Positions 1 to 64,000 of a stretch of DNA of 64,000 bases are shown piece by piece. Below the pieces are notes generated by a model, which was not told the origin of the DNA, searched no databases, and was given only the letters and a program-made list of their open reading frames with translations. Each line of letters starts with the position of its first letter. Position 1 is the stretch's first letter. The DNA comes from Tenericutes bacterium HGW-Tenericutes-1 (lineage in GTDB: Bacteria > Bacillota_I > Bacilli_A > Izemoplasmatales > Hujiaoplasmataceae): positions 186,001 to 250,000 of the forward strand of contig PGXM01000004.1 of the NCBI GenBank assembly GCA_002839155.1. Reading direction: 5' to 3'. The position numbers and the translations under genes were made by a program.

Positions 1-2
1 AC

Positions 3-506
3 AAGTTTGATCCTAATAAAATCATCGTTGTTGGTGATAGTGCTGGTGGTGGATTAACATTAGCTTTATGCATGAAATTAAGAGATTTAAAACTTCCGAT
101 GCCTAAAGCCTTAATTACCATGTCTGCTTGGACGGATTTAGCTTCAGAGGGTGAATCTTATTTAAGAAATCAACTACTGGACCCGATGTTAGGAAATCAT
201 ACGCTTCCGCTAGAACATAATGATTACGTGAGTAATAATGATGTTTATAATCCCTACATATCCCCTGCTTATGGAACGTTCGAAAGTTTTCCACCGATGA
301 TGATGCATGTTGGCAGTCATGAAGTGCTTGAAAGCGATACGTTAACTGTTGCTAAAAAAGCCAGCGACGCTGGGGTGGATGTTCAAGTCACGTTATACCG
401 TGGAATGTTTCATGTCTTTCAACTCGCTTTTGGATTAATTCCGGATGCAAAAAAAGCATGGAAAGAAATAGAAAACTATATTGAAACGAAATTTATAGCT
501 TGCTAA
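3..506 (+). CDS. alpha/beta hydrolase (HSL-type esterase/lipase), 5'-truncated by window edge
   Basis: Frame open from base 3; FDPNKIIVVGDSAGGGLTLAL contains GDSAGG nucleophile elbow; C-terminal HVGSHEVL...GMFHVFQL with catalytic Asp/His context. Confidence 0.85.
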   Translation, partial: KFDPNKIIVVGDSAGGGLTLALCMKLRDLKLPMPKALITMSAWTDLASEGESYLRNQLLDPMLGNHTLPLEHNDYVSNNDVYNPYISPAYGTFESFPPMMMHVGSHEVLESDTLTVAKKASDAGVDVQVTLYRGMFHVFQLAFGLIPDAKKAWKEIENYIETKFIAC

Positions 507-533
507 ACTTGATTGATTGAAGGAAGGATTCAT

Positions 534-1838
534 ATGTCTAAAACACATCACGTGAGCGACTGGTATAAACTAGATAATGCAGGAAAGATTTTTCCAGCCG
601 TATCCAATAAAAAAGAAACGAACACTTTTCGTGTTCAAATGATATTAAAAGAAGAAGTGGACCCTGATTTACTCCAACTCGCTGCGGATGCAGTTTTGGA
701 GCGTTTTCCAATGTTTAAAGTTAGATTAAAAAGTGGATTCTTTTGGAACTATTTAGATTCCAATGAACGTCCATTTCTCGTTTTACCTTTAACTCATCAT
801 GTTTGCGGCCGCTTAAGCCCTAAAGAAAATAATGGTTATTTATTCCAAATCTATTACCGAGGTCCCTTAATCGCCGTTGAAATGTTCCATGCGCTTGCGG
901 ATGGAACGGGCGCATTAACATTGTTAAAATCTTTGGTTTTTGAATATTTAGTATTAAAAGGGTATAAACTGACACCGGATAATATCATTATCACAAAAGA
1001 CTCTTTACCTAAAAAAGAAGAGTACGCGGATGCTCAAGGAATCTATTATGATTCAAACAATCATAAACATGTCCATGAAGATAGAGCGTTTCACATTAAA
1101 GGTACGCCTATAGAAGATAATAATATTGGACTTATTTCTGGAACGTTCTCAACGAAAAAAATGCTTGAACTTTCGAGAAATTATCAAGCAACGATTACTG
1201 AATACTTAACAGCTTTAACGATGTTAACGATTTATACGACGCAAATAAAATATAGAGAACATCTTGCTTATAACCAACAACCAGTCAAGATTTTCGTTCC
1301 CGTCAATTTACGGAAACATTTCCCATCTGAAACATTAAGAAACTTCTCAATTTTTGTAAAATCCGATATGAAAATGAATCGTCCGGATATTACGTTTGAC
1401 GAAATTTTAGCGTTAGTCAAAGATCAATTTAAATCAGGAATGGAAAAGAAAGAATTAATCCGTAAGATGAGTGAAAATTTTGCGTTTGAACGCAATATAT
1501 TCTTAAGAATTACGCCTTATTTCTTGAAGAAATATGCTTTAAAAATTGGATATGCTCTTATGGGAATCACACTCAATACTTTATCATTGTCAAATTTAGG
1601 TAACGTCGAATTACCAAAATCAATGGTTCCATATGTTGATAATATTTCTGCGGCGGTTTATTCAGGAAAATATAATACATTAAATATAGCTATTTCATCC
1701 TTCCAAGACAAATTTAAAATCACGTTTACACGTTCCATCATTGAAACGACCATTGAACGTGAATTCTTCCGTCATTTTACCCAACAAGGGATTGAGGTTG
1801 AAATCGAAAGCAACTATGTGGAGGAATACTCAATATGA
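534..1838 (+). CDS. Alcohol acetyltransferase / condensation-domain-like acyltransferase
   Basis: Internal ATG at 534 after GAAGGAAGG; motif MFHALADGTGAL resembles the HHxxxDG acyltransferase motif. Confidence 0.65.
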   Translation: MSKTHHVSDWYKLDNAGKIFPAVSNKKETNTFRVQMILKEEVDPDLLQLAADAVLERFPMFKVRLKSGFFWNYLDSNERPFLVLPLTHHVCGRLSPKENNGYLFQIYYRGPLIAVEMFHALADGTGALTLLKSLVFEYLVLKGYKLTPDNIIITKDSLPKKEEYADAQGIYYDSNNHKHVHEDRAFHIKGTPIEDNNIGLISGTFSTKKMLELSRNYQATITEYLTALTMLTIYTTQIKYREHLAYNQQPVKIFVPVNLRKHFPSETLRNFSIFVKSDMKMNRPDITFDEILALVKDQFKSGMEKKELIRKMSENFAFERNIFLRITPYFLKKYALKIGYALMGITLNTLSLSNLGNVELPKSMVPYVDNISAAVYSGKYNTLNIAISSFQDKFKITFTRSIIETTIEREFFRHFTQQGIEVEIESNYVEEYSI

Positions 1839-2524
1839 AACACTGTGATAAATGTAATGTCGATATTCAAACAAATCAAAAATACTGTCCGCTTTGTCAC
1901 CAAATATTATCGGGTGAAGATGATTTAACTAAAAAGGAAATCTATCCAGAGTTTGTTCCATTGAACCGAACCGTATTACCACTAACCAAGAAAATCATGT
2001 TATTCATCACGGTCATTACGATCATTACACTCGTATCCGTCAACTATTTTACTTATAATACAACGCCAACAATGTGGAGTTTAATTCCAATTGGATCAAC
2101 GTTATATTTCTGGTTAGTAGTCAGATATGGTATCTTATCAAAACAGAATATCGCCTTTAAATTAGCTTTCTTAACGACACTATTACTAATCATTTTAAAT
2201 TTAATCGATCAAAATTATACCATTTCACCCGCTACCCCAGGATGGGCTCTTAATTACGTTACTCCTTTATCATTACTCGCTTGTAATTTTGCAATATCCG
2301 TTATTATTTGGGTTAAAAGAATTAATTACCGTGAGTACTTAATTTATCTGTTATCAATTTTGGTTTTCTCATTGATTCCAATTATATTAGGTTTGTTTAA
2401 AGTCATCACGGTTTTATGGCCATCAATCGCTGCTTTTGGCGCTGCGATGTTTATCTTGTTAGTGATTATATTCTTTTTCCCGAAATCGATTAAAAACGAA
2501 ATTCGAAAAAGATTTCATCTTTAA
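1835..2524 (+). CDS. Membrane protein with N-terminal zinc ribbon (DUF6320-like)
   Basis: CDKCNVDIQTNQKYCPLC zinc ribbon then multiple TM helices; 4-bp overlap with upstream gene. Confidence 0.7.
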   Translation: MKHCDKCNVDIQTNQKYCPLCHQILSGEDDLTKKEIYPEFVPLNRTVLPLTKKIMLFITVITIITLVSVNYFTYNTTPTMWSLIPIGSTLYFWLVVRYGILSKQNIAFKLAFLTTLLLIILNLIDQNYTISPATPGWALNYVTPLSLLACNFAISVIIWVKRINYREYLIYLLSILVFSLIPIILGLFKVITVLWPSIAAFGAAMFILLVIIFFFPKSIKNEIRKRFHL

Positions 2525-2537
2525 AAGGAGTGTTAAT

Positions 2538-3695
2538 TTGATTACACTCATTAAAAACGGAATTGTTGTTACCAAAGAGGGTTTGAAATCAATTGACCTT
2601 CTTTTTCAAGATGATAAAATTATTGAAATGGGATATCAATTATCAGGATATAATCACGTAATTGACGCAACTGATTGCTATGTTATTCCGGGAATGATTG
2701 ATATTCATGTTCACGGTGGCGGTGGCCATGATTTTATGGAAGCGAACCTCGAAGCGTTTCAAAAAGCCAGTGATTTCCATTTATTAAATGGTGCGACATC
2801 ACTTGTCCCAACCGCAATCACAGCCTCAAAAGAAGCCATTGATCACTTTTTAATTGCTTATAAAGAAGCTTTAAATTCTCCTTCCATTTCGGCTAGACTC
2901 ATCGGAGCCCATTTAGAAGGACCTTATTTATCAAAAGAAAAAAAAGGAGCTCATCCTTTAAAATACCTTAGAAATCCCGAAATAAATGAATACTCAGAAT
3001 GGATAAAAAAATATCCATTTATCAACCGGATGACAGCTGCACCAGAATTAGAGGGTGCACTTGATTTAGGAGACTACCTATCGCAAAAAGGGGTCAATGT
3101 ATCAATTGGACATTCAAACGCGTATGGACAAACGATTATTGAGGCGATGAATCATGGGTATACAAGCGTGACGCATCTATATAATGCTATGTCAAATGTT
3201 GGACAATTTGAAGGGAAAAAAGCAGCGGGTGTCGCTGAAATGGCCTTGCTTGAAAAAGACCTTTACGTTGAATTAATCGCTGATTTGAAACATGTACCGA
3301 GAGAATTAATCAAATTAGCGTATTTGAATAAAACGGCTGACCGTTTAATTCTTGTCAGTGATTGCTTATCTCCGGCGGGTATGGGAGAAGGACAATTCTT
3401 TTTAGGTACTGAGAAAGAACCGATATTGATTGATGTCTCGGATGCGGCTTATCTGCATAACCAAACAACTTTAGCGGGATCAATCTCTAGCGTTCATCAA
3501 TTGTTAAAAAATGTGATTAGTCTCGGAATTGACTTTGTGGACGCAGTTAAAATGCTTTCAATTACCCCCGCAAAATTACTTAAACTCGATGATTCAATTG
3601 GTTCGATTGAAGTCAATAAATCTGCCGATATTGTTATTTTAAACAAAAAATATGATATTTTACATGTCATCTGTCAAGGCAAACTCATTAAATAA
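2538..3695 (+). CDS. nagA: N-acetylglucosamine-6-phosphate deacetylase
   Basis: PGMIDIHVHGGGGHDFMEA, GAHLEGPYLS, SIGHSNA, THLYNAMS; TTG start after AAGGAG. Confidence 0.93.
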   Translation: MITLIKNGIVVTKEGLKSIDLLFQDDKIIEMGYQLSGYNHVIDATDCYVIPGMIDIHVHGGGGHDFMEANLEAFQKASDFHLLNGATSLVPTAITASKEAIDHFLIAYKEALNSPSISARLIGAHLEGPYLSKEKKGAHPLKYLRNPEINEYSEWIKKYPFINRMTAAPELEGALDLGDYLSQKGVNVSIGHSNAYGQTIIEAMNHGYTSVTHLYNAMSNVGQFEGKKAAGVAEMALLEKDLYVELIADLKHVPRELIKLAYLNKTADRLILVSDCLSPAGMGEGQFFLGTEKEPILIDVSDAAYLHNQTTLAGSISSVHQLLKNVISLGIDFVDAVKMLSITPAKLLKLDDSIGSIEVNKSADIVILNKKYDILHVICQGKLIK

Positions 3696-3697
3696 TA

Positions 3698-3735
3698 AAA
3701 TTGCGACTCAATTTATGAGCCGCATTATTTTTTAA
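3698..3735. terminator. Bidirectional rho-independent terminator between nagA and rluA-family gene
   Basis: aattgcgactcaatttatgagccgcatt hairpin with one mismatch, flanked by A and T runs, between convergent genes. Confidence 0.7.
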
Positions 3736-4441
3736 AATTTGGAAACAAGTGAATAAAAGGGATTGTTTCGGTTTTAAAATCTTTATTGTTTAGGTAATGG
3801 AGTAAACTTGATTCATCAATCGAATGAAAATGAAGTCTGTAAGCACATAACGTTTGAGTTTTTAGCCCAACTTTTAGATTGACTGAAGGAAAACCATATA
3901 AGGGATCACCTAATAAAGGATGGCCTGCATGAGCAAGATGCGCCCGAATTTGATGAGTTTTACCCGTCAATAATTCGACTTCTAATAAGGACATATTATT
4001 GATTTCTTGTAATACCGTATATTTTGTCATGATTTTTTGGCTGTTTGAAACTTCAACTTCAGAAATTCTCACTTTGGATTGCGTTGAGTCTTTCAGTAAA
4101 TAAGCAACCAATGTCTCAGAGGGTGAAAAGAAATAGCCAGTCACACCACATAAATAAGTTTTTTGAATCTTTCTATCGATGGAAGCCTTATTGAGTTCTT
4201 TAATCGCTATTAAATTTTTTCCAACTACAACTAAACCAGAAGTATTAAAATCGAGACGGTTAATAACTGCGTAATGATAAGCATTTGAGTTTACTTTTTT
4301 TAATTCGGATAATATATCGATTTCTTTCAGCTTTTCATCGGGATGAGAAAGCATTCCGATGGGTTTATCGACGATGATGATATTTTCATCCTCAAAGATT
4401 ATTTTTAATTTTGATATCTGATTTTTCATAGGATTCCTCAC
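3725..4441 (-). CDS. RluA-family pseudouridine synthase
   Basis: VINRLDFNTSGLVVVGKN active-site motif (RLDxxTSG); LLTGKTHQIRAHLAHAGHPLLGDPLYG. Confidence 0.92.
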   Translation of the reverse strand: MRNPMKNQISKLKIIFEDENIIIVDKPIGMLSHPDEKLKEIDILSELKKVNSNAYHYAVINRLDFNTSGLVVVGKNLIAIKELNKASIDRKIQKTYLCGVTGYFFSPSETLVAYLLKDSTQSKVRISEVEVSNSQKIMTKYTVLQEINNMSLLEVELLTGKTHQIRAHLAHAGHPLLGDPLYGFPSVNLKVGLKTQTLCAYRLHFHSIDESSLLHYLNNKDFKTETIPFIHLFPNFKK

Positions 4442-4556
4442 AATTTAAAGACAGTCTTTATTATAACTTACATCCTTGTTTTTAGCATTATCAATCTATT
4501 ACAAATAATGATAATGTAGTATAATGTTGACATATTACACCTAAAGAGAGGGACTT

Positions 4557-5924
4557 ATGGCAAAGCAGAAGGCAAATGTAATCAACACTACAGCGCTTGG
4601 TAAAAGAAATTGGATGCTTATTTGGATTATCGGTATGGCAGGTCAAATTGCTTGGAACATTGAAAACAACTGGTTTAATACGTTTGTTTATGAAAAGATT
4701 GGATATGTACCAGATGTCATTGCTTGGATGGTTGGCGTCAGTGCAGCTGTCACCACCATCGTCACTTTTTTATTTGGGACATTAAGTGATCGAATCGGTA
4801 AAAGAAAACCCTTTATTGTCTTTGGTTATATCTTATGGGGGTTAGCGACGATTGGATTTGGTTTTACCGAATTAATATATCAATCGCTTTTAGCAAGAGG
4901 ACTTTCCATTGCTTTTACGATTGCGGCTTTATCCGTTATTAGCGCTGATGCGATTATGAGTGCTTTTGGTTCGATGGGTAATGATGCTGGATTCAATGCA
5001 TGGACAACCGATATTTCGAATGAATCTAACCGAGGAAAACTCAGTGGTGCTTTAGCCATCATGCCAGTCCTAGCGACGATTGTTGGCACGATTGGCTCTG
5101 GATTTATCATAGAACGATTTGATTACTTTGGTTTCTTTATTATCATGGGATTACTCGTCATATCTATAGGAGTATTCAGCCTATTTTTTATGAAAGATAG
5201 CCCAACCTTATCCCCACGTGTAGAAGGAAGTTTTGGAAAACAGTTTTTATCGGTATTTAACTTAAAATATTTTAAAGAAAACAAAGAATTAGCGCTGGTA
5301 TTTATCTTTTTAGCGAGTTATTTTATTGGATTCAATGTTTATTTCCCTTATATGCTTGTATTTATTCAGTATACTTTAGAAATAGAAGTTGGAATGTCAG
5401 GTTTAATCTTAGGCATCGGTCTAATCTTCGCATCAATCGTTGTCATTCCTGCATCTAGGTTAATTGAAAGAGGAAAATCGCCGTTCATATGTTTACTAGC
5501 AATCATTGTCAATACGTTAGGTTTAATCGTTGTATCAATTTCTGTTCCTTCAACACCTTATTGGGTTTTAGGATTAGGTGTATTCTTAGTTGGAGCGGGT
5601 TATATTTCCGTTTTACAAGCGTTGACGGCGTGGATGAAGAATCTATATCCAGAAAAGCAACGCGGTCAATTTGAGGGCTTAAGAATCGTTTTTGCGGTAT
5701 TGCTTCCTATGGTCATCGGTCCGATTATCGGAACAAATATCATCAAAGCGTTTGGAACGAATGGAGTCCAGTGGTTAACTGATACGATTTACGTTGAAGG
5801 TCCATTACCGCCTCAAATCTTATTTATTGTTGGAGCTGTTGTAACGCTATTCTCTTTAATTCCACTATATTACCTTAATAATCAATATCTTAATAATCGA
5901 AAAATAAAAAATTCAAACAATTAA
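4557..5924 (+). CDS. MFS transporter (SLC45/GPH-like)
   Basis: 12-TM-like hydrophobic pattern; FGTLSDRIGKRKPFIVFGY MFS signature. Confidence 0.85.
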   Translation: MAKQKANVINTTALGKRNWMLIWIIGMAGQIAWNIENNWFNTFVYEKIGYVPDVIAWMVGVSAAVTTIVTFLFGTLSDRIGKRKPFIVFGYILWGLATIGFGFTELIYQSLLARGLSIAFTIAALSVISADAIMSAFGSMGNDAGFNAWTTDISNESNRGKLSGALAIMPVLATIVGTIGSGFIIERFDYFGFFIIMGLLVISIGVFSLFFMKDSPTLSPRVEGSFGKQFLSVFNLKYFKENKELALVFIFLASYFIGFNVYFPYMLVFIQYTLEIEVGMSGLILGIGLIFASIVVIPASRLIERGKSPFICLLAIIVNTLGLIVVSISVPSTPYWVLGLGVFLVGAGYISVLQALTAWMKNLYPEKQRGQFEGLRIVFAVLLPMVIGPIIGTNIIKAFGTNGVQWLTDTIYVEGPLPPQILFIVGAVVTLFSLIPLYYLNNQYLNNRKIKNSNN

Positions 5925-5929
5925 AAAAG

Positions 5930-5955
5930 AAAATCCCGATTTGATTCGGGATTTT
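5930..5955. terminator. Bidirectional rho-independent terminator
   Basis: aaaatcccga-tttgat-tcgggatttt perfect 10-bp stem between convergent genes. Confidence 0.85.
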
Positions 5956-5958
5956 GTT

Positions 5959-7281
5959 TTATCCAATGAGTATTTTTGCTGGAGCGTATTCAACGTTTGA
6001 TACATTGGGGTGACCCCAGTTTTTATTAAATATACCAAAAATGGTGATTGGGCCTAAACGACCGACAAACATCATAATCATGACAACCCATTTAGAAGCG
6101 GTTGATAAAACCGGTGTGATGCCCGTTGATAGACCGACTGTTCCAAAAGCAGACATTGTTTCAAATAGTAAGTCGGTAAAGGGATTGGTAAGATTTGGGT
6201 TATTTGTTTCTATCGACGAAAGGGTAATAAACACAATGAAAATCATCATGATTGAGATACCAGCAAGCGTAAAAGCTTTTAATCTTGTCTCTTCATCGAT
6301 GCGTTTTTGTTTAATAATGGGGGGTTTTCCTCTTAAGAAACTGATAGTAGAGAAAAACATCGTATAGAGTGTCGTTGTTTTAATACCACCACCAGTTGAG
6401 TTAGGTGAGGCACCAACGAACATGAAACCCATGATTAAAGCCAGTGAAGGAACGGATAGTGATCCAATATTTGTGGTTGAAAAACCGGCAGTACGCGTTG
6501 TGACACTTTGAAAGATGGCTTGAAGCCAAGTAATTGAATCGTAATTGGTCAATTTTAAAAATAAGGATCCAAAAACAATTAAAAAGGCAGATATTTTAAT
6601 GACTGCACGAGTATAAATCGTTAAATCGCGCCATTTACGTTTTTTAGCAACATCAAAGATAACGATAAAACCGATACCGCCTAAAATAATCATTAACATT
6701 GTACTAATATTTAATAAAACATTATCGCTATAGGCCATCAAACTCGTTGAACCTAAAATATCAAAACCTGCATTATTGAAAGAAGAAACCGTATGGAAAG
6801 CACTATTGCCTAAGGCGGCCCAGAAAGGGTAATCTTGAATAAACACGATAAAATTCATGATTAATCCGACAAATTCAATCGCAAATGACGTTAATATAAT
6901 CTTTTTTACGAGTTTAACCATGCCTTGAATAGAAGGTTGATTCATGGCTTCTTTTAATACATAGCGTTCCATGACTCCAATTCGAATTCCTAAAATCATG
7001 AGGATATAGATTGCAATTGTAACGATCCCTAATCCACCGATATGGATTAATAAAGCAATAACGATTTTTCCAAAAATAGAAAATGTTGCGCCAATATCTG
7101 GAATGGTTGATAATCCGGTAACACAAATCGCTGAAGTAGAAGTAAAAAAGGCATCAACCCATGAAACGGATTGCCCTTCGTTGATTGAAAAAGGTAGTTT
7201 GAGTAATACCGTGCCAATGACAATAATCGTTAAGAAACTTAGAACGATAATGATCAGTGGTGAAAGATGCACTTTTTTCAT
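5959..7281 (-). CDS. TrkH/KtrB-family potassium uptake protein
   Basis: FFTSTSAICVTGL, SSFNNAGFDILG, VTTRTAGFSTTN, GASPNSTGGGIKTTT, SAFGTVGLSTGIT: four K+ selectivity P-loops. Confidence 0.92.
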   Translation of the reverse strand: MKKVHLSPLIIIVLSFLTIIVIGTVLLKLPFSINEGQSVSWVDAFFTSTSAICVTGLSTIPDIGATFSIFGKIVIALLIHIGGLGIVTIAIYILMILGIRIGVMERYVLKEAMNQPSIQGMVKLVKKIILTSFAIEFVGLIMNFIVFIQDYPFWAALGNSAFHTVSSFNNAGFDILGSTSLMAYSDNVLLNISTMLMIILGGIGFIVIFDVAKKRKWRDLTIYTRAVIKISAFLIVFGSLFLKLTNYDSITWLQAIFQSVTTRTAGFSTTNIGSLSVPSLALIMGFMFVGASPNSTGGGIKTTTLYTMFFSTISFLRGKPPIIKQKRIDEETRLKAFTLAGISIMMIFIVFITLSSIETNNPNLTNPFTDLLFETMSAFGTVGLSTGITPVLSTASKWVVMIMMFVGRLGPITIFGIFNKNWGHPNVSNVEYAPAKILIG

Positions 7282-7469
7282 AACTTTAAAACTCCTTAAA
7301 GCAGTGATTTAATTTTTTATTATTTTCGATTTTATATTATACTACTTTTTTGTCTTTTATACAACGCGATATTAATGATTGGGGTATTATACAAAAGATT
7401 TCCAGAATTCAAGTGAAATTGATATCACTCCTATGTTATAATATTTTCAATTGATAAGGGGGATGCTAT

Positions 7470-8054
7470 ATGCTTTTATTACTTGGACCAAGTGCATCGG
7501 GAAAAACTGAATCGGCGAAGATTATGATTAATCGTTATCCCATTTCAAGAATGGTCACTTACACCACTAGACCAAAACGCATCAATGAAATTGATGGGTT
7601 TGATTATAATTTTGTGAATGAAAATCAATTTTTGACATTAAGAGATCAAAATTATTTTGTCGAAACCGCTCAATACAATCAATATCTATACGGAACACCT
7701 AAAAATCAAATGGGACATGATAAATTTATCATCTTAGAACCACAAGGACTACGTTCTTTCCTAAAAATCAAAGATTGTCCAATTGTGTCAATCTTCTTAA
7801 AAACCGATGAAGAAACAAGAATCAAACGCATGAAATTAAGAAAAGATAAACCTGAGGATATTAAGAAAAGAATTGAATCTGACCGCGTTCAATTTGATCT
7901 ATCGACCATTGATGGTCTTGATCTAATCATTGACACGACAAATGTATCTTTATCTGATTTGGCTGATATCATTTATAAAAGTTATTTGGACATCATGCGT
8001 AAGAAATCATTACCCTATGAACAACTTACTTTGTTCGAATCGTTTCATGAATAA
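7470..8054 (+). CDS. Guanylate kinase-like protein
   Basis: LLLLGPSASGKTE P-loop; MVTYTTRPKRINEIDGFDYNFV matches guanylate kinase GMP-binding motif. Confidence 0.8.
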   Translation: MLLLLGPSASGKTESAKIMINRYPISRMVTYTTRPKRINEIDGFDYNFVNENQFLTLRDQNYFVETAQYNQYLYGTPKNQMGHDKFIILEPQGLRSFLKIKDCPIVSIFLKTDEETRIKRMKLRKDKPEDIKKRIESDRVQFDLSTIDGLDLIIDTTNVSLSDLADIIYKSYLDIMRKKSLPYEQLTLFESFHE

Positions 8055-8148
8055 TAAATAAAGCATCCTGAAAGCATATAGGTAGATATTTTAATATATA
8101 TTTGGTAAAATTATATCGAAATTTAATTCTATTAGGAGGAAACAAATT

Positions 8149-8460
8149 ATGACAATTAAAATCACAAGCGAAAATTTTCAAAAAGAAGTAATGGAATCAC
8201 CTATTCCCGTTATCTTAGATTTCTGGGCTGAATGGTGCCGTCCATGCCAAATGTTAGGACCCATCATCGAAGACATCAGCAACGAATTAGCAGGAAAAGT
8301 TAAAGTTGGCAAAGTCAACGTTGATGAAGAAGGATTACTTGCTAATCAATACCGCATTTCATCAATTCCTACAGTGATGGCATTTAAACAAGGAAAACCA
8401 ACTGCTCAAGTTATTGGCTTATTACGTAAAGAAGATCTTCTTAAACGTTTAGGACTCTAA
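8149..8460 (+). CDS. trxA: Thioredoxin
   Basis: VILDFWAEWCRPCQMLGPI; SIPTVMAFKQG; strong aggagg RBS. Confidence 0.95.
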   Translation: MTIKITSENFQKEVMESPIPVILDFWAEWCRPCQMLGPIIEDISNELAGKVKVGKVNVDEEGLLANQYRISSIPTVMAFKQGKPTAQVIGLLRKEDLLKRLGL

Positions 8461-8461
8461 A

Positions 8462-9325
8462 ATGTATGATGTTTTAGTTGTAGGTGGCGGCCCTGCTGGT
8501 ATTTCAGCGGCGGTCTATTTACAACGTTTTAAATTAAAAGTCATCGTCATCGCCAAAGACTATGGAGCACTTGGGCAAACGACCCATATCGAGAATTATT
8601 ATGGTTTTGAAGCTCCTATTACTGGAAAACAGTTAGTAGAGTCTGGATTTGCACAAGCAAGAAGATTAGGCGTTGAAGTCAATGTTGGTGAAGAAGTTCT
8701 TGCGATTAATGGGTCTGAACCTTTTATCGTAAAGACAAACATCAAAGAATATCATGCAAAAGTTGTTTTATTAGCGACTGGAATGAGTCGCCCCAGTTTA
8801 AGGGTCAAAGGATTTACAACCCTTCAAGGCAAGGGTATTTCTTTCTGCGGAATTTGTGATGGATTCCTGTACCGAAATAAAAGAATCGGTTTGGTCGGAT
8901 CTGGGGATTTCATGCTTGAAGAACTCGATGTTTTAAAGAACTTCAGTAAAAATATTACAATCTTCACCCATGGTGAGCCACTAAAAGTTGATGTTAAGGA
9001 ATTCGCTGTAATCACTGAACCCATCATTGAACTATTAGGGCCAGAAACCTTAACGGGTTTAAAAACGTCAAATCATCAATATGAACTTGATGCATTATTT
9101 ATCGCAGCCGGAACCCCATCTGCCTCTGATTTTGCTATGAGAATGGGGGCGTTCGTCAATCCAAAAAATGAAATTGAAGTTAGTCCAACATTTTCAACAA
9201 ACATCCCTGGCTTATACGCTGCTGGAGACTGTACTGGTGGGTTGCTTCAAATCTCAAAAGCGGTTCGCGATGGAGCTGAAGCTTCACTAGCCATTAATAA
9301 ATACTTAAAAACAAAGACGTCTTGA
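8462..9325 (+). CDS. Thioredoxin reductase-like FAD/NAD(P)-dependent oxidoreductase
   Basis: VVGGGPAGISAAVYLQR FAD motif; redox CGICDG; AAGDCTGGLLQISKAVRDG; 1 nt after trxA stop. Confidence 0.88.
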   Translation: MYDVLVVGGGPAGISAAVYLQRFKLKVIVIAKDYGALGQTTHIENYYGFEAPITGKQLVESGFAQARRLGVEVNVGEEVLAINGSEPFIVKTNIKEYHAKVVLLATGMSRPSLRVKGFTTLQGKGISFCGICDGFLYRNKRIGLVGSGDFMLEELDVLKNFSKNITIFTHGEPLKVDVKEFAVITEPIIELLGPETLTGLKTSNHQYELDALFIAAGTPSASDFAMRMGAFVNPKNEIEVSPTFSTNIPGLYAAGDCTGGLLQISKAVRDGAEASLAINKYLKTKTS

Positions 9326-9350
9326 TTATTCAAGCGTCTTTTTCTTTTTT
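9313..9350 (+). terminator. Rho-independent terminator downstream of trxR-like gene
   Basis: aaagacgtcttgattattcaagcgtcttt stem followed by T-rich tract; left arm overlaps CDS end. Confidence 0.7.
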
Positions 9351-9422
9351 AGGTCTTGTTAAAAAGACCTTTTTTTTATGATATAATATTCACACGTATT
9401 ATTTTATGAAGAGGTGCATTAT

Positions 9423-9704
9423 ATGGATGACATAGAAGTATACAGAAAACAAATAGATGATATCGATCAAGAGATGAGAAAACTCTTCATCCAAAGGATG
9501 GAGACGGTTGCTAAAGTTGCAAAATGGAAATCAGTTCATAACTATCCCATCTTTGATCCTTCTCGAGAAGCAGCAATGATAAAAAGCAATATCGAGACAT
9601 TCGAAAGTCCTGAGTTTAAAAAATATTACGAAGAATTTTTAATGTCAATCCTCAAAGTTTCTAAAGAATATCAAATCTATTTACTATCAAGAGGTGTATT
9701 ATGA
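9423..9704 (+). CDS. Chorismate mutase-domain protein
   Basis: YRKQIDDIDQEMRKLFIQRMETVAKVAKWKSVHNYPIFDPSREAAMI: AroQ-type pattern; ATG at 9423. Confidence 0.8.
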   Translation: MDDIEVYRKQIDDIDQEMRKLFIQRMETVAKVAKWKSVHNYPIFDPSREAAMIKSNIETFESPEFKKYYEEFLMSILKVSKEYQIYLLSRGVL

Positions 9705-10717
9705 GATATATCGATTTAAGAAGTGACACCGTCACGCTTCCAACCGATGAAATGCGCCTAGCGATGTTTAACGCTGAAGTCGGTGATGACGTTTTCCAAG
9801 ATGATCCAACGCTGAATAAACTCGAGGCACTCGCTGCTCAAATGTTTAAAAAAGAAGCTGCTGTATTTGTTCCTTCAGGAACGTTTTCTAATCAGTTGGC
9901 GCTATTCACCCATACGAAACATGGCGATGAAGTGATCGTAGACCAAAATGCCCATATCGTTATCCATGAATCTGGTGCTTCTTCAATTATTGCAGGAGTT
10001 CAATTATTTACCTTAGAAAGTCATAAAGGACTATGGGATTTAGCTAAATTAGAACGTTCAATCAAAACCAGATCAACGTTTACAGCGGGGACAGCGCTCA
10101 TTTGCGTTGAAAATGCGATTAATGGTAAAGCACTCCCCTTAGAATACATGAAAAATGTATATGAAATCGCTCATAAAAAAATGGTTCCAGTTCATTTAGA
10201 TGGCGCAAGAATCTTTAACGCTGCGACTGCCTTAAAATGTGATGTCTCTGAGATTGCACAATACGCTGATTCCGTATCCGTTTGTTTATCTAAGGGATTA
10301 GCTGCGCCAGTTGGCACTGTTCTAGTTGGCTCAAAGAAATTTGTTGATCGAGCTAGAGATTTAAGAAAACTGATGGGTGGGGGAATGCGCCAAGCAGGAT
10401 TCTTGGCCGCTGCCGGCATTATCGCCTTAGAAAAAATGTCCAAAAGACTTCATATTGACCATGAAAATGCTACCTATTTAGCGACACAACTTGAAACGAT
10501 TGAAGGCATCAAAGTTGATTATTCTGAAAGAGATATCAATATTGTTTTCTTTGACACTGAAGACCCAAGAAGAGAAGGTCTCGATCAATTTTTATTACAA
10601 CACCATGTCAAAATATTACCCTATGAACATCCTTTCCGCTTCGTGACCCATCATGGCATCGATAAAAATGATATCGATACAGTAATCAAGTTGATGAGAG
10701 GGTATTTTTCTCGATGA
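9701..10717 (+). CDS. ltaE: Low-specificity L-threonine aldolase
   Basis: MRYIDLRSDTVTLPTDEMR; VHLDGARIFNA; VSVCLSKGLAAPVGTVL PLP-lysine motif. Confidence 0.92.
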   Translation: MRYIDLRSDTVTLPTDEMRLAMFNAEVGDDVFQDDPTLNKLEALAAQMFKKEAAVFVPSGTFSNQLALFTHTKHGDEVIVDQNAHIVIHESGASSIIAGVQLFTLESHKGLWDLAKLERSIKTRSTFTAGTALICVENAINGKALPLEYMKNVYEIAHKKMVPVHLDGARIFNAATALKCDVSEIAQYADSVSVCLSKGLAAPVGTVLVGSKKFVDRARDLRKLMGGGMRQAGFLAAAGIIALEKMSKRLHIDHENATYLATQLETIEGIKVDYSERDINIVFFDTEDPRREGLDQFLLQHHVKILPYEHPFRFVTHHGIDKNDIDTVIKLMRGYFSR

Positions 10718-11232
10718 AAAGACTCTTAACAATTTACCGACAAAAAGATATCAATTTGAACACTAAATCAGTAGTAAGAAGAGTCGCTTATCGAGCAATC
10801 ATTTTTAAAAACAATCAACTTCTCGTTGTAAAATCCCATCGTTATGGCGAAATAAAGTTTCCGGGTGGCGGAAAAGAAAGTCATGAATCTGCTTTTGATG
10901 TCTTATCCCGCGAAGTCATGGAAGAAACCGGTTATCAAATTAAATCAAGAATCATACCGTTTGTCTCCACGATTGAATACGCAAAAGATTTTAAAGGTGA
11001 GTATGATATCTTCATCCAAGACTCCAGATATTATTTTTGTGAAGTCTATGATAAACAAGCTAGCACAGCCTATTCTGGTTATGAAATCGAGTATGGATAT
11101 CATCCCTTCTGGGTGACCCTTGAAGAAGCGATTTCAAACAATGAAAAAGTATCTTCCAATGATTTAATTCCTTGGTTAGAGCGCGATACGACGATGTTCA
11201 AACATTTATATGAAACTAGGTTAAAACCATGA
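10714..11232 (+). CDS. NUDIX hydrolase
   Basis: GGGKESHESAFDVLSREVMEETGY Nudix box. Confidence 0.9.
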   Translation: MKRLLTIYRQKDINLNTKSVVRRVAYRAIIFKNNQLLVVKSHRYGEIKFPGGGKESHESAFDVLSREVMEETGYQIKSRIIPFVSTIEYAKDFKGEYDIFIQDSRYYFCEVYDKQASTAYSGYEIEYGYHPFWVTLEEAISNNEKVSSNDLIPWLERDTTMFKHLYETRLKP

Positions 11233-11942
11233 GAATCAATGTTTATATTAGTTCAACGGGATACTGTTCACGAAGAGAAGCAGACAGACTTATCCAAGCC
11301 GGCAAAGTCACGATTGATCACTTGCCCGCAATGGTTGGAATGGAAGTTGAAGAAACAAATGTAGTTCGAATCAATGGTGAAATTATTGGTTCAAGACCTA
11401 AAACCATTTACCTTGCCTTCAATAAACCGATTGGCATTATTTCAACGACTGATCAAACCATCAAAAATAATATTATTGATTATATCAAGTATCCAGAACG
11501 AATCTTTCCTATCGGTAGATTAGATAAAGATACGTCTGGATTAATATTACTGACCAATGACGGAATGATTGTCAATGAAATATTAAGAAGCGAAAATAAT
11601 CACGATAAGGAATATATCGTTGAAGTCGATAAACCTTATGATGAAGCATTTATCAAAGCAATGGAGACGGGTGTAGAAATTTACAATCCCGTCCAACATG
11701 AAAAAACACTGACCAAACCATCGATCATTCATAAAATCAATGATAAATCGTTTCGCTTGATTATTACACAAGGCTTAAATCTTCAAATACGAAGAATGTG
11801 TCAAGCTTTAGGATATCGGGTTATAAGTTTAAAACGAATTCGGATTATGAACATCGAATTGGATGAATTGAAAACCGGAGTATGGCGATATTTATCGAAC
11901 GTTGAAGTCGATAACCTACTAAAACGTATTCATAACCGTTAA
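11229..11942 (+). CDS. RsuA/RluB/RluF-type rRNA pseudouridine synthase
   Basis: S4-like N-terminus (YISSTGYCSRREADRLIQAGKVTI), IGRLDKDTSGLILLTNDG. Confidence 0.9.
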   Translation: MRINVYISSTGYCSRREADRLIQAGKVTIDHLPAMVGMEVEETNVVRINGEIIGSRPKTIYLAFNKPIGIISTTDQTIKNNIIDYIKYPERIFPIGRLDKDTSGLILLTNDGMIVNEILRSENNHDKEYIVEVDKPYDEAFIKAMETGVEIYNPVQHEKTLTKPSIIHKINDKSFRLIITQGLNLQIRRMCQALGYRVISLKRIRIMNIELDELKTGVWRYLSNVEVDNLLKRIHNR

Positions 11943-12046
11943 TCACCGGTTTTTATAAATATTGTTTGTGTCTTTTTTAGAGTGTGATATAATATCACAT
12001 GGTATTTTTGAAGTATTTAGAGCATCTCAATAAGGAGGATTATTTC

Positions 12047-13348
12047 ATGATTTTAAGAAAAGCCAAAGGGATTCAAATTGATTGCTATAAACAAATGTCA
12101 AAAGAATCACCTTTGCATGAACATCTCAATCCTCAATTTGTCTATATACCCCTTATTCAACAAACAACAGCTTTAAAACGGACTGTAGAAGTTGGGGACG
12201 ATATTTTGATTGGACAAGTTGTGGCTTTGCGTGAGGGATTTGGTGCGATGCCAATCCATGCTTCAGTCAGCGGAAAAGTATCAGCAATTAAGAAAGTTTG
12301 GCATTGCAGTGGTAAAATGGTTGATGCCATTGAAATCAAAAACGATTTATTACAACGGATGGATGATTCAATCCAACCTGAAGCAGATACGACCCATTTT
12401 ACGCGTGAAGAACTCATAGAAAAAATGAAACAAGCAGGGTTATCTGGTTTAGGCGGCGCAGGCTTCCCAACGTATGTGAAATATCAAACAAAATTACCGA
12501 TTGACGTGGTCATTATCAATGCGGTTGAATGTGAACCTTATTTAACTTGCGATTACATGTTAATCAATGCATATCCTGAAAAACTCTTAAAAGGATTGCA
12601 TTATTTCATGCGTGCAGCGAATGCAAATCGTGGCGTTGTTACTTTCAAATCATACAATACACACGTTAAAGAAGTTTTACAACCTTTATTAGTTAATTAC
12701 CCTGGCATTGAATTAAAAGAAATCAAAGATATTTATCCCGCAGGTTGGGAAAAATATGTCGTTCAACAAGTAACAGGTAAAACCTATGAAGGTCTACCAG
12801 CTGAAGCGGGTGTCATCGTTGATAATTCTGCGACCGCCATGGTTTATGCCGATGTTGTTGAAAAAAATATTCCGCTTATTTCTCGTGTTATTACCATTAC
12901 CGGTGAAGGCGTAAAAAACCCAAGAAACTATTATGTTCCTTTTGGTACTCCAGTGAAAGAATTGATTCAATTATCAGGCGGTTATACGGAAGGTTTAGAT
13001 CCTGCAAAAGCATGGTATATTGCTGGTGGTCCCATGACTGGTCGTGCAATTTTAATTGATGACTTGATTGTTAGTGACACTTTAGGTGCAGTTATCGTTA
13101 AACCAATGCCTGAAGATAAAACACATCCTGAATGTTTAGGCTGTGGTAAATGTGCTGACGTTTGTCCTGTCTTTTTAACACCAACGGAAATTAAAAGAGC
13201 TTATGAAACGAAAGACGTTGAACTCATCAAAAAATTAAACGCTCAAAAATGTATGGCTTGTGGACTTTGCTCTTATGTATGTCCATCCCATATTGAAATT
13301 ACTGATTTTGTTGGTAAGGCTAAAGATTTATTAAGGAAAGGAGCATAA
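12047..13348 (+). CDS. rnfC: Rnf electron transport complex subunit C
   Basis: Two CxxCxxCxxxCP clusters (CLGCGKCADVCP, CMACGLCSYVCP); GLSGLGGAGFPTYVK; aaggagg RBS before ATG 12047. Confidence 0.93.
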   Translation: MILRKAKGIQIDCYKQMSKESPLHEHLNPQFVYIPLIQQTTALKRTVEVGDDILIGQVVALREGFGAMPIHASVSGKVSAIKKVWHCSGKMVDAIEIKNDLLQRMDDSIQPEADTTHFTREELIEKMKQAGLSGLGGAGFPTYVKYQTKLPIDVVIINAVECEPYLTCDYMLINAYPEKLLKGLHYFMRAANANRGVVTFKSYNTHVKEVLQPLLVNYPGIELKEIKDIYPAGWEKYVVQQVTGKTYEGLPAEAGVIVDNSATAMVYADVVEKNIPLISRVITITGEGVKNPRNYYVPFGTPVKELIQLSGGYTEGLDPAKAWYIAGGPMTGRAILIDDLIVSDTLGAVIVKPMPEDKTHPECLGCGKCADVCPVFLTPTEIKRAYETKDVELIKKLNAQKCMACGLCSYVCPSHIEITDFVGKAKDLLRKGA

Positions 13349-13351
13349 AAT

Positions 13352-14542
13352 ATGGCTAGATTTGCAAATGGAAAAGCTCCATTCTTAAGAACCTCTGATG
13401 CAAAGAATTCTGGAACTGGCGTAATCATGAGAGACTTCATGATTGGCTTACTTCCAGTCATCTTATTCGCATGGTACAAAAACGGCATTAAAGTCTTTAT
13501 TGAAGGCAATATTACCTTCCTTGAAATGCTCTATCCGCTAATCTTTATTCTTTTAGGTGGAGTATTATCAACATTATTTGAAGGATTATATTTCTATATC
13601 ACTGATAAGAATGTTCGTAACTTTAAAACTTTAGGACAAAAACTCAAAGTTTCTTACGCAGTTATTCCTGGTTTATTACTCGCTATGGTTGTGCCTATGT
13701 ATACGCCAATTTGGGTATTAATGTTTGGTGCTTTCATGGGAACAATTGTTGGTAAAATGTTATTTGGTGGTTTTGGCAATAACATTTTCAATCCTGCTTT
13801 ACTTGGTTATGTTGCGATTGGTTTTACTATGTTAGGTGTTATTGGAAACGCGGGTGGCGTATTCAATGCCTCTGAAGTCTTAATCGATGCTTATGGTGGT
13901 GCAACCCCTCTTGGAACTTTAGCTGGAACGAAAGTTATTGATTATGATACATTAGTTGCGCCTTATGGTTCATTATGGAATTTCTTATTAGGAACCATTC
14001 CTGGTGCATTAGCAGAAACCGGATCTTTAGCAATTATCATTGCATACATTTGGTTATCTATTCGTAAAGTTATTAAGTGGTTTACACCATTAGTTTATAT
14101 TGGAACTGTCTTTATCCTTTCTTGGTTTATTGGCATGGCAGCAGGAGACGCTGGCATTTGGTTCCCAGTTTATAGCATTTTATCTGGTGGTTTAATGTTT
14201 GGTGCTGTCTTCATGGCCACTGAACCTGTGACGACACCAAGAAACCCACTTGGAAAAGTTGTTTTTGCTTTGTTCTTAGGCGTGTTAACCGTCTTATTTA
14301 GATACATTGGTAATTTACCTGAAGGTGTTGGCACAGCTATTATCGTGATGAATATCTTTACATTGCCAATTGACAAAATGACCGCAATTATTCGTGCTCA
14401 AGGCATCAAAAAATCAACGATTTTTTCTGCCTTAGGCTTAGCAGCTTTCTTACTAATCTTAATGGTTTATGCCATTATTAAAGCTGGAAACGTTTATTCT
14501 GCATTCATCACCTTTGTTCCATTTATTAAGGGGGTGTTTTAA
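13352..14542 (+). CDS. rnfD: Rnf electron transport complex subunit D
   Basis: Multi-TM; FGGFGNNIFNPALLGY; YGGATPLGTL likely covalent-FMN site; EPVTTPRNPLGK. Confidence 0.93.
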   Translation: MARFANGKAPFLRTSDAKNSGTGVIMRDFMIGLLPVILFAWYKNGIKVFIEGNITFLEMLYPLIFILLGGVLSTLFEGLYFYITDKNVRNFKTLGQKLKVSYAVIPGLLLAMVVPMYTPIWVLMFGAFMGTIVGKMLFGGFGNNIFNPALLGYVAIGFTMLGVIGNAGGVFNASEVLIDAYGGATPLGTLAGTKVIDYDTLVAPYGSLWNFLLGTIPGALAETGSLAIIIAYIWLSIRKVIKWFTPLVYIGTVFILSWFIGMAAGDAGIWFPVYSILSGGLMFGAVFMATEPVTTPRNPLGKVVFALFLGVLTVLFRYIGNLPEGVGTAIIVMNIFTLPIDKMTAIIRAQGIKKSTIFSALGLAAFLLILMVYAIIKAGNVYSAFITFVPFIKGVF

Positions 14543-14544
14543 TC

Positions 14545-15714
14545 ATGAAAACATTTTTTAACAAACATGGTCTCATTACCGCACTCGTCTTAATTATCGC
14601 TGTTATCTTCGTAGGTGGCGGATTTTATAGTAACTTCATGACAAATCAAATCGCAGTTCATGAAGAAGAAAATAAGGGTGGAGAACTCAACGCATTATTC
14701 TTAAGCATGTTTACGGGTGCAACAAATGTTGAAGAGTTTGAAACAACTGCTGTTACAAAATCCTATTTCAAACCACTTTCAAATTCAGAAGAATATACGC
14801 CTGTATTAACAGGCAGTTATAAAGTCTTGAACGGTTCTTCTGAAGTTGGTGTTATCTATGTCGTTACAACATTCGGTAAAAATGCGAATTTAACCGTTGC
14901 ATACGGTATTGATTTAGCAAGTGATTCACTCACCCAAATAAAAGTAATTAGCAATGAAGAAACTCCAACTTATTTCGCCAATTTATCAACAAATTTCTAC
15001 ATTCAATTTGTGAATAAATCTTTAGATGATATTGGTTTCTCAATCGACAGCGTTGCTGGTGCTACAATGTCATCAAAAGGGATTGAAACCGGCATGTTTT
15101 ACGCAAGAGAACAATACGCTGCTGATTTTGATTTTACAATTCCTTCGATTGTCATGACCTTAAATTCATTAACATACAATCTCGATCCTACAACATTTGC
15201 AACGAAACCATTTATCGCAGATGTTACTTATGGCGATGAAAATACAAACGTTGTTGTTTATTTGGATTCTAGCTTCACATATGCAGGAATCGTTACTGGA
15301 ACAGAACCAGCAAGTGATGTTCAATCAGGCATTAAGAGTTATGCGTCCGCAAGTGGGCAGGTCGTTACATCAGCGTCATTTGTGAGTTATGACGCAGGTA
15401 CTAGAACTTTAGTTCTAATCTCTAAAGGCTACAACAATACTCCAATTCAAGGAACTTATGTTTTAAATGCAACTTTAGATGGCGTTGAATCATACTCGTT
15501 TATTACAAGCGAATCATATGATAATGAATACAACGGCGGATATAATCATTTGCTTGGTGTTGTTCCTTATGTTGAAAACAACTTATCAGAACAGTTCAAA
15601 AATGGTGAAGTTGAGATTGATGCTATCGCTGGTGCAACCGTTACATCAAATGCCATGAAAAACATGATCAATTTAGTAAAACTCTTCATAGCTGATCAGA
15701 ACGGAGGCGAGTAA
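14545..15714 (+). CDS. RnfG-like membrane-anchored protein with two FMN-binding domains
   Basis: N-terminal TM; two ApbE-type flavinylation motifs DSVAGATMSS and DAIAGATVTS. Confidence 0.85.
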   Translation: MKTFFNKHGLITALVLIIAVIFVGGGFYSNFMTNQIAVHEEENKGGELNALFLSMFTGATNVEEFETTAVTKSYFKPLSNSEEYTPVLTGSYKVLNGSSEVGVIYVVTTFGKNANLTVAYGIDLASDSLTQIKVISNEETPTYFANLSTNFYIQFVNKSLDDIGFSIDSVAGATMSSKGIETGMFYAREQYAADFDFTIPSIVMTLNSLTYNLDPTTFATKPFIADVTYGDENTNVVVYLDSSFTYAGIVTGTEPASDVQSGIKSYASASGQVVTSASFVSYDAGTRTLVLISKGYNNTPIQGTYVLNATLDGVESYSFITSESYDNEYNGGYNHLLGVVPYVENNLSEQFKNGEVEIDAIAGATVTSNAMKNMINLVKLFIADQNGGE

Positions 15715-15716
15715 TC

Positions 15717-16259
15717 ATGAATAAAGGATTAATCTCTGGTCTCGTCTTACTCGTTATTGGTTTAGTGTGTGGTGTGTTATTAGCATTTGTGAATAGTATT
15801 ACCGCACCTATTATCAAAGATAATGCGGATAAACTCGTTTTAGAATCACTCGGTGAAGTTTACGACGGTGCTTCTAATTACACTTTAGATGAAGTTGAAG
15901 GCAGTAACAACGTCGATAAATTATTCTTCTTAAAAGATAAGACATCAGGCGACACGGTTGCGATTATTTATAGCGTACAAGCAGAAGGTTATCAATCAAC
16001 TATCAGCATGTTAATTGCCGTTGAAGTCAATAGTTCCGATGAATTCGTGGTTGCTGGATACAAAGTCGTCAGCCAAGGCGAAACATCAGGCATTGGTGAT
16101 AAAATCGTTGGTTATGATTTCAATATGGAAAATGAAGTAATCACGAATATGGCTGCGTTTGATGGGGTTGCTGGAGCGTCCTTCTCAACAACGGCTGTTA
16201 GAACGTGTTTTGAAGCAGTAGGAGCTCGAGTGGCAGCTGATTTTGGAGGTGCAAACTAA
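15717..16259 (+). CDS. rnfG: Rnf electron transport complex subunit G
   Basis: Single N-terminal TM; EGYQSTISMLIAVE...GETSGIGDKI; DGVAGASFSTTAV flavinylation-like motif. Confidence 0.88.
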   Translation: MNKGLISGLVLLVIGLVCGVLLAFVNSITAPIIKDNADKLVLESLGEVYDGASNYTLDEVEGSNNVDKLFFLKDKTSGDTVAIIYSVQAEGYQSTISMLIAVEVNSSDEFVVAGYKVVSQGETSGIGDKIVGYDFNMENEVITNMAAFDGVAGASFSTTAVRTCFEAVGARVAADFGGAN

Positions 16260-16939
16260 TGAACCAAAAACAAAACTTTTTTAAAGGAATCATTAAAGAA
16301 AATCCTTTATTTGTTACAATTTTAGGAACGTGTCCTTCATTAGCAATTACAACTTCTTTAGAAAATGCCATTGGTATGGGTATTGCAGTTTTCTTTGTCT
16401 TAGTGTTATCAAATTTAATCATTTCTCTCATCACGGTTAATCCTAAAATGAAAGAACTCGTTAAACCAGTTCGTATTCCAGTATATATCGTTGTTATCGC
16501 AACGTTAGTAACCATTGTTGAAATGGTATTACATGCCTTCTTAGTTGATTTATACAATAGTCTTGGCGTTTTCATTCCTTTAATCGTTGTTAACTGTATC
16601 ATTTTGGGAAGAGCAGAAGCTTTTGCCTCTGACAACAAACCATTAGATTCAGTCGTTGACGGCATGGGAATGGCTGTTGGTTATACTTTAGCATTAATGT
16701 CAATTTCGTTCTTCAGAGAATTACTCGGAAGAGGATTAATCACCATTTGGGGTGAAAAATCAGTCAATCCAATTCAACTCAATTTAGTTCCGATTTTTGA
16801 GTTTATTGGTATTGAACCTATTAACATGTTCTTACAACCCGTTGGCGCTTTCTTAACATTCGGATTTATCTTAGCAGTATTAGCCGCAATCGCCAATAAA
16901 AAATCGGCCAAAATGGCAAGTGAGGTGAAACAAGCATGA
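16259..16939 (+). CDS. rnfE: Rnf electron transport complex subunit E
   Basis: KENPLFVTILGTCPSLAITTSLENAIGMG; NCIILGRAEAFAS. Confidence 0.93.
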   Translation: MNQKQNFFKGIIKENPLFVTILGTCPSLAITTSLENAIGMGIAVFFVLVLSNLIISLITVNPKMKELVKPVRIPVYIVVIATLVTIVEMVLHAFLVDLYNSLGVFIPLIVVNCIILGRAEAFASDNKPLDSVVDGMGMAVGYTLALMSISFFRELLGRGLITIWGEKSVNPIQLNLVPIFEFIGIEPINMFLQPVGAFLTFGFILAVLAAIANKKSAKMASEVKQA

Positions 16940-17517
16940 GTATTAGCGCATTAATTTCATTAGCTTTCACCGCTTTAATCATTGAAAACGTCATTTTGAC
17001 CCAATTTTTAGGAATTTGTCCTTTCCTAGGCGTTTCTAAAAAACGGAGTTCAGCCGTCGGTATGGGGATGGCTGTTGTCGCAGTAATTTTACTTGCGGGA
17101 ATCATCACTTGGACCTTGTATCATTATGTTCTATCTCCACTAAAGATGGAATATATGCAAACCATTGTCTTCATCTTAGTTATTGCAGCATTAGTACAAA
17201 TGGTTGAATTAATAGTCAAGAAAATTTCTCCCGCTTTATATAAAGCATTAGGAATTTATCTGCCACTTATCACCACAAACTGTGCCGTTTTAGGTGTTGC
17301 ATTACTCAATATTCGTAAAGATTTCGGATTTGCTGAAATGCTTGTTTACTCTCTCTTTATTCCTCTAGGTTTCTTGTTAGTCATTACCATTTTCTCAATG
17401 TTAAGAGAAAAAATTGAAATGGCTCCTGTACCTAAGGCCTTTAAAGGAACACCCATTGCATTAGTCGTTGCAGCGATTCTAGCGATGATTTTCTCAAGAT
17501 TTGGAGGCTTAATCTAA
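16936..17517 (+). CDS. rnfA: Rnf electron transport complex subunit A
   Basis: ENVILTQFLGICPFLGVSKK; TNCAVLGVALLN; overlaps rnfE by 4 bp. Confidence 0.93.
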   Translation: MSISALISLAFTALIIENVILTQFLGICPFLGVSKKRSSAVGMGMAVVAVILLAGIITWTLYHYVLSPLKMEYMQTIVFILVIAALVQMVELIVKKISPALYKALGIYLPLITTNCAVLGVALLNIRKDFGFAEMLVYSLFIPLGFLLVITIFSMLREKIEMAPVPKAFKGTPIALVVAAILAMIFSRFGGLI

Positions 17518-17518
17518 G

Positions 17519-17824
17519 ATGGATATTTTAATACCCGCATTAGTACTTGGAGCCATCGGATTTGTTTTAGGACTTTTAATTAATATTGTCAGTAAATATT
17601 TCCATGTCGAAGAAGATCATCGTATCGAAAAAATTGAAGAAATGTTACCAAAATACAACTGTGGCGCATGTGGATATGCAGGCTGTCATGATATGGCTAT
17701 TGGATTATTAAACAAAAAAAGTATCGTTAGCCAATGTAAGCCGATTAAAGAAGAAGCAAAAGTTGCATTAATGGCACATCTCGATCAACTATTCAAAGCA
17801 GAAAAAGAAGAATCAAATAACTAA
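17519..17824 (+). CDS. rnfB: Short RnfB: N-terminal TM + single CxxCxxxxC Fe-S domain, no ferredoxin domain
   Basis: LPKYNCGACGYAGCHDMAIGLLN...QCKP; only 101 aa, followed directly by a terminator. Confidence 0.85.
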   Translation: MDILIPALVLGAIGFVLGLLINIVSKYFHVEEDHRIEKIEEMLPKYNCGACGYAGCHDMAIGLLNKKSIVSQCKPIKEEAKVALMAHLDQLFKAEKEESNN

Positions 17825-17830
17825 TTTAAG

Positions 17831-17856
17831 GCGTTTTCCGTAAGGGAAACGCTTTT
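17831..17856 (+). terminator. Rho-independent terminator after rnfB
   Basis: gcgttttcc-gtaa-gggaaacgc-tttt. Confidence 0.8.
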
Positions 17857-17956
17857 CAATATGAAAAGGTATTCACGCTCATTTTGGGTATTGCTTTATT
17901 TAGTCAGTTAGACTATAATAAATAGCGGTTAAACTATATTATAGGAGGAAAGAAAA

Positions 17957-18925
17957 ATGAAAAAAATTGGATTACTACTTTTAGTAGTATTCGCATCTGT
18001 AGCATTATTCGGATGCACCCAAGGTGAATTCAAAGTTGACGGTGAATTCATGGCTTTCGAAACTAGCGTACATTCAAACGGCGCTATGCAAGTCACAATG
18101 GTATCAGTCATTATCGAAAACGGCGAAATCGTTGGTTACAACATCGATGCTCGTCAAGGAACAAAAACTCAAACTGCTGGAGCTGACACAACTGAAGATA
18201 CTTCAGATGACGTTTATAGCTTCGCATGGAACACAAAAACCAAAAAACAACTTGGCGACGCTTATAACATGGTAACATACGGCAATGCTATTGCTGAATG
18301 GTATGTTCAAGCTGGACGCATCGAAGCGGCGATGCTAGCTAATGGTGTAGATTCTGTTACAACAAACGCTGAAACTCATGTTATTGATAACGTCGCTGGC
18401 GTTACAATTAAAGACGGCGGATACCTTGCTTTAGCAGCTGAAGCAGTTGAATTAGCAAAAGCTGGAAAATTCCAAGCAGTGGTTTGCTCAGGCACAGATT
18501 TATACATTGCTTCTATGGTTGTAGCTAAAGGCGAAATTTCTGAATTAGAATTAAACGTTCTCCAAAAGAAATCAGTTTTAGCTAATAAAGCTGTATTCGA
18601 ATGGAATGAAAAAACTAAACAAGAACTTGGTGCTGATTATGGCATGAAGGGTACTGGCGCAGCTTATACATTCGCTAATGGCGTTTGGACTGCAAGTGCA
18701 ACTGAAAAATCAGCTAACGAATGGTTTGAACAAGCTAACCTCATTACAAACTATGTAATGGAAAATGGCAACGTTTATAACTTAAGAGCAATCGGCGGCA
18801 GAGGTATCTCTGTAGACGGTTCAACAATCGTTGACGGTCTTGCTGGCGTAACAATCAAAACTGAAACATACATCGTTGTATTAACAGATTTGTTTGCTAA
18901 CGTTGCTAATGGTCAATTGAAATAA
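17957..18925 (+). CDS. Lipoprotein with two FMN-binding-domain-like repeats
   Basis: Lipobox SVALFGC; repeats end with DNVAGVTIK and DGLAGVTIK; WNTKTKKQLGDAYNM / WNEKTKQELGADYGM repeated segments; aggagg RBS. Confidence 0.75.
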   Translation: MKKIGLLLLVVFASVALFGCTQGEFKVDGEFMAFETSVHSNGAMQVTMVSVIIENGEIVGYNIDARQGTKTQTAGADTTEDTSDDVYSFAWNTKTKKQLGDAYNMVTYGNAIAEWYVQAGRIEAAMLANGVDSVTTNAETHVIDNVAGVTIKDGGYLALAAEAVELAKAGKFQAVVCSGTDLYIASMVVAKGEISELELNVLQKKSVLANKAVFEWNEKTKQELGADYGMKGTGAAYTFANGVWTASATEKSANEWFEQANLITNYVMENGNVYNLRAIGGRGISVDGSTIVDGLAGVTIKTETYIVVLTDLFANVANGQLK

Positions 18926-18939
18926 TCTAAGTCAAAATT

Positions 18940-18968
18940 AAAAGTTGTTCTTCGGAGCAACTTTTTTC
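18940..18968 (+). terminator. Rho-independent terminator
   Basis: aaaagttgttc-ttcg-gagcaactttttt. Confidence 0.85.
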
Positions 18969-19033
18969 TTTTTGCTCAAATCACTTATTTTTTTGATATA
19001 ATGAGTATAACATCATTGTTTTGAGGTGAATGA

Positions 19034-19558
19034 ATGAACTCTACTGAAGTTATTATTCTTGCCGGTTCACTTATCCTCGTCAGCTTAATTGCTTATTATT
19101 CAATTAAATTGATTGTTGATAAAAACCGACATAATGCCATTTTAAAAATATTTAATGAGATTTTGCCCAAGGCTATTATAGAAAAATCAACTGAGAAATT
19201 TTATGAATATCATTTTGAGTATTGTGATAAATTATACTTAATCAAAGTATTGCCTTTTGATTTACATCATGAACTGATTATCACTAATAAGTATTATTGG
19301 TGTATGAATGCAGATTTAAAAGGTTGGAAAAGATCAACAGTTCCAGATTTATTTCCAGGCGTTAAAGAATTCGTTGATTATAGTCCTTTAACTAAGTTAA
19401 AAGTAGTAAAAATTGCGTTGATTATGCCTGACTGTCACAATATCATAAGGTATCTTAACGAAAGTGATGTTGCGAAGGTACTTCATTCGGATTTAGTCTA
19501 TGGAGTCTACTTTGTTAAGGCGGTTGAATTACAGAGTTTTTTTCCTAAAACTGATTGA
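19034..19558 (+). CDS. Hypothetical protein with N-terminal TM helix
   Basis: Long ORF with gaggtg RBS; VIILAGSLILVSLIAYYSIKLIV TM; no recognised family. Confidence 0.7.
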   Translation: MNSTEVIILAGSLILVSLIAYYSIKLIVDKNRHNAILKIFNEILPKAIIEKSTEKFYEYHFEYCDKLYLIKVLPFDLHHELIITNKYYWCMNADLKGWKRSTVPDLFPGVKEFVDYSPLTKLKVVKIALIMPDCHNIIRYLNESDVAKVLHSDLVYGVYFVKAVELQSFFPKTD

Positions 19559-19604
19559 AAAATCTTTACAAACTGAGTGATTTATAATATCATATTGTAT
19601 GCAC

Positions 19605-19680
19605 GCGCTATTAGCTCAGTTGGTAGAGCAAATGACTCTTAATCATTGGGTCCCCGGTTCGAGTCCGTGATGGCGCACCA
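19605..19680 (+). tRNA. tRNA-Lys (anticodon CTT)
   Basis: 7-bp acceptor gcgctat/atggcgc, anticodon loop CTCTTAA, GGTTCGAGTCC T-arm, encoded CCA. Confidence 0.95.
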
Positions 19681-19691
19681 GCTTACAACCA

Positions 19692-19726
19692 AACACAATC
19701 CTTTTGCGATTGTGTTTTTTATTTTT
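19692..19726 (+). terminator. Terminator downstream of tRNA-Lys
   Basis: acacaatc-cttttgc-gattgtgt followed by T tract. Confidence 0.75.
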
Positions 19727-19778
19727 TTAATCAAAATATGTAGTTTTTGTGAAGTCTATCGATATCAAGCCAAAGCTA

Positions 19779-19808
19779 TTGACAGTCAAGTCAATAAAAA
19801 ACTATAAT
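19779..19808 (+). promoter_or_regulatory. Sigma-A-type promoter for ABC exporter gene
   Basis: TTGACA (19779-19784), 18-nt spacer, TATAAT (19803-19808). Confidence 0.6.
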
Positions 19809-19849
19809 GAAACTATAGACTATATTATTCTATTGATGGTGGTGATATC

Positions 19850-22084
19850 ATGCTAAGCGTTAAAGATTTATTCAAGAGTTATACGGTCGGTGACTTCACT
19901 CAAAAAGCACTGAATGGTGTATCAATTGATTTCCGAAAAACGGAGTTTGTAATGATACTTGGACCATCGGGCTGTGGGAAAACAACGTTGTTAAACATCG
20001 TAGGCGGTTTAGATCACTATGATTCTGGTGATTTAACTATTTTTGGAAAGTCAACGAAAGATTTTAAAGAGAACGATTGGGATATGTATCGTAATAATTC
20101 AATTGGTTTCATATTTCAAACCCATAATCTCATTCCTCACTTAAGTGTTTTGCAAAACGTTGAAATGGGGATGACTTTGTCTGGCGTTTCAGCGACAAAG
20201 CGCCATATTCAAGCTAAAATGGTTCTCGAAAAAGTGGGACTAAAAGACCATATTTATAAACGACCTAATCAATTATCAGGAGGTCAATCACAACGAGTCG
20301 CCATTGCAAGAGCGCTGGCGAATAATCCAGATATTGTTTTAGCAGATGAACCAACAGGGTCATTAGATTCAACGACAAGCATTCAAATCATGGAGTTAAT
20401 GAAAGAAATTGCGAAGGATAAATTAGTCATTATGGTAACCCATAATCACGAAGTTGCTGATGCATATGCAACTCGAATTATTCGGTTAAAAGATGGCGAA
20501 GTTATTGATGATACGAATCCTGTTATCGATGAAAAAGAAACCAAAGTCGAATTTTCACTTAAAAAAACAGCAATGACATTTAAAACCGCAATTATCTCAT
20601 CAATCAATAATATTAAAACGAAATTAGGAAGAACATTGCTTACTGCATTTGCTGGATCAATAGGGATTATTGGAATTGGGTTAATCTTATCTTTATCCAA
20701 CGGATTAGATCAAGAAATATCGTCTTTTGAGCAACAAACCATTGCAGGCTATCCTATTAGTGTTACGAGTTCAAGAATTGATTACGAAAAATTAAGAACG
20801 TTAGGTACCACGAATTTAGAAAAATATCCGGAACAGGAATTCGCAACCGTTTATAAACCCGTGACGACTGCTTCAGCGTTTATTCCCAATGTCATTACCG
20901 AACAGTATGTTAACTGGGTCGAAGAATATGTCGCTGGCGAAGGTAAAAATTTAGTTGCTGGGGTCAAATATGTCCGTTTTATGAATCTTTCTTTGTTTAG
21001 AACCAATGAAGATGAAACCTATTCGAGAATTTATACCGAAGTCTCCACGCAGACGACGAATCCGACGCAAACATTAAATACGAGTCCTACTGGTCCTTTC
21101 TTTAATCGACTGCCTGAAGGTCAATTGATGAATAATAGTTATGATTTGCTTTATGGTAGTTTTCCTTCTTTGGAGAAAGTTGACGATAGTTACGAAATCT
21201 TACTAGTCGTCGATGATTATAACCGAATCTACGTTAACACCTTAGAAAAATTGGGATATACCAATGTAGGACTAGAAGAAGGGCAAAACAACCAATTTGA
21301 ATTTGATGATTTAGTTGGAAAAACTTTTAGATTATATCCGGGGACTTGGTCCAATTCTACCTCAGATATTAATGATTCTATCAATTTAAAAATATCCGGA
21401 ATTGTGCGTCTAAAAAAAGGTACGAGTGTTGGGTTATTTTATAATGGGCTAGGAATTCCATCAAATGTATTTGATTATCTATATGATTCTTTTCCGACCC
21501 AAGTTGGTGCTATTGAAAGTATCTATATTTATGCCAATAATTTTAGCGATAAAGATACAGTTAAAGAATACCTTGATTCTTATAATGATTTTTATGGATA
21601 TGACGAGGAATCCACTGAGCGAATTGAATACGTCGACTTAGCAGGAACATTCACCTCCATTGTTCGAGGGGTTTTAGATACCATTTCCATTGTCTTAATT
21701 GGATTTGCGGCCATTTCGCTGTTAGTTTCATCCATCATGATAGCGATTATTACCTATATTTCTGTACTTGAAAGAATTAAAGAGATTGGTGTTTTAAGAG
21801 CACTTGGTGCGAGAAAAAAAGATATCTCAAGAGTATTTAATACCGAAAATTTACTCATTGGATTTGTTTCTGGTTTTGTTGGAATAACCATTTCTTATCT
21901 TTTAATTATTCCAATTAACATGATTATTGAAAAATACGCCGATATGCCAAATGTCGCTTCATTATTACCATTACACGCAATCATTTTAGCGATTATTAGT
22001 GTTTTATTAGCTTTTATTGCAGGGTACATACCCGCTCAACTCGCAGCTAAAAAAGATCCCGTTGAAGCATTAAGAACTGAATAA
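19850..22084 (+). CDS. MacB-like fused ABC transporter: ATPase domain + FtsX-type permease
   Basis: Walker A GPSGCGKTT; LSGGQSQRVAIARAL; DEPTGSLDS; C-terminal permease IKEIGVLRALGARKKDI. Confidence 0.92.
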   Translation: MLSVKDLFKSYTVGDFTQKALNGVSIDFRKTEFVMILGPSGCGKTTLLNIVGGLDHYDSGDLTIFGKSTKDFKENDWDMYRNNSIGFIFQTHNLIPHLSVLQNVEMGMTLSGVSATKRHIQAKMVLEKVGLKDHIYKRPNQLSGGQSQRVAIARALANNPDIVLADEPTGSLDSTTSIQIMELMKEIAKDKLVIMVTHNHEVADAYATRIIRLKDGEVIDDTNPVIDEKETKVEFSLKKTAMTFKTAIISSINNIKTKLGRTLLTAFAGSIGIIGIGLILSLSNGLDQEISSFEQQTIAGYPISVTSSRIDYEKLRTLGTTNLEKYPEQEFATVYKPVTTASAFIPNVITEQYVNWVEEYVAGEGKNLVAGVKYVRFMNLSLFRTNEDETYSRIYTEVSTQTTNPTQTLNTSPTGPFFNRLPEGQLMNNSYDLLYGSFPSLEKVDDSYEILLVVDDYNRIYVNTLEKLGYTNVGLEEGQNNQFEFDDLVGKTFRLYPGTWSNSTSDINDSINLKISGIVRLKKGTSVGLFYNGLGIPSNVFDYLYDSFPTQVGAIESIYIYANNFSDKDTVKEYLDSYNDFYGYDEESTERIEYVDLAGTFTSIVRGVLDTISIVLIGFAAISLLVSSIMIAIITYISVLERIKEIGVLRALGARKKDISRVFNTENLLIGFVSGFVGITISYLLIIPINMIIEKYADMPNVASLLPLHAIILAIISVLLAFIAGYIPAQLAAKKDPVEALRTE

Positions 22085-22102
22085 ATTTATATAATAAAAT
22101 AT

Positions 22103-22135
22103 ATGCAATTCCATAATCACTGGAATTGCATTTTA
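22103..22135 (+). terminator. Rho-independent terminator
   Basis: atgcaattcc-ataatcact-ggaattgcat-ttt. Confidence 0.8.
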
Positions 22136-22270
22136 TTATGGATAAAGTTTCGAAGAATAAACGGTTGTTTACCGTTCAATTTATCTTGTTTTAACCTTCA
22201 TGGCAAATTATATACAAAGTATAAACATTGTGATATAATATCAACATTGTATTAGAAAAGAGGAATTAAA

Positions 22271-23077
22271 ATGGAAGACATTCGTTCGATTATATGGGAG
22301 ATTTTAGAGTCCCCATCCGAAGATAGAAAGACCACACCGCCTAAAATAGAAATGGTTGAAGAATTTGGCGATGTTGATTATGATGACATCTTTACTGATT
22401 TATTTGTTACTGTCAAAAATTTGCATGATTTTTATAATTTAGAAGTTGATTTTAAAGCAACTCAACTCCTTGAATCATTTTTACTCGAAACATTGGTCTT
22501 ATTAAAACAAAATCCAGAAGTAACGCTCGTAACTTCCAGCCCTTCACATGTTAAAGCAACGGCTTTTACACCTGAAGGAGAAAGCGCTGCTTTCATGTTT
22601 GATGATGCGGTTTCAATTAATTCAATGTTAGAAATTTACAACGATGCGCTTGCACAAAATAACTTGCCACAAATAGAAGCAGGTATCGGAATTTCTTCTT
22701 ATCAATCGTTAAGAGATGAACATGGATGCTGCTGTGGCAATGATTCAGAATGTGAATGTGGGGAAGACTCCGATTGCGATTGTGAAGGTCACGAATGTGA
22801 CTGTGAAGATCATGAATGTGATTGCGATGATCATGAATGCAGTTGTGGACATGAAGAGGATGATGATTTCATCGAAGATATCGATAACTTAGCTGAAAAA
22901 CTTGCTTTAATTGCTAATACCGATGACTTTGATCCCATTGTTATGAATGAAGGATTTTATGGTTTAATTTCTGACTTAGAAGAAGAAAAAACATTTATTG
23001 ATTCGAATTTTCAAAAAGTAATCATTGAAGCAGATGACTTAACGATTTTCCATGGGAATATCGTTTTAGAAGAATAG
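22271..23077 (+). CDS. Protein with internal Cys/Asp/Glu/His repeat region; flanking sequence possibly degenerate nucleotide-cyclase-like
   Basis: ORF with gaggaat RBS; repeat CxC(x)4-5; LPQIEAGIGIS segment. Confidence 0.7.
   Translation: MEDIRSIIWEILESPSEDRKTTPPKIEMVEEFGDVDYDDIFTDLFVTVKNLHDFYNLEVDFKATQLLESFLLETLVLLKQNPEVTLVTSSPSHVKATAFTPEGESAAFMFDDAVSINSMLEIYNDALAQNNLPQIEAGIGISSYQSLRDEHGCCCGNDSECECGEDSDCDCEGHECDCEDHECDCDDHECSCGHEEDDDFIEDIDNLAEKLALIANTDDFDPIVMNEGFYGLISDLEEEKTFIDSNFQKVIIEADDLTIFHGNIVLEE
22724..22860 (+). repeat. Imperfect 21-bp tandem repeat encoding CDCxxHE units
   Basis: tgtgaaggtcacgaatgtgac / tgtgaagatcatgaatgtgat / tgcgatgatcatgaatgcagt, preceded by more diverged units. 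Confidence 0.8.
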
Positions 23078-23102
23078 ATAAATAACTTGGGGGAAATTAA
23101 AA

Positions 23103-24326
23103 GTGGACTTATTTAAAAAGGTAGAAGAGTTTACCATCGTAGAAGATTATAAAAAAATCGGCGTTTATCCTTATTTTCATGCATTAGAAACAAAACAAGA
23201 TATTGAAGTAACCATGGAAGGCAAACGCCGTATCATGATTGGTTCTAATAATTATTTAGGACTAACGGGTGATAAAAGAGTTATTGAAGCCGGAATGAAG
23301 GCCATCGAAAAATTTGGTTCTGGTGTATCGGGATCACGCTTCTTAAACGGTACTTTAACCACGCATGTTGAATTAGAAACTGAATTAGCAAGATTTTTAA
23401 ATAAAGAAGCTTGTGTAACCTTCTCTACAGGGTTCCAAAGTAACTTAGGTATTATTTCCGCTATTTGCGGCAGAAATGATTTGATTTTCTGTGATCGTGA
23501 AAATCATGCTTCTATTTATGATGGCGCAAAATTATCTTATGCAACCATGGTCAGATTCCAACATAATGATATGGTTGATTTGGAAAGAGTCTTAGCTTCT
23601 GCTGATGATTCAAAAGGGAAACTCATCATTACTGATGGTGTCTTTTCGATGAGTGGCGATATCTGTAATCTTCCTGAAATCGTTCGTCTAGCCAAAAAAT
23701 ATGGCGCACGCGTAATGGTTGATGATGCTCATGGATTAGGTGTACTAGGTAAAAGAGGTAGAGGAACTGCCGAATACTTTGGATTAGAATCTGAAGTGGA
23801 TATCATTATGGGAACCTTCTCTAAATCATTAGCTAGTTTAGGTGGATACATGGTTGCGAATCGTGACGTCGTGGAATATGTTAAACATAAAAGTCGTCCA
23901 TTTATCTTTTGTGCTGCGATTACGCCAGCGAATGTTGCTTGTGCTTTAGAATCATTAAAGATTTTGGAAAGTGAACCAGAACGTCCGAAAGCGTTATTAG
24001 ACATCGCTCAATACGTTCGCACCAACTTAAAAGCAAAAGGAATTAAAATTCTTGAGAACTCCATCGCACCTATCATTCCAATTTATACTTACACAGCACT
24101 TAGAACATTGGTTGCTTGTAAAGTATTATACGAACGTGGCGTGTATGTGAATCCGGTATTGCCTCCAGCGACACCAGAAGGCGAATGCTTAATTCGTACT
24201 AGTTATACCGCTACGCATACTAAAGCATTAATGGATGAAGCGATTAACATTATCGTCGATGTATTGTCAAATCTTCCAGATTCTGAAGAAGAATTATTGA
24301 CATACATGAAAAATCATCATGAATAG
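23103..24326 (+). CDS. Alpha-oxoamine synthase family PLP enzyme, serine palmitoyltransferase-like
   Basis: GVYPYFHALE, GSNNYLGLTGDKRVIEAG, SRFLNGTLTTHVELE, VDDAHGLGVLGKRGRG, GTFSKSLASLGGY. Confidence 0.85.
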   Translation: MDLFKKVEEFTIVEDYKKIGVYPYFHALETKQDIEVTMEGKRRIMIGSNNYLGLTGDKRVIEAGMKAIEKFGSGVSGSRFLNGTLTTHVELETELARFLNKEACVTFSTGFQSNLGIISAICGRNDLIFCDRENHASIYDGAKLSYATMVRFQHNDMVDLERVLASADDSKGKLIITDGVFSMSGDICNLPEIVRLAKKYGARVMVDDAHGLGVLGKRGRGTAEYFGLESEVDIIMGTFSKSLASLGGYMVANRDVVEYVKHKSRPFIFCAAITPANVACALESLKILESEPERPKALLDIAQYVRTNLKAKGIKILENSIAPIIPIYTYTALRTLVACKVLYERGVYVNPVLPPATPEGECLIRTSYTATHTKALMDEAINIIVDVLSNLPDSEEELLTYMKNHHE

Positions 24327-25119
24327 AACCGTTATTGTTTCAGGAGCATCTTCAGGCATTGGTTTTGCAATTGCATCAACCTTACATGAAAAAGGCTATG
24401 ATGTTATTGGCGTGTCAAGAACGTATCCGAAACAATCCTATGCTTTTAAATATCAATTAGCTGATATAACCAAAGAAACAGATATCAATAACTTAGTATT
24501 AAGCTTAACTGAAAATTATAGTCATATTTATGCCTTGATTAACTGTGCAGGGATGGGAATCTCAGGCGCAGTGGAATATACGAAACTTGAAGAAATCAAA
24601 AAAATGTATGACGTCAATGTTTTTGGAACATTTTTAATGTCAAAAGCATTCATACCCCTTTTAAGAGGTTTTAAACAAGCTAAAATCATCAATATTTCCT
24701 CTGTAGCGGGAGATTTATCGATTCCCTTTCAGACGTTCTATTCTATGACAAAAGCGTCTATAAACGCATTTTCAAGCGCCTTAGCCCTTGAATTGAAACC
24801 ATTTGATATTTCTGTATGTTCAGTTTTACCAGGTGATACTCAAACGAATTTTACTCAAAACCGAGAAAAATCCGAAGTTATATCAGATGAGTTCTATCTT
24901 GATAGAATAAAACATTCCATAGAACGGATGGAAAAAGATGAACAAAACGGAAAAGATCCGTCATCCGTGGCTAAAGTAGTCCTTAAGTTGCTTAAAAGAA
25001 AAAGAATGCCTTCGAAAGTAACGGTAGGATTCCAATATAAACTCTTTGTTCTATTGAACCGATTATTGCCTACTCGTTTGGTTCAGTGGATTTTGTTTCA
25101 AATGTATGCCAAAAAATAA
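24319..25119 (+). CDS. Short-chain dehydrogenase/reductase (candidate 3-ketosphinganine reductase)
   Basis: VSGASSGIGFAIA; NCAGMG; FYSMTKASINAFSSALALEL; 8-bp overlap with upstream PLP gene. Confidence 0.85.
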   Translation: MNRTVIVSGASSGIGFAIASTLHEKGYDVIGVSRTYPKQSYAFKYQLADITKETDINNLVLSLTENYSHIYALINCAGMGISGAVEYTKLEEIKKMYDVNVFGTFLMSKAFIPLLRGFKQAKIINISSVAGDLSIPFQTFYSMTKASINAFSSALALELKPFDISVCSVLPGDTQTNFTQNREKSEVISDEFYLDRIKHSIERMEKDEQNGKDPSSVAKVVLKLLKRKRMPSKVTVGFQYKLFVLLNRLLPTRLVQWILFQMYAKK

Positions 25120-25152
25120 GGCCTAATTCTTTATGAATTAAGCCTTTTTTCT
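25118..25152. terminator. Bidirectional rho-independent terminator
   Basis: aaggcctaattc-tttat-gaattaagcctttttt between convergent genes. Confidence 0.75.
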
Positions 25153-26547
25153 ATTCAAAATCGATTGTGATAGTCACTTTTGAAGTATCCTTAGAATTGA
25201 CTTCAATCGTGAAATTCATATCGAGGTTTGTTTGGTACCAATCATAAAAATAATGGACATTTTCCTTGAAGGCTACTCCGATTTGAAATAAGTCGGTATT
25301 TTCTGCTGACGAATTTAAATCAATATGATTGTTTTGATCAGCTTCGATAATATCAATCATTTTATGTTCTGAGTCTGTATTATTATAAGTAAAGATTGAA
25401 AAAGGGTATTCCGAATCCGGATCTGGGTTGCCAATCCTTGCGAAATGGTATTGTTCCATTCGTTGATAATAAGGAGCGTTTCTCCACTGCCGACAAAAGG
25501 TGTTAAATCGACTTCCATGGTCTTTGTGACGACGTATGGAGTTATCCATCCAAGAAGTAATTTTGATAATGGATTATGATCACCTACGGTATTATCCATC
25601 ATATCTGCACCGCCCAAGCCGCCTTGATTGTAACTATCGCTGGTTTCATAATCATAATAATCATCTAAACCCATCATATGACCCGTTTCATGAATAAGGG
25701 TTCTTGCGTTAATACCGCTATCGCCTTCTAAAAGAAAATCTGAACCACTCCAACAAAAGTAGTTGGGATATACTGTATCAAATTCATCATCGTAATAGGC
25801 ATAATAATCTTGATAGGCCCACCATAAATCGCTTCCATAACTGTAACTAACAGGAGCGGTGTAAACGATATAAATGCCATCAATATAACCATCTTGATTC
25901 GCATCGTAATCTGAATAATCAATTTGTTCGTCATAATAACTTAACACTTCAAAAATAATATCTGAATCGGGATAAGTAACTTCTCCTTCACCATATAAAT
26001 AATCATTAGTGACATCGTCCCAAGCCCATAATTTTTCATATTCATCTTCATAATAAGTAGATGGATTAGAAGCACGGTAAAATCCAAATATGTCGGCTGT
26101 TAAATTGAGTTGATTATAAGAACTTTTATCGTAATAACTGTTCAATGATTCATACGAGGTTAAATAACTCGAACCATTAAAAGCAGTGTTTATATCATTG
26201 ATACTAACGCCACTACTATACGAAGGATAATCTGAAAAGTCAACTGCGAAAACCAAGACCTTCACATCCCCTTTTGAAGGAATTCCAACCGTCTCTAATT
26301 CGTCTTGTAACAATGAATAATCCGTTGGTATAAAAGGTTCATTTTGAATCGTCGTTGTGGAAATTGTTGTTGATTCTATGGTAGTAGTTTGCGTGGTTAA
26401 CGAAGTTGTAGTCGTAGTTGTTGCTGATTGAGTAGTTGTTACACTAATGGTATTTGTCGTCGGTGTAATCGTGGTATTTTTCAAATCACATCCAACTAAA
26501 AAAAACAATAAAATTAAAGTTGAAAAAAAACGCATTAATTTACTCAT
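25151..26547 (-). pseudogene. M6-type (immune inhibitor A-like) metalloprotease lipoprotein, frameshifted near 25440-25480
   Basis: Lipobox LVGC, Thr-rich linker, TLIHETGHMMGLDDYYD zinc motif; frame 25357-26547 stops while the -1 frame 25151-25549 continues (YHFARIGNPDPDSEYPFSIFTYNN...). Confidence 0.75.
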
Positions 26548-26683
26548 ATCTTCCCTCCAAATGTAGTGATATTATAACATATTCTCACTCAATTTGAAAA
26601 AGATTTCTAAACTAAAAATAGTTCTATAATCATTTGTTTTTCTATTGTATAATATTTATGAACAAAAAAGGCGGTGATTTTTC

Positions 26684-28012
26684 ATGATTATAGAAAATGC
26701 ACGATGTGAATCGATGGATTTGACGGGTTATGGGATCATTAAACACAATGGAAAAGACTTTCATATTGCCAATTTATTACCGGGTGAACTTGCGAAAGTT
26801 GATGTTTTTGACCATGGTTATGGGAAAGTTATCAAGATTCTAGAATCATCTAAAGATCGAGTAAAAGCACCTTGTCCTATTTATAGTGAATGCGGTGGAT
26901 GTCATCTTCAACACCTAGAATATTCATCTCAAATTAGTTTAAAAACCAATTACGTCAAATCATCATTTGAAAGTCAAGGTTTATCAACAAGTACGTTATT
27001 ACCTTGTATCGGCATGAAAGACCCTTACCATTATCGTAATAAAGTCCAAATGGTTTTTTCTGAAAAAGGAAAACGAATATTATCTGGATTTTATGAAGAA
27101 AATACCCATCGAGTCATCAACGTTGATAACTGTCACATTCAAGACGAAGTCGCCAATAAAATTATCAGTACTTGTAAAGAATTATTTTTAAAACATAAGA
27201 TTAAACCTTACATGGAAGATCGAGGAACGGGTTTAGTTAGACATGTTTTAGTGAAACGTAGTAAAGCGACTGAAGAAGTGTTGGTTGTCATTGTAACTAT
27301 CGAAGAAATGTTTCCGGGACGTAATAATTTTGTAACAGATTTGCGAAAACTTCATCCAGAAATTACAACCATCGTTCAAAATATTAACGGTCGTAAAACT
27401 TCCGTTGTATTAGGGGACTTTGAGCGTATTATTTTTGGAAAAGGAGTTATTACGGATGTTTTAATGAATAAGAAATTTGTTATTTCTTCTAAATCATTTT
27501 ATCAAGTCAACGCTCGACAAACTGAGATTTTATATAAAAAAGCCATTGAATTAGCAAAACCTACTGAAACCGATGTGGTTTTAGACGCTTACTCTGGTAT
27601 TGGAACCATTGGAATATTGATGTCTGAATATGTCAAAAAAGTAATTTCTGTCGAGATTAACCCGATTTCTGTCAAAAATGCGATACAAAATGCTCGAATC
27701 AATAATATTAAGAATGTTCGTTTTTATCATGAAGACGCAGCTCAGTTTATCAAAAATTTAGTTTCAGATAATATAGCTATTGATATTGTTTTAGTAGACC
27801 CACCAAGAGCGGGATTAGAACCTTCATTTATTGATGCAATGCTTGAATTGAGACCCAAAAAGATGGTATATATTTCCTGTGATCCGACCACGCTTGCCCG
27901 AGATATTAAATTATTGACAGCAGTCCAATATGAGATTAAAAGAATTCAACCTGTCGATATGTTTGCGCAAACTTTTCACGTGGAGTCTATCACGTTGCTT
28001 TCTCTAAGATAG
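26684..28012 (+). CDS. rlmD: 23S rRNA (uracil-5-)-methyltransferase, RlmD/RumA family
   Basis: TRAM-like N-term; CPIYSECGGCHLQHL Fe-S motif; LDAYSGIGTIGILMS; VYISCDPTTLARD. Confidence 0.92.
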   Translation: MIIENARCESMDLTGYGIIKHNGKDFHIANLLPGELAKVDVFDHGYGKVIKILESSKDRVKAPCPIYSECGGCHLQHLEYSSQISLKTNYVKSSFESQGLSTSTLLPCIGMKDPYHYRNKVQMVFSEKGKRILSGFYEENTHRVINVDNCHIQDEVANKIISTCKELFLKHKIKPYMEDRGTGLVRHVLVKRSKATEEVLVVIVTIEEMFPGRNNFVTDLRKLHPEITTIVQNINGRKTSVVLGDFERIIFGKGVITDVLMNKKFVISSKSFYQVNARQTEILYKKAIELAKPTETDVVLDAYSGIGTIGILMSEYVKKVISVEINPISVKNAIQNARINNIKNVRFYHEDAAQFIKNLVSDNIAIDIVLVDPPRAGLEPSFIDAMLELRPKKMVYISCDPTTLARDIKLLTAVQYEIKRIQPVDMFAQTFHVESITLLSLR

Positions 28013-28017
28013 CTTTC

Positions 28018-28190
28018 ATGCAATGTTTGAGGATACTATCTATAGATAAAATAGTTGTTTTTGTTACACATTCTCTGGAAGAAGCATTAGCTTGTGATTC
28101 TTGTTTTAGCTTGACAAAAGCAAGAATAATGAATGTATTTATGTTTTTTGAACTATCATTTATTATTTGGCAATTCTTTTTTTGGAGGGA
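28018..28190 (+). pseudogene. Possible remnant of an ABC transporter ATPase C-terminus
   Basis: ILSIDKIVVFVTHSLEEALACDSCFSLTKARI resembles the H-loop region (VTHSxxEAL) without the rest of the domain. Confidence 0.35.
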
Positions 28191-28193
28191 CTT

Positions 28194-29753
28194 ATGCTTA
28201 GAAAACAGATATTAAGTTTTATTATCTTGTTTTGTATATTATTTATCTTGGGATGTACAAATACAATTTCTCAAACAACTATATATGAAGTATCGGGGCC
28301 TGAATCGATTCTAGTAAAAGTTCCAGAAGGAGAAATCAACGATTTTGTTATTTTTTCCGCAGTTCATATTATCTCTGGAAAAGCTGACATCTATATTGAA
28401 GATTCTATATCATTACCAGACAAAACAAAAATAATTGAGACTATTTTCGAAATGATGGATTACCTTCCCGTAGCAAAAGGATCATCTTATGTTGTAAGTG
28501 ATAAAATCGATAATTGGGTTGATAACAATATAGTTTATTTGAATGCATCCGAATTTTATGAAACCAATAATTTTCTTTGTTTTACTTTACTAAAAATTTT
28601 TGGAACCAAGAGCAATTATGGTCTTGTATATGGCTATTCACAGTATTTGTTGAATATTTCTGATACAATTTCAAGTCAGGAAGTTCATGAACTGACAAAA
28701 AATGAAGAGTATATATTTGATTTAGCATGGCCATTATTCCTTTCTGAATATGTTTCTAATGAAGTTATTGAATCATCAAAATCGATAGCGACGATGTTTG
28801 TCGGTGATTTGATTTCTACTCAGGGAAACGATATGTTCATAGCTTTATTACAGGAATCTAGTACCTTCAGTGAGTCTTTCGATACTAACCTTTCATTATA
28901 TTTGAAACAATGGCTTCTTACTCAAGGAATTGATTACGAATTTACTAGAACAAACGTTATTATCCGTTATTCAAAAGTATCCTCTAAATATCCTGTTATG
29001 GCCGAGACGGTGAGAACGAAGTATTATTTCAGCCAAGGATATTTAGGTAATGGAATTTATGGAGTAACTTTATTAGATTATCTGGAAGTTAAAAATTACA
29101 TCTCAACTATAGAGTCTGAGATGAGTGAAGTTCGAACCTTTGTAAATAATGACTTATCAGTAGATACTTATGGTAAAATTCCAATCTATCATAATCTTCG
29201 TGACTTGGAATCTGATTCTTTTGGAGGTATTTATGTAGGTAGCAAAGAGAATTCTAAAATAATTGTTTATTCCATAGGAGCTACATTGCATGAATATGTC
29301 CATTATGCAACTATCGGAACGATATTCTCAAATATCACTGCTGAAACAAAAGCGTATCTTTCTGAGGGGATTGCAGTTTACATTGCCAGTCTTTACGATA
29401 AGTATTGGATTGAAACTTCTTATTATGAATATCAGATATGTCTTGAAACGAATCCAGATAATCTTAAAACATTCATCACGAATTTTGAAGGTTATCTTGA
29501 GCGAAATAGTTTAGATTTCAACATGCTTGATTACATTGATTGTTATGCATTTACATTTGGGAAAGAGAGCACTAACCCTAATTATATTGCTTCAACGTCA
29601 TTTATAAGATATTTGCTTGACAATTATGGGGATGAATTATTTTGGGATTACTTTGGTGACGTTGATACGTTTGTAAATATATATGGCAAAAATCATTCAA
29701 CCGTCATGGATGAGTGGTACGCTTCTATTATTACAAAATATCAAGATAATTAG
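28194..29753 (+). CDS. Lipoprotein with gluzincin-like metallopeptidase motif
   Basis: Lipobox LFILGC; LHEYVHYATI...AYLSEGIAVYI (HExxH plus downstream Glu); ATG 28194 after tggaggg. Confidence 0.75.
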   Translation: MLRKQILSFIILFCILFILGCTNTISQTTIYEVSGPESILVKVPEGEINDFVIFSAVHIISGKADIYIEDSISLPDKTKIIETIFEMMDYLPVAKGSSYVVSDKIDNWVDNNIVYLNASEFYETNNFLCFTLLKIFGTKSNYGLVYGYSQYLLNISDTISSQEVHELTKNEEYIFDLAWPLFLSEYVSNEVIESSKSIATMFVGDLISTQGNDMFIALLQESSTFSESFDTNLSLYLKQWLLTQGIDYEFTRTNVIIRYSKVSSKYPVMAETVRTKYYFSQGYLGNGIYGVTLLDYLEVKNYISTIESEMSEVRTFVNNDLSVDTYGKIPIYHNLRDLESDSFGGIYVGSKENSKIIVYSIGATLHEYVHYATIGTIFSNITAETKAYLSEGIAVYIASLYDKYWIETSYYEYQICLETNPDNLKTFITNFEGYLERNSLDFNMLDYIDCYAFTFGKESTNPNYIASTSFIRYLLDNYGDELFWDYFGDVDTFVNIYGKNHSTVMDEWYASIITKYQDN

Positions 29754-30134
29754 TGGACTGGTATGGTTTTAAATCAGTGGAGCGAGATGACATCATATTG
29801 TTACCAAAAACGGACATTGATGCGATTGGCAAATTAAGTTGGTTGTGAAAACCTCAACACTGACACAAACTCGGTTATGACAAGATAGCAATGGCGAGGG
29901 AATTTGACTCAATAATTTGAGGGGTTTATTTCATAATATGTATCAACGAAAAAATGGCATAGTATGTGTATTCATATAAGGGTTATCAATATGTTTCTCA
30001 CACACATTACTTGGCATAATTTCAAGCAATTCCAGAAACTCCACGCTTGTTGAAACTGTTGTTCTATTATCAAGAATATAGAGTGTTTATATAGTTTATA
30101 GAAAATTAAAATTAGATAAAGGAGTTATTTTCAT

Positions 30135-30704
30135 ATGAATCTCGTGCTTATTTTTGGAGCTGGGGCCGTCGGTAAAATGACCGTTGGCCAAGAATTAATG
30201 AAAATCACAGATTATCGTTTGTTTCACAATCATATGATGATAGAACCTGTCATTGACATTTTTGGCAAGTTTGATGGTGAAATCATTGCCATTTTAAGAG
30301 AGCAAATCTTTGATCATTACATCAAAAGCAGTTATGAGGGACTTATATTTACTTATATGTGGGCTTTTGATATGCAAAGCGACTGGGACTATGTCAAACA
30401 TGTTTCAGAAAAGTTCGAATTATCAGGCGGCACAGTTTATTATGTCGAACTTGTTTCAGATAGAGCAATTCGTATGGAAAGAAATAAAACGGAAAATCGG
30501 TTGAAAAACAAAGCTTCAAAACGAGATATTCAAATATCAGAAAAAAGAATGGTTCGTGAAGAAACGCTTTATCGGCTAGTAAGTAACGAAGGAGAATTAT
30601 CGTTTGAGCATTATCTGAAAATTGACAATACTTTTCTTGAACCCAGTCAAGTTGCTCAAAAAATAAAGGATTTTTTCTGTTTACCCAATAAAGAGATTTT
30701 ATAA
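30135..30704 (+). CDS. P-loop kinase/AAA-type ATPase
   Basis: LIFGAGAVGKMTVGQEL Walker A-like. Confidence 0.75.
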   Translation: MNLVLIFGAGAVGKMTVGQELMKITDYRLFHNHMMIEPVIDIFGKFDGEIIAILREQIFDHYIKSSYEGLIFTYMWAFDMQSDWDYVKHVSEKFELSGGTVYYVELVSDRAIRMERNKTENRLKNKASKRDIQISEKRMVREETLYRLVSNEGELSFEHYLKIDNTFLEPSQVAQKIKDFFCLPNKEIL

Positions 30705-30743
30705 TAAATAGGCTATCATTAATTATTTAATCTAGAGGTTTTT

Positions 30744-31244
30744 ATGATAAAAACACAAAGACTAATTATCCAACCATATAACGATAATGATGAGTTTGAC
30801 ATGATTGATTTGCTTACCAATAAAACAATCAAAGAAAGCTATATTATTCCTGATTTCAGGACGATTGATGAATCAAGAGATTACTTTAAGAAACTTCAAA
30901 CGTATTCTAATTCTACTCTACATTATGAGCGAGGAATCTATTATAACCGTCAATTAATTGGATTTGTAAATGATGTCGACATAATGGACGAAATCATTGA
31001 AATCGGTTATGTAATTCATCCAAAATATCATAATCAAGGATTTGCATCGGAAGCATTAAATGCGATTATCGATGATTTATTTCATCAGGGATACCATAAG
31101 ATCATATGTTGTGCATTTGAGACAAATATCCCTAGTTTTCGAGTGATGGAAAAATGTGGAATGTCAAGAATTGACAAAACAATTGTTATCGAGTATCAAA
31201 ACATGAGACAAAAATGTCTATACTACTCAATTGAAACCAAATAA
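30744..31244 (+). CDS. GNAT-family N-acetyltransferase
   Basis: TQRLIIQPYNDNDEFDM; IGYVIHPKYHNQGFASEALNAII; NIPSFRVMEKCGM. Confidence 0.9.
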   Translation: MIKTQRLIIQPYNDNDEFDMIDLLTNKTIKESYIIPDFRTIDESRDYFKKLQTYSNSTLHYERGIYYNRQLIGFVNDVDIMDEIIEIGYVIHPKYHNQGFASEALNAIIDDLFHQGYHKIICCAFETNIPSFRVMEKCGMSRIDKTIVIEYQNMRQKCLYYSIETK

Positions 31245-31259
31245 TAGGGTGTGAATTAT

Positions 31260-32075
31260 ATGAGTGAAATCACTAGCATTTTAAAATCCGAATCCCCCGT
31301 CACCATCGATACCATAAAACGTGACCTAATCAAACTCGGAGTCAAACGTGGAGATTTATTGCTAGTTCATTCTTCGCTTTCATCTATAGGGTGGGTTTGC
31401 GGTGGCGCACAAAGTGTTATTACAGCACTGATGGAAATTCTTGGCCCTGAAGGAACACTCGTCATGCCTTCACATAGCGGTGATTGGAGTAATCCTCTAC
31501 ACTGGGAAAACCCTCCTGTTCCATTTGCTTGGATTTCAATCATTCAAGAAAATATGCCCGCTTATGATCCCTATTTGACTAAAACCAGAGGGATGGGAAC
31601 AATCGCCGAATTATTTCGATTACAACCGGGAGTGATTCGTTCAAACCACCCACAGCTATCATTCAGTGCGATAGGGCCACTAAGTCAAAAAGTACTATCG
31701 TGTCATCATTTGTTTCCACAACTAGGAATAAATTCCCCTCTTGGAAATATGTATGAACTTAATGCAAAAGTACTCTTATTAGGGGTTCATTATGATTCAA
31801 ACACTTGTTTTCATTTAGCTGAAACGTTATTACCGAATATGATGAAAAAGATCAATGGAACTGCCATGATGATTGATGGCAAGCGTTCATGGATTCAATT
31901 TGAAGATTACGATTATAATTCAGATGATTTCCTTGCTTGCGGTTCTAATTTTGATCAATTAGGTAAGTCAACTATAGGATTTATTGGATATGGGGAATCT
32001 AGATTGTTTTCAATTAAGAATGCTGTTGATCATGCTAAAGCATGGTTATCGATAAATCGAAATTTACAGGAATAA
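31260..32075 (+). CDS. Aminoglycoside N(3)-acetyltransferase-family protein
   Basis: GDLLLVHSSLSSIGWVCGGAQSVITALMEILGPEGTLVMPSHS; RSNHPQLSFSAIGP; NSPLGNMYELNAKVLLLGV. Confidence 0.9.
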   Translation: MSEITSILKSESPVTIDTIKRDLIKLGVKRGDLLLVHSSLSSIGWVCGGAQSVITALMEILGPEGTLVMPSHSGDWSNPLHWENPPVPFAWISIIQENMPAYDPYLTKTRGMGTIAELFRLQPGVIRSNHPQLSFSAIGPLSQKVLSCHHLFPQLGINSPLGNMYELNAKVLLLGVHYDSNTCFHLAETLLPNMMKKINGTAMMIDGKRSWIQFEDYDYNSDDFLACGSNFDQLGKSTIGFIGYGESRLFSIKNAVDHAKAWLSINRNLQE

Positions 32076-32103
32076 AACTTACTATTGCGGAGGAATAAAA
32101 TTT

Positions 32104-32505
32104 ATGAATACTGATTCTGTTTCACTTGTCTTTGATTCATCTTTCACTGGAACGATGGTTTCGCCCACCGGTTCAGTGAAACTTGGAAATCAACCAGAAG
32201 GATTAGAGCCTTACCATCTTTTATATGGTGCTTTAGGCTCTTGCTTTTATGCAACTTTTCTAGGAATCGCCATCAAAAAAAGACTTAAGTTTAAACGAGC
32301 TACATTGGATATTAATGGAACGAAACGCGATGAACTTCCACCAACACTTAATCATGTGACGATCTCAATGGTCATCTATAACGCGAGTGATGAAGTCCAA
32401 TTTAGAAAAGCAGCGGAACTAGGAGCTAAATATTGTTCAATACATGAAACAATAAGCAAAGTCGCTACAATTGACCTAAATATAATTTTCGAAAATGAAG
32501 TATAA
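32104..32505 (+). CDS. OsmC-family protein
   Basis: GLEPYHLLYGALGSCFYATFLGIA; AAELGAKYCSIHETISKVA. Confidence 0.85.
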   Translation: MNTDSVSLVFDSSFTGTMVSPTGSVKLGNQPEGLEPYHLLYGALGSCFYATFLGIAIKKRLKFKRATLDINGTKRDELPPTLNHVTISMVIYNASDEVQFRKAAELGAKYCSIHETISKVATIDLNIIFENEV

Positions 32506-32509
32506 AAAA

Positions 32510-32541
32510 ACACCTCAGAATTTCTGAAGTGTTTTCTTTGA
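32510..32541. terminator. Bidirectional terminator
   Basis: aacacctcagaatttctgaagtgttttc hairpin between convergent genes. Confidence 0.7.
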
Positions 32542-32549
32542 AATAATCA

Positions 32550-32984
32550 TTATTTTTCGAGTGATTTTAGCATCCAAAGATGTTTTTGAAGCGCTGAATC
32601 GATTCCGATAAGAATATCAACCGTTACTTCATCAATCAAATTTTGCGCGACTTTGATTGCCTCTTTCAGTTCTTCATCAATCGTTGTAAAGTCGTAAATG
32701 ATTTGATTAATCATTTGCATATCAGATTCATTACCTAAGCCTTCTTTTATGGTTGTGAATTTAAGAAAGTCAGATAATGTTGATAATGGTTGACCTTCAA
32801 GCATTAAAATCCGTTCTGCAACAACATCCATGTTTTCGGTAACTTCATCGTATAATTTTTCAAACAAAGCATGGAATTGGTAAAATCTTACACCTTTTAC
32901 ATTCCAGTGAAATTGGTGCAACTTAGTGTATAGTACTGCAAAATTAGCAACTTCACGATTTAACAAATCTATGAGCTTATTCAT
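32550..32984 (-). CDS. Dps-family ferritin-like DNA-protection protein
   Basis: FAVLYTKLHQFHWNVKGVRFYQFHALFEKLYDEVTENMDVVAERIL. Confidence 0.93.
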   Translation of the reverse strand: MNKLIDLLNREVANFAVLYTKLHQFHWNVKGVRFYQFHALFEKLYDEVTENMDVVAERILMLEGQPLSTLSDFLKFTTIKEGLGNESDMQMINQIIYDFTTIDEELKEAIKVAQNLIDEVTVDILIGIDSALQKHLWMLKSLEK

Positions 32985-33088
32985 ATTATTAATCCTCCGT
33001 TTTTAATTGTTTTATGCTATTATTATACTATTTTTTACATTTTTATTCAAATTTAATGCGTAAATTACAAGAAAGGAAAAATTACAAA

Positions 33089-33682
33089 ATGAACATCAAT
33101 GATTTATCTCCGAGTGAACTCGGAAAGTTGTTTCCAATTCGACTAGAACAGCACAATCCAAATTGGGAAGAAGAGTATATGAAAGAAGCTTCAAAGATAT
33201 TCGATGCTCTTGGGCCGGTTATTTTCCGAATTCATCACATCGGAAGCACTTCTGTTCCTGGTCTTTTAGCAAAGCCAACGATTGATATCCTCGTCGAAGT
33301 TGGAAAACACTGCAAAGCAGAATCAATCATCAACGCAATGAAAAGTATTCAATATCATCATAATCAAAAGACGGATTTAGATAATCCTAGTATGATGTTT
33401 ATGAAAGGGTACACTCTTAGTGGATATGAAGGACAAGCCTTTCACATTCATGTGAGATATCCTAAAGATTGGGATGAATTATATTTTTGTGAGTATCTAG
33501 TAAACCACCCTGATGCTTGTAAAGAATATGAAATTCTTAAAAAAGATTTAAAAGACAAATTTGAATTTGATCGAGAAGCTTATACTTTTGGAAAAACTGA
33601 ATTTGTTCAAAAAATCGTTTCAAAAGCTCGAGAATTATATTATCCTCGTTTTGAAATATTAAAAAACCCAAAAAATAGATAA
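33089..33682 (+). CDS. GrpB-family protein
   Basis: IHHIGSTSVPGLLAKPTIDILVEV; ATG 33089. Confidence 0.9.
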   Translation: MNINDLSPSELGKLFPIRLEQHNPNWEEEYMKEASKIFDALGPVIFRIHHIGSTSVPGLLAKPTIDILVEVGKHCKAESIINAMKSIQYHHNQKTDLDNPSMMFMKGYTLSGYEGQAFHIHVRYPKDWDELYFCEYLVNHPDACKEYEILKKDLKDKFEFDREAYTFGKTEFVQKIVSKARELYYPRFEILKNPKNR

Positions 33683-33845
33683 TCATATTAATCCATTGGA
33701 ATTTATTCAGTGGATTATTTTCTTTAACCGCTTATTTCCTGAATAACCTTTATGATATAAATCGATTTTATGCATACCGCTTGAAATATTGTGAACCAAT
33801 TGAGATAATAGTTGCGGAATATAAATATCTTATGGAGGAATATCA

Positions 33846-35525
33846 ATGAAGATTATTATTGTTGGTGGGGTTGCTGGTGGAGCTACTACGGCTACTAGAC
33901 TGAGAAGATTAAGTGAAAAAGATGAAATTATCTTGCTAGAAAAAGATGAGTATGTGTCATTTGCGAATTGTGGATTACCATATCATATCGGTGAAGTTAT
34001 CGAAGACCGAGAAGATTTGTTTGTCCAAACCATTCCGGGAATGAAGCAAAGATATAATATTGACATTCGGAATTTTAGTCAAGTTATATCTATTGATCCA
34101 AAAAACAAGCAAGTTACGGTTAAAAAGGTTTTAGCAGATAAAATCTATACAGAAAGTTACGATAAATTGATTTTATCGACAGGTGCTAAACCTATCAAAC
34201 CACCGCTAAAAGGCATGGATGATGCAGATAATATCTTTACTTTGACAAACGTTCCATCTATGGATGCGATTATCAACTATAAAAAAACGCATGAAGTTAA
34301 GAAAGCAACGGTTATTGGTGGGGGATTTATTGGCGTTGAAGTGGCTGAAAACTTAGCTCATTTAGGAATAGAAGTCACCATTATTGAGAAATTACCTCAA
34401 ATCATGCGTCCATTTGATTTTGAAATGGCTCAAATACTCCATCGAGAACTCAATAAACATGATGTTAAACTGGTTTTAGGAGACGGTATTAGTGGTTTTG
34501 ATAACTTAGGTAAAACCGTTTTACTAGAAAGTGGAAAAACCATTGAAACTGATATGACAATTTTAGCGATAGGAGTTTTACCGAACAATGAGCTTCCGAA
34601 AGCTGCTAATCTGAAATTAGGTCCCAGAGGTCATGTGGTTGTTTCAGAAACTTATAATGTATACGATGGTTCAACTGGTGAAGTTAATAAAGACATATAC
34701 GCGATTGGCGACATGATTGAAGTCTATGATTTCGTTGATGGATCAAAAACTGCCATTCCACTCGCATGGCCAGCAAACCGTCAAGCAAGACTTGTAGCCG
34801 ACCATATTAATAATTTCGCTATCAAAGAGACTAAACTATTAGGGGCATCAATTATTAAAGTTTTCAATAAGACAGCTGCAAGTGTTGGAAACAATGAAGG
34901 CCAATTAAAAATGAAAAAATTGCCCTATACAGCGATTTTCGCTGTCAGAGCAAATCATGCATCATATTATCCCGGAGCCTCGGATATGGTCATGAAATTA
35001 TTGTTTAATCCAGAAACAGGAAAAATATATGGCGCACAAATAATCGGTCAAGATGGAGTTGATAAACGGATTGATATTATCTCAACGGTTATGAAAACTT
35101 ATGGAACCGTTTATGATTTATCTGATTTACAATTAGCTTACGCTCCACCATTTGGTTCCGCAAAAGACCCGGTTAATATTTTAGGATATATCGCTGAAAA
35201 CTTAAAAGCTGACGTCTATAAAGTTTTCCACTATTACGATGTCGACCAACTCGTAGAAAAAGGTGCCTTTTTCCTAGATGTTAGAACAGAAGAAGAATTC
35301 CAATACGGACATATAAAAACGGCGATTAACATTCCAATCGATGAATTAAGATCAAGAATTGATGAAATTCGTGTCGATAAAGAAACACCCATTTATATCA
35401 ATTGTGAATCCGGTGCAAGATCTTACAATGCACTCAGTATTTTAAAAAATCTTGGATATACTAATTTATTTAATCTTACGGGTGGATTTATGTCGATCCG
35501 TAATAGTAAGTATTTGCCAAAATAA
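33846..35525 (+). CDS. CoA-disulfide reductase-type FAD/NAD(P) oxidoreductase fused to C-terminal rhodanese domain
   Basis: IVGGVAGGATTATRLRR; YVSFANCGLPYHIGEVI; rhodanese INCESGARSYNAL. Confidence 0.9.
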   Translation: MKIIIVGGVAGGATTATRLRRLSEKDEIILLEKDEYVSFANCGLPYHIGEVIEDREDLFVQTIPGMKQRYNIDIRNFSQVISIDPKNKQVTVKKVLADKIYTESYDKLILSTGAKPIKPPLKGMDDADNIFTLTNVPSMDAIINYKKTHEVKKATVIGGGFIGVEVAENLAHLGIEVTIIEKLPQIMRPFDFEMAQILHRELNKHDVKLVLGDGISGFDNLGKTVLLESGKTIETDMTILAIGVLPNNELPKAANLKLGPRGHVVVSETYNVYDGSTGEVNKDIYAIGDMIEVYDFVDGSKTAIPLAWPANRQARLVADHINNFAIKETKLLGASIIKVFNKTAASVGNNEGQLKMKKLPYTAIFAVRANHASYYPGASDMVMKLLFNPETGKIYGAQIIGQDGVDKRIDIISTVMKTYGTVYDLSDLQLAYAPPFGSAKDPVNILGYIAENLKADVYKVFHYYDVDQLVEKGAFFLDVRTEEEFQYGHIKTAINIPIDELRSRIDEIRVDKETPIYINCESGARSYNALSILKNLGYTNLFNLTGGFMSIRNSKYLPK

Positions 35526-35537
35526 ATATCCAAATAA

Positions 35538-35592
35538 AAAAACCCTTTATTTCATCGCTTGATTAGCGAAAAAGAATAAAGGGTTTTATTTT
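35538..35592. terminator. Bidirectional terminator (long hairpin)
   Basis: aaaaaccctttatt ... aataaagggttttatt with inner tcgct/agcga. Confidence 0.75.
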
Positions 35593-35903
35593 ATATTTGA
35601 TAACAAAGAATCTAAATTCTCCCAGTTGATGAAACGCGATTCACGGTGCACTTCTTTCCCCTCAAAGAAAACAATAATCGTCGGAACAGTAAATACAAGA
35701 TGTTGTCCTCTAAATTCTGGAACATCTTCAATATACACTTCATATAAAGGAATAGTAGGATAATCATTCATCATCTCTGACAATCTTAATGTCACAGGCA
35801 TACAAACATTGCATCCTTGTGTTTTTGCAATAATGACTGCAGAATTTTCAGAAATAGAATTTACGACTTGATTATAATTTTTGATTCGATTCATAAGACA
35901 CAC
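35586..35903 (-). CDS. Thioredoxin-family protein
   Basis: AKTQGCNVCMPVTLRL redox CxxC; TVPTIIVFFEGKEV. Confidence 0.8.
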   Translation of the reverse strand: MCLMNRIKNYNQVVNSISENSAVIIAKTQGCNVCMPVTLRLSEMMNDYPTIPLYEVYIEDVPEFRGQHLVFTVPTIIVFFEGKEVHRESRFINWENLDSLLSNIK

Positions 35904-36105
35904 CTTCTATATAAATTAAACGTAGATATAATAACATACTGTCTTACTTTTGTCATTCATTTTGATTTTGTTTTATTTATGCTATAAATACATCAAAAAT
36001 TGTCTATTATTTTAGATTAATAATTGATATAATGAATTCAGTTAACGAATTTTGTAAGCGTTTTTTTTACAATAATTCTTACATCAATTACATTGAGGTG
36101 AAAAA

Positions 36106-37827
36106 GTGAAGGATAATGTTTTAGATTTTGAAAGAAAATTATTTAATCGTAACAAATGGGCTTATAGCGTTGGCGGAATTGGCCGCGATATGGTGTATCA
36201 ACTCGTTGCAACTTTTTTTATTACTTATGTTCAATTTTCAGGATTAGGATTATCTGCAACACAGTTTACTGTCATCGGAATTATGCTAGTCGTAGGAAGA
36301 ATATGGGATGCTGTTAATGATCCTGTTATGGGTTCAATTGTTGAAAATACACATACTAAATGGGGTAAATTTAGACCTTGGATTTTGATAGGAGCTTTAC
36401 TAACGGCGATTGTCATTATCTTCATGTTTAATTTCCGTCCTACTGGATGGGCATTTGTCATCTTTTTCTTTGTTATGTATATTTTCTGGGAAATGTTCTT
36501 TACTTTAAATGATATTCCCTATTGGTCATTAATTCCAGCTTTATCAAAAAACAAGAAAGATCGAGATACAGTAACAACAATGGTTGTTGTATTTGCTGGA
36601 GTCGGCGCTTTTGCCGGAAATGCTATTATTACTTTAACAACCGTCGGTAGAATGGTTAAAGGCTATAGCATCATTTCATTCACTTTTGCCATTTTCTTCG
36701 TTGCCTGTACCCTCTTAACCGTATTTGGCGTTAAAGAGCCTAAAGAAGTACTCCCTGAAAAACCAGTAAAAATCTCAATTAAGAAAATGTTTTCTGTCAT
36801 TGCCAAAAATGACCAATTACTTTGGGCGTCTTTAGCATTAATGCTATATAGCATTGGATCAGGATTACTAACAGCTTTAGGCTATAATTTCTTTTGGTTA
36901 GAAATTGGCTATGACGGAACTTTAACAATGATATTTATTCTTAGTTTTGCGATTTCTAATATCTTAATTCAAAGTTTTTACTCGGCTTTAGCTAAACGTT
37001 TTACACGAAAACAAATGATGAATTTTAGTTTTATCGCTCTCGTCTTTGGTTATGCGATGATGCTCTCTATTGGTTGGGTTGATTTCTTACCAGTTAATAT
37101 TGTCACTGCTTGTGCATTTGGCCTTTTCGTCTTTGGCGGTCAAGCGATTTTCTATATGGTTGTTATCGTTAATATGACCAATACGATTGAGTATAATGAA
37201 TTTAAAACGGGAGACCGAAATGAAGCAATCGTATTCTCATTAAGACCATTCGTTGCGAAAATGTCTTCAGCGATTCAAGGATTGATTGTCACATTAGTAT
37301 TAGTTGTTTCAGGCGTTTATGGCATGAGTCAAAATGTCAGTGCTCTCGAACAAGAAGTAAGTCTATTTAATGAAATGTCAGTTATTGAAAAAAACACGTA
37401 TGTTTCAAACATTCAAAACGGCATTTCAGCTCTTTCTTTTGAAGCGTTCGAGATATTATCTGAAACTGAACAAGCGTCTTATGTTATGAATTTGAAGAAT
37501 TCGATCTCGACATTTGAATTTAGCACTCTTGATGATAAAGAACTCGTTGTTTTATATGAAGCTCTCCAAAAACCTGAAAACGCAGTCTTTAGTCAAGGTG
37601 ATAATGGTTGGGAAATGATGATTAATGAAGCTGCGGATTCTGTATTTTTAGAAAATGCAACGATTTCTATGCGATTGTTCTTAAGACTAGCGATTACAGT
37701 TATTCCAGCGTTACTCATTTTTGGAGCTCTTTACATTCTTCAAAAGAAGTATATTATTGATGAAGTATATTATGAAGAAATAACAAAGATAACTAATAAT
37801 CGTATTGAACAGAAACTACAGTCATAA
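36106..37827 (+). CDS. GPH-family (glycoside-pentoside-hexuronide) MFS transporter with large insertion before the last TM
   Basis: GGIGRDMVYQLVATFF; VGRIWDAVNDPVMGSIVENTHTKWGKFRPWILIGA; insertion ~37321-37665. Confidence 0.88.
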   Translation: MKDNVLDFERKLFNRNKWAYSVGGIGRDMVYQLVATFFITYVQFSGLGLSATQFTVIGIMLVVGRIWDAVNDPVMGSIVENTHTKWGKFRPWILIGALLTAIVIIFMFNFRPTGWAFVIFFFVMYIFWEMFFTLNDIPYWSLIPALSKNKKDRDTVTTMVVVFAGVGAFAGNAIITLTTVGRMVKGYSIISFTFAIFFVACTLLTVFGVKEPKEVLPEKPVKISIKKMFSVIAKNDQLLWASLALMLYSIGSGLLTALGYNFFWLEIGYDGTLTMIFILSFAISNILIQSFYSALAKRFTRKQMMNFSFIALVFGYAMMLSIGWVDFLPVNIVTACAFGLFVFGGQAIFYMVVIVNMTNTIEYNEFKTGDRNEAIVFSLRPFVAKMSSAIQGLIVTLVLVVSGVYGMSQNVSALEQEVSLFNEMSVIEKNTYVSNIQNGISALSFEAFEILSETEQASYVMNLKNSISTFEFSTLDDKELVVLYEALQKPENAVFSQGDNGWEMMINEAADSVFLENATISMRLFLRLAITVIPALLIFGALYILQKKYIIDEVYYEEITKITNNRIEQKLQS

Positions 37828-37837
37828 TTATAGACAT

Positions 37838-37866
37838 TGGGCCGGAGACGATTGTTTCCGGCCTTT
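37838..37866 (+). terminator. Rho-independent terminator
   Basis: gggccggaga-cgattg-tttccggcctttc. Confidence 0.7.
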
Positions 37867-37903
37867 CATTACAATGAATAGTTTATAGATAAGGAAAATC
37901 ACT

Positions 37904-38734
37904 ATGGAATCGACTCGGATGAATATTTTAGTAACCCTTGATAAGGGTTATTTATTACAATTAAGTGTAATGCTCAAGTCATTACTTATGAATAACAAAG
38001 ACTTTTTTGTTGATGTTTATGTCCTTCATATGTCTTTATCAGAGACTGATTTTGATGAAGTAAAAATTCGGGTAAATGAAAAAAGATTGAACTTGTTTCC
38101 AATATCAATTATTGAAGATGCAATGATTCAATTTCCAACTTCAAAACGGTTCCCACGTGAAATGTATTTACGTCTATTTTCAGCTGACTATCTTCCTGAA
38201 AATCTCGATAGAGTTTTATATCTTGATCCAGATATTGTCATTATCAATTCACTTAAAGCTCTTTATAATTCAGCATTTGATAATCACTATTTTATGGCTT
38301 GTTCTCATGTATTTAAAGTCGGTCAAACTTTTAACGGTTTACGCCTAAAGACTGATAAAGAAATACCTTATTTTAATAGTGGTGTTATTTTAATGAATCT
38401 ACCATTAATGCGGAAAAACATTCAAAAAAGACTCATAATTGATTATGTACTTCATAATAAACACCGTTTATTCTTACCGGATCAGGATGTTTTTAGCGCT
38501 TTATTTGGTAGAAATACTTTATTACTTGATTCCCTAGTTTATAACTTAAGTGATCGTTACAAACTTTGGTATGATATAAGACAAATAAATAAAACAAGCA
38601 AAATATCACAAGAATGGATTCATCAAAATACTTCAATAATCCATTATTGCGGTCGTAATAAACCGTGGAAACGTAATTACCGAGGACTATTAGGCCATTA
38701 TTACCACCAGTATCATAGTCTATTAAAGAAATGA
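37904..38734 (+). CDS. Glycosyltransferase family 8
   Basis: NILVTLDKGYLLQLSVMLKSLL; RVLYLDPDIVIINSL (DxD); YFNSGVILMNL; PDQDVFSALF. Confidence 0.92.
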   Translation: MESTRMNILVTLDKGYLLQLSVMLKSLLMNNKDFFVDVYVLHMSLSETDFDEVKIRVNEKRLNLFPISIIEDAMIQFPTSKRFPREMYLRLFSADYLPENLDRVLYLDPDIVIINSLKALYNSAFDNHYFMACSHVFKVGQTFNGLRLKTDKEIPYFNSGVILMNLPLMRKNIQKRLIIDYVLHNKHRLFLPDQDVFSALFGRNTLLLDSLVYNLSDRYKLWYDIRQINKTSKISQEWIHQNTSIIHYCGRNKPWKRNYRGLLGHYYHQYHSLLKK

Positions 38735-38743
38735 GGTTGTCAT

Positions 38744-39301
38744 ATGATATATATCATTGCAGGCATTGCAAAAGCTGGAAAAACATTTATAACCAATCAT
38801 TTGGTCAAATCAAAAAAAATCGGTTATTTTTCTACCGATTTGCTTATGATGTCGTTAGCCAATGGTAACAAGGCAATCGGTATCAATCCGAATGCCAGTG
38901 ATGTAACCGTATCAAATCAATTAAAGCCTTATTTAGAAGCAATGATTCAAACGATTATTGAGAATAAAATCGATTATATATTTGAAGGTGTTCATTTTCA
39001 ACCTGATTTTGTTCGTTATTTATTGAATAAACACGCTTCAAATATTAAAGTCATATTTTTAGGTTACCGGCTTGTTGATACTTCAAAAAAAGTTGAAGAA
39101 CTCAAAAAATTTGGTCCAAACACTCAAAATCATTGGTATTCACACTTAGATAATCAAGCCTTAACTCAACTGGTAGAATATTTAAAAAATGAGTGTCAAA
39201 TAATGTTTGAAGCATGCATGACATTGAATTTACCCTATTATGAAGTCGAAAACATCGTTCAACAAACGAATGAAATCATGGATATTCTCTTAAATAATTA
39301 G
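38744..39301 (+). CDS. P-loop kinase-like protein (2-phosphoglycerate kinase-like)
   Basis: IIAGIAKAGKTFITNHL Walker A-like; IFEGVHFQPDFV. Confidence 0.65.
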   Translation: MIYIIAGIAKAGKTFITNHLVKSKKIGYFSTDLLMMSLANGNKAIGINPNASDVTVSNQLKPYLEAMIQTIIENKIDYIFEGVHFQPDFVRYLLNKHASNIKVIFLGYRLVDTSKKVEELKKFGPNTQNHWYSHLDNQALTQLVEYLKNECQIMFEACMTLNLPYYEVENIVQQTNEIMDILLNN

Positions 39302-39390
39302 TTTGACAGTCAATATTTTCAATGATATAATCTTTTTTGTGTTTTTGATTCGAATATGAAATTGATATAATTGATTGGGGTACATACTAT

Positions 39391-39957
39391 ATGGCTTTCT
39401 GGGTAATTATTTTACTGGCTTTTGGTCTATCGATGGATGCTTTTGCGGTGTCTATTTGTAAAGGAACAACATTAAAGAAATCAACCATATCAACTTCTCT
39501 CATTATTGGCCTTTGTTTTGGATTATTTCAAGCCATCATGCCAATCATTGGATATTATTTAGGTTCGGTATTTCATCAATTAATTGATTCCTTTGATCAT
39601 TGGATTGCATTTGTTTTATTAGCATTTGTTGGCGCGAAAATGATTCTAGATGCTATTAAATCTTGTGAAGGCAACGTTAAATGTGATATCACTTTAAGTT
39701 ATAAAGAGTTATTCATGCTTGGTATCGCAACATCTATCGATGCTTTTGCGATTGGTATTACCATTTCATGCATTGATCAATCAATCTGGTTACCTTCACT
39801 CACCATTGGATTAGTGACTTTTATAATGAGTTTCTTTGGTTCTATATTAGGTAAAAAACTTGGTTCATTTGTTGAAAGACAAGCTGGCATTATTGGGGGC
39901 ATCGTATTAATTTTACTTGCTTTTAAAGTTTTAATTGAAGGACTACAAATCATTTAA
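39391..39957 (+). CDS. mntP: Manganese efflux pump MntP-family protein
   Basis: LAFGLSMDAFAVSICKG and GIATSIDAFAIGITIS repeats. Confidence 0.92.
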   Translation: MAFWVIILLAFGLSMDAFAVSICKGTTLKKSTISTSLIIGLCFGLFQAIMPIIGYYLGSVFHQLIDSFDHWIAFVLLAFVGAKMILDAIKSCEGNVKCDITLSYKELFMLGIATSIDAFAIGITISCIDQSIWLPSLTIGLVTFIMSFFGSILGKKLGSFVERQAGIIGGIVLILLAFKVLIEGLQII

Positions 39958-40005
39958 GAAGAAAAAAAGAAAAGGCCAATGAGTTAGTTTGCTTAATACG
40001 GACAA

Positions 40006-40854
40006 TTAAATAAAAAGAGCCGAAAGAACTTGTTTCCTGAATTGAAAAGGAGCGAGTTCTTTAATTTTTTCTTGGAGTCTTTGGTTATTGTAATAAAACA
40101 TATATTCTTTTACAATAGCTTCTATATTATTCATGTACAAATTCTTGTGTAAATAAATACATTCGGTCTTAAGTGCACTGAAAAACGATTCTATTGGACA
40201 ATTGTCAACGCTACTCCCCCTGGACGATATTGATTGAGTAATGTGATTATCAAGTAATCTTTTTCTGTATGCGGGGTGTGTAAAATGCCATCCTTGGTCT
40301 GAATGTAAAATTAATTCTTGCCGCTGTTTTATTGGTACTGAATCAATTGCTTGATCCAAAGTATTCATGACGAGAAAATGATCGATAAACTTTGATGTTT
40401 TCCAAGATACAATCGATTTGTCATACATGTCTTTGATAGCACAGAGATAAGACAATCCATCTCTACAGAAGAGATATGTAATATCAATAGACCATTTCTT
40501 ATTGGATGCATCTGTGGTAAAATTTCTTTGGAGGAGATTCGGTATGTCATGGTGATTAACCTTGGGATATGCATGAGTTTTCCTTCGGACAATGGACTGA
40601 ACACCATTGATCCTCATGTAGCGGTATACGGTTGCGTTTGTGAGACATAAGCCGTATACCGTTTTTATTTGCATTCTGATTTGACGTATTCCCCATCGGT
40701 CATCGATTTGATACATTTCCGTTATTAGGTCATTGATTGATTTATCAAACGCTTTATGTTGTGGCCTGCCCAATGCTATCCAGTCATAGTATCCGCTTCT
40801 TGAACATCCTAGTGTTTTACACAATAATTGCACTGAATATAGCCCTCTAAGCAT
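40006..40854 (-). CDS. IS3-family transposase OrfB (DDE integrase core)
   Basis: KKWSIDITYLFC, LHSDQGWHFTHPAY, SVDNCPIESFFSALKTECIY: D,D(35)E motif. Confidence 0.95.
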   Translation of the reverse strand: MLRGLYSVQLLCKTLGCSRSGYYDWIALGRPQHKAFDKSINDLITEMYQIDDRWGIRQIRMQIKTVYGLCLTNATVYRYMRINGVQSIVRRKTHAYPKVNHHDIPNLLQRNFTTDASNKKWSIDITYLFCRDGLSYLCAIKDMYDKSIVSWKTSKFIDHFLVMNTLDQAIDSVPIKQRQELILHSDQGWHFTHPAYRKRLLDNHITQSISSRGSSVDNCPIESFFSALKTECIYLHKNLYMNNIEAIVKEYMFYYNNQRLQEKIKELAPFQFRKQVLSALFI

Positions 40855-40859
40855 ATCAA

Positions 40860-41210
40860 TTACTTGATACTCTTGCTTGGTGGTTGGTTCATTAGGCAGG
40901 TCAGGGATTTTTTTATGTTCTCGTACATCCTTACCCTTTCAATCAGATCTTTCTTAGACATATCTTCCAGTCGTTCAATATACTTTTTTGGTCTTCCTTT
41001 TTTGTTACCAGTTGCCTTCCCTCGACGATCTACACACGTTCCGAACTCTCGATACTGCTTTATCCATTTCTGAAGCGTTCCTTTGTGTGGAATGTCGTAT
41101 TTTCTTAGTAATTCGCTCAAACGAAAATGTTTGTCCATATACAAAAGTACAATCTGGTTCTTTTCATCAATGCTAAACTGTCTATGTTTTTTTGTCTTTC
41201 GTTCTTTCAT
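40860..41210 (-). CDS. IS3-family transposase OrfA (HTH protein)
   Basis: FSIDEKNQIVLLYMDKHFRLSELLRKYDIPHKGTLQKWIKQYREFG HTH; upstream of OrfB. Confidence 0.92.
   Translation of the reverse strand: MKERKTKKHRQFSIDEKNQIVLLYMDKHFRLSELLRKYDIPHKGTLQKWIKQYREFGTCVDRRGKATGNKKGRPKKYIERLEDMSKKDLIERVRMYENIKKSLTCLMNQPPSKSIK
40908..40914 (-). promoter_or_regulatory. Programmed -1 ribosomal frameshift slippery site A_AAA_AAA in IS3 transposase
   Basis: OrfA reads ata aaa aaa tcc; -1 frame from atc at 40908 is open into OrfB ATG at 40854. Confidence 0.8.
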
Positions 41211-41407
41211 TGTTTCTCCTTTTTATGTTTTTTTGTCAGGCGTCAATTACTTTTTGTGGATAACTTCCTTACCCACAAAAAGCTTTAATACTTAAATACT
41301 AGTCTTGTTTTTAATTATATCAAAAAAAATCATACTAGAATTTCTTCTAATATGACTCTTTTTATTATCTGTCCGTTTTAATCAAACACTTTCAATTGGC
41401 CTTTTTT

Positions 41408-42532
41408 TTACGGTTTCAATTTGATTATTAACTCAACAGGATTATGATCACTGTATTTAAAACCTTCATCTCTTGTGTTAACTGATTGGATTTCCACGTT
41501 CTCGCTGACGATGAAACCGTCAATGGCGTAATATTGATTATTTTCATCATTGACTGTATCAAGTGGTTGATGTAATAATCGACAAGTCGGGTTCGTTACA
41601 TCGTTTGCAAATTGCCAATCGTTCTCAACAAACCACTCATCATCTAGTCCAAAAGCTTGCCAGAAAGAAGGATCTTTAAGTTCAAATAAATATTCATAGG
41701 TTCCATCTTCTTTTTCAGTATAAGCATTGGGGAAAGTTTGATTAAAATCGCCACCCACAATGACATAATTTCCTAATTCATATTCTGATTGCATCATTGA
41801 TTGTAAGGCTTCGATTTCTTGAATTCTCATCGTTCCATCATCATAAGCAGATAAATGGACGTTGATGATCACTAAATACTGATCTGTCCCTAAAATCGGC
41901 AATCTCGTGATAACGGCGCATCTCTTCAAATTTGCAAGTCTTAACGGCCATGAGAAACTGCCGGGTAATTGAATTCGAGTGGCATCTTCAACATAATACT
42001 CGGTCGCTGTCACTATTCCAGAATTTACCGTTCCCATCATTTGAGTGATATCAAATGGAAAAGGAACGAATATACATCGGTAATTATAACCGAGTGTTAC
42101 GGGCATGTTCACAAGATTAGAGATGTAATCATACTGAAGTGTATTATACGATCTACTTGATTTATAATCGATTTCTTGCAATAGATAGATATTCGCGTTG
42201 GAATCAGTAATGATATTGCCAATACCCTCTAAATTGGCTTCAACGGATGCTTTATCATCCATTCTGCCTTTCTCTCCACCATCCATCACGAAATCTTCGG
42301 TTTCACTTAATGAGGCATATCCGATATTAAACGTCATGATTTTAATTGAATTCGCTGGATTTACGTAATTAGAATCGATAGCTTCAAGATTATTTTCAAT
42401 TAATAAAACAGTCTCATCTTTTGGTCGGTACTCAAATATTTGTAATGTAATGACAAACAGAACTGCCATTGAAATGATTGACACAAGCATAATCAATAGT
42501 ATCTTCAAAATTCTCTTAATCACGTTTTTCAC
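41408..42532 (-). CDS. Endonuclease/exonuclease/phosphatase-family protein
   Basis: KIMTFNIGYASLSE; IYLLQEID; VIINVHLSAYDDG; VIVGGDFNQTF; YSDHNPVELIIK. Confidence 0.92.
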   Translation of the reverse strand: MKNVIKRILKILLIMLVSIISMAVLFVITLQIFEYRPKDETVLLIENNLEAIDSNYVNPANSIKIMTFNIGYASLSETEDFVMDGGEKGRMDDKASVEANLEGIGNIITDSNANIYLLQEIDYKSSRSYNTLQYDYISNLVNMPVTLGYNYRCIFVPFPFDITQMMGTVNSGIVTATEYYVEDATRIQLPGSFSWPLRLANLKRCAVITRLPILGTDQYLVIINVHLSAYDDGTMRIQEIEALQSMMQSEYELGNYVIVGGDFNQTFPNAYTEKEDGTYEYLFELKDPSFWQAFGLDDEWFVENDWQFANDVTNPTCRLLHQPLDTVNDENNQYYAIDGFIVSENVEIQSVNTRDEGFKYSDHNPVELIIKLKP

Positions 42533-42671
42533 CCTTTTTTATAATGATTGCCCTTATTATACACAATTAATCTCTATTTGGCGATGAATAATTGAAAATC
42601 TACTCGTATAAAATTGCGAATTTGTTATAATAAATCATATAGTAGGACACATTTAATTAACGGAGGAAAAT

Positions 42672-43358
42672 ATGATTTATCTCGGCATTTTTTTATCAGT
42701 CGGACTCGTTGGCTTGTACATCTTTATTGAAACGTTAGGAAAACCACTTCAATCAATCACATTTAAGGGGTTGGCTAGCTTTGGATTTATATTTCTCTAT
42801 GTCATTTCCGTTCTTTCTTCAAAAGCCTATTTATCACATCCTACGGTGGTCTTCTTATTTGGATTAGGATTAGTCGCTGGATTAATGGGCGATATCTATT
42901 TGGCTTTACGTCCATTACGACCAGTGGATGAAAATCATCAAATTATCTTAATAGGGACTTTTTGTTTCATGGTAGGGCATACATTATATTACTCAGCTAT
43001 AATAATAAATGGATCCTTTAGTATCTGGGCGATTGTGATATCAACCATTATAACCATCACGACATTTATGGCTTCCAAACTCTTAAAATTGAACTGGGGT
43101 CCTTCTAAAATCCCTTCAATTATCTATTCTTTTTTTCTGTTTTTAGTTGCTGGACAAGCTTTCATGAACGGATTATCATTAGGGTTCAATGGATTTAATT
43201 CAGCCGTCACAATCGGAGCGATTTTATTTGGGATATCCGATTTGATTTTAGCGCAAATTTATTTTGGTGGTAAAACAAGTAATCCTTTCATCATACTAAA
43301 TCTAAGTACTTATTACGCAGCACAAATACTCCTTGCATTTTCTCTCTACCTTTTATAA
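42672..43358 (+). CDS. YhhN/lysoplasmalogenase-family membrane protein
   Basis: GLVAGLMGDIYLALRP; FCFMVGHTLYYSAI; GAILFGISDLILA. Confidence 0.8.
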   Translation: MIYLGIFLSVGLVGLYIFIETLGKPLQSITFKGLASFGFIFLYVISVLSSKAYLSHPTVVFLFGLGLVAGLMGDIYLALRPLRPVDENHQIILIGTFCFMVGHTLYYSAIIINGSFSIWAIVISTIITITTFMASKLLKLNWGPSKIPSIIYSFFLFLVAGQAFMNGLSLGFNGFNSAVTIGAILFGISDLILAQIYFGGKTSNPFIILNLSTYYAAQILLAFSLYLL

Positions 43359-43360
43359 AA

Positions 43361-43386
43361 AAATGGCCGTCCTCTGGATGGCCATT
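43361..43386. terminator. Bidirectional terminator
   Basis: aatggccgtcctctggatggccatt between convergent genes. Confidence 0.8.
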
Positions 43387-43390
43387 ATTA

Positions 43391-45190
43391 TTAAGTGATA
43401 TTTCTTAATTGATTATTGATAGCGAGAACCATAAACTTTTCAAGTTTTACAATTTCACGATCATAGGTCAATAGCCCATTGACTTCAAGTTCAACGTCTG
43501 ATAATTGAGTGTATACGATGGCACATAATCCTTTGTCGACGAGGGGAATAATTTGTTCGTGAAGTAATTGTTCATAGGCGTCTGATAATGATGTTTTTGT
43601 ATCAAACATCTTGTATCCAAAACTATGAGTTTCATCCCAAACATGGTTAGTTAATACTTGTGAGTAACCACCAAATTCAGAAAGAACAAAAGGACGGTTA
43701 AAATCTTTCTTTGGTAATTTAATTTCGAAGATATATTTATGAATACTGACAAAATCGGGACCTTTTTGATCATGCCAACCACTTGCATGATCTACCAATC
43801 TTGAAGGATCGTATTTTTTGATTTCTTCGCCAATCCGTTTTGCATCAAATTGGCCCCATCCCTCATTGAAAGGAACCCATGTACAAATAGAAGGATGATT
43901 GAATAAATGATCGATCATACCCTTTAAATGTGTTTCAAACTCTTGTCGGCCCTTAAATTCGTTGCGATGGAATCGCTTATAATGATTATCTAGAATATGA
44001 ATACCAATATTAGGCAATCCAACAGCCAACAAATTACCAATATAGCCAACACCGCCACTCGGCATATCTTGCCAAACTAGCATGCCGATTCGATCACAAT
44101 GATAATACCATCGTCTTGGTTCGATTTTTATATGTTTTCTTAACATGTTGAAACCAAGAGATTTCATGGTTTCAATATCATCAATCATGGCTTGATCTGT
44201 TGGAGGAGTTAATAAGCTTTCAGGAAAATAACCTTGGTCAAGAACTCCAACTTGAAAATAGAGTTGATTGTTTAAATATATCCTTGGTAATCCTTGGACA
44301 TCTTTTGCAATATGGATTTTTCGATAACCAAAATATGTTTTTACCGTATCAATGACGATATCTTTTTCAATTAATTCCAAAGTAACATCATATATATTGG
44401 GCGATTCGGGACTCCATAATTTTGGATTTTTAATCGTAATTTCTGAGAATTTATTGATTGGAATGACTGTAGACAATACTTTTTTTGATTTATCATATAG
44501 GGTTATTTTTGCTTCTTTTGGTTCATCAGTTATAACGATCGGATGAATTCGAATGGAAGAATTATCGATATTAGATATTATTTTAACTGCATCAAAATGA
44601 AGTGATGGAACAATTTCAATCCAAACGGTTTGCCATATGCCAGAAGTGGCTGTATACCATATCCCATTTGGTTTTAAAACTTGTTTGCCACGTTCTTGAT
44701 AAAAGGTATCAGTTGGGTCTTCAACACTCACTACTAGCTCATTTATCCCCTTTTTGATGAACTTTGTTATATCAAATGAAAATGGAAGATATCCACCACG
44801 GTTCTTTCCAACGAATTGATTATTAATCAATACTTCAGATAAATAATCGACTGCTTCAAAATGTAATAATACGACTTGATTTTTATCAACTTCAGGTAAT
44901 TCAAAAGAACGATGGTAGCGTAAGATTTCATCAGGCAATAACGGTTTATTGACCTGAGATATTAGACTTTCAACGCAAAAAGGAACAACGATTTTTCCGT
45001 TGTACTGATCGGGAATATCTTGTTCTTTTTTGTAAATAGAATAATCATAATAACCATTAAGATTAATCCAATGTTCTCTTTGTAATTGAGGTCGAGGATA
45101 TTCGTTGAGCGGCAATTCCAAATTAACCGAATTGTAGTATTTTGATTTTAAGTTAAAACTTTTCGTAAAACCGTTTTCCATTCGTACCAC
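43391..45190 (-). CDS. Glycoside hydrolase family 2 protein
   Basis: LHFEAVDYLSEVLINNQFVGKNRGGYLPFSFDIT; FNMLRKHIKIEPRRWYYHCDRIGMLVWQDMPSGG; WVPFNEGWGQFD (acid/base NE). Confidence 0.92.
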   Translation of the reverse strand: MVRMENGFTKSFNLKSKYYNSVNLELPLNEYPRPQLQREHWINLNGYYDYSIYKKEQDIPDQYNGKIVVPFCVESLISQVNKPLLPDEILRYHRSFELPEVDKNQVVLLHFEAVDYLSEVLINNQFVGKNRGGYLPFSFDITKFIKKGINELVVSVEDPTDTFYQERGKQVLKPNGIWYTATSGIWQTVWIEIVPSLHFDAVKIISNIDNSSIRIHPIVITDEPKEAKITLYDKSKKVLSTVIPINKFSEITIKNPKLWSPESPNIYDVTLELIEKDIVIDTVKTYFGYRKIHIAKDVQGLPRIYLNNQLYFQVGVLDQGYFPESLLTPPTDQAMIDDIETMKSLGFNMLRKHIKIEPRRWYYHCDRIGMLVWQDMPSGGVGYIGNLLAVGLPNIGIHILDNHYKRFHRNEFKGRQEFETHLKGMIDHLFNHPSICTWVPFNEGWGQFDAKRIGEEIKKYDPSRLVDHASGWHDQKGPDFVSIHKYIFEIKLPKKDFNRPFVLSEFGGYSQVLTNHVWDETHSFGYKMFDTKTSLSDAYEQLLHEQIIPLVDKGLCAIVYTQLSDVELEVNGLLTYDREIVKLEKFMVLAINNQLRNIT

Positions 45191-45326
45191 ATCCTTAAAT
45201 TATACTTCATTATAACATGCGACAATCGATATTGAAATATTCACTAATGTTATTTTACCTATATCAAAAGTTACATTGCGAATTTTCATTTCTAGGGTTA
45301 TAATAAAATGTAATGGGGGTAGAACA

Positions 45327-46133
45327 ATGGAAAAAATTGAAGTGCTTGATTTTTTAATAAAAGAACTTGGTAATCGCAAAAGAAAAGTAAGGGTGATACT
45401 TCCAAATGACTATTATCAAAATATACATATACAGTATCCTGTAATTTACATGCATGATGGTCAAAATCTCGTTGATCCATCGGGTGTAAGTGGTTATTCA
45501 TGGGATGTTGCTAAATCAATCACAAAACTTGTAAATCAGAAAATCATTCTTGGTGCTATCATTGTTGGGATTGATTCTGACGATACTTACCGAATACCTG
45601 AATACACGAACGCCATTAGCAAAAAAGCAGAAAAGGGAATTAAAAAATTAACGAAATCCAATCTTTTTTTGCCAGAAGCACATTTATATGGCAAATTTAT
45701 CGTTGAAGTTTTAAAGCCTTATATCGACGCCAATTACCGAACGTTAACCGATCGTTTAAATACGGCAGTCGCCGGTAGTTCTTGTGGAGGGAACGTCTCT
45801 TTATATCTCGGTACAGTTTATAACGAGATATTTGGAATAGTTGGTGCATTTTCACCCGCTTATTGGATTGTTAAAGAAGATTTATTTGATCGTGTAAAAA
45901 ATAAAAATTATTTAGAAAACACAAAAATATATCATGATATGGGTGGTAAAGAGAGTGGAGTTCTATCTCTATTCACTTGTGTTAAAGATGCAAAAAGATT
46001 TAACCAAATCCTTGAAAGTAAAATAACTGATTCTAAAAATCGCCTATTTATTTTCGATAAAAAAGCGACTCATACAGAATTGTTTTGGCAAGACCGTTTT
46101 CCAACGTTTGTTTCATGGGCATTTGGCAATTAA
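45327..46133 (+). CDS. Esterase D / putative alpha/beta hydrolase
   Basis: VIYMHDGQNLVDP; VGIDSDDTYRIPEYT; TAVAGSSCGGNVSLYLG nucleophile motif. Confidence 0.88.
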   Translation: MEKIEVLDFLIKELGNRKRKVRVILPNDYYQNIHIQYPVIYMHDGQNLVDPSGVSGYSWDVAKSITKLVNQKIILGAIIVGIDSDDTYRIPEYTNAISKKAEKGIKKLTKSNLFLPEAHLYGKFIVEVLKPYIDANYRTLTDRLNTAVAGSSCGGNVSLYLGTVYNEIFGIVGAFSPAYWIVKEDLFDRVKNKNYLENTKIYHDMGGKESGVLSLFTCVKDAKRFNQILESKITDSKNRLFIFDKKATHTELFWQDRFPTFVSWAFGN

Positions 46134-46209
46134 ACGTTTTAGAGAATATTTAACCCTTGCATTTTTGTTTTAAAAGAGTATAATCTATTAAGAGAAAAAG
46201 GTGAACTTT

Positions 46210-46545
46210 ATGAAATTAATGGTCTATGTATTGAATGATGTCCATCAATTGGATAAATTCCTCATTGCTTTAAAAGAAGAAAAAATTAAAGGCGCAACCA
46301 TTATCAATAGTACTGGAATGGGAAGAATGCTTTCTGAATCAGATGACATGAATATCTTAGGATCATTAAAATTTTTATTCGATGGTCCTCGATCTGAATC
46401 AAGAGTCATACTGATGGCTTTAGAAGATGAGCAAATCGATGTTGTTCTGAATGTCATTGATCGCATCGCTGGTGATTTATCAAAACCCAATACAGGAATT
46501 GTGTTTACTCTACCAATTGATTTTATCAAAGGTTATAAGAAATAA
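46210..46545 (+). CDS. PII-like signalling domain protein
   Basis: MKLMVYVLNDVHQLDKFLIALKEEKIKGATIINSTGMGRML, about 110 aa, 12 bp upstream of antiporter gene. Confidence 0.65.
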   Translation: MKLMVYVLNDVHQLDKFLIALKEEKIKGATIINSTGMGRMLSESDDMNILGSLKFLFDGPRSESRVILMALEDEQIDVVLNVIDRIAGDLSKPNTGIVFTLPIDFIKGYKK

Positions 46546-46557
46546 GGTGCTGATTTT

Positions 46558-47601
46558 ATGGATTTAAATGCTTTACTCTACGCCGGTATATTGATTGTTA
46601 CCGGTCTTCTTTTTGGCAAGATAGCAAAATATGCTAAATTACCAAACGTAACTGGATATTTAGTTGGGGGATTATTGATTGGTCCTTCAATTTTAGGCTT
46701 AGTTAGTGGCGACGCTATTGAAACGATGGAAATTGTTTCAAATGTTGCACTCGGTTTTATCGCTTTTTCCATTGGTAATGAATTAAAAATTTCTTATTTT
46801 AAGCAAATGGGAACAAGGCCCATCGTTATCGCAATCTTAGAGGCTTTATTTGGGGTTGTGTTTGTATTTGTAGCTGTGATTTTATATTTTTTAATTACAG
46901 GTCAACTTGACTTAACGAATATAAGATTTGCTTTAGTTTTAGCTGCAATTGCGGCCGCAACTGCACCTATGCAAATATTAGCTCCTTTCTGGGAAATAAT
47001 TCTATCAATTGGGATTGGCGGTATCTTTGGTATTATCGTTACCTTCGCTGTTAGATGGTTTACGGGTCGTGGCAATAGAATTAGTTTAGTCATTGCTGCA
47101 GTATTTTTGACACTGTACTTAACGACATATTTGAATGGATCAGCTTTATTAGCTTGTATGGCACTAGGTGCTGTATTCGCCAATACCAGCAATAAATATG
47201 ACGAAGTCAATGGCTTAATTAATTATATTACTCCCCCCATTTTTATCATGTTCTTCGTGTTAAGCGGTGCTGAATTGAATTTATCATTGTTACTCAAAGT
47301 TGGTATTATTGGTATCATTTATATCTTGTCGCGTGTTGCAGGAAAAATCTTTGGTTCTTGGTTTGGAGCAAAAGTTACCCACGCTGATCCAAAGATTCAA
47401 AAGTATTTAGGTTATGCATTGATTCCACAAGCGGGTGTCGCTATTGGCTTATCCTTGATTGCAACTCAAGTCTTAAATCCAGAAATGGGTTCTCAAATTA
47501 GAACCATCATATTGGTTGCGACGTTGATATATGAATTAATCGGTCCGATTGTTACGAAAAAAGCATTACAAGCCGCAGGAGAAATTGAATTAAATCGATA
47601 A
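46558..47601 (+). CDS. CPA2-type cation:proton antiporter (Kef-like TM domain), probably internally shortened
   Basis: LLFGKIAKYAKLPNVTGYLVGGLLIGPSILGLV; ALIPQAGVAIGLSLIA; only 347 aa. Confidence 0.85.
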   Translation: MDLNALLYAGILIVTGLLFGKIAKYAKLPNVTGYLVGGLLIGPSILGLVSGDAIETMEIVSNVALGFIAFSIGNELKISYFKQMGTRPIVIAILEALFGVVFVFVAVILYFLITGQLDLTNIRFALVLAAIAAATAPMQILAPFWEIILSIGIGGIFGIIVTFAVRWFTGRGNRISLVIAAVFLTLYLTTYLNGSALLACMALGAVFANTSNKYDEVNGLINYITPPIFIMFFVLSGAELNLSLLLKVGIIGIIYILSRVAGKIFGSWFGAKVTHADPKIQKYLGYALIPQAGVAIGLSLIATQVLNPEMGSQIRTIILVATLIYELIGPIVTKKALQAAGEIELNR

Positions 47602-47605
47602 ACTT

Positions 47606-47630
47606 TGAAGCCGATTTGTCGGCTTTTTTG
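47606..47630 (+). terminator. Rho-independent terminator
   Basis: aagccgatttgtcggcttttttg. Confidence 0.8.
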
Positions 47631-47699
47631 TTTCTTTTTTTTAGGTTGCTCAAATGATTGTTTTGTGGTAAAATTTACATGATTGAAAGGATGAATATA

Positions 47700-48608
47700 A
47701 TGTTAAAATTTGGTCGTGGAATCTGTTACTCAGGTTACAGAGAAAATCAAAGTCCGATAACGAAAGTCTATCCGACTTATCAAGAAATTTATGAGGATTT
47801 AAAAATACTTGAAGGACAATTTGAGTATTTAAGAATGTATGATCCCTATGATCATGCGCAAACAGTTTTAAAGGTTATTCGTGATTACCGCTTAAACTTT
47901 AAAGTGATGCTTGGCGTTGAACCAAGAGGGGAAATATCAAACCCGAATTGCCCATGGGGTGGACTGCATAGTGATGAAGAAATCGAATTCAATAAAGTGA
48001 ATAATTTTCGTCAACTTGATTTATTAGCTAAATTAGCCAATGAATATCAAGATATCATTTTCGCTGTTGCAGTAGGTAATGAAAATACCTCTGAATGGCA
48101 TCATAATTTAATGCCCGCAGAACGAATCGCAGAACATGTTCTTTATCTTAAAAAAATGGTTAAAGTACCTGTCACATTTTGCGAAGGGGCATTTGCATGG
48201 AATAAACATTGTCAAGCGGTCGCAAAAGCCGTTGATTTTATTAGCATTCATTCATATCCACTTTGGCTTAAAATAAAATTAGATGACGCTGTAAAAGCAA
48301 CGATTCAGGATTACAACGAGACAATTAAAACCTATCCCAAAAAGCAAGTTATATTTACCGAGTTTGGTTGGGCAACTTCTTCAACGGGTCAAATGAATGT
48401 AGAAGATACTAATGAGTTAGCACAAGTTAAATATCTAACTCAAATTGATAAATGGGCTAAAAACAATGAAGTCACGATGTTTTTGTTTGAAGCGTTTGAT
48501 GAGCCTTGGAAAGGTTCAAACAACCCTTTAGAACCAGAAAAACATTGGGGAGTTTATAACGTTGACAGAACTCCAAAGTTATATTATCGTCAAAAAGGGA
48601 TGAAATAA
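47700..48608 (+). CDS. Glycosyl hydrolase GH17-like (beta-1,3-glucanase fold)
   Basis: GRGICYSGYRENQSP; AVGNENTS; VIFTEFGWATSS; FEAFDEPWKG. Confidence 0.75.
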   Translation: MLKFGRGICYSGYRENQSPITKVYPTYQEIYEDLKILEGQFEYLRMYDPYDHAQTVLKVIRDYRLNFKVMLGVEPRGEISNPNCPWGGLHSDEEIEFNKVNNFRQLDLLAKLANEYQDIIFAVAVGNENTSEWHHNLMPAERIAEHVLYLKKMVKVPVTFCEGAFAWNKHCQAVAKAVDFISIHSYPLWLKIKLDDAVKATIQDYNETIKTYPKKQVIFTEFGWATSSTGQMNVEDTNELAQVKYLTQIDKWAKNNEVTMFLFEAFDEPWKGSNNPLEPEKHWGVYNVDRTPKLYYRQKGMK

Positions 48609-49123
48609 TGAGTGAAAATATCGACTATATCCTCATTGGGAAGATTGTAAATACTCATGGAATCAAAGGTGAAGTTAAAGTGATGAGTGAAACAGATTTT
48701 AAATCTGATCGTTATCACAAAAACAATAAGACCTATATTGATTTTAATAATGAGAAAATCTTCGTAAAAATAATAAGTTTTCGAAGCCATAAGGGCTTTG
48801 ATCTTTTGACATTTGAAGGATTAGATGATATTAATTTAGTTGAAAAATATAAAGGTTTTTCACTGTACTCTGAAAATAAAAAGCCAAAGGATTTAAAGAA
48901 AAACGAATATCATGAAGTAGATTTGATTGGACTTGAAATTTGTCAAAATAATGTTATCGTGGGTGTCATCAACTCAATTAAAACATACCCACAATGTGAC
49001 TATCTTGAAATTAAAAAAAATGATGGTGAAATGAAATTGGTTCCATTCCTCAAAGAATTTGTTCTTGATGTTGATATTCAAAATAAGAAAGTCACAATTA
49101 TTGAAATGGAAGGCCTTTTATGA
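48608..49123 (+). CDS. rimM: Ribosome maturation factor RimM
   Basis: [22 protein letters not shown]; immediately upstream of trmD. Confidence 0.93.
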
Positions 49124-49806
49124 AGATAACCATTTTAACGATTTTTCCTGAAATGTTTGCGGGTGTTTTCACGGAGTCCATCTTAAAAAGAGCTCAAGGA
49201 CAAGGCAGTGTTGAAATCAATTTTGTTAATTTCCGTGATTTTTCTTTAAATAAGCATCACCGGGTGGATGATTATTCCTTTGGAGGCGGCCCAGGTTTAA
49301 TCTTAGCCGTTGAACCCATTTATTTAGCTTTAAAGTCTATTCCTGCTTATGATACGGCTTTTAAAATCTTAATGACTCCACAAGGAACACCATATTCACA
49401 AAAAATTGCCAATGATTTCTCGAAAAAAGATCATATTATTATTATTTGTGGTCATTACGAAGGTTTTGATGATCGAATTTTAAATTTCGTGGATATGGAA
49501 GTCTCTATCGGTGACTACGTATTAACAGGTGGCGAAATTGGTGCCATGGTCATCGTTGACAGTGTTACACGCTTATTACCTGGAGTTTTAAGCAGTGATG
49601 AAAGTTTTGAACAGGATTCTTTCTATAATGGATTGTTAGAGTTTCCTCAATATACGCGTCCCCAAGAATTTATGGGAATGAAAGTTCCTGATGTTTTGCT
49701 TTCTGGAAATCATGCTGAAATAGAAAAATGGCGAAAAGAAGAGTCATTAAAAAGAACGAAAGAAAGAAGACCTGATTTACTTAAAAAACGAAGCGAAAAT
49801 GATTGA
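49120..49806 (+). CDS. trmD: tRNA (guanine-N1)-methyltransferase
   Basis: [55 protein letters not shown]. Confidence 0.97.
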
Positions 49807-49831
49807 TTTTGCTTCTGAGTTATGCTATAAT
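49803..49831 (+). promoter_or_regulatory. Candidate promoter for rplS leader
   Basis: TTGATT, 17-nt spacer, extended TGcTATAAT. Confidence 0.6.
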
Positions 49832-49837
49832 ACAAAA

Positions 49838-49905
49838 CGCTGTAAGAACCATACCGACGTTCCGCTGGACATAGATCCATGAACCAAGGGTTTAAAAAAT
49901 CGAAG
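49838..49905 (+). ncRNA. Candidate L19 (rplS) leader RNA
   Basis: Non-coding leader between promoter and rplS containing ccgacgttccgctggacatagatccatgaacc; position matches the known Bacillota L19 leader. Confidence 0.5.
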
Positions 49906-49917
49906 GAGTTGATCACT

Positions 49918-50265
49918 ATGTCGCAGCAAATTATTAATCAAGTAACAGAATCATTCATCAAGAACAACATTCCAGAATTTCGTCCTGGAGACAATGTCAA
50001 AGTATCTGTAAAGATCAAAGAAGGAAACCGTGAACGTATCCAAGCATTTGAAGGTCTTTGCATGAAAAGACAAGGTGGAGGCGTTAGCGAAACTTTCACA
50101 GTTCGTAAAATGTCTTATGGCGTTGGCGTTGAAAGAACATTCCCATTACATTCCCCACTTATCGATAAAATCGAAGTGACACGTTTTGGTAAAGTTCGTC
50201 GTGCAAACCTTGGTTATATCCGTGGCTTGTCCGCAAAAGCAGCTAGAATTAAAGAAAGACGTTAG
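49918..50265 (+). CDS. rplS: 50S ribosomal protein L19
   Basis: [60 protein letters not shown]. Confidence 0.97.
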
Positions 50266-50270
50266 TCATA

Positions 50271-50300
50271 AAAAGGCAATCAAGCGATTGTCTTTTTTTT
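50271..50300 (+). terminator. Rho-independent terminator after rplS
   Basis: aaaggcaatc-aagc-gattgtctttttttt. Confidence 0.8.
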
Positions 50301-50426
50301 ACAATGTAAGAAAATGAAAAATTTTCATAAATTCTATCAAAACCATTGAAACACAATGTAAATAATGATAGAATAACATAAGAATTATAATAATTAATGA
50401 GTCTTATGAAAGGATTGGGTAAAAAT

Positions 50427-51431
50427 ATGAACAAAGCCACGATTTATAATGTCGCATACGCAGCCAATGTCTCACTTGCTACGGTTTCTAGAACATTAAA
50501 TAATCCTCAAAAAGTGAAACCTGAAACACGTGAACGAGTATTGCGGGTTATTAAAGACCTTGGATATAAACCCAATGCTTTTGCAAAGGGTTTAGCAAGT
50601 AAGAAATCAACGACTGTCGCTGTTATTGTTCCTGACATGTCAAGAGCATCCGTTGCTGAAATGCTTAATGGTATTGCAGCTGAATCCCATAAATATTCTT
50701 ATTCCCTTCTCATCTTTGTGATGAAAGATGACAAAGTTGAAGAATCAGAAATGCTCAAAGAAGTTGTCGCTTCTCAAGTTGACGGCATTCTTTACTTAAA
50801 TGATGAAATCAATGAAAATCAATATACTATGTTAAACGTCATTCAAGATGAGTATAAAGTTCCAATCGTTTTAGCGAATACTTTATATCCTTATGACAAT
50901 AAACTTGTAACCGTATGTATTGATTACTTTAAAGCCGCTTATGAATTAACCACGCATTTGATTAATGAAGGCCGTAAAGATATTTATCTATTAACGACCG
51001 CTCGTAAATACATGGTTAATGATTTAAAAGAAGAAGGTTATCTCAAAGCAATCAAAGAAGCCAAATTATCGCCAAATATCGTTAGAACCAGTGGTGACAT
51101 TTCTGTTAACACGGTTCACTTCAATGAACTATTCAAAGAAAAGACTTTGGTTGATGGCGTTATTGCAGTTAGAGATTCCATCGCGGTATCTTTCATTAAT
51201 ACCATGATTGAAAAAGGAAAAAGAATTCCAGAAGATGTTAGTGTCTTCGGATTCCAAAATACGAAGTATGCTTCTTTATCTCGTCCAAAACTTTCTTGCG
51301 TTGATATTCCAGTTCAAGAAATCGGACAAAGAGCTATGTCTTTATTAAAACGTGAAATTGATGGCGAAGTCAATGAAATCAAATTCAACGTTTTACCACA
51401 TAGTATTATCAAACGTCAATCATCTAAATAA
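50427..51431 (+). CDS. LacI-family transcriptional regulator (CcpA-like)
   Basis: ATIYNVAYAANVSLATVSRTLNNPQKVKPETRERVLRVIKDLGYKPNAFAKGLASKKSTTVAVIVPD. Confidence 0.93.
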   Translation: MNKATIYNVAYAANVSLATVSRTLNNPQKVKPETRERVLRVIKDLGYKPNAFAKGLASKKSTTVAVIVPDMSRASVAEMLNGIAAESHKYSYSLLIFVMKDDKVEESEMLKEVVASQVDGILYLNDEINENQYTMLNVIQDEYKVPIVLANTLYPYDNKLVTVCIDYFKAAYELTTHLINEGRKDIYLLTTARKYMVNDLKEEGYLKAIKEAKLSPNIVRTSGDISVNTVHFNELFKEKTLVDGVIAVRDSIAVSFINTMIEKGKRIPEDVSVFGFQNTKYASLSRPKLSCVDIPVQEIGQRAMSLLKREIDGEVNEIKFNVLPHSIIKRQSSK

Positions 51432-51435
51432 AACG

Positions 51436-51640
51436 ATGAATAAGTTCAGTAGTTTTCTTGATGCGATTTATAGAGATTCGGTGGAAGGTGCAAACCGAAA
51501 CGATCATGAAAATGAAATACACTTACGAGTTTCTGCAATGCAGACGGTAAACCCGTTATCTTTCCAAGTGCGCGAAAGCGAACAAAGGTGGTACCACGGT
51601 TAAATTTAATCGTCCTTTAATTAGGGCGATTTTTATTTTT
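51436..51640 (+). promoter_or_regulatory. Tyrosine T-box riboswitch controlling tyrS
   Basis: T-box aaaggtggtaccacgg (51584-51599); candidate TAC specifier (51518-51520); terminator aatcgtcctttaattagggcgattttt. Confidence 0.9.
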
Positions 51641-51673
51641 TTTATAAAACATTTTTAGAAAGAAGGAATAAAG

Positions 51674-52912
51674 ATGAATTTATTTGAAGATTTAAAATGG
51701 CGGGGATTAACCTACGCAATGACTGATCCCTCCATCGAAAAAGTATTGAATGAGGATCAAGTGACATTTTATCTAGGGGCTGATCCAACGGCAGATAGCT
51801 TGCATGTTGGACATTTATTAGCGTATTTAGTTGCTAAAAGATTAATGATTTTTGGACACAAACCCATTTTAGTCATTGGTGGTGGAACCGGATTGATTGG
51901 GGATCCAAGCTTTAAAAACACTGAAAGACAGTTATTAACCATCGAAACGTCACTAAAAAACGCGGCAGGAATTACAAAACAAGTCAAACATTTATTACCA
52001 AATGCTCAAGTAGTTAATAATTATGATTGGCTGTCATCACTGAACGCCATAGAGTTTTTAAGAGATATTGGTAAAAACTTTAACGTCTCATACATGATGA
52101 GTAAGGATTCGGTAAAATCAAGAATTGAAAATGGTATTTCATTTACCGAATTTTCATATCAAATTATCCAAGCCTGGGATTTTGAATACCTTTTTGGAAA
52201 ACACAATTGTGTAATGCAAATCGGAGGACAAGATCAATGGGGTAATATTACATCAGGACTCGAATTGATTCGTAAAGTCCATGGTTCAGAAGCCCAAGCT
52301 TATGGGTTTACTTTCCCATTGGTCACAAAAGCAGACGGAACCAAATTTGGAAAATCTGAATCCGGTGCTGTTTGGCTCGATAAGGATAAAACATCTCCTT
52401 ATGAATTTTATCAATATTGGATTAACACGGCAGATGATGATGTCATCATGCGTTTAAAACAATTCACATTTTTAACAAAAGAACAAATAGAAGAACTACA
52501 AAATGATTTACAACTTCATCCAGAACAAAGAAACCCTCAAAAGGCTTTAGCAAGAGAATTAACTGAATTAGTTCATGGCGAAGAAGCGTTAAAAGAGGCT
52601 GAACATATTACTCAAGCGTTATTCACAGGATCTTTAGAAGAATTAACGGTTGAAGAAATTCAAATGGGATTCAAAGATTTACTCGGATTTGAAACGTCAG
52701 TTGATGAACCTATCATCGAGTTACTCGTTAAAACCTTACTCGTTCAATCAAAACGTGAAGCAAGAGAATTGCTTCAAAGTGGCGCAATTTCCGTGAATGG
52801 AATGAAAGTCATAGATATGAATGAGTTAGTTAAAAAAGAAAATGCCATTGGAAAACAATACTCTGTTATTCGAAAAGGAAAAAAGAAATACGTATTAGTC
52901 AAACATTTATAA
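51674..52912 (+). CDS. tyrS: Tyrosyl-tRNA synthetase
   Basis: YLGADPTADSLHVGHLLAY; GGGTGLIGDPS; TKADGTKFGKSESGAVWLD (KFGKS). Confidence 0.96.
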   Translation: MNLFEDLKWRGLTYAMTDPSIEKVLNEDQVTFYLGADPTADSLHVGHLLAYLVAKRLMIFGHKPILVIGGGTGLIGDPSFKNTERQLLTIETSLKNAAGITKQVKHLLPNAQVVNNYDWLSSLNAIEFLRDIGKNFNVSYMMSKDSVKSRIENGISFTEFSYQIIQAWDFEYLFGKHNCVMQIGGQDQWGNITSGLELIRKVHGSEAQAYGFTFPLVTKADGTKFGKSESGAVWLDKDKTSPYEFYQYWINTADDDVIMRLKQFTFLTKEQIEELQNDLQLHPEQRNPQKALARELTELVHGEEALKEAEHITQALFTGSLEELTVEEIQMGFKDLLGFETSVDEPIIELLVKTLLVQSKREARELLQSGAISVNGMKVIDMNELVKKENAIGKQYSVIRKGKKKYVLVKHL

Positions 52913-52917
52913 AAACA

Positions 52918-52950
52918 AAGAGGATTCCTTTTGGAAATCCTCTTTTTAAT
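52918..52950. terminator. Bidirectional terminator
   Basis: aaagaggattccttttggaaatcctcttttt. Confidence 0.85.
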
Positions 52951-52951
52951 T

Positions 52952-55099
52952 TTATTTAATCGTTGATACTTTTTGTTTTTCGATGAACTTCATATAAATG
53001 ATTCTTAATGCGTTTAATACACAAAGTAACGTAACACCAACATCAGCGAAGATAGAAAGCCACATAACCATCGAACCAAAGGCAGATAATACCAAGAAAG
53101 CCAGTTTAATTGTCATTGAAAATATGATATTTTGTGTCGCAATTGAACGTGTTTTTTTCGCAATATGGATCGCCTTTTCAAGTAGCCTCAAATCATCATT
53201 TACAATGATAATATCAGAAACTTCGATTGCTAAATCAGTAGCCGAGCCCATCGAGACACCAATGTCTGCGTTTTTAAGTAGTGGAGCGTCATTGATACCA
53301 TCTCCGACATACAAACTAATAGAATTTGTTCTGATTGCATTGAATTTTTCTAATTTTTGTTCTGGTAGTAATTCAGAATAATATTCAATTCCACCAAGTT
53401 TTAATGCGATATCTTTCGCTGAATCCTCGTTGTCCCCTGTTAACATCACCGTATCATAATTCTTAGTAAGTCGTCTTACAGTTTCCATAGAGGTTTCTTT
53501 AAGTTCATCTTTTACGATAACATAACCAATATATATTTTATCTTTTGCGATAAATGTATAAGAACCCACTGGCAATTTTGATTGATTAACTTCAACCCCG
53601 TTATTCGTTAAGAATCGTTTACTACCCGCGAGGATTTCATGGCCATTCAGTTCACCAGAAATACCATATCCAGGGATTTCTTTAACATTTTCAATATCAT
53701 AAATATCATCTTTATAATATTCTACGATAGCTTCAGCAATCGGGTGATTAGAGTATTTCTCAATTGAAGCGGCTAATTTTAGTGTTTCTTCATCGGTATA
53801 CTCTTTAACAAAAAAAGCACCATAAGTTAAAGTTCCGGTTTTATCCATTGCAATCGTTTTAACATCAGTTAATGTGTGTAAAAAAGTTGAACCTTTAAAT
53901 AAAATACCGTTTTTTGCTGCACTTCCAATACCAGCAAAATAAGATAATGGTACTGATAAAACCAATGAGCATGGACATGATATTACTAAGAAGATGGCTG
54001 CACGGTAAATATATCCAGTTGGAGTAGTAACATTGTTCGGTTCGAAAATTAAACCGAATATAACAAGTAAAGCTGCTAATAATACGACTATTGGGGTGTA
54101 TACCCTCGAAAACTGAGTAATAAACATTTCGGTTTTTGATTTGGCGTTCGTTGAATTTTCAATCAAATCGATAACTTTTGCCATCGTTGAATCTTGATAT
54201 TCTTTTTCGGCAGTCATTTGGATGACATCACCAACACAAATGTTGCCTGACATCACTTTTGTTCCAACTTCAGCATGTAATAGTTTTGATTCACCTGTTA
54301 AAGAAGAAGTGTTTAAACTTGTCGAACCTTGTGTGACAACACCATCAACTGGAATTCTTTCACCATTTTTGACAACAAGAACATCGCCAACTTTGATTTG
54401 CATTGGATCTTTAATTACAATTTTGTCATCGATTAATACGTTTGCATATTCTATTTTTATGCCCATTAAAGCCGTAATTTCATTTTTTGACCTTTGAACC
54501 GCCAATGTTTGTAAATGTTCACCGATGGAGTATAGGATAATAACAGCGATACTCTCTTCATATTTTCCTAAGAACATAGCAGCGAATGTCGCAATAATCA
54601 TTAACGTATTTTCATTAAAGAAATTAAATTTTTTGAAACTCTTAATGAGTAATTTTAACAATCTTGATACTAAGAAAACATATCCAACCCAGTACATGAC
54701 AAAAATAGCCCATACAGGTAAGACAAGTTCATAATTCGTATTAAATATCATATTAAAATATTGAGGAATTCGGTAGATAAAAAAGGTAATTGTGATGATT
54801 ATCATACCAATCAGAACATAAAAATATTCACGTAAAAAACTGGGTTTTTTTTCAGCTTTACCCGTTCCATAATAATGAGTATCAATATTATCTTCAAGCA
54901 TATCAACGATGCTCTTTATTTCTTTTAAAGCTGTTTCTTCATTATAATCATCTTTAAAATCTACGAGTAATATCTGATTAGTATAGTTGAAACTTGCACT
55001 ATTAACATATGATAGACGACTTGTTCTTTTCTCAATCTTATTGATACAAGTCGAACAAGTCAAATTTTTCATGACTATTTTTCGAACCATCGATTTCAC
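52952..55099 (-). CDS. P1B-type heavy-metal ATPase (Cd/Zn/Pb-type) with N-terminal HMA domain
   Basis: MKNLTCSTCINKIE; SCPCSLVLSVP (CPC); MDKTGTLTYG; YVGDGINDAPLLKNADIGVSMG. Confidence 0.93.
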   Translation of the reverse strand: MKSMVRKIVMKNLTCSTCINKIEKRTSRLSYVNSASFNYTNQILLVDFKDDYNEETALKEIKSIVDMLEDNIDTHYYGTGKAEKKPSFLREYFYVLIGMIIITITFFIYRIPQYFNMIFNTNYELVLPVWAIFVMYWVGYVFLVSRLLKLLIKSFKKFNFFNENTLMIIATFAAMFLGKYEESIAVIILYSIGEHLQTLAVQRSKNEITALMGIKIEYANVLIDDKIVIKDPMQIKVGDVLVVKNGERIPVDGVVTQGSTSLNTSSLTGESKLLHAEVGTKVMSGNICVGDVIQMTAEKEYQDSTMAKVIDLIENSTNAKSKTEMFITQFSRVYTPIVVLLAALLVIFGLIFEPNNVTTPTGYIYRAAIFLVISCPCSLVLSVPLSYFAGIGSAAKNGILFKGSTFLHTLTDVKTIAMDKTGTLTYGAFFVKEYTDEETLKLAASIEKYSNHPIAEAIVEYYKDDIYDIENVKEIPGYGISGELNGHEILAGSKRFLTNNGVEVNQSKLPVGSYTFIAKDKIYIGYVIVKDELKETSMETVRRLTKNYDTVMLTGDNEDSAKDIALKLGGIEYYSELLPEQKLEKFNAIRTNSISLYVGDGINDAPLLKNADIGVSMGSATDLAIEVSDIIIVNDDLRLLEKAIHIAKKTRSIATQNIIFSMTIKLAFLVLSAFGSMVMWLSIFADVGVTLLCVLNALRIIYMKFIEKQKVSTIK

Positions 55100-55288
55100 C
55101 CATTATATAGTAAAATCCCTACCTCGGTAAAGGATACTTATAGTTATACTATAATACAATTATACTAAGTATTTGATTTTTGTCAATTTTATCTCGAAAT
55201 AACGAGATTTTTTTATTATATTTAACATGTCATCATCTTTGCAAAATAAGCCATTTGTGGTAAAATTATATAGAATGGAGTGACTACT

Positions 55289-56641
55289 ATGGATTGGAAA
55301 AAAATAGCAGAAACATATCGTAATGAATTTATTGAAAAAACACAAGTATTATTAAGAATTCCGACGTTACTTGAAACTTATGATCCGGAGAATTTAGAAG
55401 CACCTTTTGGTAATCCTATTCGTCAAGCATTAGATTGGTTTTTATACATGGGAGAAGCCGATGGTTTTAAAATAAAAAATATCGATAACTATGCTGGCCA
55501 CCTTGAAATGGGTTCTGGCAAAGAAGTATTAGGCATTTTAGGGCATTTAGACGTCGTTCCGACCGGAGGAAAATGGAATTATCCTCCTTTTGGCGCAACC
55601 CTTGAAGATGGAAAAATTTATGCTCGTGGCGCAATGGATGATAAGGGCCCTTCAATGGCTGCGTATATTGCCATGAAAATGGTTAAAGATCAACACCTAA
55701 AATTGAATAAAAAAGTTCGTTTAATTCTTGGGTGTGATGAAGAATCTGGCATGAGGTGTATTCGTAGATATTTAGAAAAGGAACAAATGCCCGATATCGG
55801 TTTTGCTCCAGACGCCGACTTTCCACTAATTTATGGCGAAAAAGGGAATTTAAGCTGGGATATCGTAGGTCAAGAAAATGACGATTTAATCACGAGTATT
55901 CATGCTGGTGAAAGATATAACGTTGTTCCCGATGAATGTGTAGCGATTCTAAAAAAAGATGTCAAAGAAGCATTTAATGCCTATATAGAAGCACACCAAT
56001 ATCAAGGTAAAGTTGAAGGAAATAAATACACCATTTATGGTAAAAATTCTCATGCTGCTTGGCCTTATAATGGCGTTAATGCCATATTCCTCATGGCTGA
56101 ATTTTTAAAAGATCATACCACTTCTAAACTCATTGACTATTTATGTAAATATCAAACGCATGATTACTATGGGAAAAAACTAGGTATCGATCATTTTGAT
56201 CCTGAAATGAAAGAATTGACCATCAATCTTGCGATTATCAATTATGAAAACAATGAATTTAAAGTTGGGGTTAACATTCGTTATCCTAAAGGGTTTGATT
56301 TTGATCAACAGACGGCTAAAATTGAAAAATCAATTGTTTCTTATGGGTTTAAATATGTCCCACATAAGAATTCAAAACCACATTACGTGAGTCCTGAAGA
56401 TCCACTTGTCAAGACATTATTAGCCGCTTATCAAAAATATTCAAATGACTACGAATCACCAATCGTTACAATTGGTGGCGGAACCTATGCTAGAACATTG
56501 AAAAAAGCCGTTGCTTTTGGCCCTAATCTTCCAAAAAATGAAGATTTAGCTCATCAACCAAATGAATATTTAGTCATTGATGAAATGATTATGGCCGCAG
56601 CGATTTACGCTGAAGCCATTGAAAAACTTTGTACGGAGTAG
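55289..56641 (+). CDS. M20 dipeptidase (PepV-like)
   Basis: VLGILGHLDVVPTGGKWNYPPFGATLEDGKIYARGAMDDKGPSMAA; ILGCDEESGMRCI. Confidence 0.93.
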   Translation: MDWKKIAETYRNEFIEKTQVLLRIPTLLETYDPENLEAPFGNPIRQALDWFLYMGEADGFKIKNIDNYAGHLEMGSGKEVLGILGHLDVVPTGGKWNYPPFGATLEDGKIYARGAMDDKGPSMAAYIAMKMVKDQHLKLNKKVRLILGCDEESGMRCIRRYLEKEQMPDIGFAPDADFPLIYGEKGNLSWDIVGQENDDLITSIHAGERYNVVPDECVAILKKDVKEAFNAYIEAHQYQGKVEGNKYTIYGKNSHAAWPYNGVNAIFLMAEFLKDHTTSKLIDYLCKYQTHDYYGKKLGIDHFDPEMKELTINLAIINYENNEFKVGVNIRYPKGFDFDQQTAKIEKSIVSYGFKYVPHKNSKPHYVSPEDPLVKTLLAAYQKYSNDYESPIVTIGGGTYARTLKKAVAFGPNLPKNEDLAHQPNEYLVIDEMIMAAAIYAEAIEKLCTE

Positions 56642-56649
56642 TTTTTTAA

Positions 56650-57291
56650 ATGAGACTTAGAAAAGTTAAATATGCTCAAGATAAACTAAGAAGTTATCCT
56701 GAGCTAGTTTATATCGATCCGATTGAGAATAAAGGAAAATGGAATAGTATTTATTCAAATAACCGTCCCATTCACCTTGAAATTGGCATTGGAAAGGGTA
56801 AATTTCTTTTTGAATTAGCGAAATTACACCCAGAAATCAATTACTTAGGAATCGAAAAATATGATTCAGTTATCGTCAGAGCTTTAGAAAAATTATTGAT
56901 TGAACCGTTGCCGAACGTGAGATTAATCTACGTGGATGCTGAAAAATTACCTTTAATTTTTGAAAAGGGCGAAATATCTCATCTATATCTAAATTTTTCT
57001 GATCCATGGCCAAAAAAAGCCCATGCGAAAAGAAGATTGACAAGCCCGTTATTTCTTGCGAAATATCAATCAATAATCGCCACAAATTCAATTATTGAAT
57101 ACAAAACAGATAATTATGATTTTTTTGAATATACGATGATGACTTTAGTTCAAACAAATTCAACAATACTCAAAATAAGCTTGGACCTTCATAAGGAAAA
57201 AGATATCATGAATGTTGAAACTGAATTTGAGACAAAGTTTGTTGCCATGGGCAATCCAATATACTATATCCGCTTCCAAATAAAGGAGTAA
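56650..57291 (+). CDS. trmB: tRNA (guanine-N7)-methyltransferase
   Basis: LEIGIGKGKFLFELAKLHPEINYLGIEK; YLNFSDPWPKKAHAKRRLTS. Confidence 0.95.
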   Translation: MRLRKVKYAQDKLRSYPELVYIDPIENKGKWNSIYSNNRPIHLEIGIGKGKFLFELAKLHPEINYLGIEKYDSVIVRALEKLLIEPLPNVRLIYVDAEKLPLIFEKGEISHLYLNFSDPWPKKAHAKRRLTSPLFLAKYQSIIATNSIIEYKTDNYDFFEYTMMTLVQTNSTILKISLDLHKEKDIMNVETEFETKFVAMGNPIYYIRFQIKE

Positions 57292-57294
57292 AAA

Positions 57295-58362
57295 ATGCTA
57301 AAAGAACATTACCGAATATTAGTTGATTTACCAGGAGTATCAGCGCACGAAAAATACGTTCGCAAGTTTATGAAATCAGAGTTAGAAAAAGTTTCTGAAG
57401 TTGTCATTCAAGATAAACTAGGTTCAATTTTTGGCGTCATTAATCAACATAAAAACGGACCGAAAGTTATGATTGCTGGACATATGGATGAAGTAGGAGC
57501 GATGGTTGCTGGAATCACCGATAAAGGATTTATCAAAATGATTCCTATTGGATCGATTAATGCTCCCATTATGATGAGCGAGCATCTTAATATTGTGATC
57601 GATGACGGTTCATTTGTTCCAGGTGTTGTTGGCGCTAAACCCCCGCATTTATTACGTGATGGTGCATCGAAACAAGTCAGTGATTTTGATGATTTTGTCT
57701 TGGATATTGGGGCGGATTCAAAAGCTCATGTCGCTGAATTAGGCGTTAAAATTGGTCAACAAATCGTCTTTGAAAACAATTATAAAGTATCTAAAGATGG
57801 GAAAAAAATATTTTCTAAAGCTTGGGACGACCGTTTTGGTTGTGGAATGGCTCTAGATATTTTACAAACAGTTGATAAAGATAAAATCCCCTGTCAACTT
57901 TATGCAGGAGCCAATGTTCAAGAAGAAGTGGGGTTACGCGGTGCGGGAACATCTTCTTACATGGTTAAACCTGATTTATTTATCGCTGTTGATTGCAGCC
58001 CTTGTTCAGATACCTTTGAGGATTCGGATATCGGAGGCAAATTGGGTGGAGGATTCATGGTTCGTTTCTATGATCCTAACGCCATTATGCATCAAGGAAT
58101 GAAGCAATTCGTTGAAGAAACTGCAAAAGAGCATAATATCAAATTTCAATACTATAAATCCGGTGGCGGAACTGACGCTGCCAAAGTTCAATTATCAGAA
58201 GATGGTGTGTTAGTCTGCACGATTGGTATGCCATCAAGATATATCCATTCATCGACTTCAATGATTCACCTGGATGATTATGAAGCGGTCAAAGCGGTTA
58301 TATTAGCTATGTTAGAAAAAATCGACTTTAACAAGATTAACGAAATTAAAGCAAACGTTTAA
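57295..58362 (+). CDS. M42-family glutamyl aminopeptidase/endoglucanase-like metallopeptidase
   Basis: MIAGHMDEVGAMVAGI; KAWDDRFGCGMALDIL; VQEEVGLRGAG; MPSRYIHSSTSMIH. Confidence 0.93.
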   Translation: MLKEHYRILVDLPGVSAHEKYVRKFMKSELEKVSEVVIQDKLGSIFGVINQHKNGPKVMIAGHMDEVGAMVAGITDKGFIKMIPIGSINAPIMMSEHLNIVIDDGSFVPGVVGAKPPHLLRDGASKQVSDFDDFVLDIGADSKAHVAELGVKIGQQIVFENNYKVSKDGKKIFSKAWDDRFGCGMALDILQTVDKDKIPCQLYAGANVQEEVGLRGAGTSSYMVKPDLFIAVDCSPCSDTFEDSDIGGKLGGGFMVRFYDPNAIMHQGMKQFVEETAKEHNIKFQYYKSGGGTDAAKVQLSEDGVLVCTIGMPSRYIHSSTSMIHLDDYEAVKAVILAMLEKIDFNKINEIKANV

Positions 58363-58415
58363 TCTGTTCAAAGAATACTTATGAGACCACAAAAGTGGCT
58401 TAAAAAGGAGAAGAA

Positions 58416-59120
58416 ATGAATACAAAAGAATTTTTTGGTAACAAAAGAAAAGTAAGAGAAATGACATTACTAGCCATGTTTATTGCTATCATCATCGTTA
58501 TGGGTTTTGTGCCTTATTTAGGGTATATAACGGTCGTTGGAACCAGTGTTACATTGATACATATACCCGTATTAATTGGTGCAGTTATCATGGGACGCAA
58601 AGGTGGAATTATCTTAGGATTAACTTTTGGATTGACTTCGTTTTTCCGCGCATTAACCAGCGTCGGACTCGATTATATCTTTATCTTTCCATGGGTATCT
58701 ATTTTACCAAGATTCATCTTTGGCTTAATTATATATGATGTATACCAATTCTTTTTAAAGTTATTTAAAGGTAGATTATTAGCAATGGTTGTCAGTTTTG
58801 GTCTTCTGACTTTAATTCACACTTTGATGGTTTTACCTTTAATGATTTCTGCATTTCCTTTAGCGCTAAATTTACCTTCTGTTAGCTCTGTCGTTGATTC
58901 AGGTGGCGAAGGTTTACTTGATTTTATGCGGGGTACAAGTTCGATAAGTACCATCATGACCATTATTCTCAGTGTATTAGTTTCTAATGGACTTATTGAA
59001 GCTGGTTTAGCAGCGTCAGTTGGCGCGGTAGTTGCTGATAGAATAATCGCAATCCTTAAAAAAGAAGAGAAAAAAGAAGAACTAGATGAAGGGGATGAGA
59101 CGATTGCTTCTATTGATTGA
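58416..59120 (+). CDS. ECF transporter S component (candidate pantothenate-type)
   Basis: REMTLLAMFIAIIIVMGFVPYLGYI; GRKGGIILGLTFGLTSFFRAL; overlaps coaX. Confidence 0.85.
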   Translation: MNTKEFFGNKRKVREMTLLAMFIAIIIVMGFVPYLGYITVVGTSVTLIHIPVLIGAVIMGRKGGIILGLTFGLTSFFRALTSVGLDYIFIFPWVSILPRFIFGLIIYDVYQFFLKLFKGRLLAMVVSFGLLTLIHTLMVLPLMISAFPLALNLPSVSSVVDSGGEGLLDFMRGTSSISTIMTIILSVLVSNGLIEAGLAASVGAVVADRIIAILKKEEKKEELDEGDETIASID

Positions 59121-59868
59121 TATTGGAAACACAACCATAACAATTGGGTTATCAAATCAAAAAAAAATCGAGAAAATGTTTCGATTAAATACTGAAAAAA
59201 GTAAATCAAGTGATGAGTATGCTGTTACTTTAAATATAATGCTTAAGGATTTGAATATAAACCATATCATTATTTCTTCAGTTGTACCTGAACTAAATGA
59301 TGTTTTTCGTGAGTATTTTGTTAATTGGTATGATTTGACCCCTTTATTTTTAGGCCAAGGCGTTAAAACCGGAATTAGAATCAATTCAGATAATCCAAAA
59401 GAGGTTGGATCAGATCTCATTGCTAATGCTATCGGTGCTTCAGTTGCTTATGCTCCCACTTGTATAATCGTTGATTTGGGAACTGCGACGACGTTTACCT
59501 ATGTTGATAATCTTATGCTTAAAGGCGTCATCATTACCGCAGGCATTACAACTCAAAAGAACGCTTTAATTAGCAAAACTTCTTTATTACCTCAGGTAGA
59601 ACTTGAAATCCCTTCTAAATTACTTGGAACGAATACAGTTGACTGTATCAAATCAGGAATTGTTTATGGCCACGCTTCAATGATAGACGGAATGATTCGC
59701 CGTATTAAAAAGCAACTTGGAAACGATCTTCTTCCTGTTATTTTAACAGGAGGACATGCAAAGCTTTTATCTTCTTTACTAGAAGAAGTTGTTATCTTTG
59801 ATGAACGTTTACTTCTTAAAGGACTTCAAGAAGTATATCATCGTAATTTTCCTTCTGAAAACTTATAA
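59095..59868 (+). CDS. coaX: Type III pantothenate kinase
   Basis: LLLIDIGNTTITIGL; GSDLIANAIGA; IIVDLGTATTFTYVD; ILTGGHAKLL. Confidence 0.93.
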   Translation: MRRLLLLIDIGNTTITIGLSNQKKIEKMFRLNTEKSKSSDEYAVTLNIMLKDLNINHIIISSVVPELNDVFREYFVNWYDLTPLFLGQGVKTGIRINSDNPKEVGSDLIANAIGASVAYAPTCIIVDLGTATTFTYVDNLMLKGVIITAGITTQKNALISKTSLLPQVELEIPSKLLGTNTVDCIKSGIVYGHASMIDGMIRRIKKQLGNDLLPVILTGGHAKLLSSLLEEVVIFDERLLLKGLQEVYHRNFPSENL

Positions 59869-59948
59869 TATAACAGAAAAGTGTACATCCTTCATGTGCA
59901 TTTTTTTTCTAAGCATGTTACAATGAATATGAAAGTTGAGGTACCTGA

Positions 59949-62576
59949 ATGAAAAAATTACTTTTAGTCGATGGCAATAATCTATTATTTCGTTCATATT
60001 ACGCAACTGCAGCGATGGGAAATTTAATGAAAAACAGCCAAGGTGTATACACTAACGCTGTTTTTGGCTTTGTTTCCGCCATGCAGGGAATTGTTAAAAT
60101 GGACTATACACATATCTTAGTCGCTTGGGATCCAAAAGGACCTACTTGGAGACATTTAAAATATGAAACTTATAAAGGAACTAGAAAAGAAACTCCTTCA
60201 GAACTAATTAGTCAAATGCCACTTGTTAGAGATTATTTAGATAGTGCAAATATCGCTCGTTACGAACAAGATTTATATGAAGCAGATGATATTATTGGTT
60301 ATTGTGCGACACATTTTTCCTCCTATTTTGATCAAATTGATATCTTTTCAAACGACCATGACCTATTTCAATTATTAGGTCCCAATGTGCGTCAAGTCAT
60401 CTCAAAAAAAGGAATCAGTGAAATTGAAATTTATACACCTGATGTAATGGTTGAAAAATTAGGAATTCGTCCGGATCAAATGCGTGATTATAAAGGATTA
60501 GTCGGTGATGTTTCCGATAATATTCCTGGCATTCCAGGAGTAGGGGATAAAACCGCTACGAAGTTACTTGAAACATATGGAACATTAGAGTCTTTACTAG
60601 AAAACACCACTGATTTAAAGGGGAAATTGAAAGAGAAAGTTGAAACATATCGCGAACAAGCGCTATTTTCTAAAGAATTAGCGACAATTGTGACCAATTT
60701 TGAGAACACACTCGCTATTGATGACTTTGAATATAAAGGTCCAAATCTCCAACATTTAAAAGATTTTCTCCAAAAAATGGAATTACATTCATTGATTCGA
60801 AAAATCGATTTCACTTCACAAGTTAAAAATGAGAATTTGGTTTATACAACCATCACAGAAGCCTTGAAATTAAATCAGATTTTACTTTCTGGATCTGCCC
60901 TGCATTTAGAATTATTTGGTACTAACTATCATGTTTCTGAAAAGATTGGGTTTGCGATATCAAATCAATTGGGATCTTTTTATCTAGACTATAAATTTGC
61001 TTTATCAATTCCAAGTTTTATCAATTGGTTAAAAGATGCTTCAAGCGAAAAGTACGTCTATGATTTTAAACAAACAAAGGTCGCTCTCATGTGGGATCTT
61101 ATCGATATTCAAGGAGTCACATTTGATTTGTTATTAGCGGCTTATTTGATTAATCCAAACATGACCAAAGAAGATATGCGTGTCGTCACTGCGAACTTTG
61201 AATATAATGACGTTGAATATGATGAAATAATTTACGGTCGGGGCGCAAAATACAAAGTCCCAGACGACATCGAAGTTGTAAAAAAACATGTTACGGATAA
61301 AGCAAGAGCAATCTTTATACTCAAAGATAAAGTCACAAAGATTAGTCTTGAATATGATCAACTCTCGCTTTTAAACGATATCGAAATTCCACTCGCTAAA
61401 ACTCTGGCAAAAATGGAGTATGAAGGCATAAAAATTGACACGTTTGAGCTAGAACGTTTTGGCGATAATTTGTTTGAAAGAATAGCGAATCTTGAAAAAG
61501 AAATCTATATTTTGTCTGGTGAAGAATTCAATATCAATTCACCAAAACAATTGGGTGTTATCCTCTTTGAGAAATTAAACTTACCTTATTATAAAAAATC
61601 TAAGTCAGGATATACCACCGATATATCGGTTTTAGAACAATTAGTCGACTATAATCCAATCATTTCTAAGATTATTGAGTATCGTTCTTTAACCAAATTG
61701 TACTCTACTTATTATGAAGGAATTAAAACAGCGCTCGCAGTTAAGAACGATTCGCGTGTGCATACGATATATAAGCAAACAATTGCCCAAACGGGGCGAT
61801 TATCTTCGATAGAACCCAACTTACAAAATATACCGATAAAAACCGATGATGGAAAAGAATTACGCAAAATATTTATTGCGGATATTGCTAGTCAATTATA
61901 TTCATGTGACTATTCGCAAATTGAACTTCGTGTTTTGGCACACATGGCACAAGTGAAAAATTTAATGAGTGCATTTCAAAGTGGCGAGGATGTTCATACC
62001 CACACTGCTAAACTAATATTTCATAAAGATGAGATCACCTCCAATGAACGTAGACAAGCCAAGGCCGTTAACTTTGGTATCATTTATGGAAAAACATCTT
62101 GGGGACTTTCTGAAGACTTAAAAATTTCACCGAAGCAAGCAGAATTATTCATCCAACATTATTTCGAAAACTTTCCTGAAATTAAAGGTTTTATGGACCG
62201 TCAAATTGAAAATGCGAAAACAAACGGATACGTAAAAACAATTTTAAATCGAAGAAGATATATTCCTGAAGTAAGAGCAGATAACTATCAAGTTCGAGAA
62301 TTTGGTAAGCGCATGGCTATGAATGCTCCTATTCAAGGATCAGCAGCTGATTTATTAAAAAAAGCGATGGTTCTAATTGATAAAGCATTTGAGGATAGAA
62401 ATTTAAAATCAAAAATATTATTGCAAATTCATGACGAATTGGTAATTAATGTAACGATAGATGAAACCGCTGAAGTTGAAAAATTAGTGCTTGATTATAT
62501 GGAAAACGCCATTGATTTTAGCGTTCCTTTGACGGTAGAAGGTAGCTTCGGTGCGAACCTCTTTGAGGTGAAATAA
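59949..62576 (+). CDS. polA: DNA polymerase I
   Basis: LLVDGNNLLFRSYYA 5'-nuclease; GLVGDVSDNIPGIPGVGDKTA; SCDYSQIELRVLAHMA; RRQAKAVNFGIIYG; QIHDELVI. Confidence 0.97.
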   Translation: MKKLLLVDGNNLLFRSYYATAAMGNLMKNSQGVYTNAVFGFVSAMQGIVKMDYTHILVAWDPKGPTWRHLKYETYKGTRKETPSELISQMPLVRDYLDSANIARYEQDLYEADDIIGYCATHFSSYFDQIDIFSNDHDLFQLLGPNVRQVISKKGISEIEIYTPDVMVEKLGIRPDQMRDYKGLVGDVSDNIPGIPGVGDKTATKLLETYGTLESLLENTTDLKGKLKEKVETYREQALFSKELATIVTNFENTLAIDDFEYKGPNLQHLKDFLQKMELHSLIRKIDFTSQVKNENLVYTTITEALKLNQILLSGSALHLELFGTNYHVSEKIGFAISNQLGSFYLDYKFALSIPSFINWLKDASSEKYVYDFKQTKVALMWDLIDIQGVTFDLLLAAYLINPNMTKEDMRVVTANFEYNDVEYDEIIYGRGAKYKVPDDIEVVKKHVTDKARAIFILKDKVTKISLEYDQLSLLNDIEIPLAKTLAKMEYEGIKIDTFELERFGDNLFERIANLEKEIYILSGEEFNINSPKQLGVILFEKLNLPYYKKSKSGYTTDISVLEQLVDYNPIISKIIEYRSLTKLYSTYYEGIKTALAVKNDSRVHTIYKQTIAQTGRLSSIEPNLQNIPIKTDDGKELRKIFIADIASQLYSCDYSQIELRVLAHMAQVKNLMSAFQSGEDVHTHTAKLIFHKDEITSNERRQAKAVNFGIIYGKTSWGLSEDLKISPKQAELFIQHYFENFPEIKGFMDRQIENAKTNGYVKTILNRRRYIPEVRADNYQVREFGKRMAMNAPIQGSAADLLKKAMVLIDKAFEDRNLKSKILLQIHDELVINVTIDETAEVEKLVLDYMENAIDFSVPLTVEGSFGANLFEVK

Positions 62577-63413
62577 ATGCCTGAATTACCAGAAGTAGAA
62601 ACCGTTAGATTAACATTAAAAAATTTAATAGTTGGAAAGACCATTGAGCAAGTTATAATAAAATATGATAAAATGATTAAAGGGACTGATTCTGTTACTT
62701 TTCAAGAGTTACTTACGGGTGAAACGCTTCAAGATATCGGTAGATATGGAAAATACCTATTTTTTCATTTTAACAAAGTTACTTTAATTTCTCATCTTCG
62801 AATGGAAGGTAAGTATTTTATTAAGTTAAATAGCGATTCCATTGAAAAACACGAACACATGATTTTCAATTTTACTGACAGCTCTTCGCTTAGATATCAT
62901 GATACAAGAAAGTTTGGAACCATGGAACTTGTTCCTATAAACACTCAGCTTGATTCTAGTAGTATTATGAAGATGGGGTTAGAACCTTTTAACGTCCAAT
63001 TCAATGTTGACTATTTGAAAACTAAAATTAAGAAATCGATTCGACCGATAAAATCATTTCTTCTCGATCAGAATAATGTGTCTGGCTTAGGAAATATTTA
63101 TGTTGACGAGGTTCTCTTTTTATCAAAACTACATCCTGAAACAAAAGCGTGTGATTTATCAAATGCTGATCTTCAAAATATCGTCGATGCATCAAAAAAA
63201 GTCCTTACGAAAGCAGTTGAACTTGGTGGAACAACAATTCGCTCTTATTTGTCAAGTTTAGGGGTTACCGGAAGATTTCAAAATGAACTCAATGTTCATA
63301 TGCGACAATCTGAACCATGTCATATTTGTCAAACTCCTATAATCAAACTAAAAGTGGGTGGACGAGGAACATATATCTGTCCAACTTGTCAAGAAAGGAA
63401 GGATTCAAGATGA
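62577..63413 (+). CDS. mutM: Formamidopyrimidine-DNA glycosylase
   Basis: MPELPEVETVR; SGLGNIYVDEVLF; CHICQTPIIKLKVGGRGTYICPTCQ zinc finger. Confidence 0.96.
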   Translation: MPELPEVETVRLTLKNLIVGKTIEQVIIKYDKMIKGTDSVTFQELLTGETLQDIGRYGKYLFFHFNKVTLISHLRMEGKYFIKLNSDSIEKHEHMIFNFTDSSSLRYHDTRKFGTMELVPINTQLDSSSIMKMGLEPFNVQFNVDYLKTKIKKSIRPIKSFLLDQNNVSGLGNIYVDEVLFLSKLHPETKACDLSNADLQNIVDASKKVLTKAVELGGTTIRSYLSSLGVTGRFQNELNVHMRQSEPCHICQTPIIKLKVGGRGTYICPTCQERKDSR

Positions 63414-64000
63414 AAATTATTGGATTAACTGGAGGAATTGGCTCAGGAAAGTCAACAATCGCCGAATTATTTATAAAAAAAGGGATTCGAGTTATTGACG
63501 CCGACATTGTTTATAAAGAACTGTCAAAACCTGGACAAATATTGTATAATGAAATCGTTAGAACATTTGGTTCTGACTATTTGACTCCAGGGGATACCAT
63601 TGATTTTAAAAAGTTATCCTATACCGTCTTTCATGATGAACAGAAGCGTTTAATCTTAAACAAAATTACACATCCCGTTGTAAGAGATGAAGTTTTGAAA
63701 GAAGCATATGCGCTAAAAAACCAATCAATGGCGGTCATTGTTGTGCCACTTTTATTTGAATCTGGATTTGATAGTGTCTGTGACAAGGTTATTTGTGTTT
63801 ATGTTGATTTACGAACTCAGATTTCACGGGTAATGAGTCGGGATCATGTTGATCGAGAAACCGCATTACTTAAAATTCAAGCACAAATACCGCTTAAACT
63901 GAAGTCTTCAAAATCAGATTATGTGATTGATAATTCATTCACAATGTCTGAATCAATTCGTCAATTTGAAGAAATTCTTAATGATTTAAGGAGAGCATAA
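63410..64000 (+). CDS. coaE: Dephospho-CoA kinase
   Basis: MKIIGLTGGIGSGKSTIAELF; VIDADIVYKELSKPG; VVPLLFESG. Confidence 0.95.
   Translation: MKIIGLTGGIGSGKSTIAELFIKKGIRVIDADIVYKELSKPGQILYNEIVRTFGSDYLTPGDTIDFKKLSYTVFHDEQKRLILNKITHPVVRDEVLKEAYALKNQSMAVIVVPLLFESGFDSVCDKVICVYVDLRTQISRVMSRDHVDRETALLKIQAQIPLKLKSSKSDYVIDNSFTMSESIRQFEEILNDLRRA

Follow-up and report, generated by a model that had tools for sequence, protein, structure and literature searches.

Surveys of extracytosolic flavin electron transfer rest largely on the Pfam FMN_bind profile (PF04205) and on the [S/T]GA[S/T] motif. In Listeria, the FAD-exporter subunit EetB is needed for flavinylation. Among the closest described proteins, FMN-bind2 was found by BLAST searches and described from an Erysipelotrichaceae bacterium (PMC11334425; Huang et al. 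2024, mSystems). These are extracytosolic proteins of the FMN_bind type, their domains about 160 amino acids long and often even in number (two or four), with two flavin sites per pseudo-symmetric unit, insertions between β1 and β2 and between β3 and α1, and domains packed through their sheets (PMC11334425). PplA and Cad (the cAD1 precursor) are lipoproteins with two FMN_bind-type domains and canonical SGAT sites, and cad-apbE pairs have been reported only in genomes lacking rnf (PMC7074142). RnfG and NqrC carry the FMN_bind domain on a transmembrane helix. The nearest solved structures by sequence and fold, 2kzx (A3DHT5, Clostridium thermocellum) and 3o6u (CPE2226), the latter being the template used for modelling cAD1 (PMC7074142), each consist of one domain, whose site is canonical (ISGATIK or ITGATS).

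The window, the whole 64,000-nucleotide stretch analysed here, encodes a lipoprotein downstream of an Rnf operon. It is likely a PplA-like, probably FMN-bind2-type, electron carrier with two FMN groups that works with Rnf and passes electrons to extracellular acceptors. The features of the locus are as follows.

11999-17824, + strand, Rnf operon of seven genes (open reading frame list, Pfam and NCBIfam scans)
11999-13348, + strand, rnfC
13352-14542, + strand, rnfD
14545-15714, + strand, two-domain rnfG-like gene
15717-16259, + strand, rnfG
16259-16939, + strand, rnfE
16936-17517, + strand, rnfA
17519-17824, + strand, short rnfB
17828-17855, + strand, terminator-like hairpin with a TTTT tail, in the gap after rnfB (12 bp, -15.8 kcal/mol)
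17891-17919, + strand, promoter-like element TTGCTT-17-TATAAT upstream of the lipoprotein gene (TTGC and TATAAT unchanged across six genomes)
17957-18925, + strand, lipoprotein with two FMN_bind-type domains, 322 amino acids (open reading frame, family alignment, AlphaFold2 model, Foldseek matches to 2kzx and 3o6u)
17957-18016, + strand, signal peptide with lipobox LFGC, acceptor Cys20 at 18014-18016 (sequence, Cys20 conservation)
18023-18472, + strand, first domain, residues 23-172, with the signature K-x-x-L-G-x-x-Y-x-M and E-W-x-x-Q-A
18386-18412, + strand, site 1, DNVAGVTIK, residues 144-152, predicted FMN acceptor Thr150 (18404-18406)
18473-18916, + strand, second domain, residues 173-320, with the same signature
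18833-18859, + strand, site 2, DGLAGVTIK, residues 293-301, predicted FMN acceptor Thr299 (18851-18853)
18940-18965, + strand, terminator-like hairpin after the lipoprotein gene (hairpin detection)

The lipoprotein gene starts with ATG and is preceded by the ribosome-binding site AGGAGG at 17943-17948. The first-pass annotation had described a lipoprotein with an FGC lipobox lying directly downstream of rnfB. The lipobox is confirmed, with Cys20 invariant in 22 orthologues (alignment A1), and so is the gene order, but the two genes are not in contact, being separated by 132 bp. Hairpins of differing sequence are visible in this gap in most aligned relatives, and in the six genomes the TTGC and TATAAT elements are unchanged although the hairpin sequences differ. 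The promoter-like site was missed by a consensus promoter scanner because its -35 element is weak. As the gap holds both a hairpin and a promoter-like site with invariant TTGC and TATAAT, the lipoprotein gene is probably its own transcription unit that stays beside rnf. In many relatives, as in the window (19034-19558), the lipoprotein gene is followed by a gene for a 174-amino acid protein whose N-terminus holds a membrane-type segment and which matches nothing in Pfam.

The protein consists of two homologous halves, as had been proposed: residues 23-172 match the remainder of the lipoprotein with an E-value of 1e-7 in BLASTP, and a single domain HMM finds two matches in almost all homologues. 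In each half K-x-x-L-G-x-x-Y-x-M is followed by E-W-x-x-Q-A and then by the site D-x-x-A-G-V-T, and the K, Y, M, W and Q of the signature are 97-100% conserved across 204 aligned domains. The number of domains varies among relatives. One 835-amino acid protein (L016, 586-3090) has six in tandem, the second domain of a repeat carrying ANVSIT instead of AGVTIK, and in a sister family three lipoproteins (L028, L029 and L030) join one or more rhodanese domains to a single copy of the flavin-type domain.

Direct scans of the window lipoprotein gave no match to Pfam FMN_bind and no informative match in NCBIfam, where the RnfG family TIGR01947 was not matched. The Pfam profile matches only 2 of the 22 orthologues, weakly (E 0.019), and hhalign against a local RnfG alignment gave a weak match in which only the motif region aligned. 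A profile of the 22 orthologues (A1) nevertheless finds the FMN_bind structure 2kzx with an E-value of 2.2e-8, and the matching part of 2kzx exceeds the PF04205 cut-off (25.9 versus 22 bits). The AlphaFold2 model of the lipoprotein, built on 82 relatives, has a pLDDT of 93 and a pTM of 0.88, and its top Foldseek matches are 2kzx (2.9e-4) and 3o6u (8e-3), both with probability 1.00; the other PDB matches were dismissed as chance. With the model of a clostridial homologue alone, Foldseek returned no significant match. Distant homologues from other Bacilli-class genomes (L142-L144) have canonical or nearly canonical SGAT, TGAT or AGAT at the site column (DLLSGATIG, AGATVK and TGATVK), and one of them (L144) scores 18.4 bits to Pfam FMN_bind, below the 22-bit cut-off. 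Judged by these intermediate sequences and the modelled fold, the lipoprotein belongs to the FMN_bind superfamily, below the Pfam gathering score. The earlier assignment of two FMN_bind-type domains is thus upheld, and the objection that the protein might lack FMN_bind homology or have an unrelated fold fails because profile, model and intermediate homologues, with their canonical GAT sites, agree.

Compared with FMN-bind2, the window lipoprotein has two halves of about 150 amino acids, and its relatives have six domains or, in the rhodanese fusions, one. The portions of the FMN-bind2 main text describing these proteins report neither a GVT, SVT or GCT site nor a linkage to Rnf (PMC11334425). 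In our model (pTM 0.88) an extra segment lies between β3 and the site, as seen in the DSSP string alone. Set side by side by description only, the lipoprotein family is probably the same as, or sister to, the FMN-bind2 proteins described in that source. The PplA-like layout suggested in the first pass holds, in that homologues occupy the pplA position in EET clusters. The likeness to PplA and Cad is one of layout and gene position, with homologues in Clostridia lying beside apbE (fmnB), dmk, ndh2 and eetAB. In contrast to PplA and Cad, the window family has AGVT, SSVT or AGCT sites, the K..LG..Y.M...EW..QA signature and no Pfam match, and the window gene is linked to Rnf, with ApbE and EetB encoded elsewhere in the genome. 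With RnfG and NqrC the lipoprotein has in common the superfamily, the position of the attachment site and the gene neighborhood, but it is lipid-anchored, has two domains and matches the profile weakly. The GYxM...EWxxQA signature is shared with 2kzx, from which, as from 3o6u, the lipoprotein differs in its two domains and its non-canonical sites. Proteins of this kind are already known; we found no earlier description of a non-canonical site that is fixed, or of such a link to Rnf in Izemoplasma-type bacteria.

The D-x-x-AGVTIK noted earlier is present in both halves, as DNVAGVTIK and DGLAGVTIK, and when the mature lipoprotein, residues 21-322, was shuffled only 1 of 2000 shuffles contained even one such motif. 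The sections of a study that treat the ApbE motif give it as seven residues, D-x-x-[S/T]-G-A-[S/T], and cite mutagenesis in which exchange of Ala for Val leaves about 50% flavinylation, Asp-to-Ala has a minor effect and Thr-to-Ala leaves none (PMC12052999). Both halves depart from this motif, reading D-x-x-A-G-V-T. The acceptor, which the first-pass annotation had described as kept, is Thr or Ser in every domain of the family aligned over the site, a count from which six Clostridia rows not aligned there were left out. Just before it, at position -1, Val stands in 124 of the 134 Izemoplasma-type domains, and of the 61 Clostridia domains that align at this place 60 have Val or Cys. For the Rnf proteins of these operons, Ala occupies 23 of 24 readable sites in RnfD; of 51 RnfG-type domains, 38 have Ala and 7 have Val. 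Because RnfD and most RnfG domains keep Ala, Val at this position is, as read from the alignments, a fixed trait of the lipoprotein family and not a lineage-wide change; it also occurs in bona fide RnfG, since true RnfG subunits in related operons carry GVT. That Val is nearly fixed next to such neighbors argues that it is held by something other than free drift. The Lys after the motif, to which some meaning had been attached as a change from Ser or Thr, was rejected as significant, since it lies outside the seven-residue motif and is shared by 2kzx (ISGATIK).

The change from Ala to Val had also raised the prospect that the flavin is non-covalent or the ligand a different one. On this reading, which we consider unlikely, the FMN_bind fold is kept but the AGVT site is not used by ApbE, consistent with the fixation of Val or Cys in the lipoprotein family but not in its operon partners RnfG and RnfD, with a motif Gly that is Ser in most Clostridia members, and with family members in which the Asp or Gly is lost or the site is divergent. 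Against it, the essentially invariant acceptor would be needless in a non-covalent site, about half of flavinylation survives the Ala-to-Val exchange in the mutagenesis reported (PMC12052999), and GVT occurs in true RnfG. In Clostridia, moreover, apbE lies directly downstream of the lipoprotein gene in 29 of 34 loci, some of the 34 being near-duplicates of one species. At about 20 of the 29 the lipoprotein is the only evident candidate ApbE substrate, because no canonical-site protein is encoded within the fetched region. The variant site common to the whole family therefore looks, from its conservation, like one that probably still accepts flavin, and because Val or Cys is fixed in the lipoprotein family alone, ApbE specificity or efficiency may be altered. 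More tentatively, the family may use a distinct ApbE signature, D-x-x-[A/S/T]-[G/S]-[V/C]-[T/S], fixed across Bacilli-class bacteria and Clostridia and served by a neighboring or dedicated ApbE, in which case it could stand in for PplA, with Rnf as its docking partner in wall-less bacteria and Ndh2 in Clostridia, and would have been overlooked by motif- and Pfam-based surveys.

The Clostridia loci also place the family among genes for extracellular electron transfer. Alongside it, gene clustering found UbiA, polyprenyl synthase and Ndh2-type genes in 17-19 loci; for EetA/EetB-type genes the count is 11-16. About half of the loci are EET clusters comprising ndh2, polyprenyl synthase, UbiA, the lipoprotein, apbE, eetA and eetB, with the gene names confirmed by Pfam for sample genes of three loci (L106, L092 and L101). 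The same gene set has been described for flavin-based extracellular electron transfer in Listeria (PMC9973259). The lipoprotein family takes the place of pplA in these clostridial clusters.

In the window's own GTDB family the lipoprotein gene is present in 27 of 34 genomes and ApbE in all 34, and in the sampled phylum the gene occurs in 95 of 388 genomes and 63 of 157 genera; tblastn found no homologues on plasmids. The window's own genome encodes one ApbE, at 131966-132892 of contig C11, and an EetB homologue. Of 41 assessable named loci in Izemoplasma-type bacteria, 26 have the gene right after rnfB; in the others it lies mostly beside lepA. The lepA-linked copies were considered as a second EET locus and rejected, their neighbors being lepA, hemN-like and integrase genes. 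In a test of 22 carrier genomes, in some of which the gene does not adjoin rnf, Rnf was present in all 22 and ApbE in 21.

This linkage could also mean that the lipoprotein is a flavinylated accessory subunit of Rnf itself, cycling electrons inside the pump and not out of the cell. The position right after rnfB in most Izemoplasma-type genomes, the presence of Rnf in every carrier tested and an operon that already has an extra two-domain RnfG-like subunit are in keeping with such a role, but it appears quite improbable: the lipoprotein is free and its gene has a conserved promoter-like site of its own; in many genomes that gene lies away from rnf, beside lepA, and in Clostridia it belongs to EET clusters of the ndh2 type, mostly with no rnf in the vicinity; and some relatives that lack the lipoprotein still keep Rnf. 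Delivery of electrons to a dedicated extracytosolic reductase or an enzyme that handles sulfur, instead of a general extracellular acceptor, is suggested by the rhodanese fusions of the sister family (L028-L030) but is very unlikely, as neither the window nor most of the relatives examined have a reductase gene alongside.

In the favored reading, that of a two-FMN carrier working with Rnf, the protein would be a membrane-anchored extracytosolic lipoprotein to which ApbE joins, through a phosphoester, one FMN per domain, on Thr150 and Thr299. Electrons would reach the outer face of the membrane via Rnf in the window's bacterium or via Ndh2 and quinone in Clostridia. The donor to the lipoprotein would most likely be the flavinylated Rnf subunits, namely RnfG, the two-domain RnfG-like protein and RnfD, and the two FMN groups would pass the electrons on to an extracellular acceptor. 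The lipoprotein would thus play for Rnf the part that PplA plays for Ndh2 in Listeria-type extracellular electron transfer, which would connect Rnf with a possible extracellular route for electrons in free-living relatives of the Mollicutes. The family mostly escapes PF04205 and [S/T]GA[S/T], yet about a quarter of the sampled phylum genomes carry it, and many clostridial EET clusters have it where pplA would stand. Because so widespread a family largely escapes both, flavin-based extracellular respiration and the range of sequences recognized by ApbE may extend further than estimated.

The Rnf operon itself shows several peculiarities. The RnfB of the window has only 101 amino acids, comprising a membrane segment and a single Fe-S motif and lacking the C-terminal ferredoxin domain; lengths of about 100-130 amino acids are typical in the window's relatives, compared with 270-296 in Clostridia. 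The extra RnfG-like protein between rnfD and rnfG has two canonical FMN_bind domains (SVAGAT and AIAGAT). In two relatives (L076 and L077) the rnfD reading frame is 744-762 amino acids long, and in the first of these (L076, 3190-5475) the RnfD part of the protein is followed by two more sites of the SGAT type, and RnfD's own flavin site is SGVTPL, not SGATPL.
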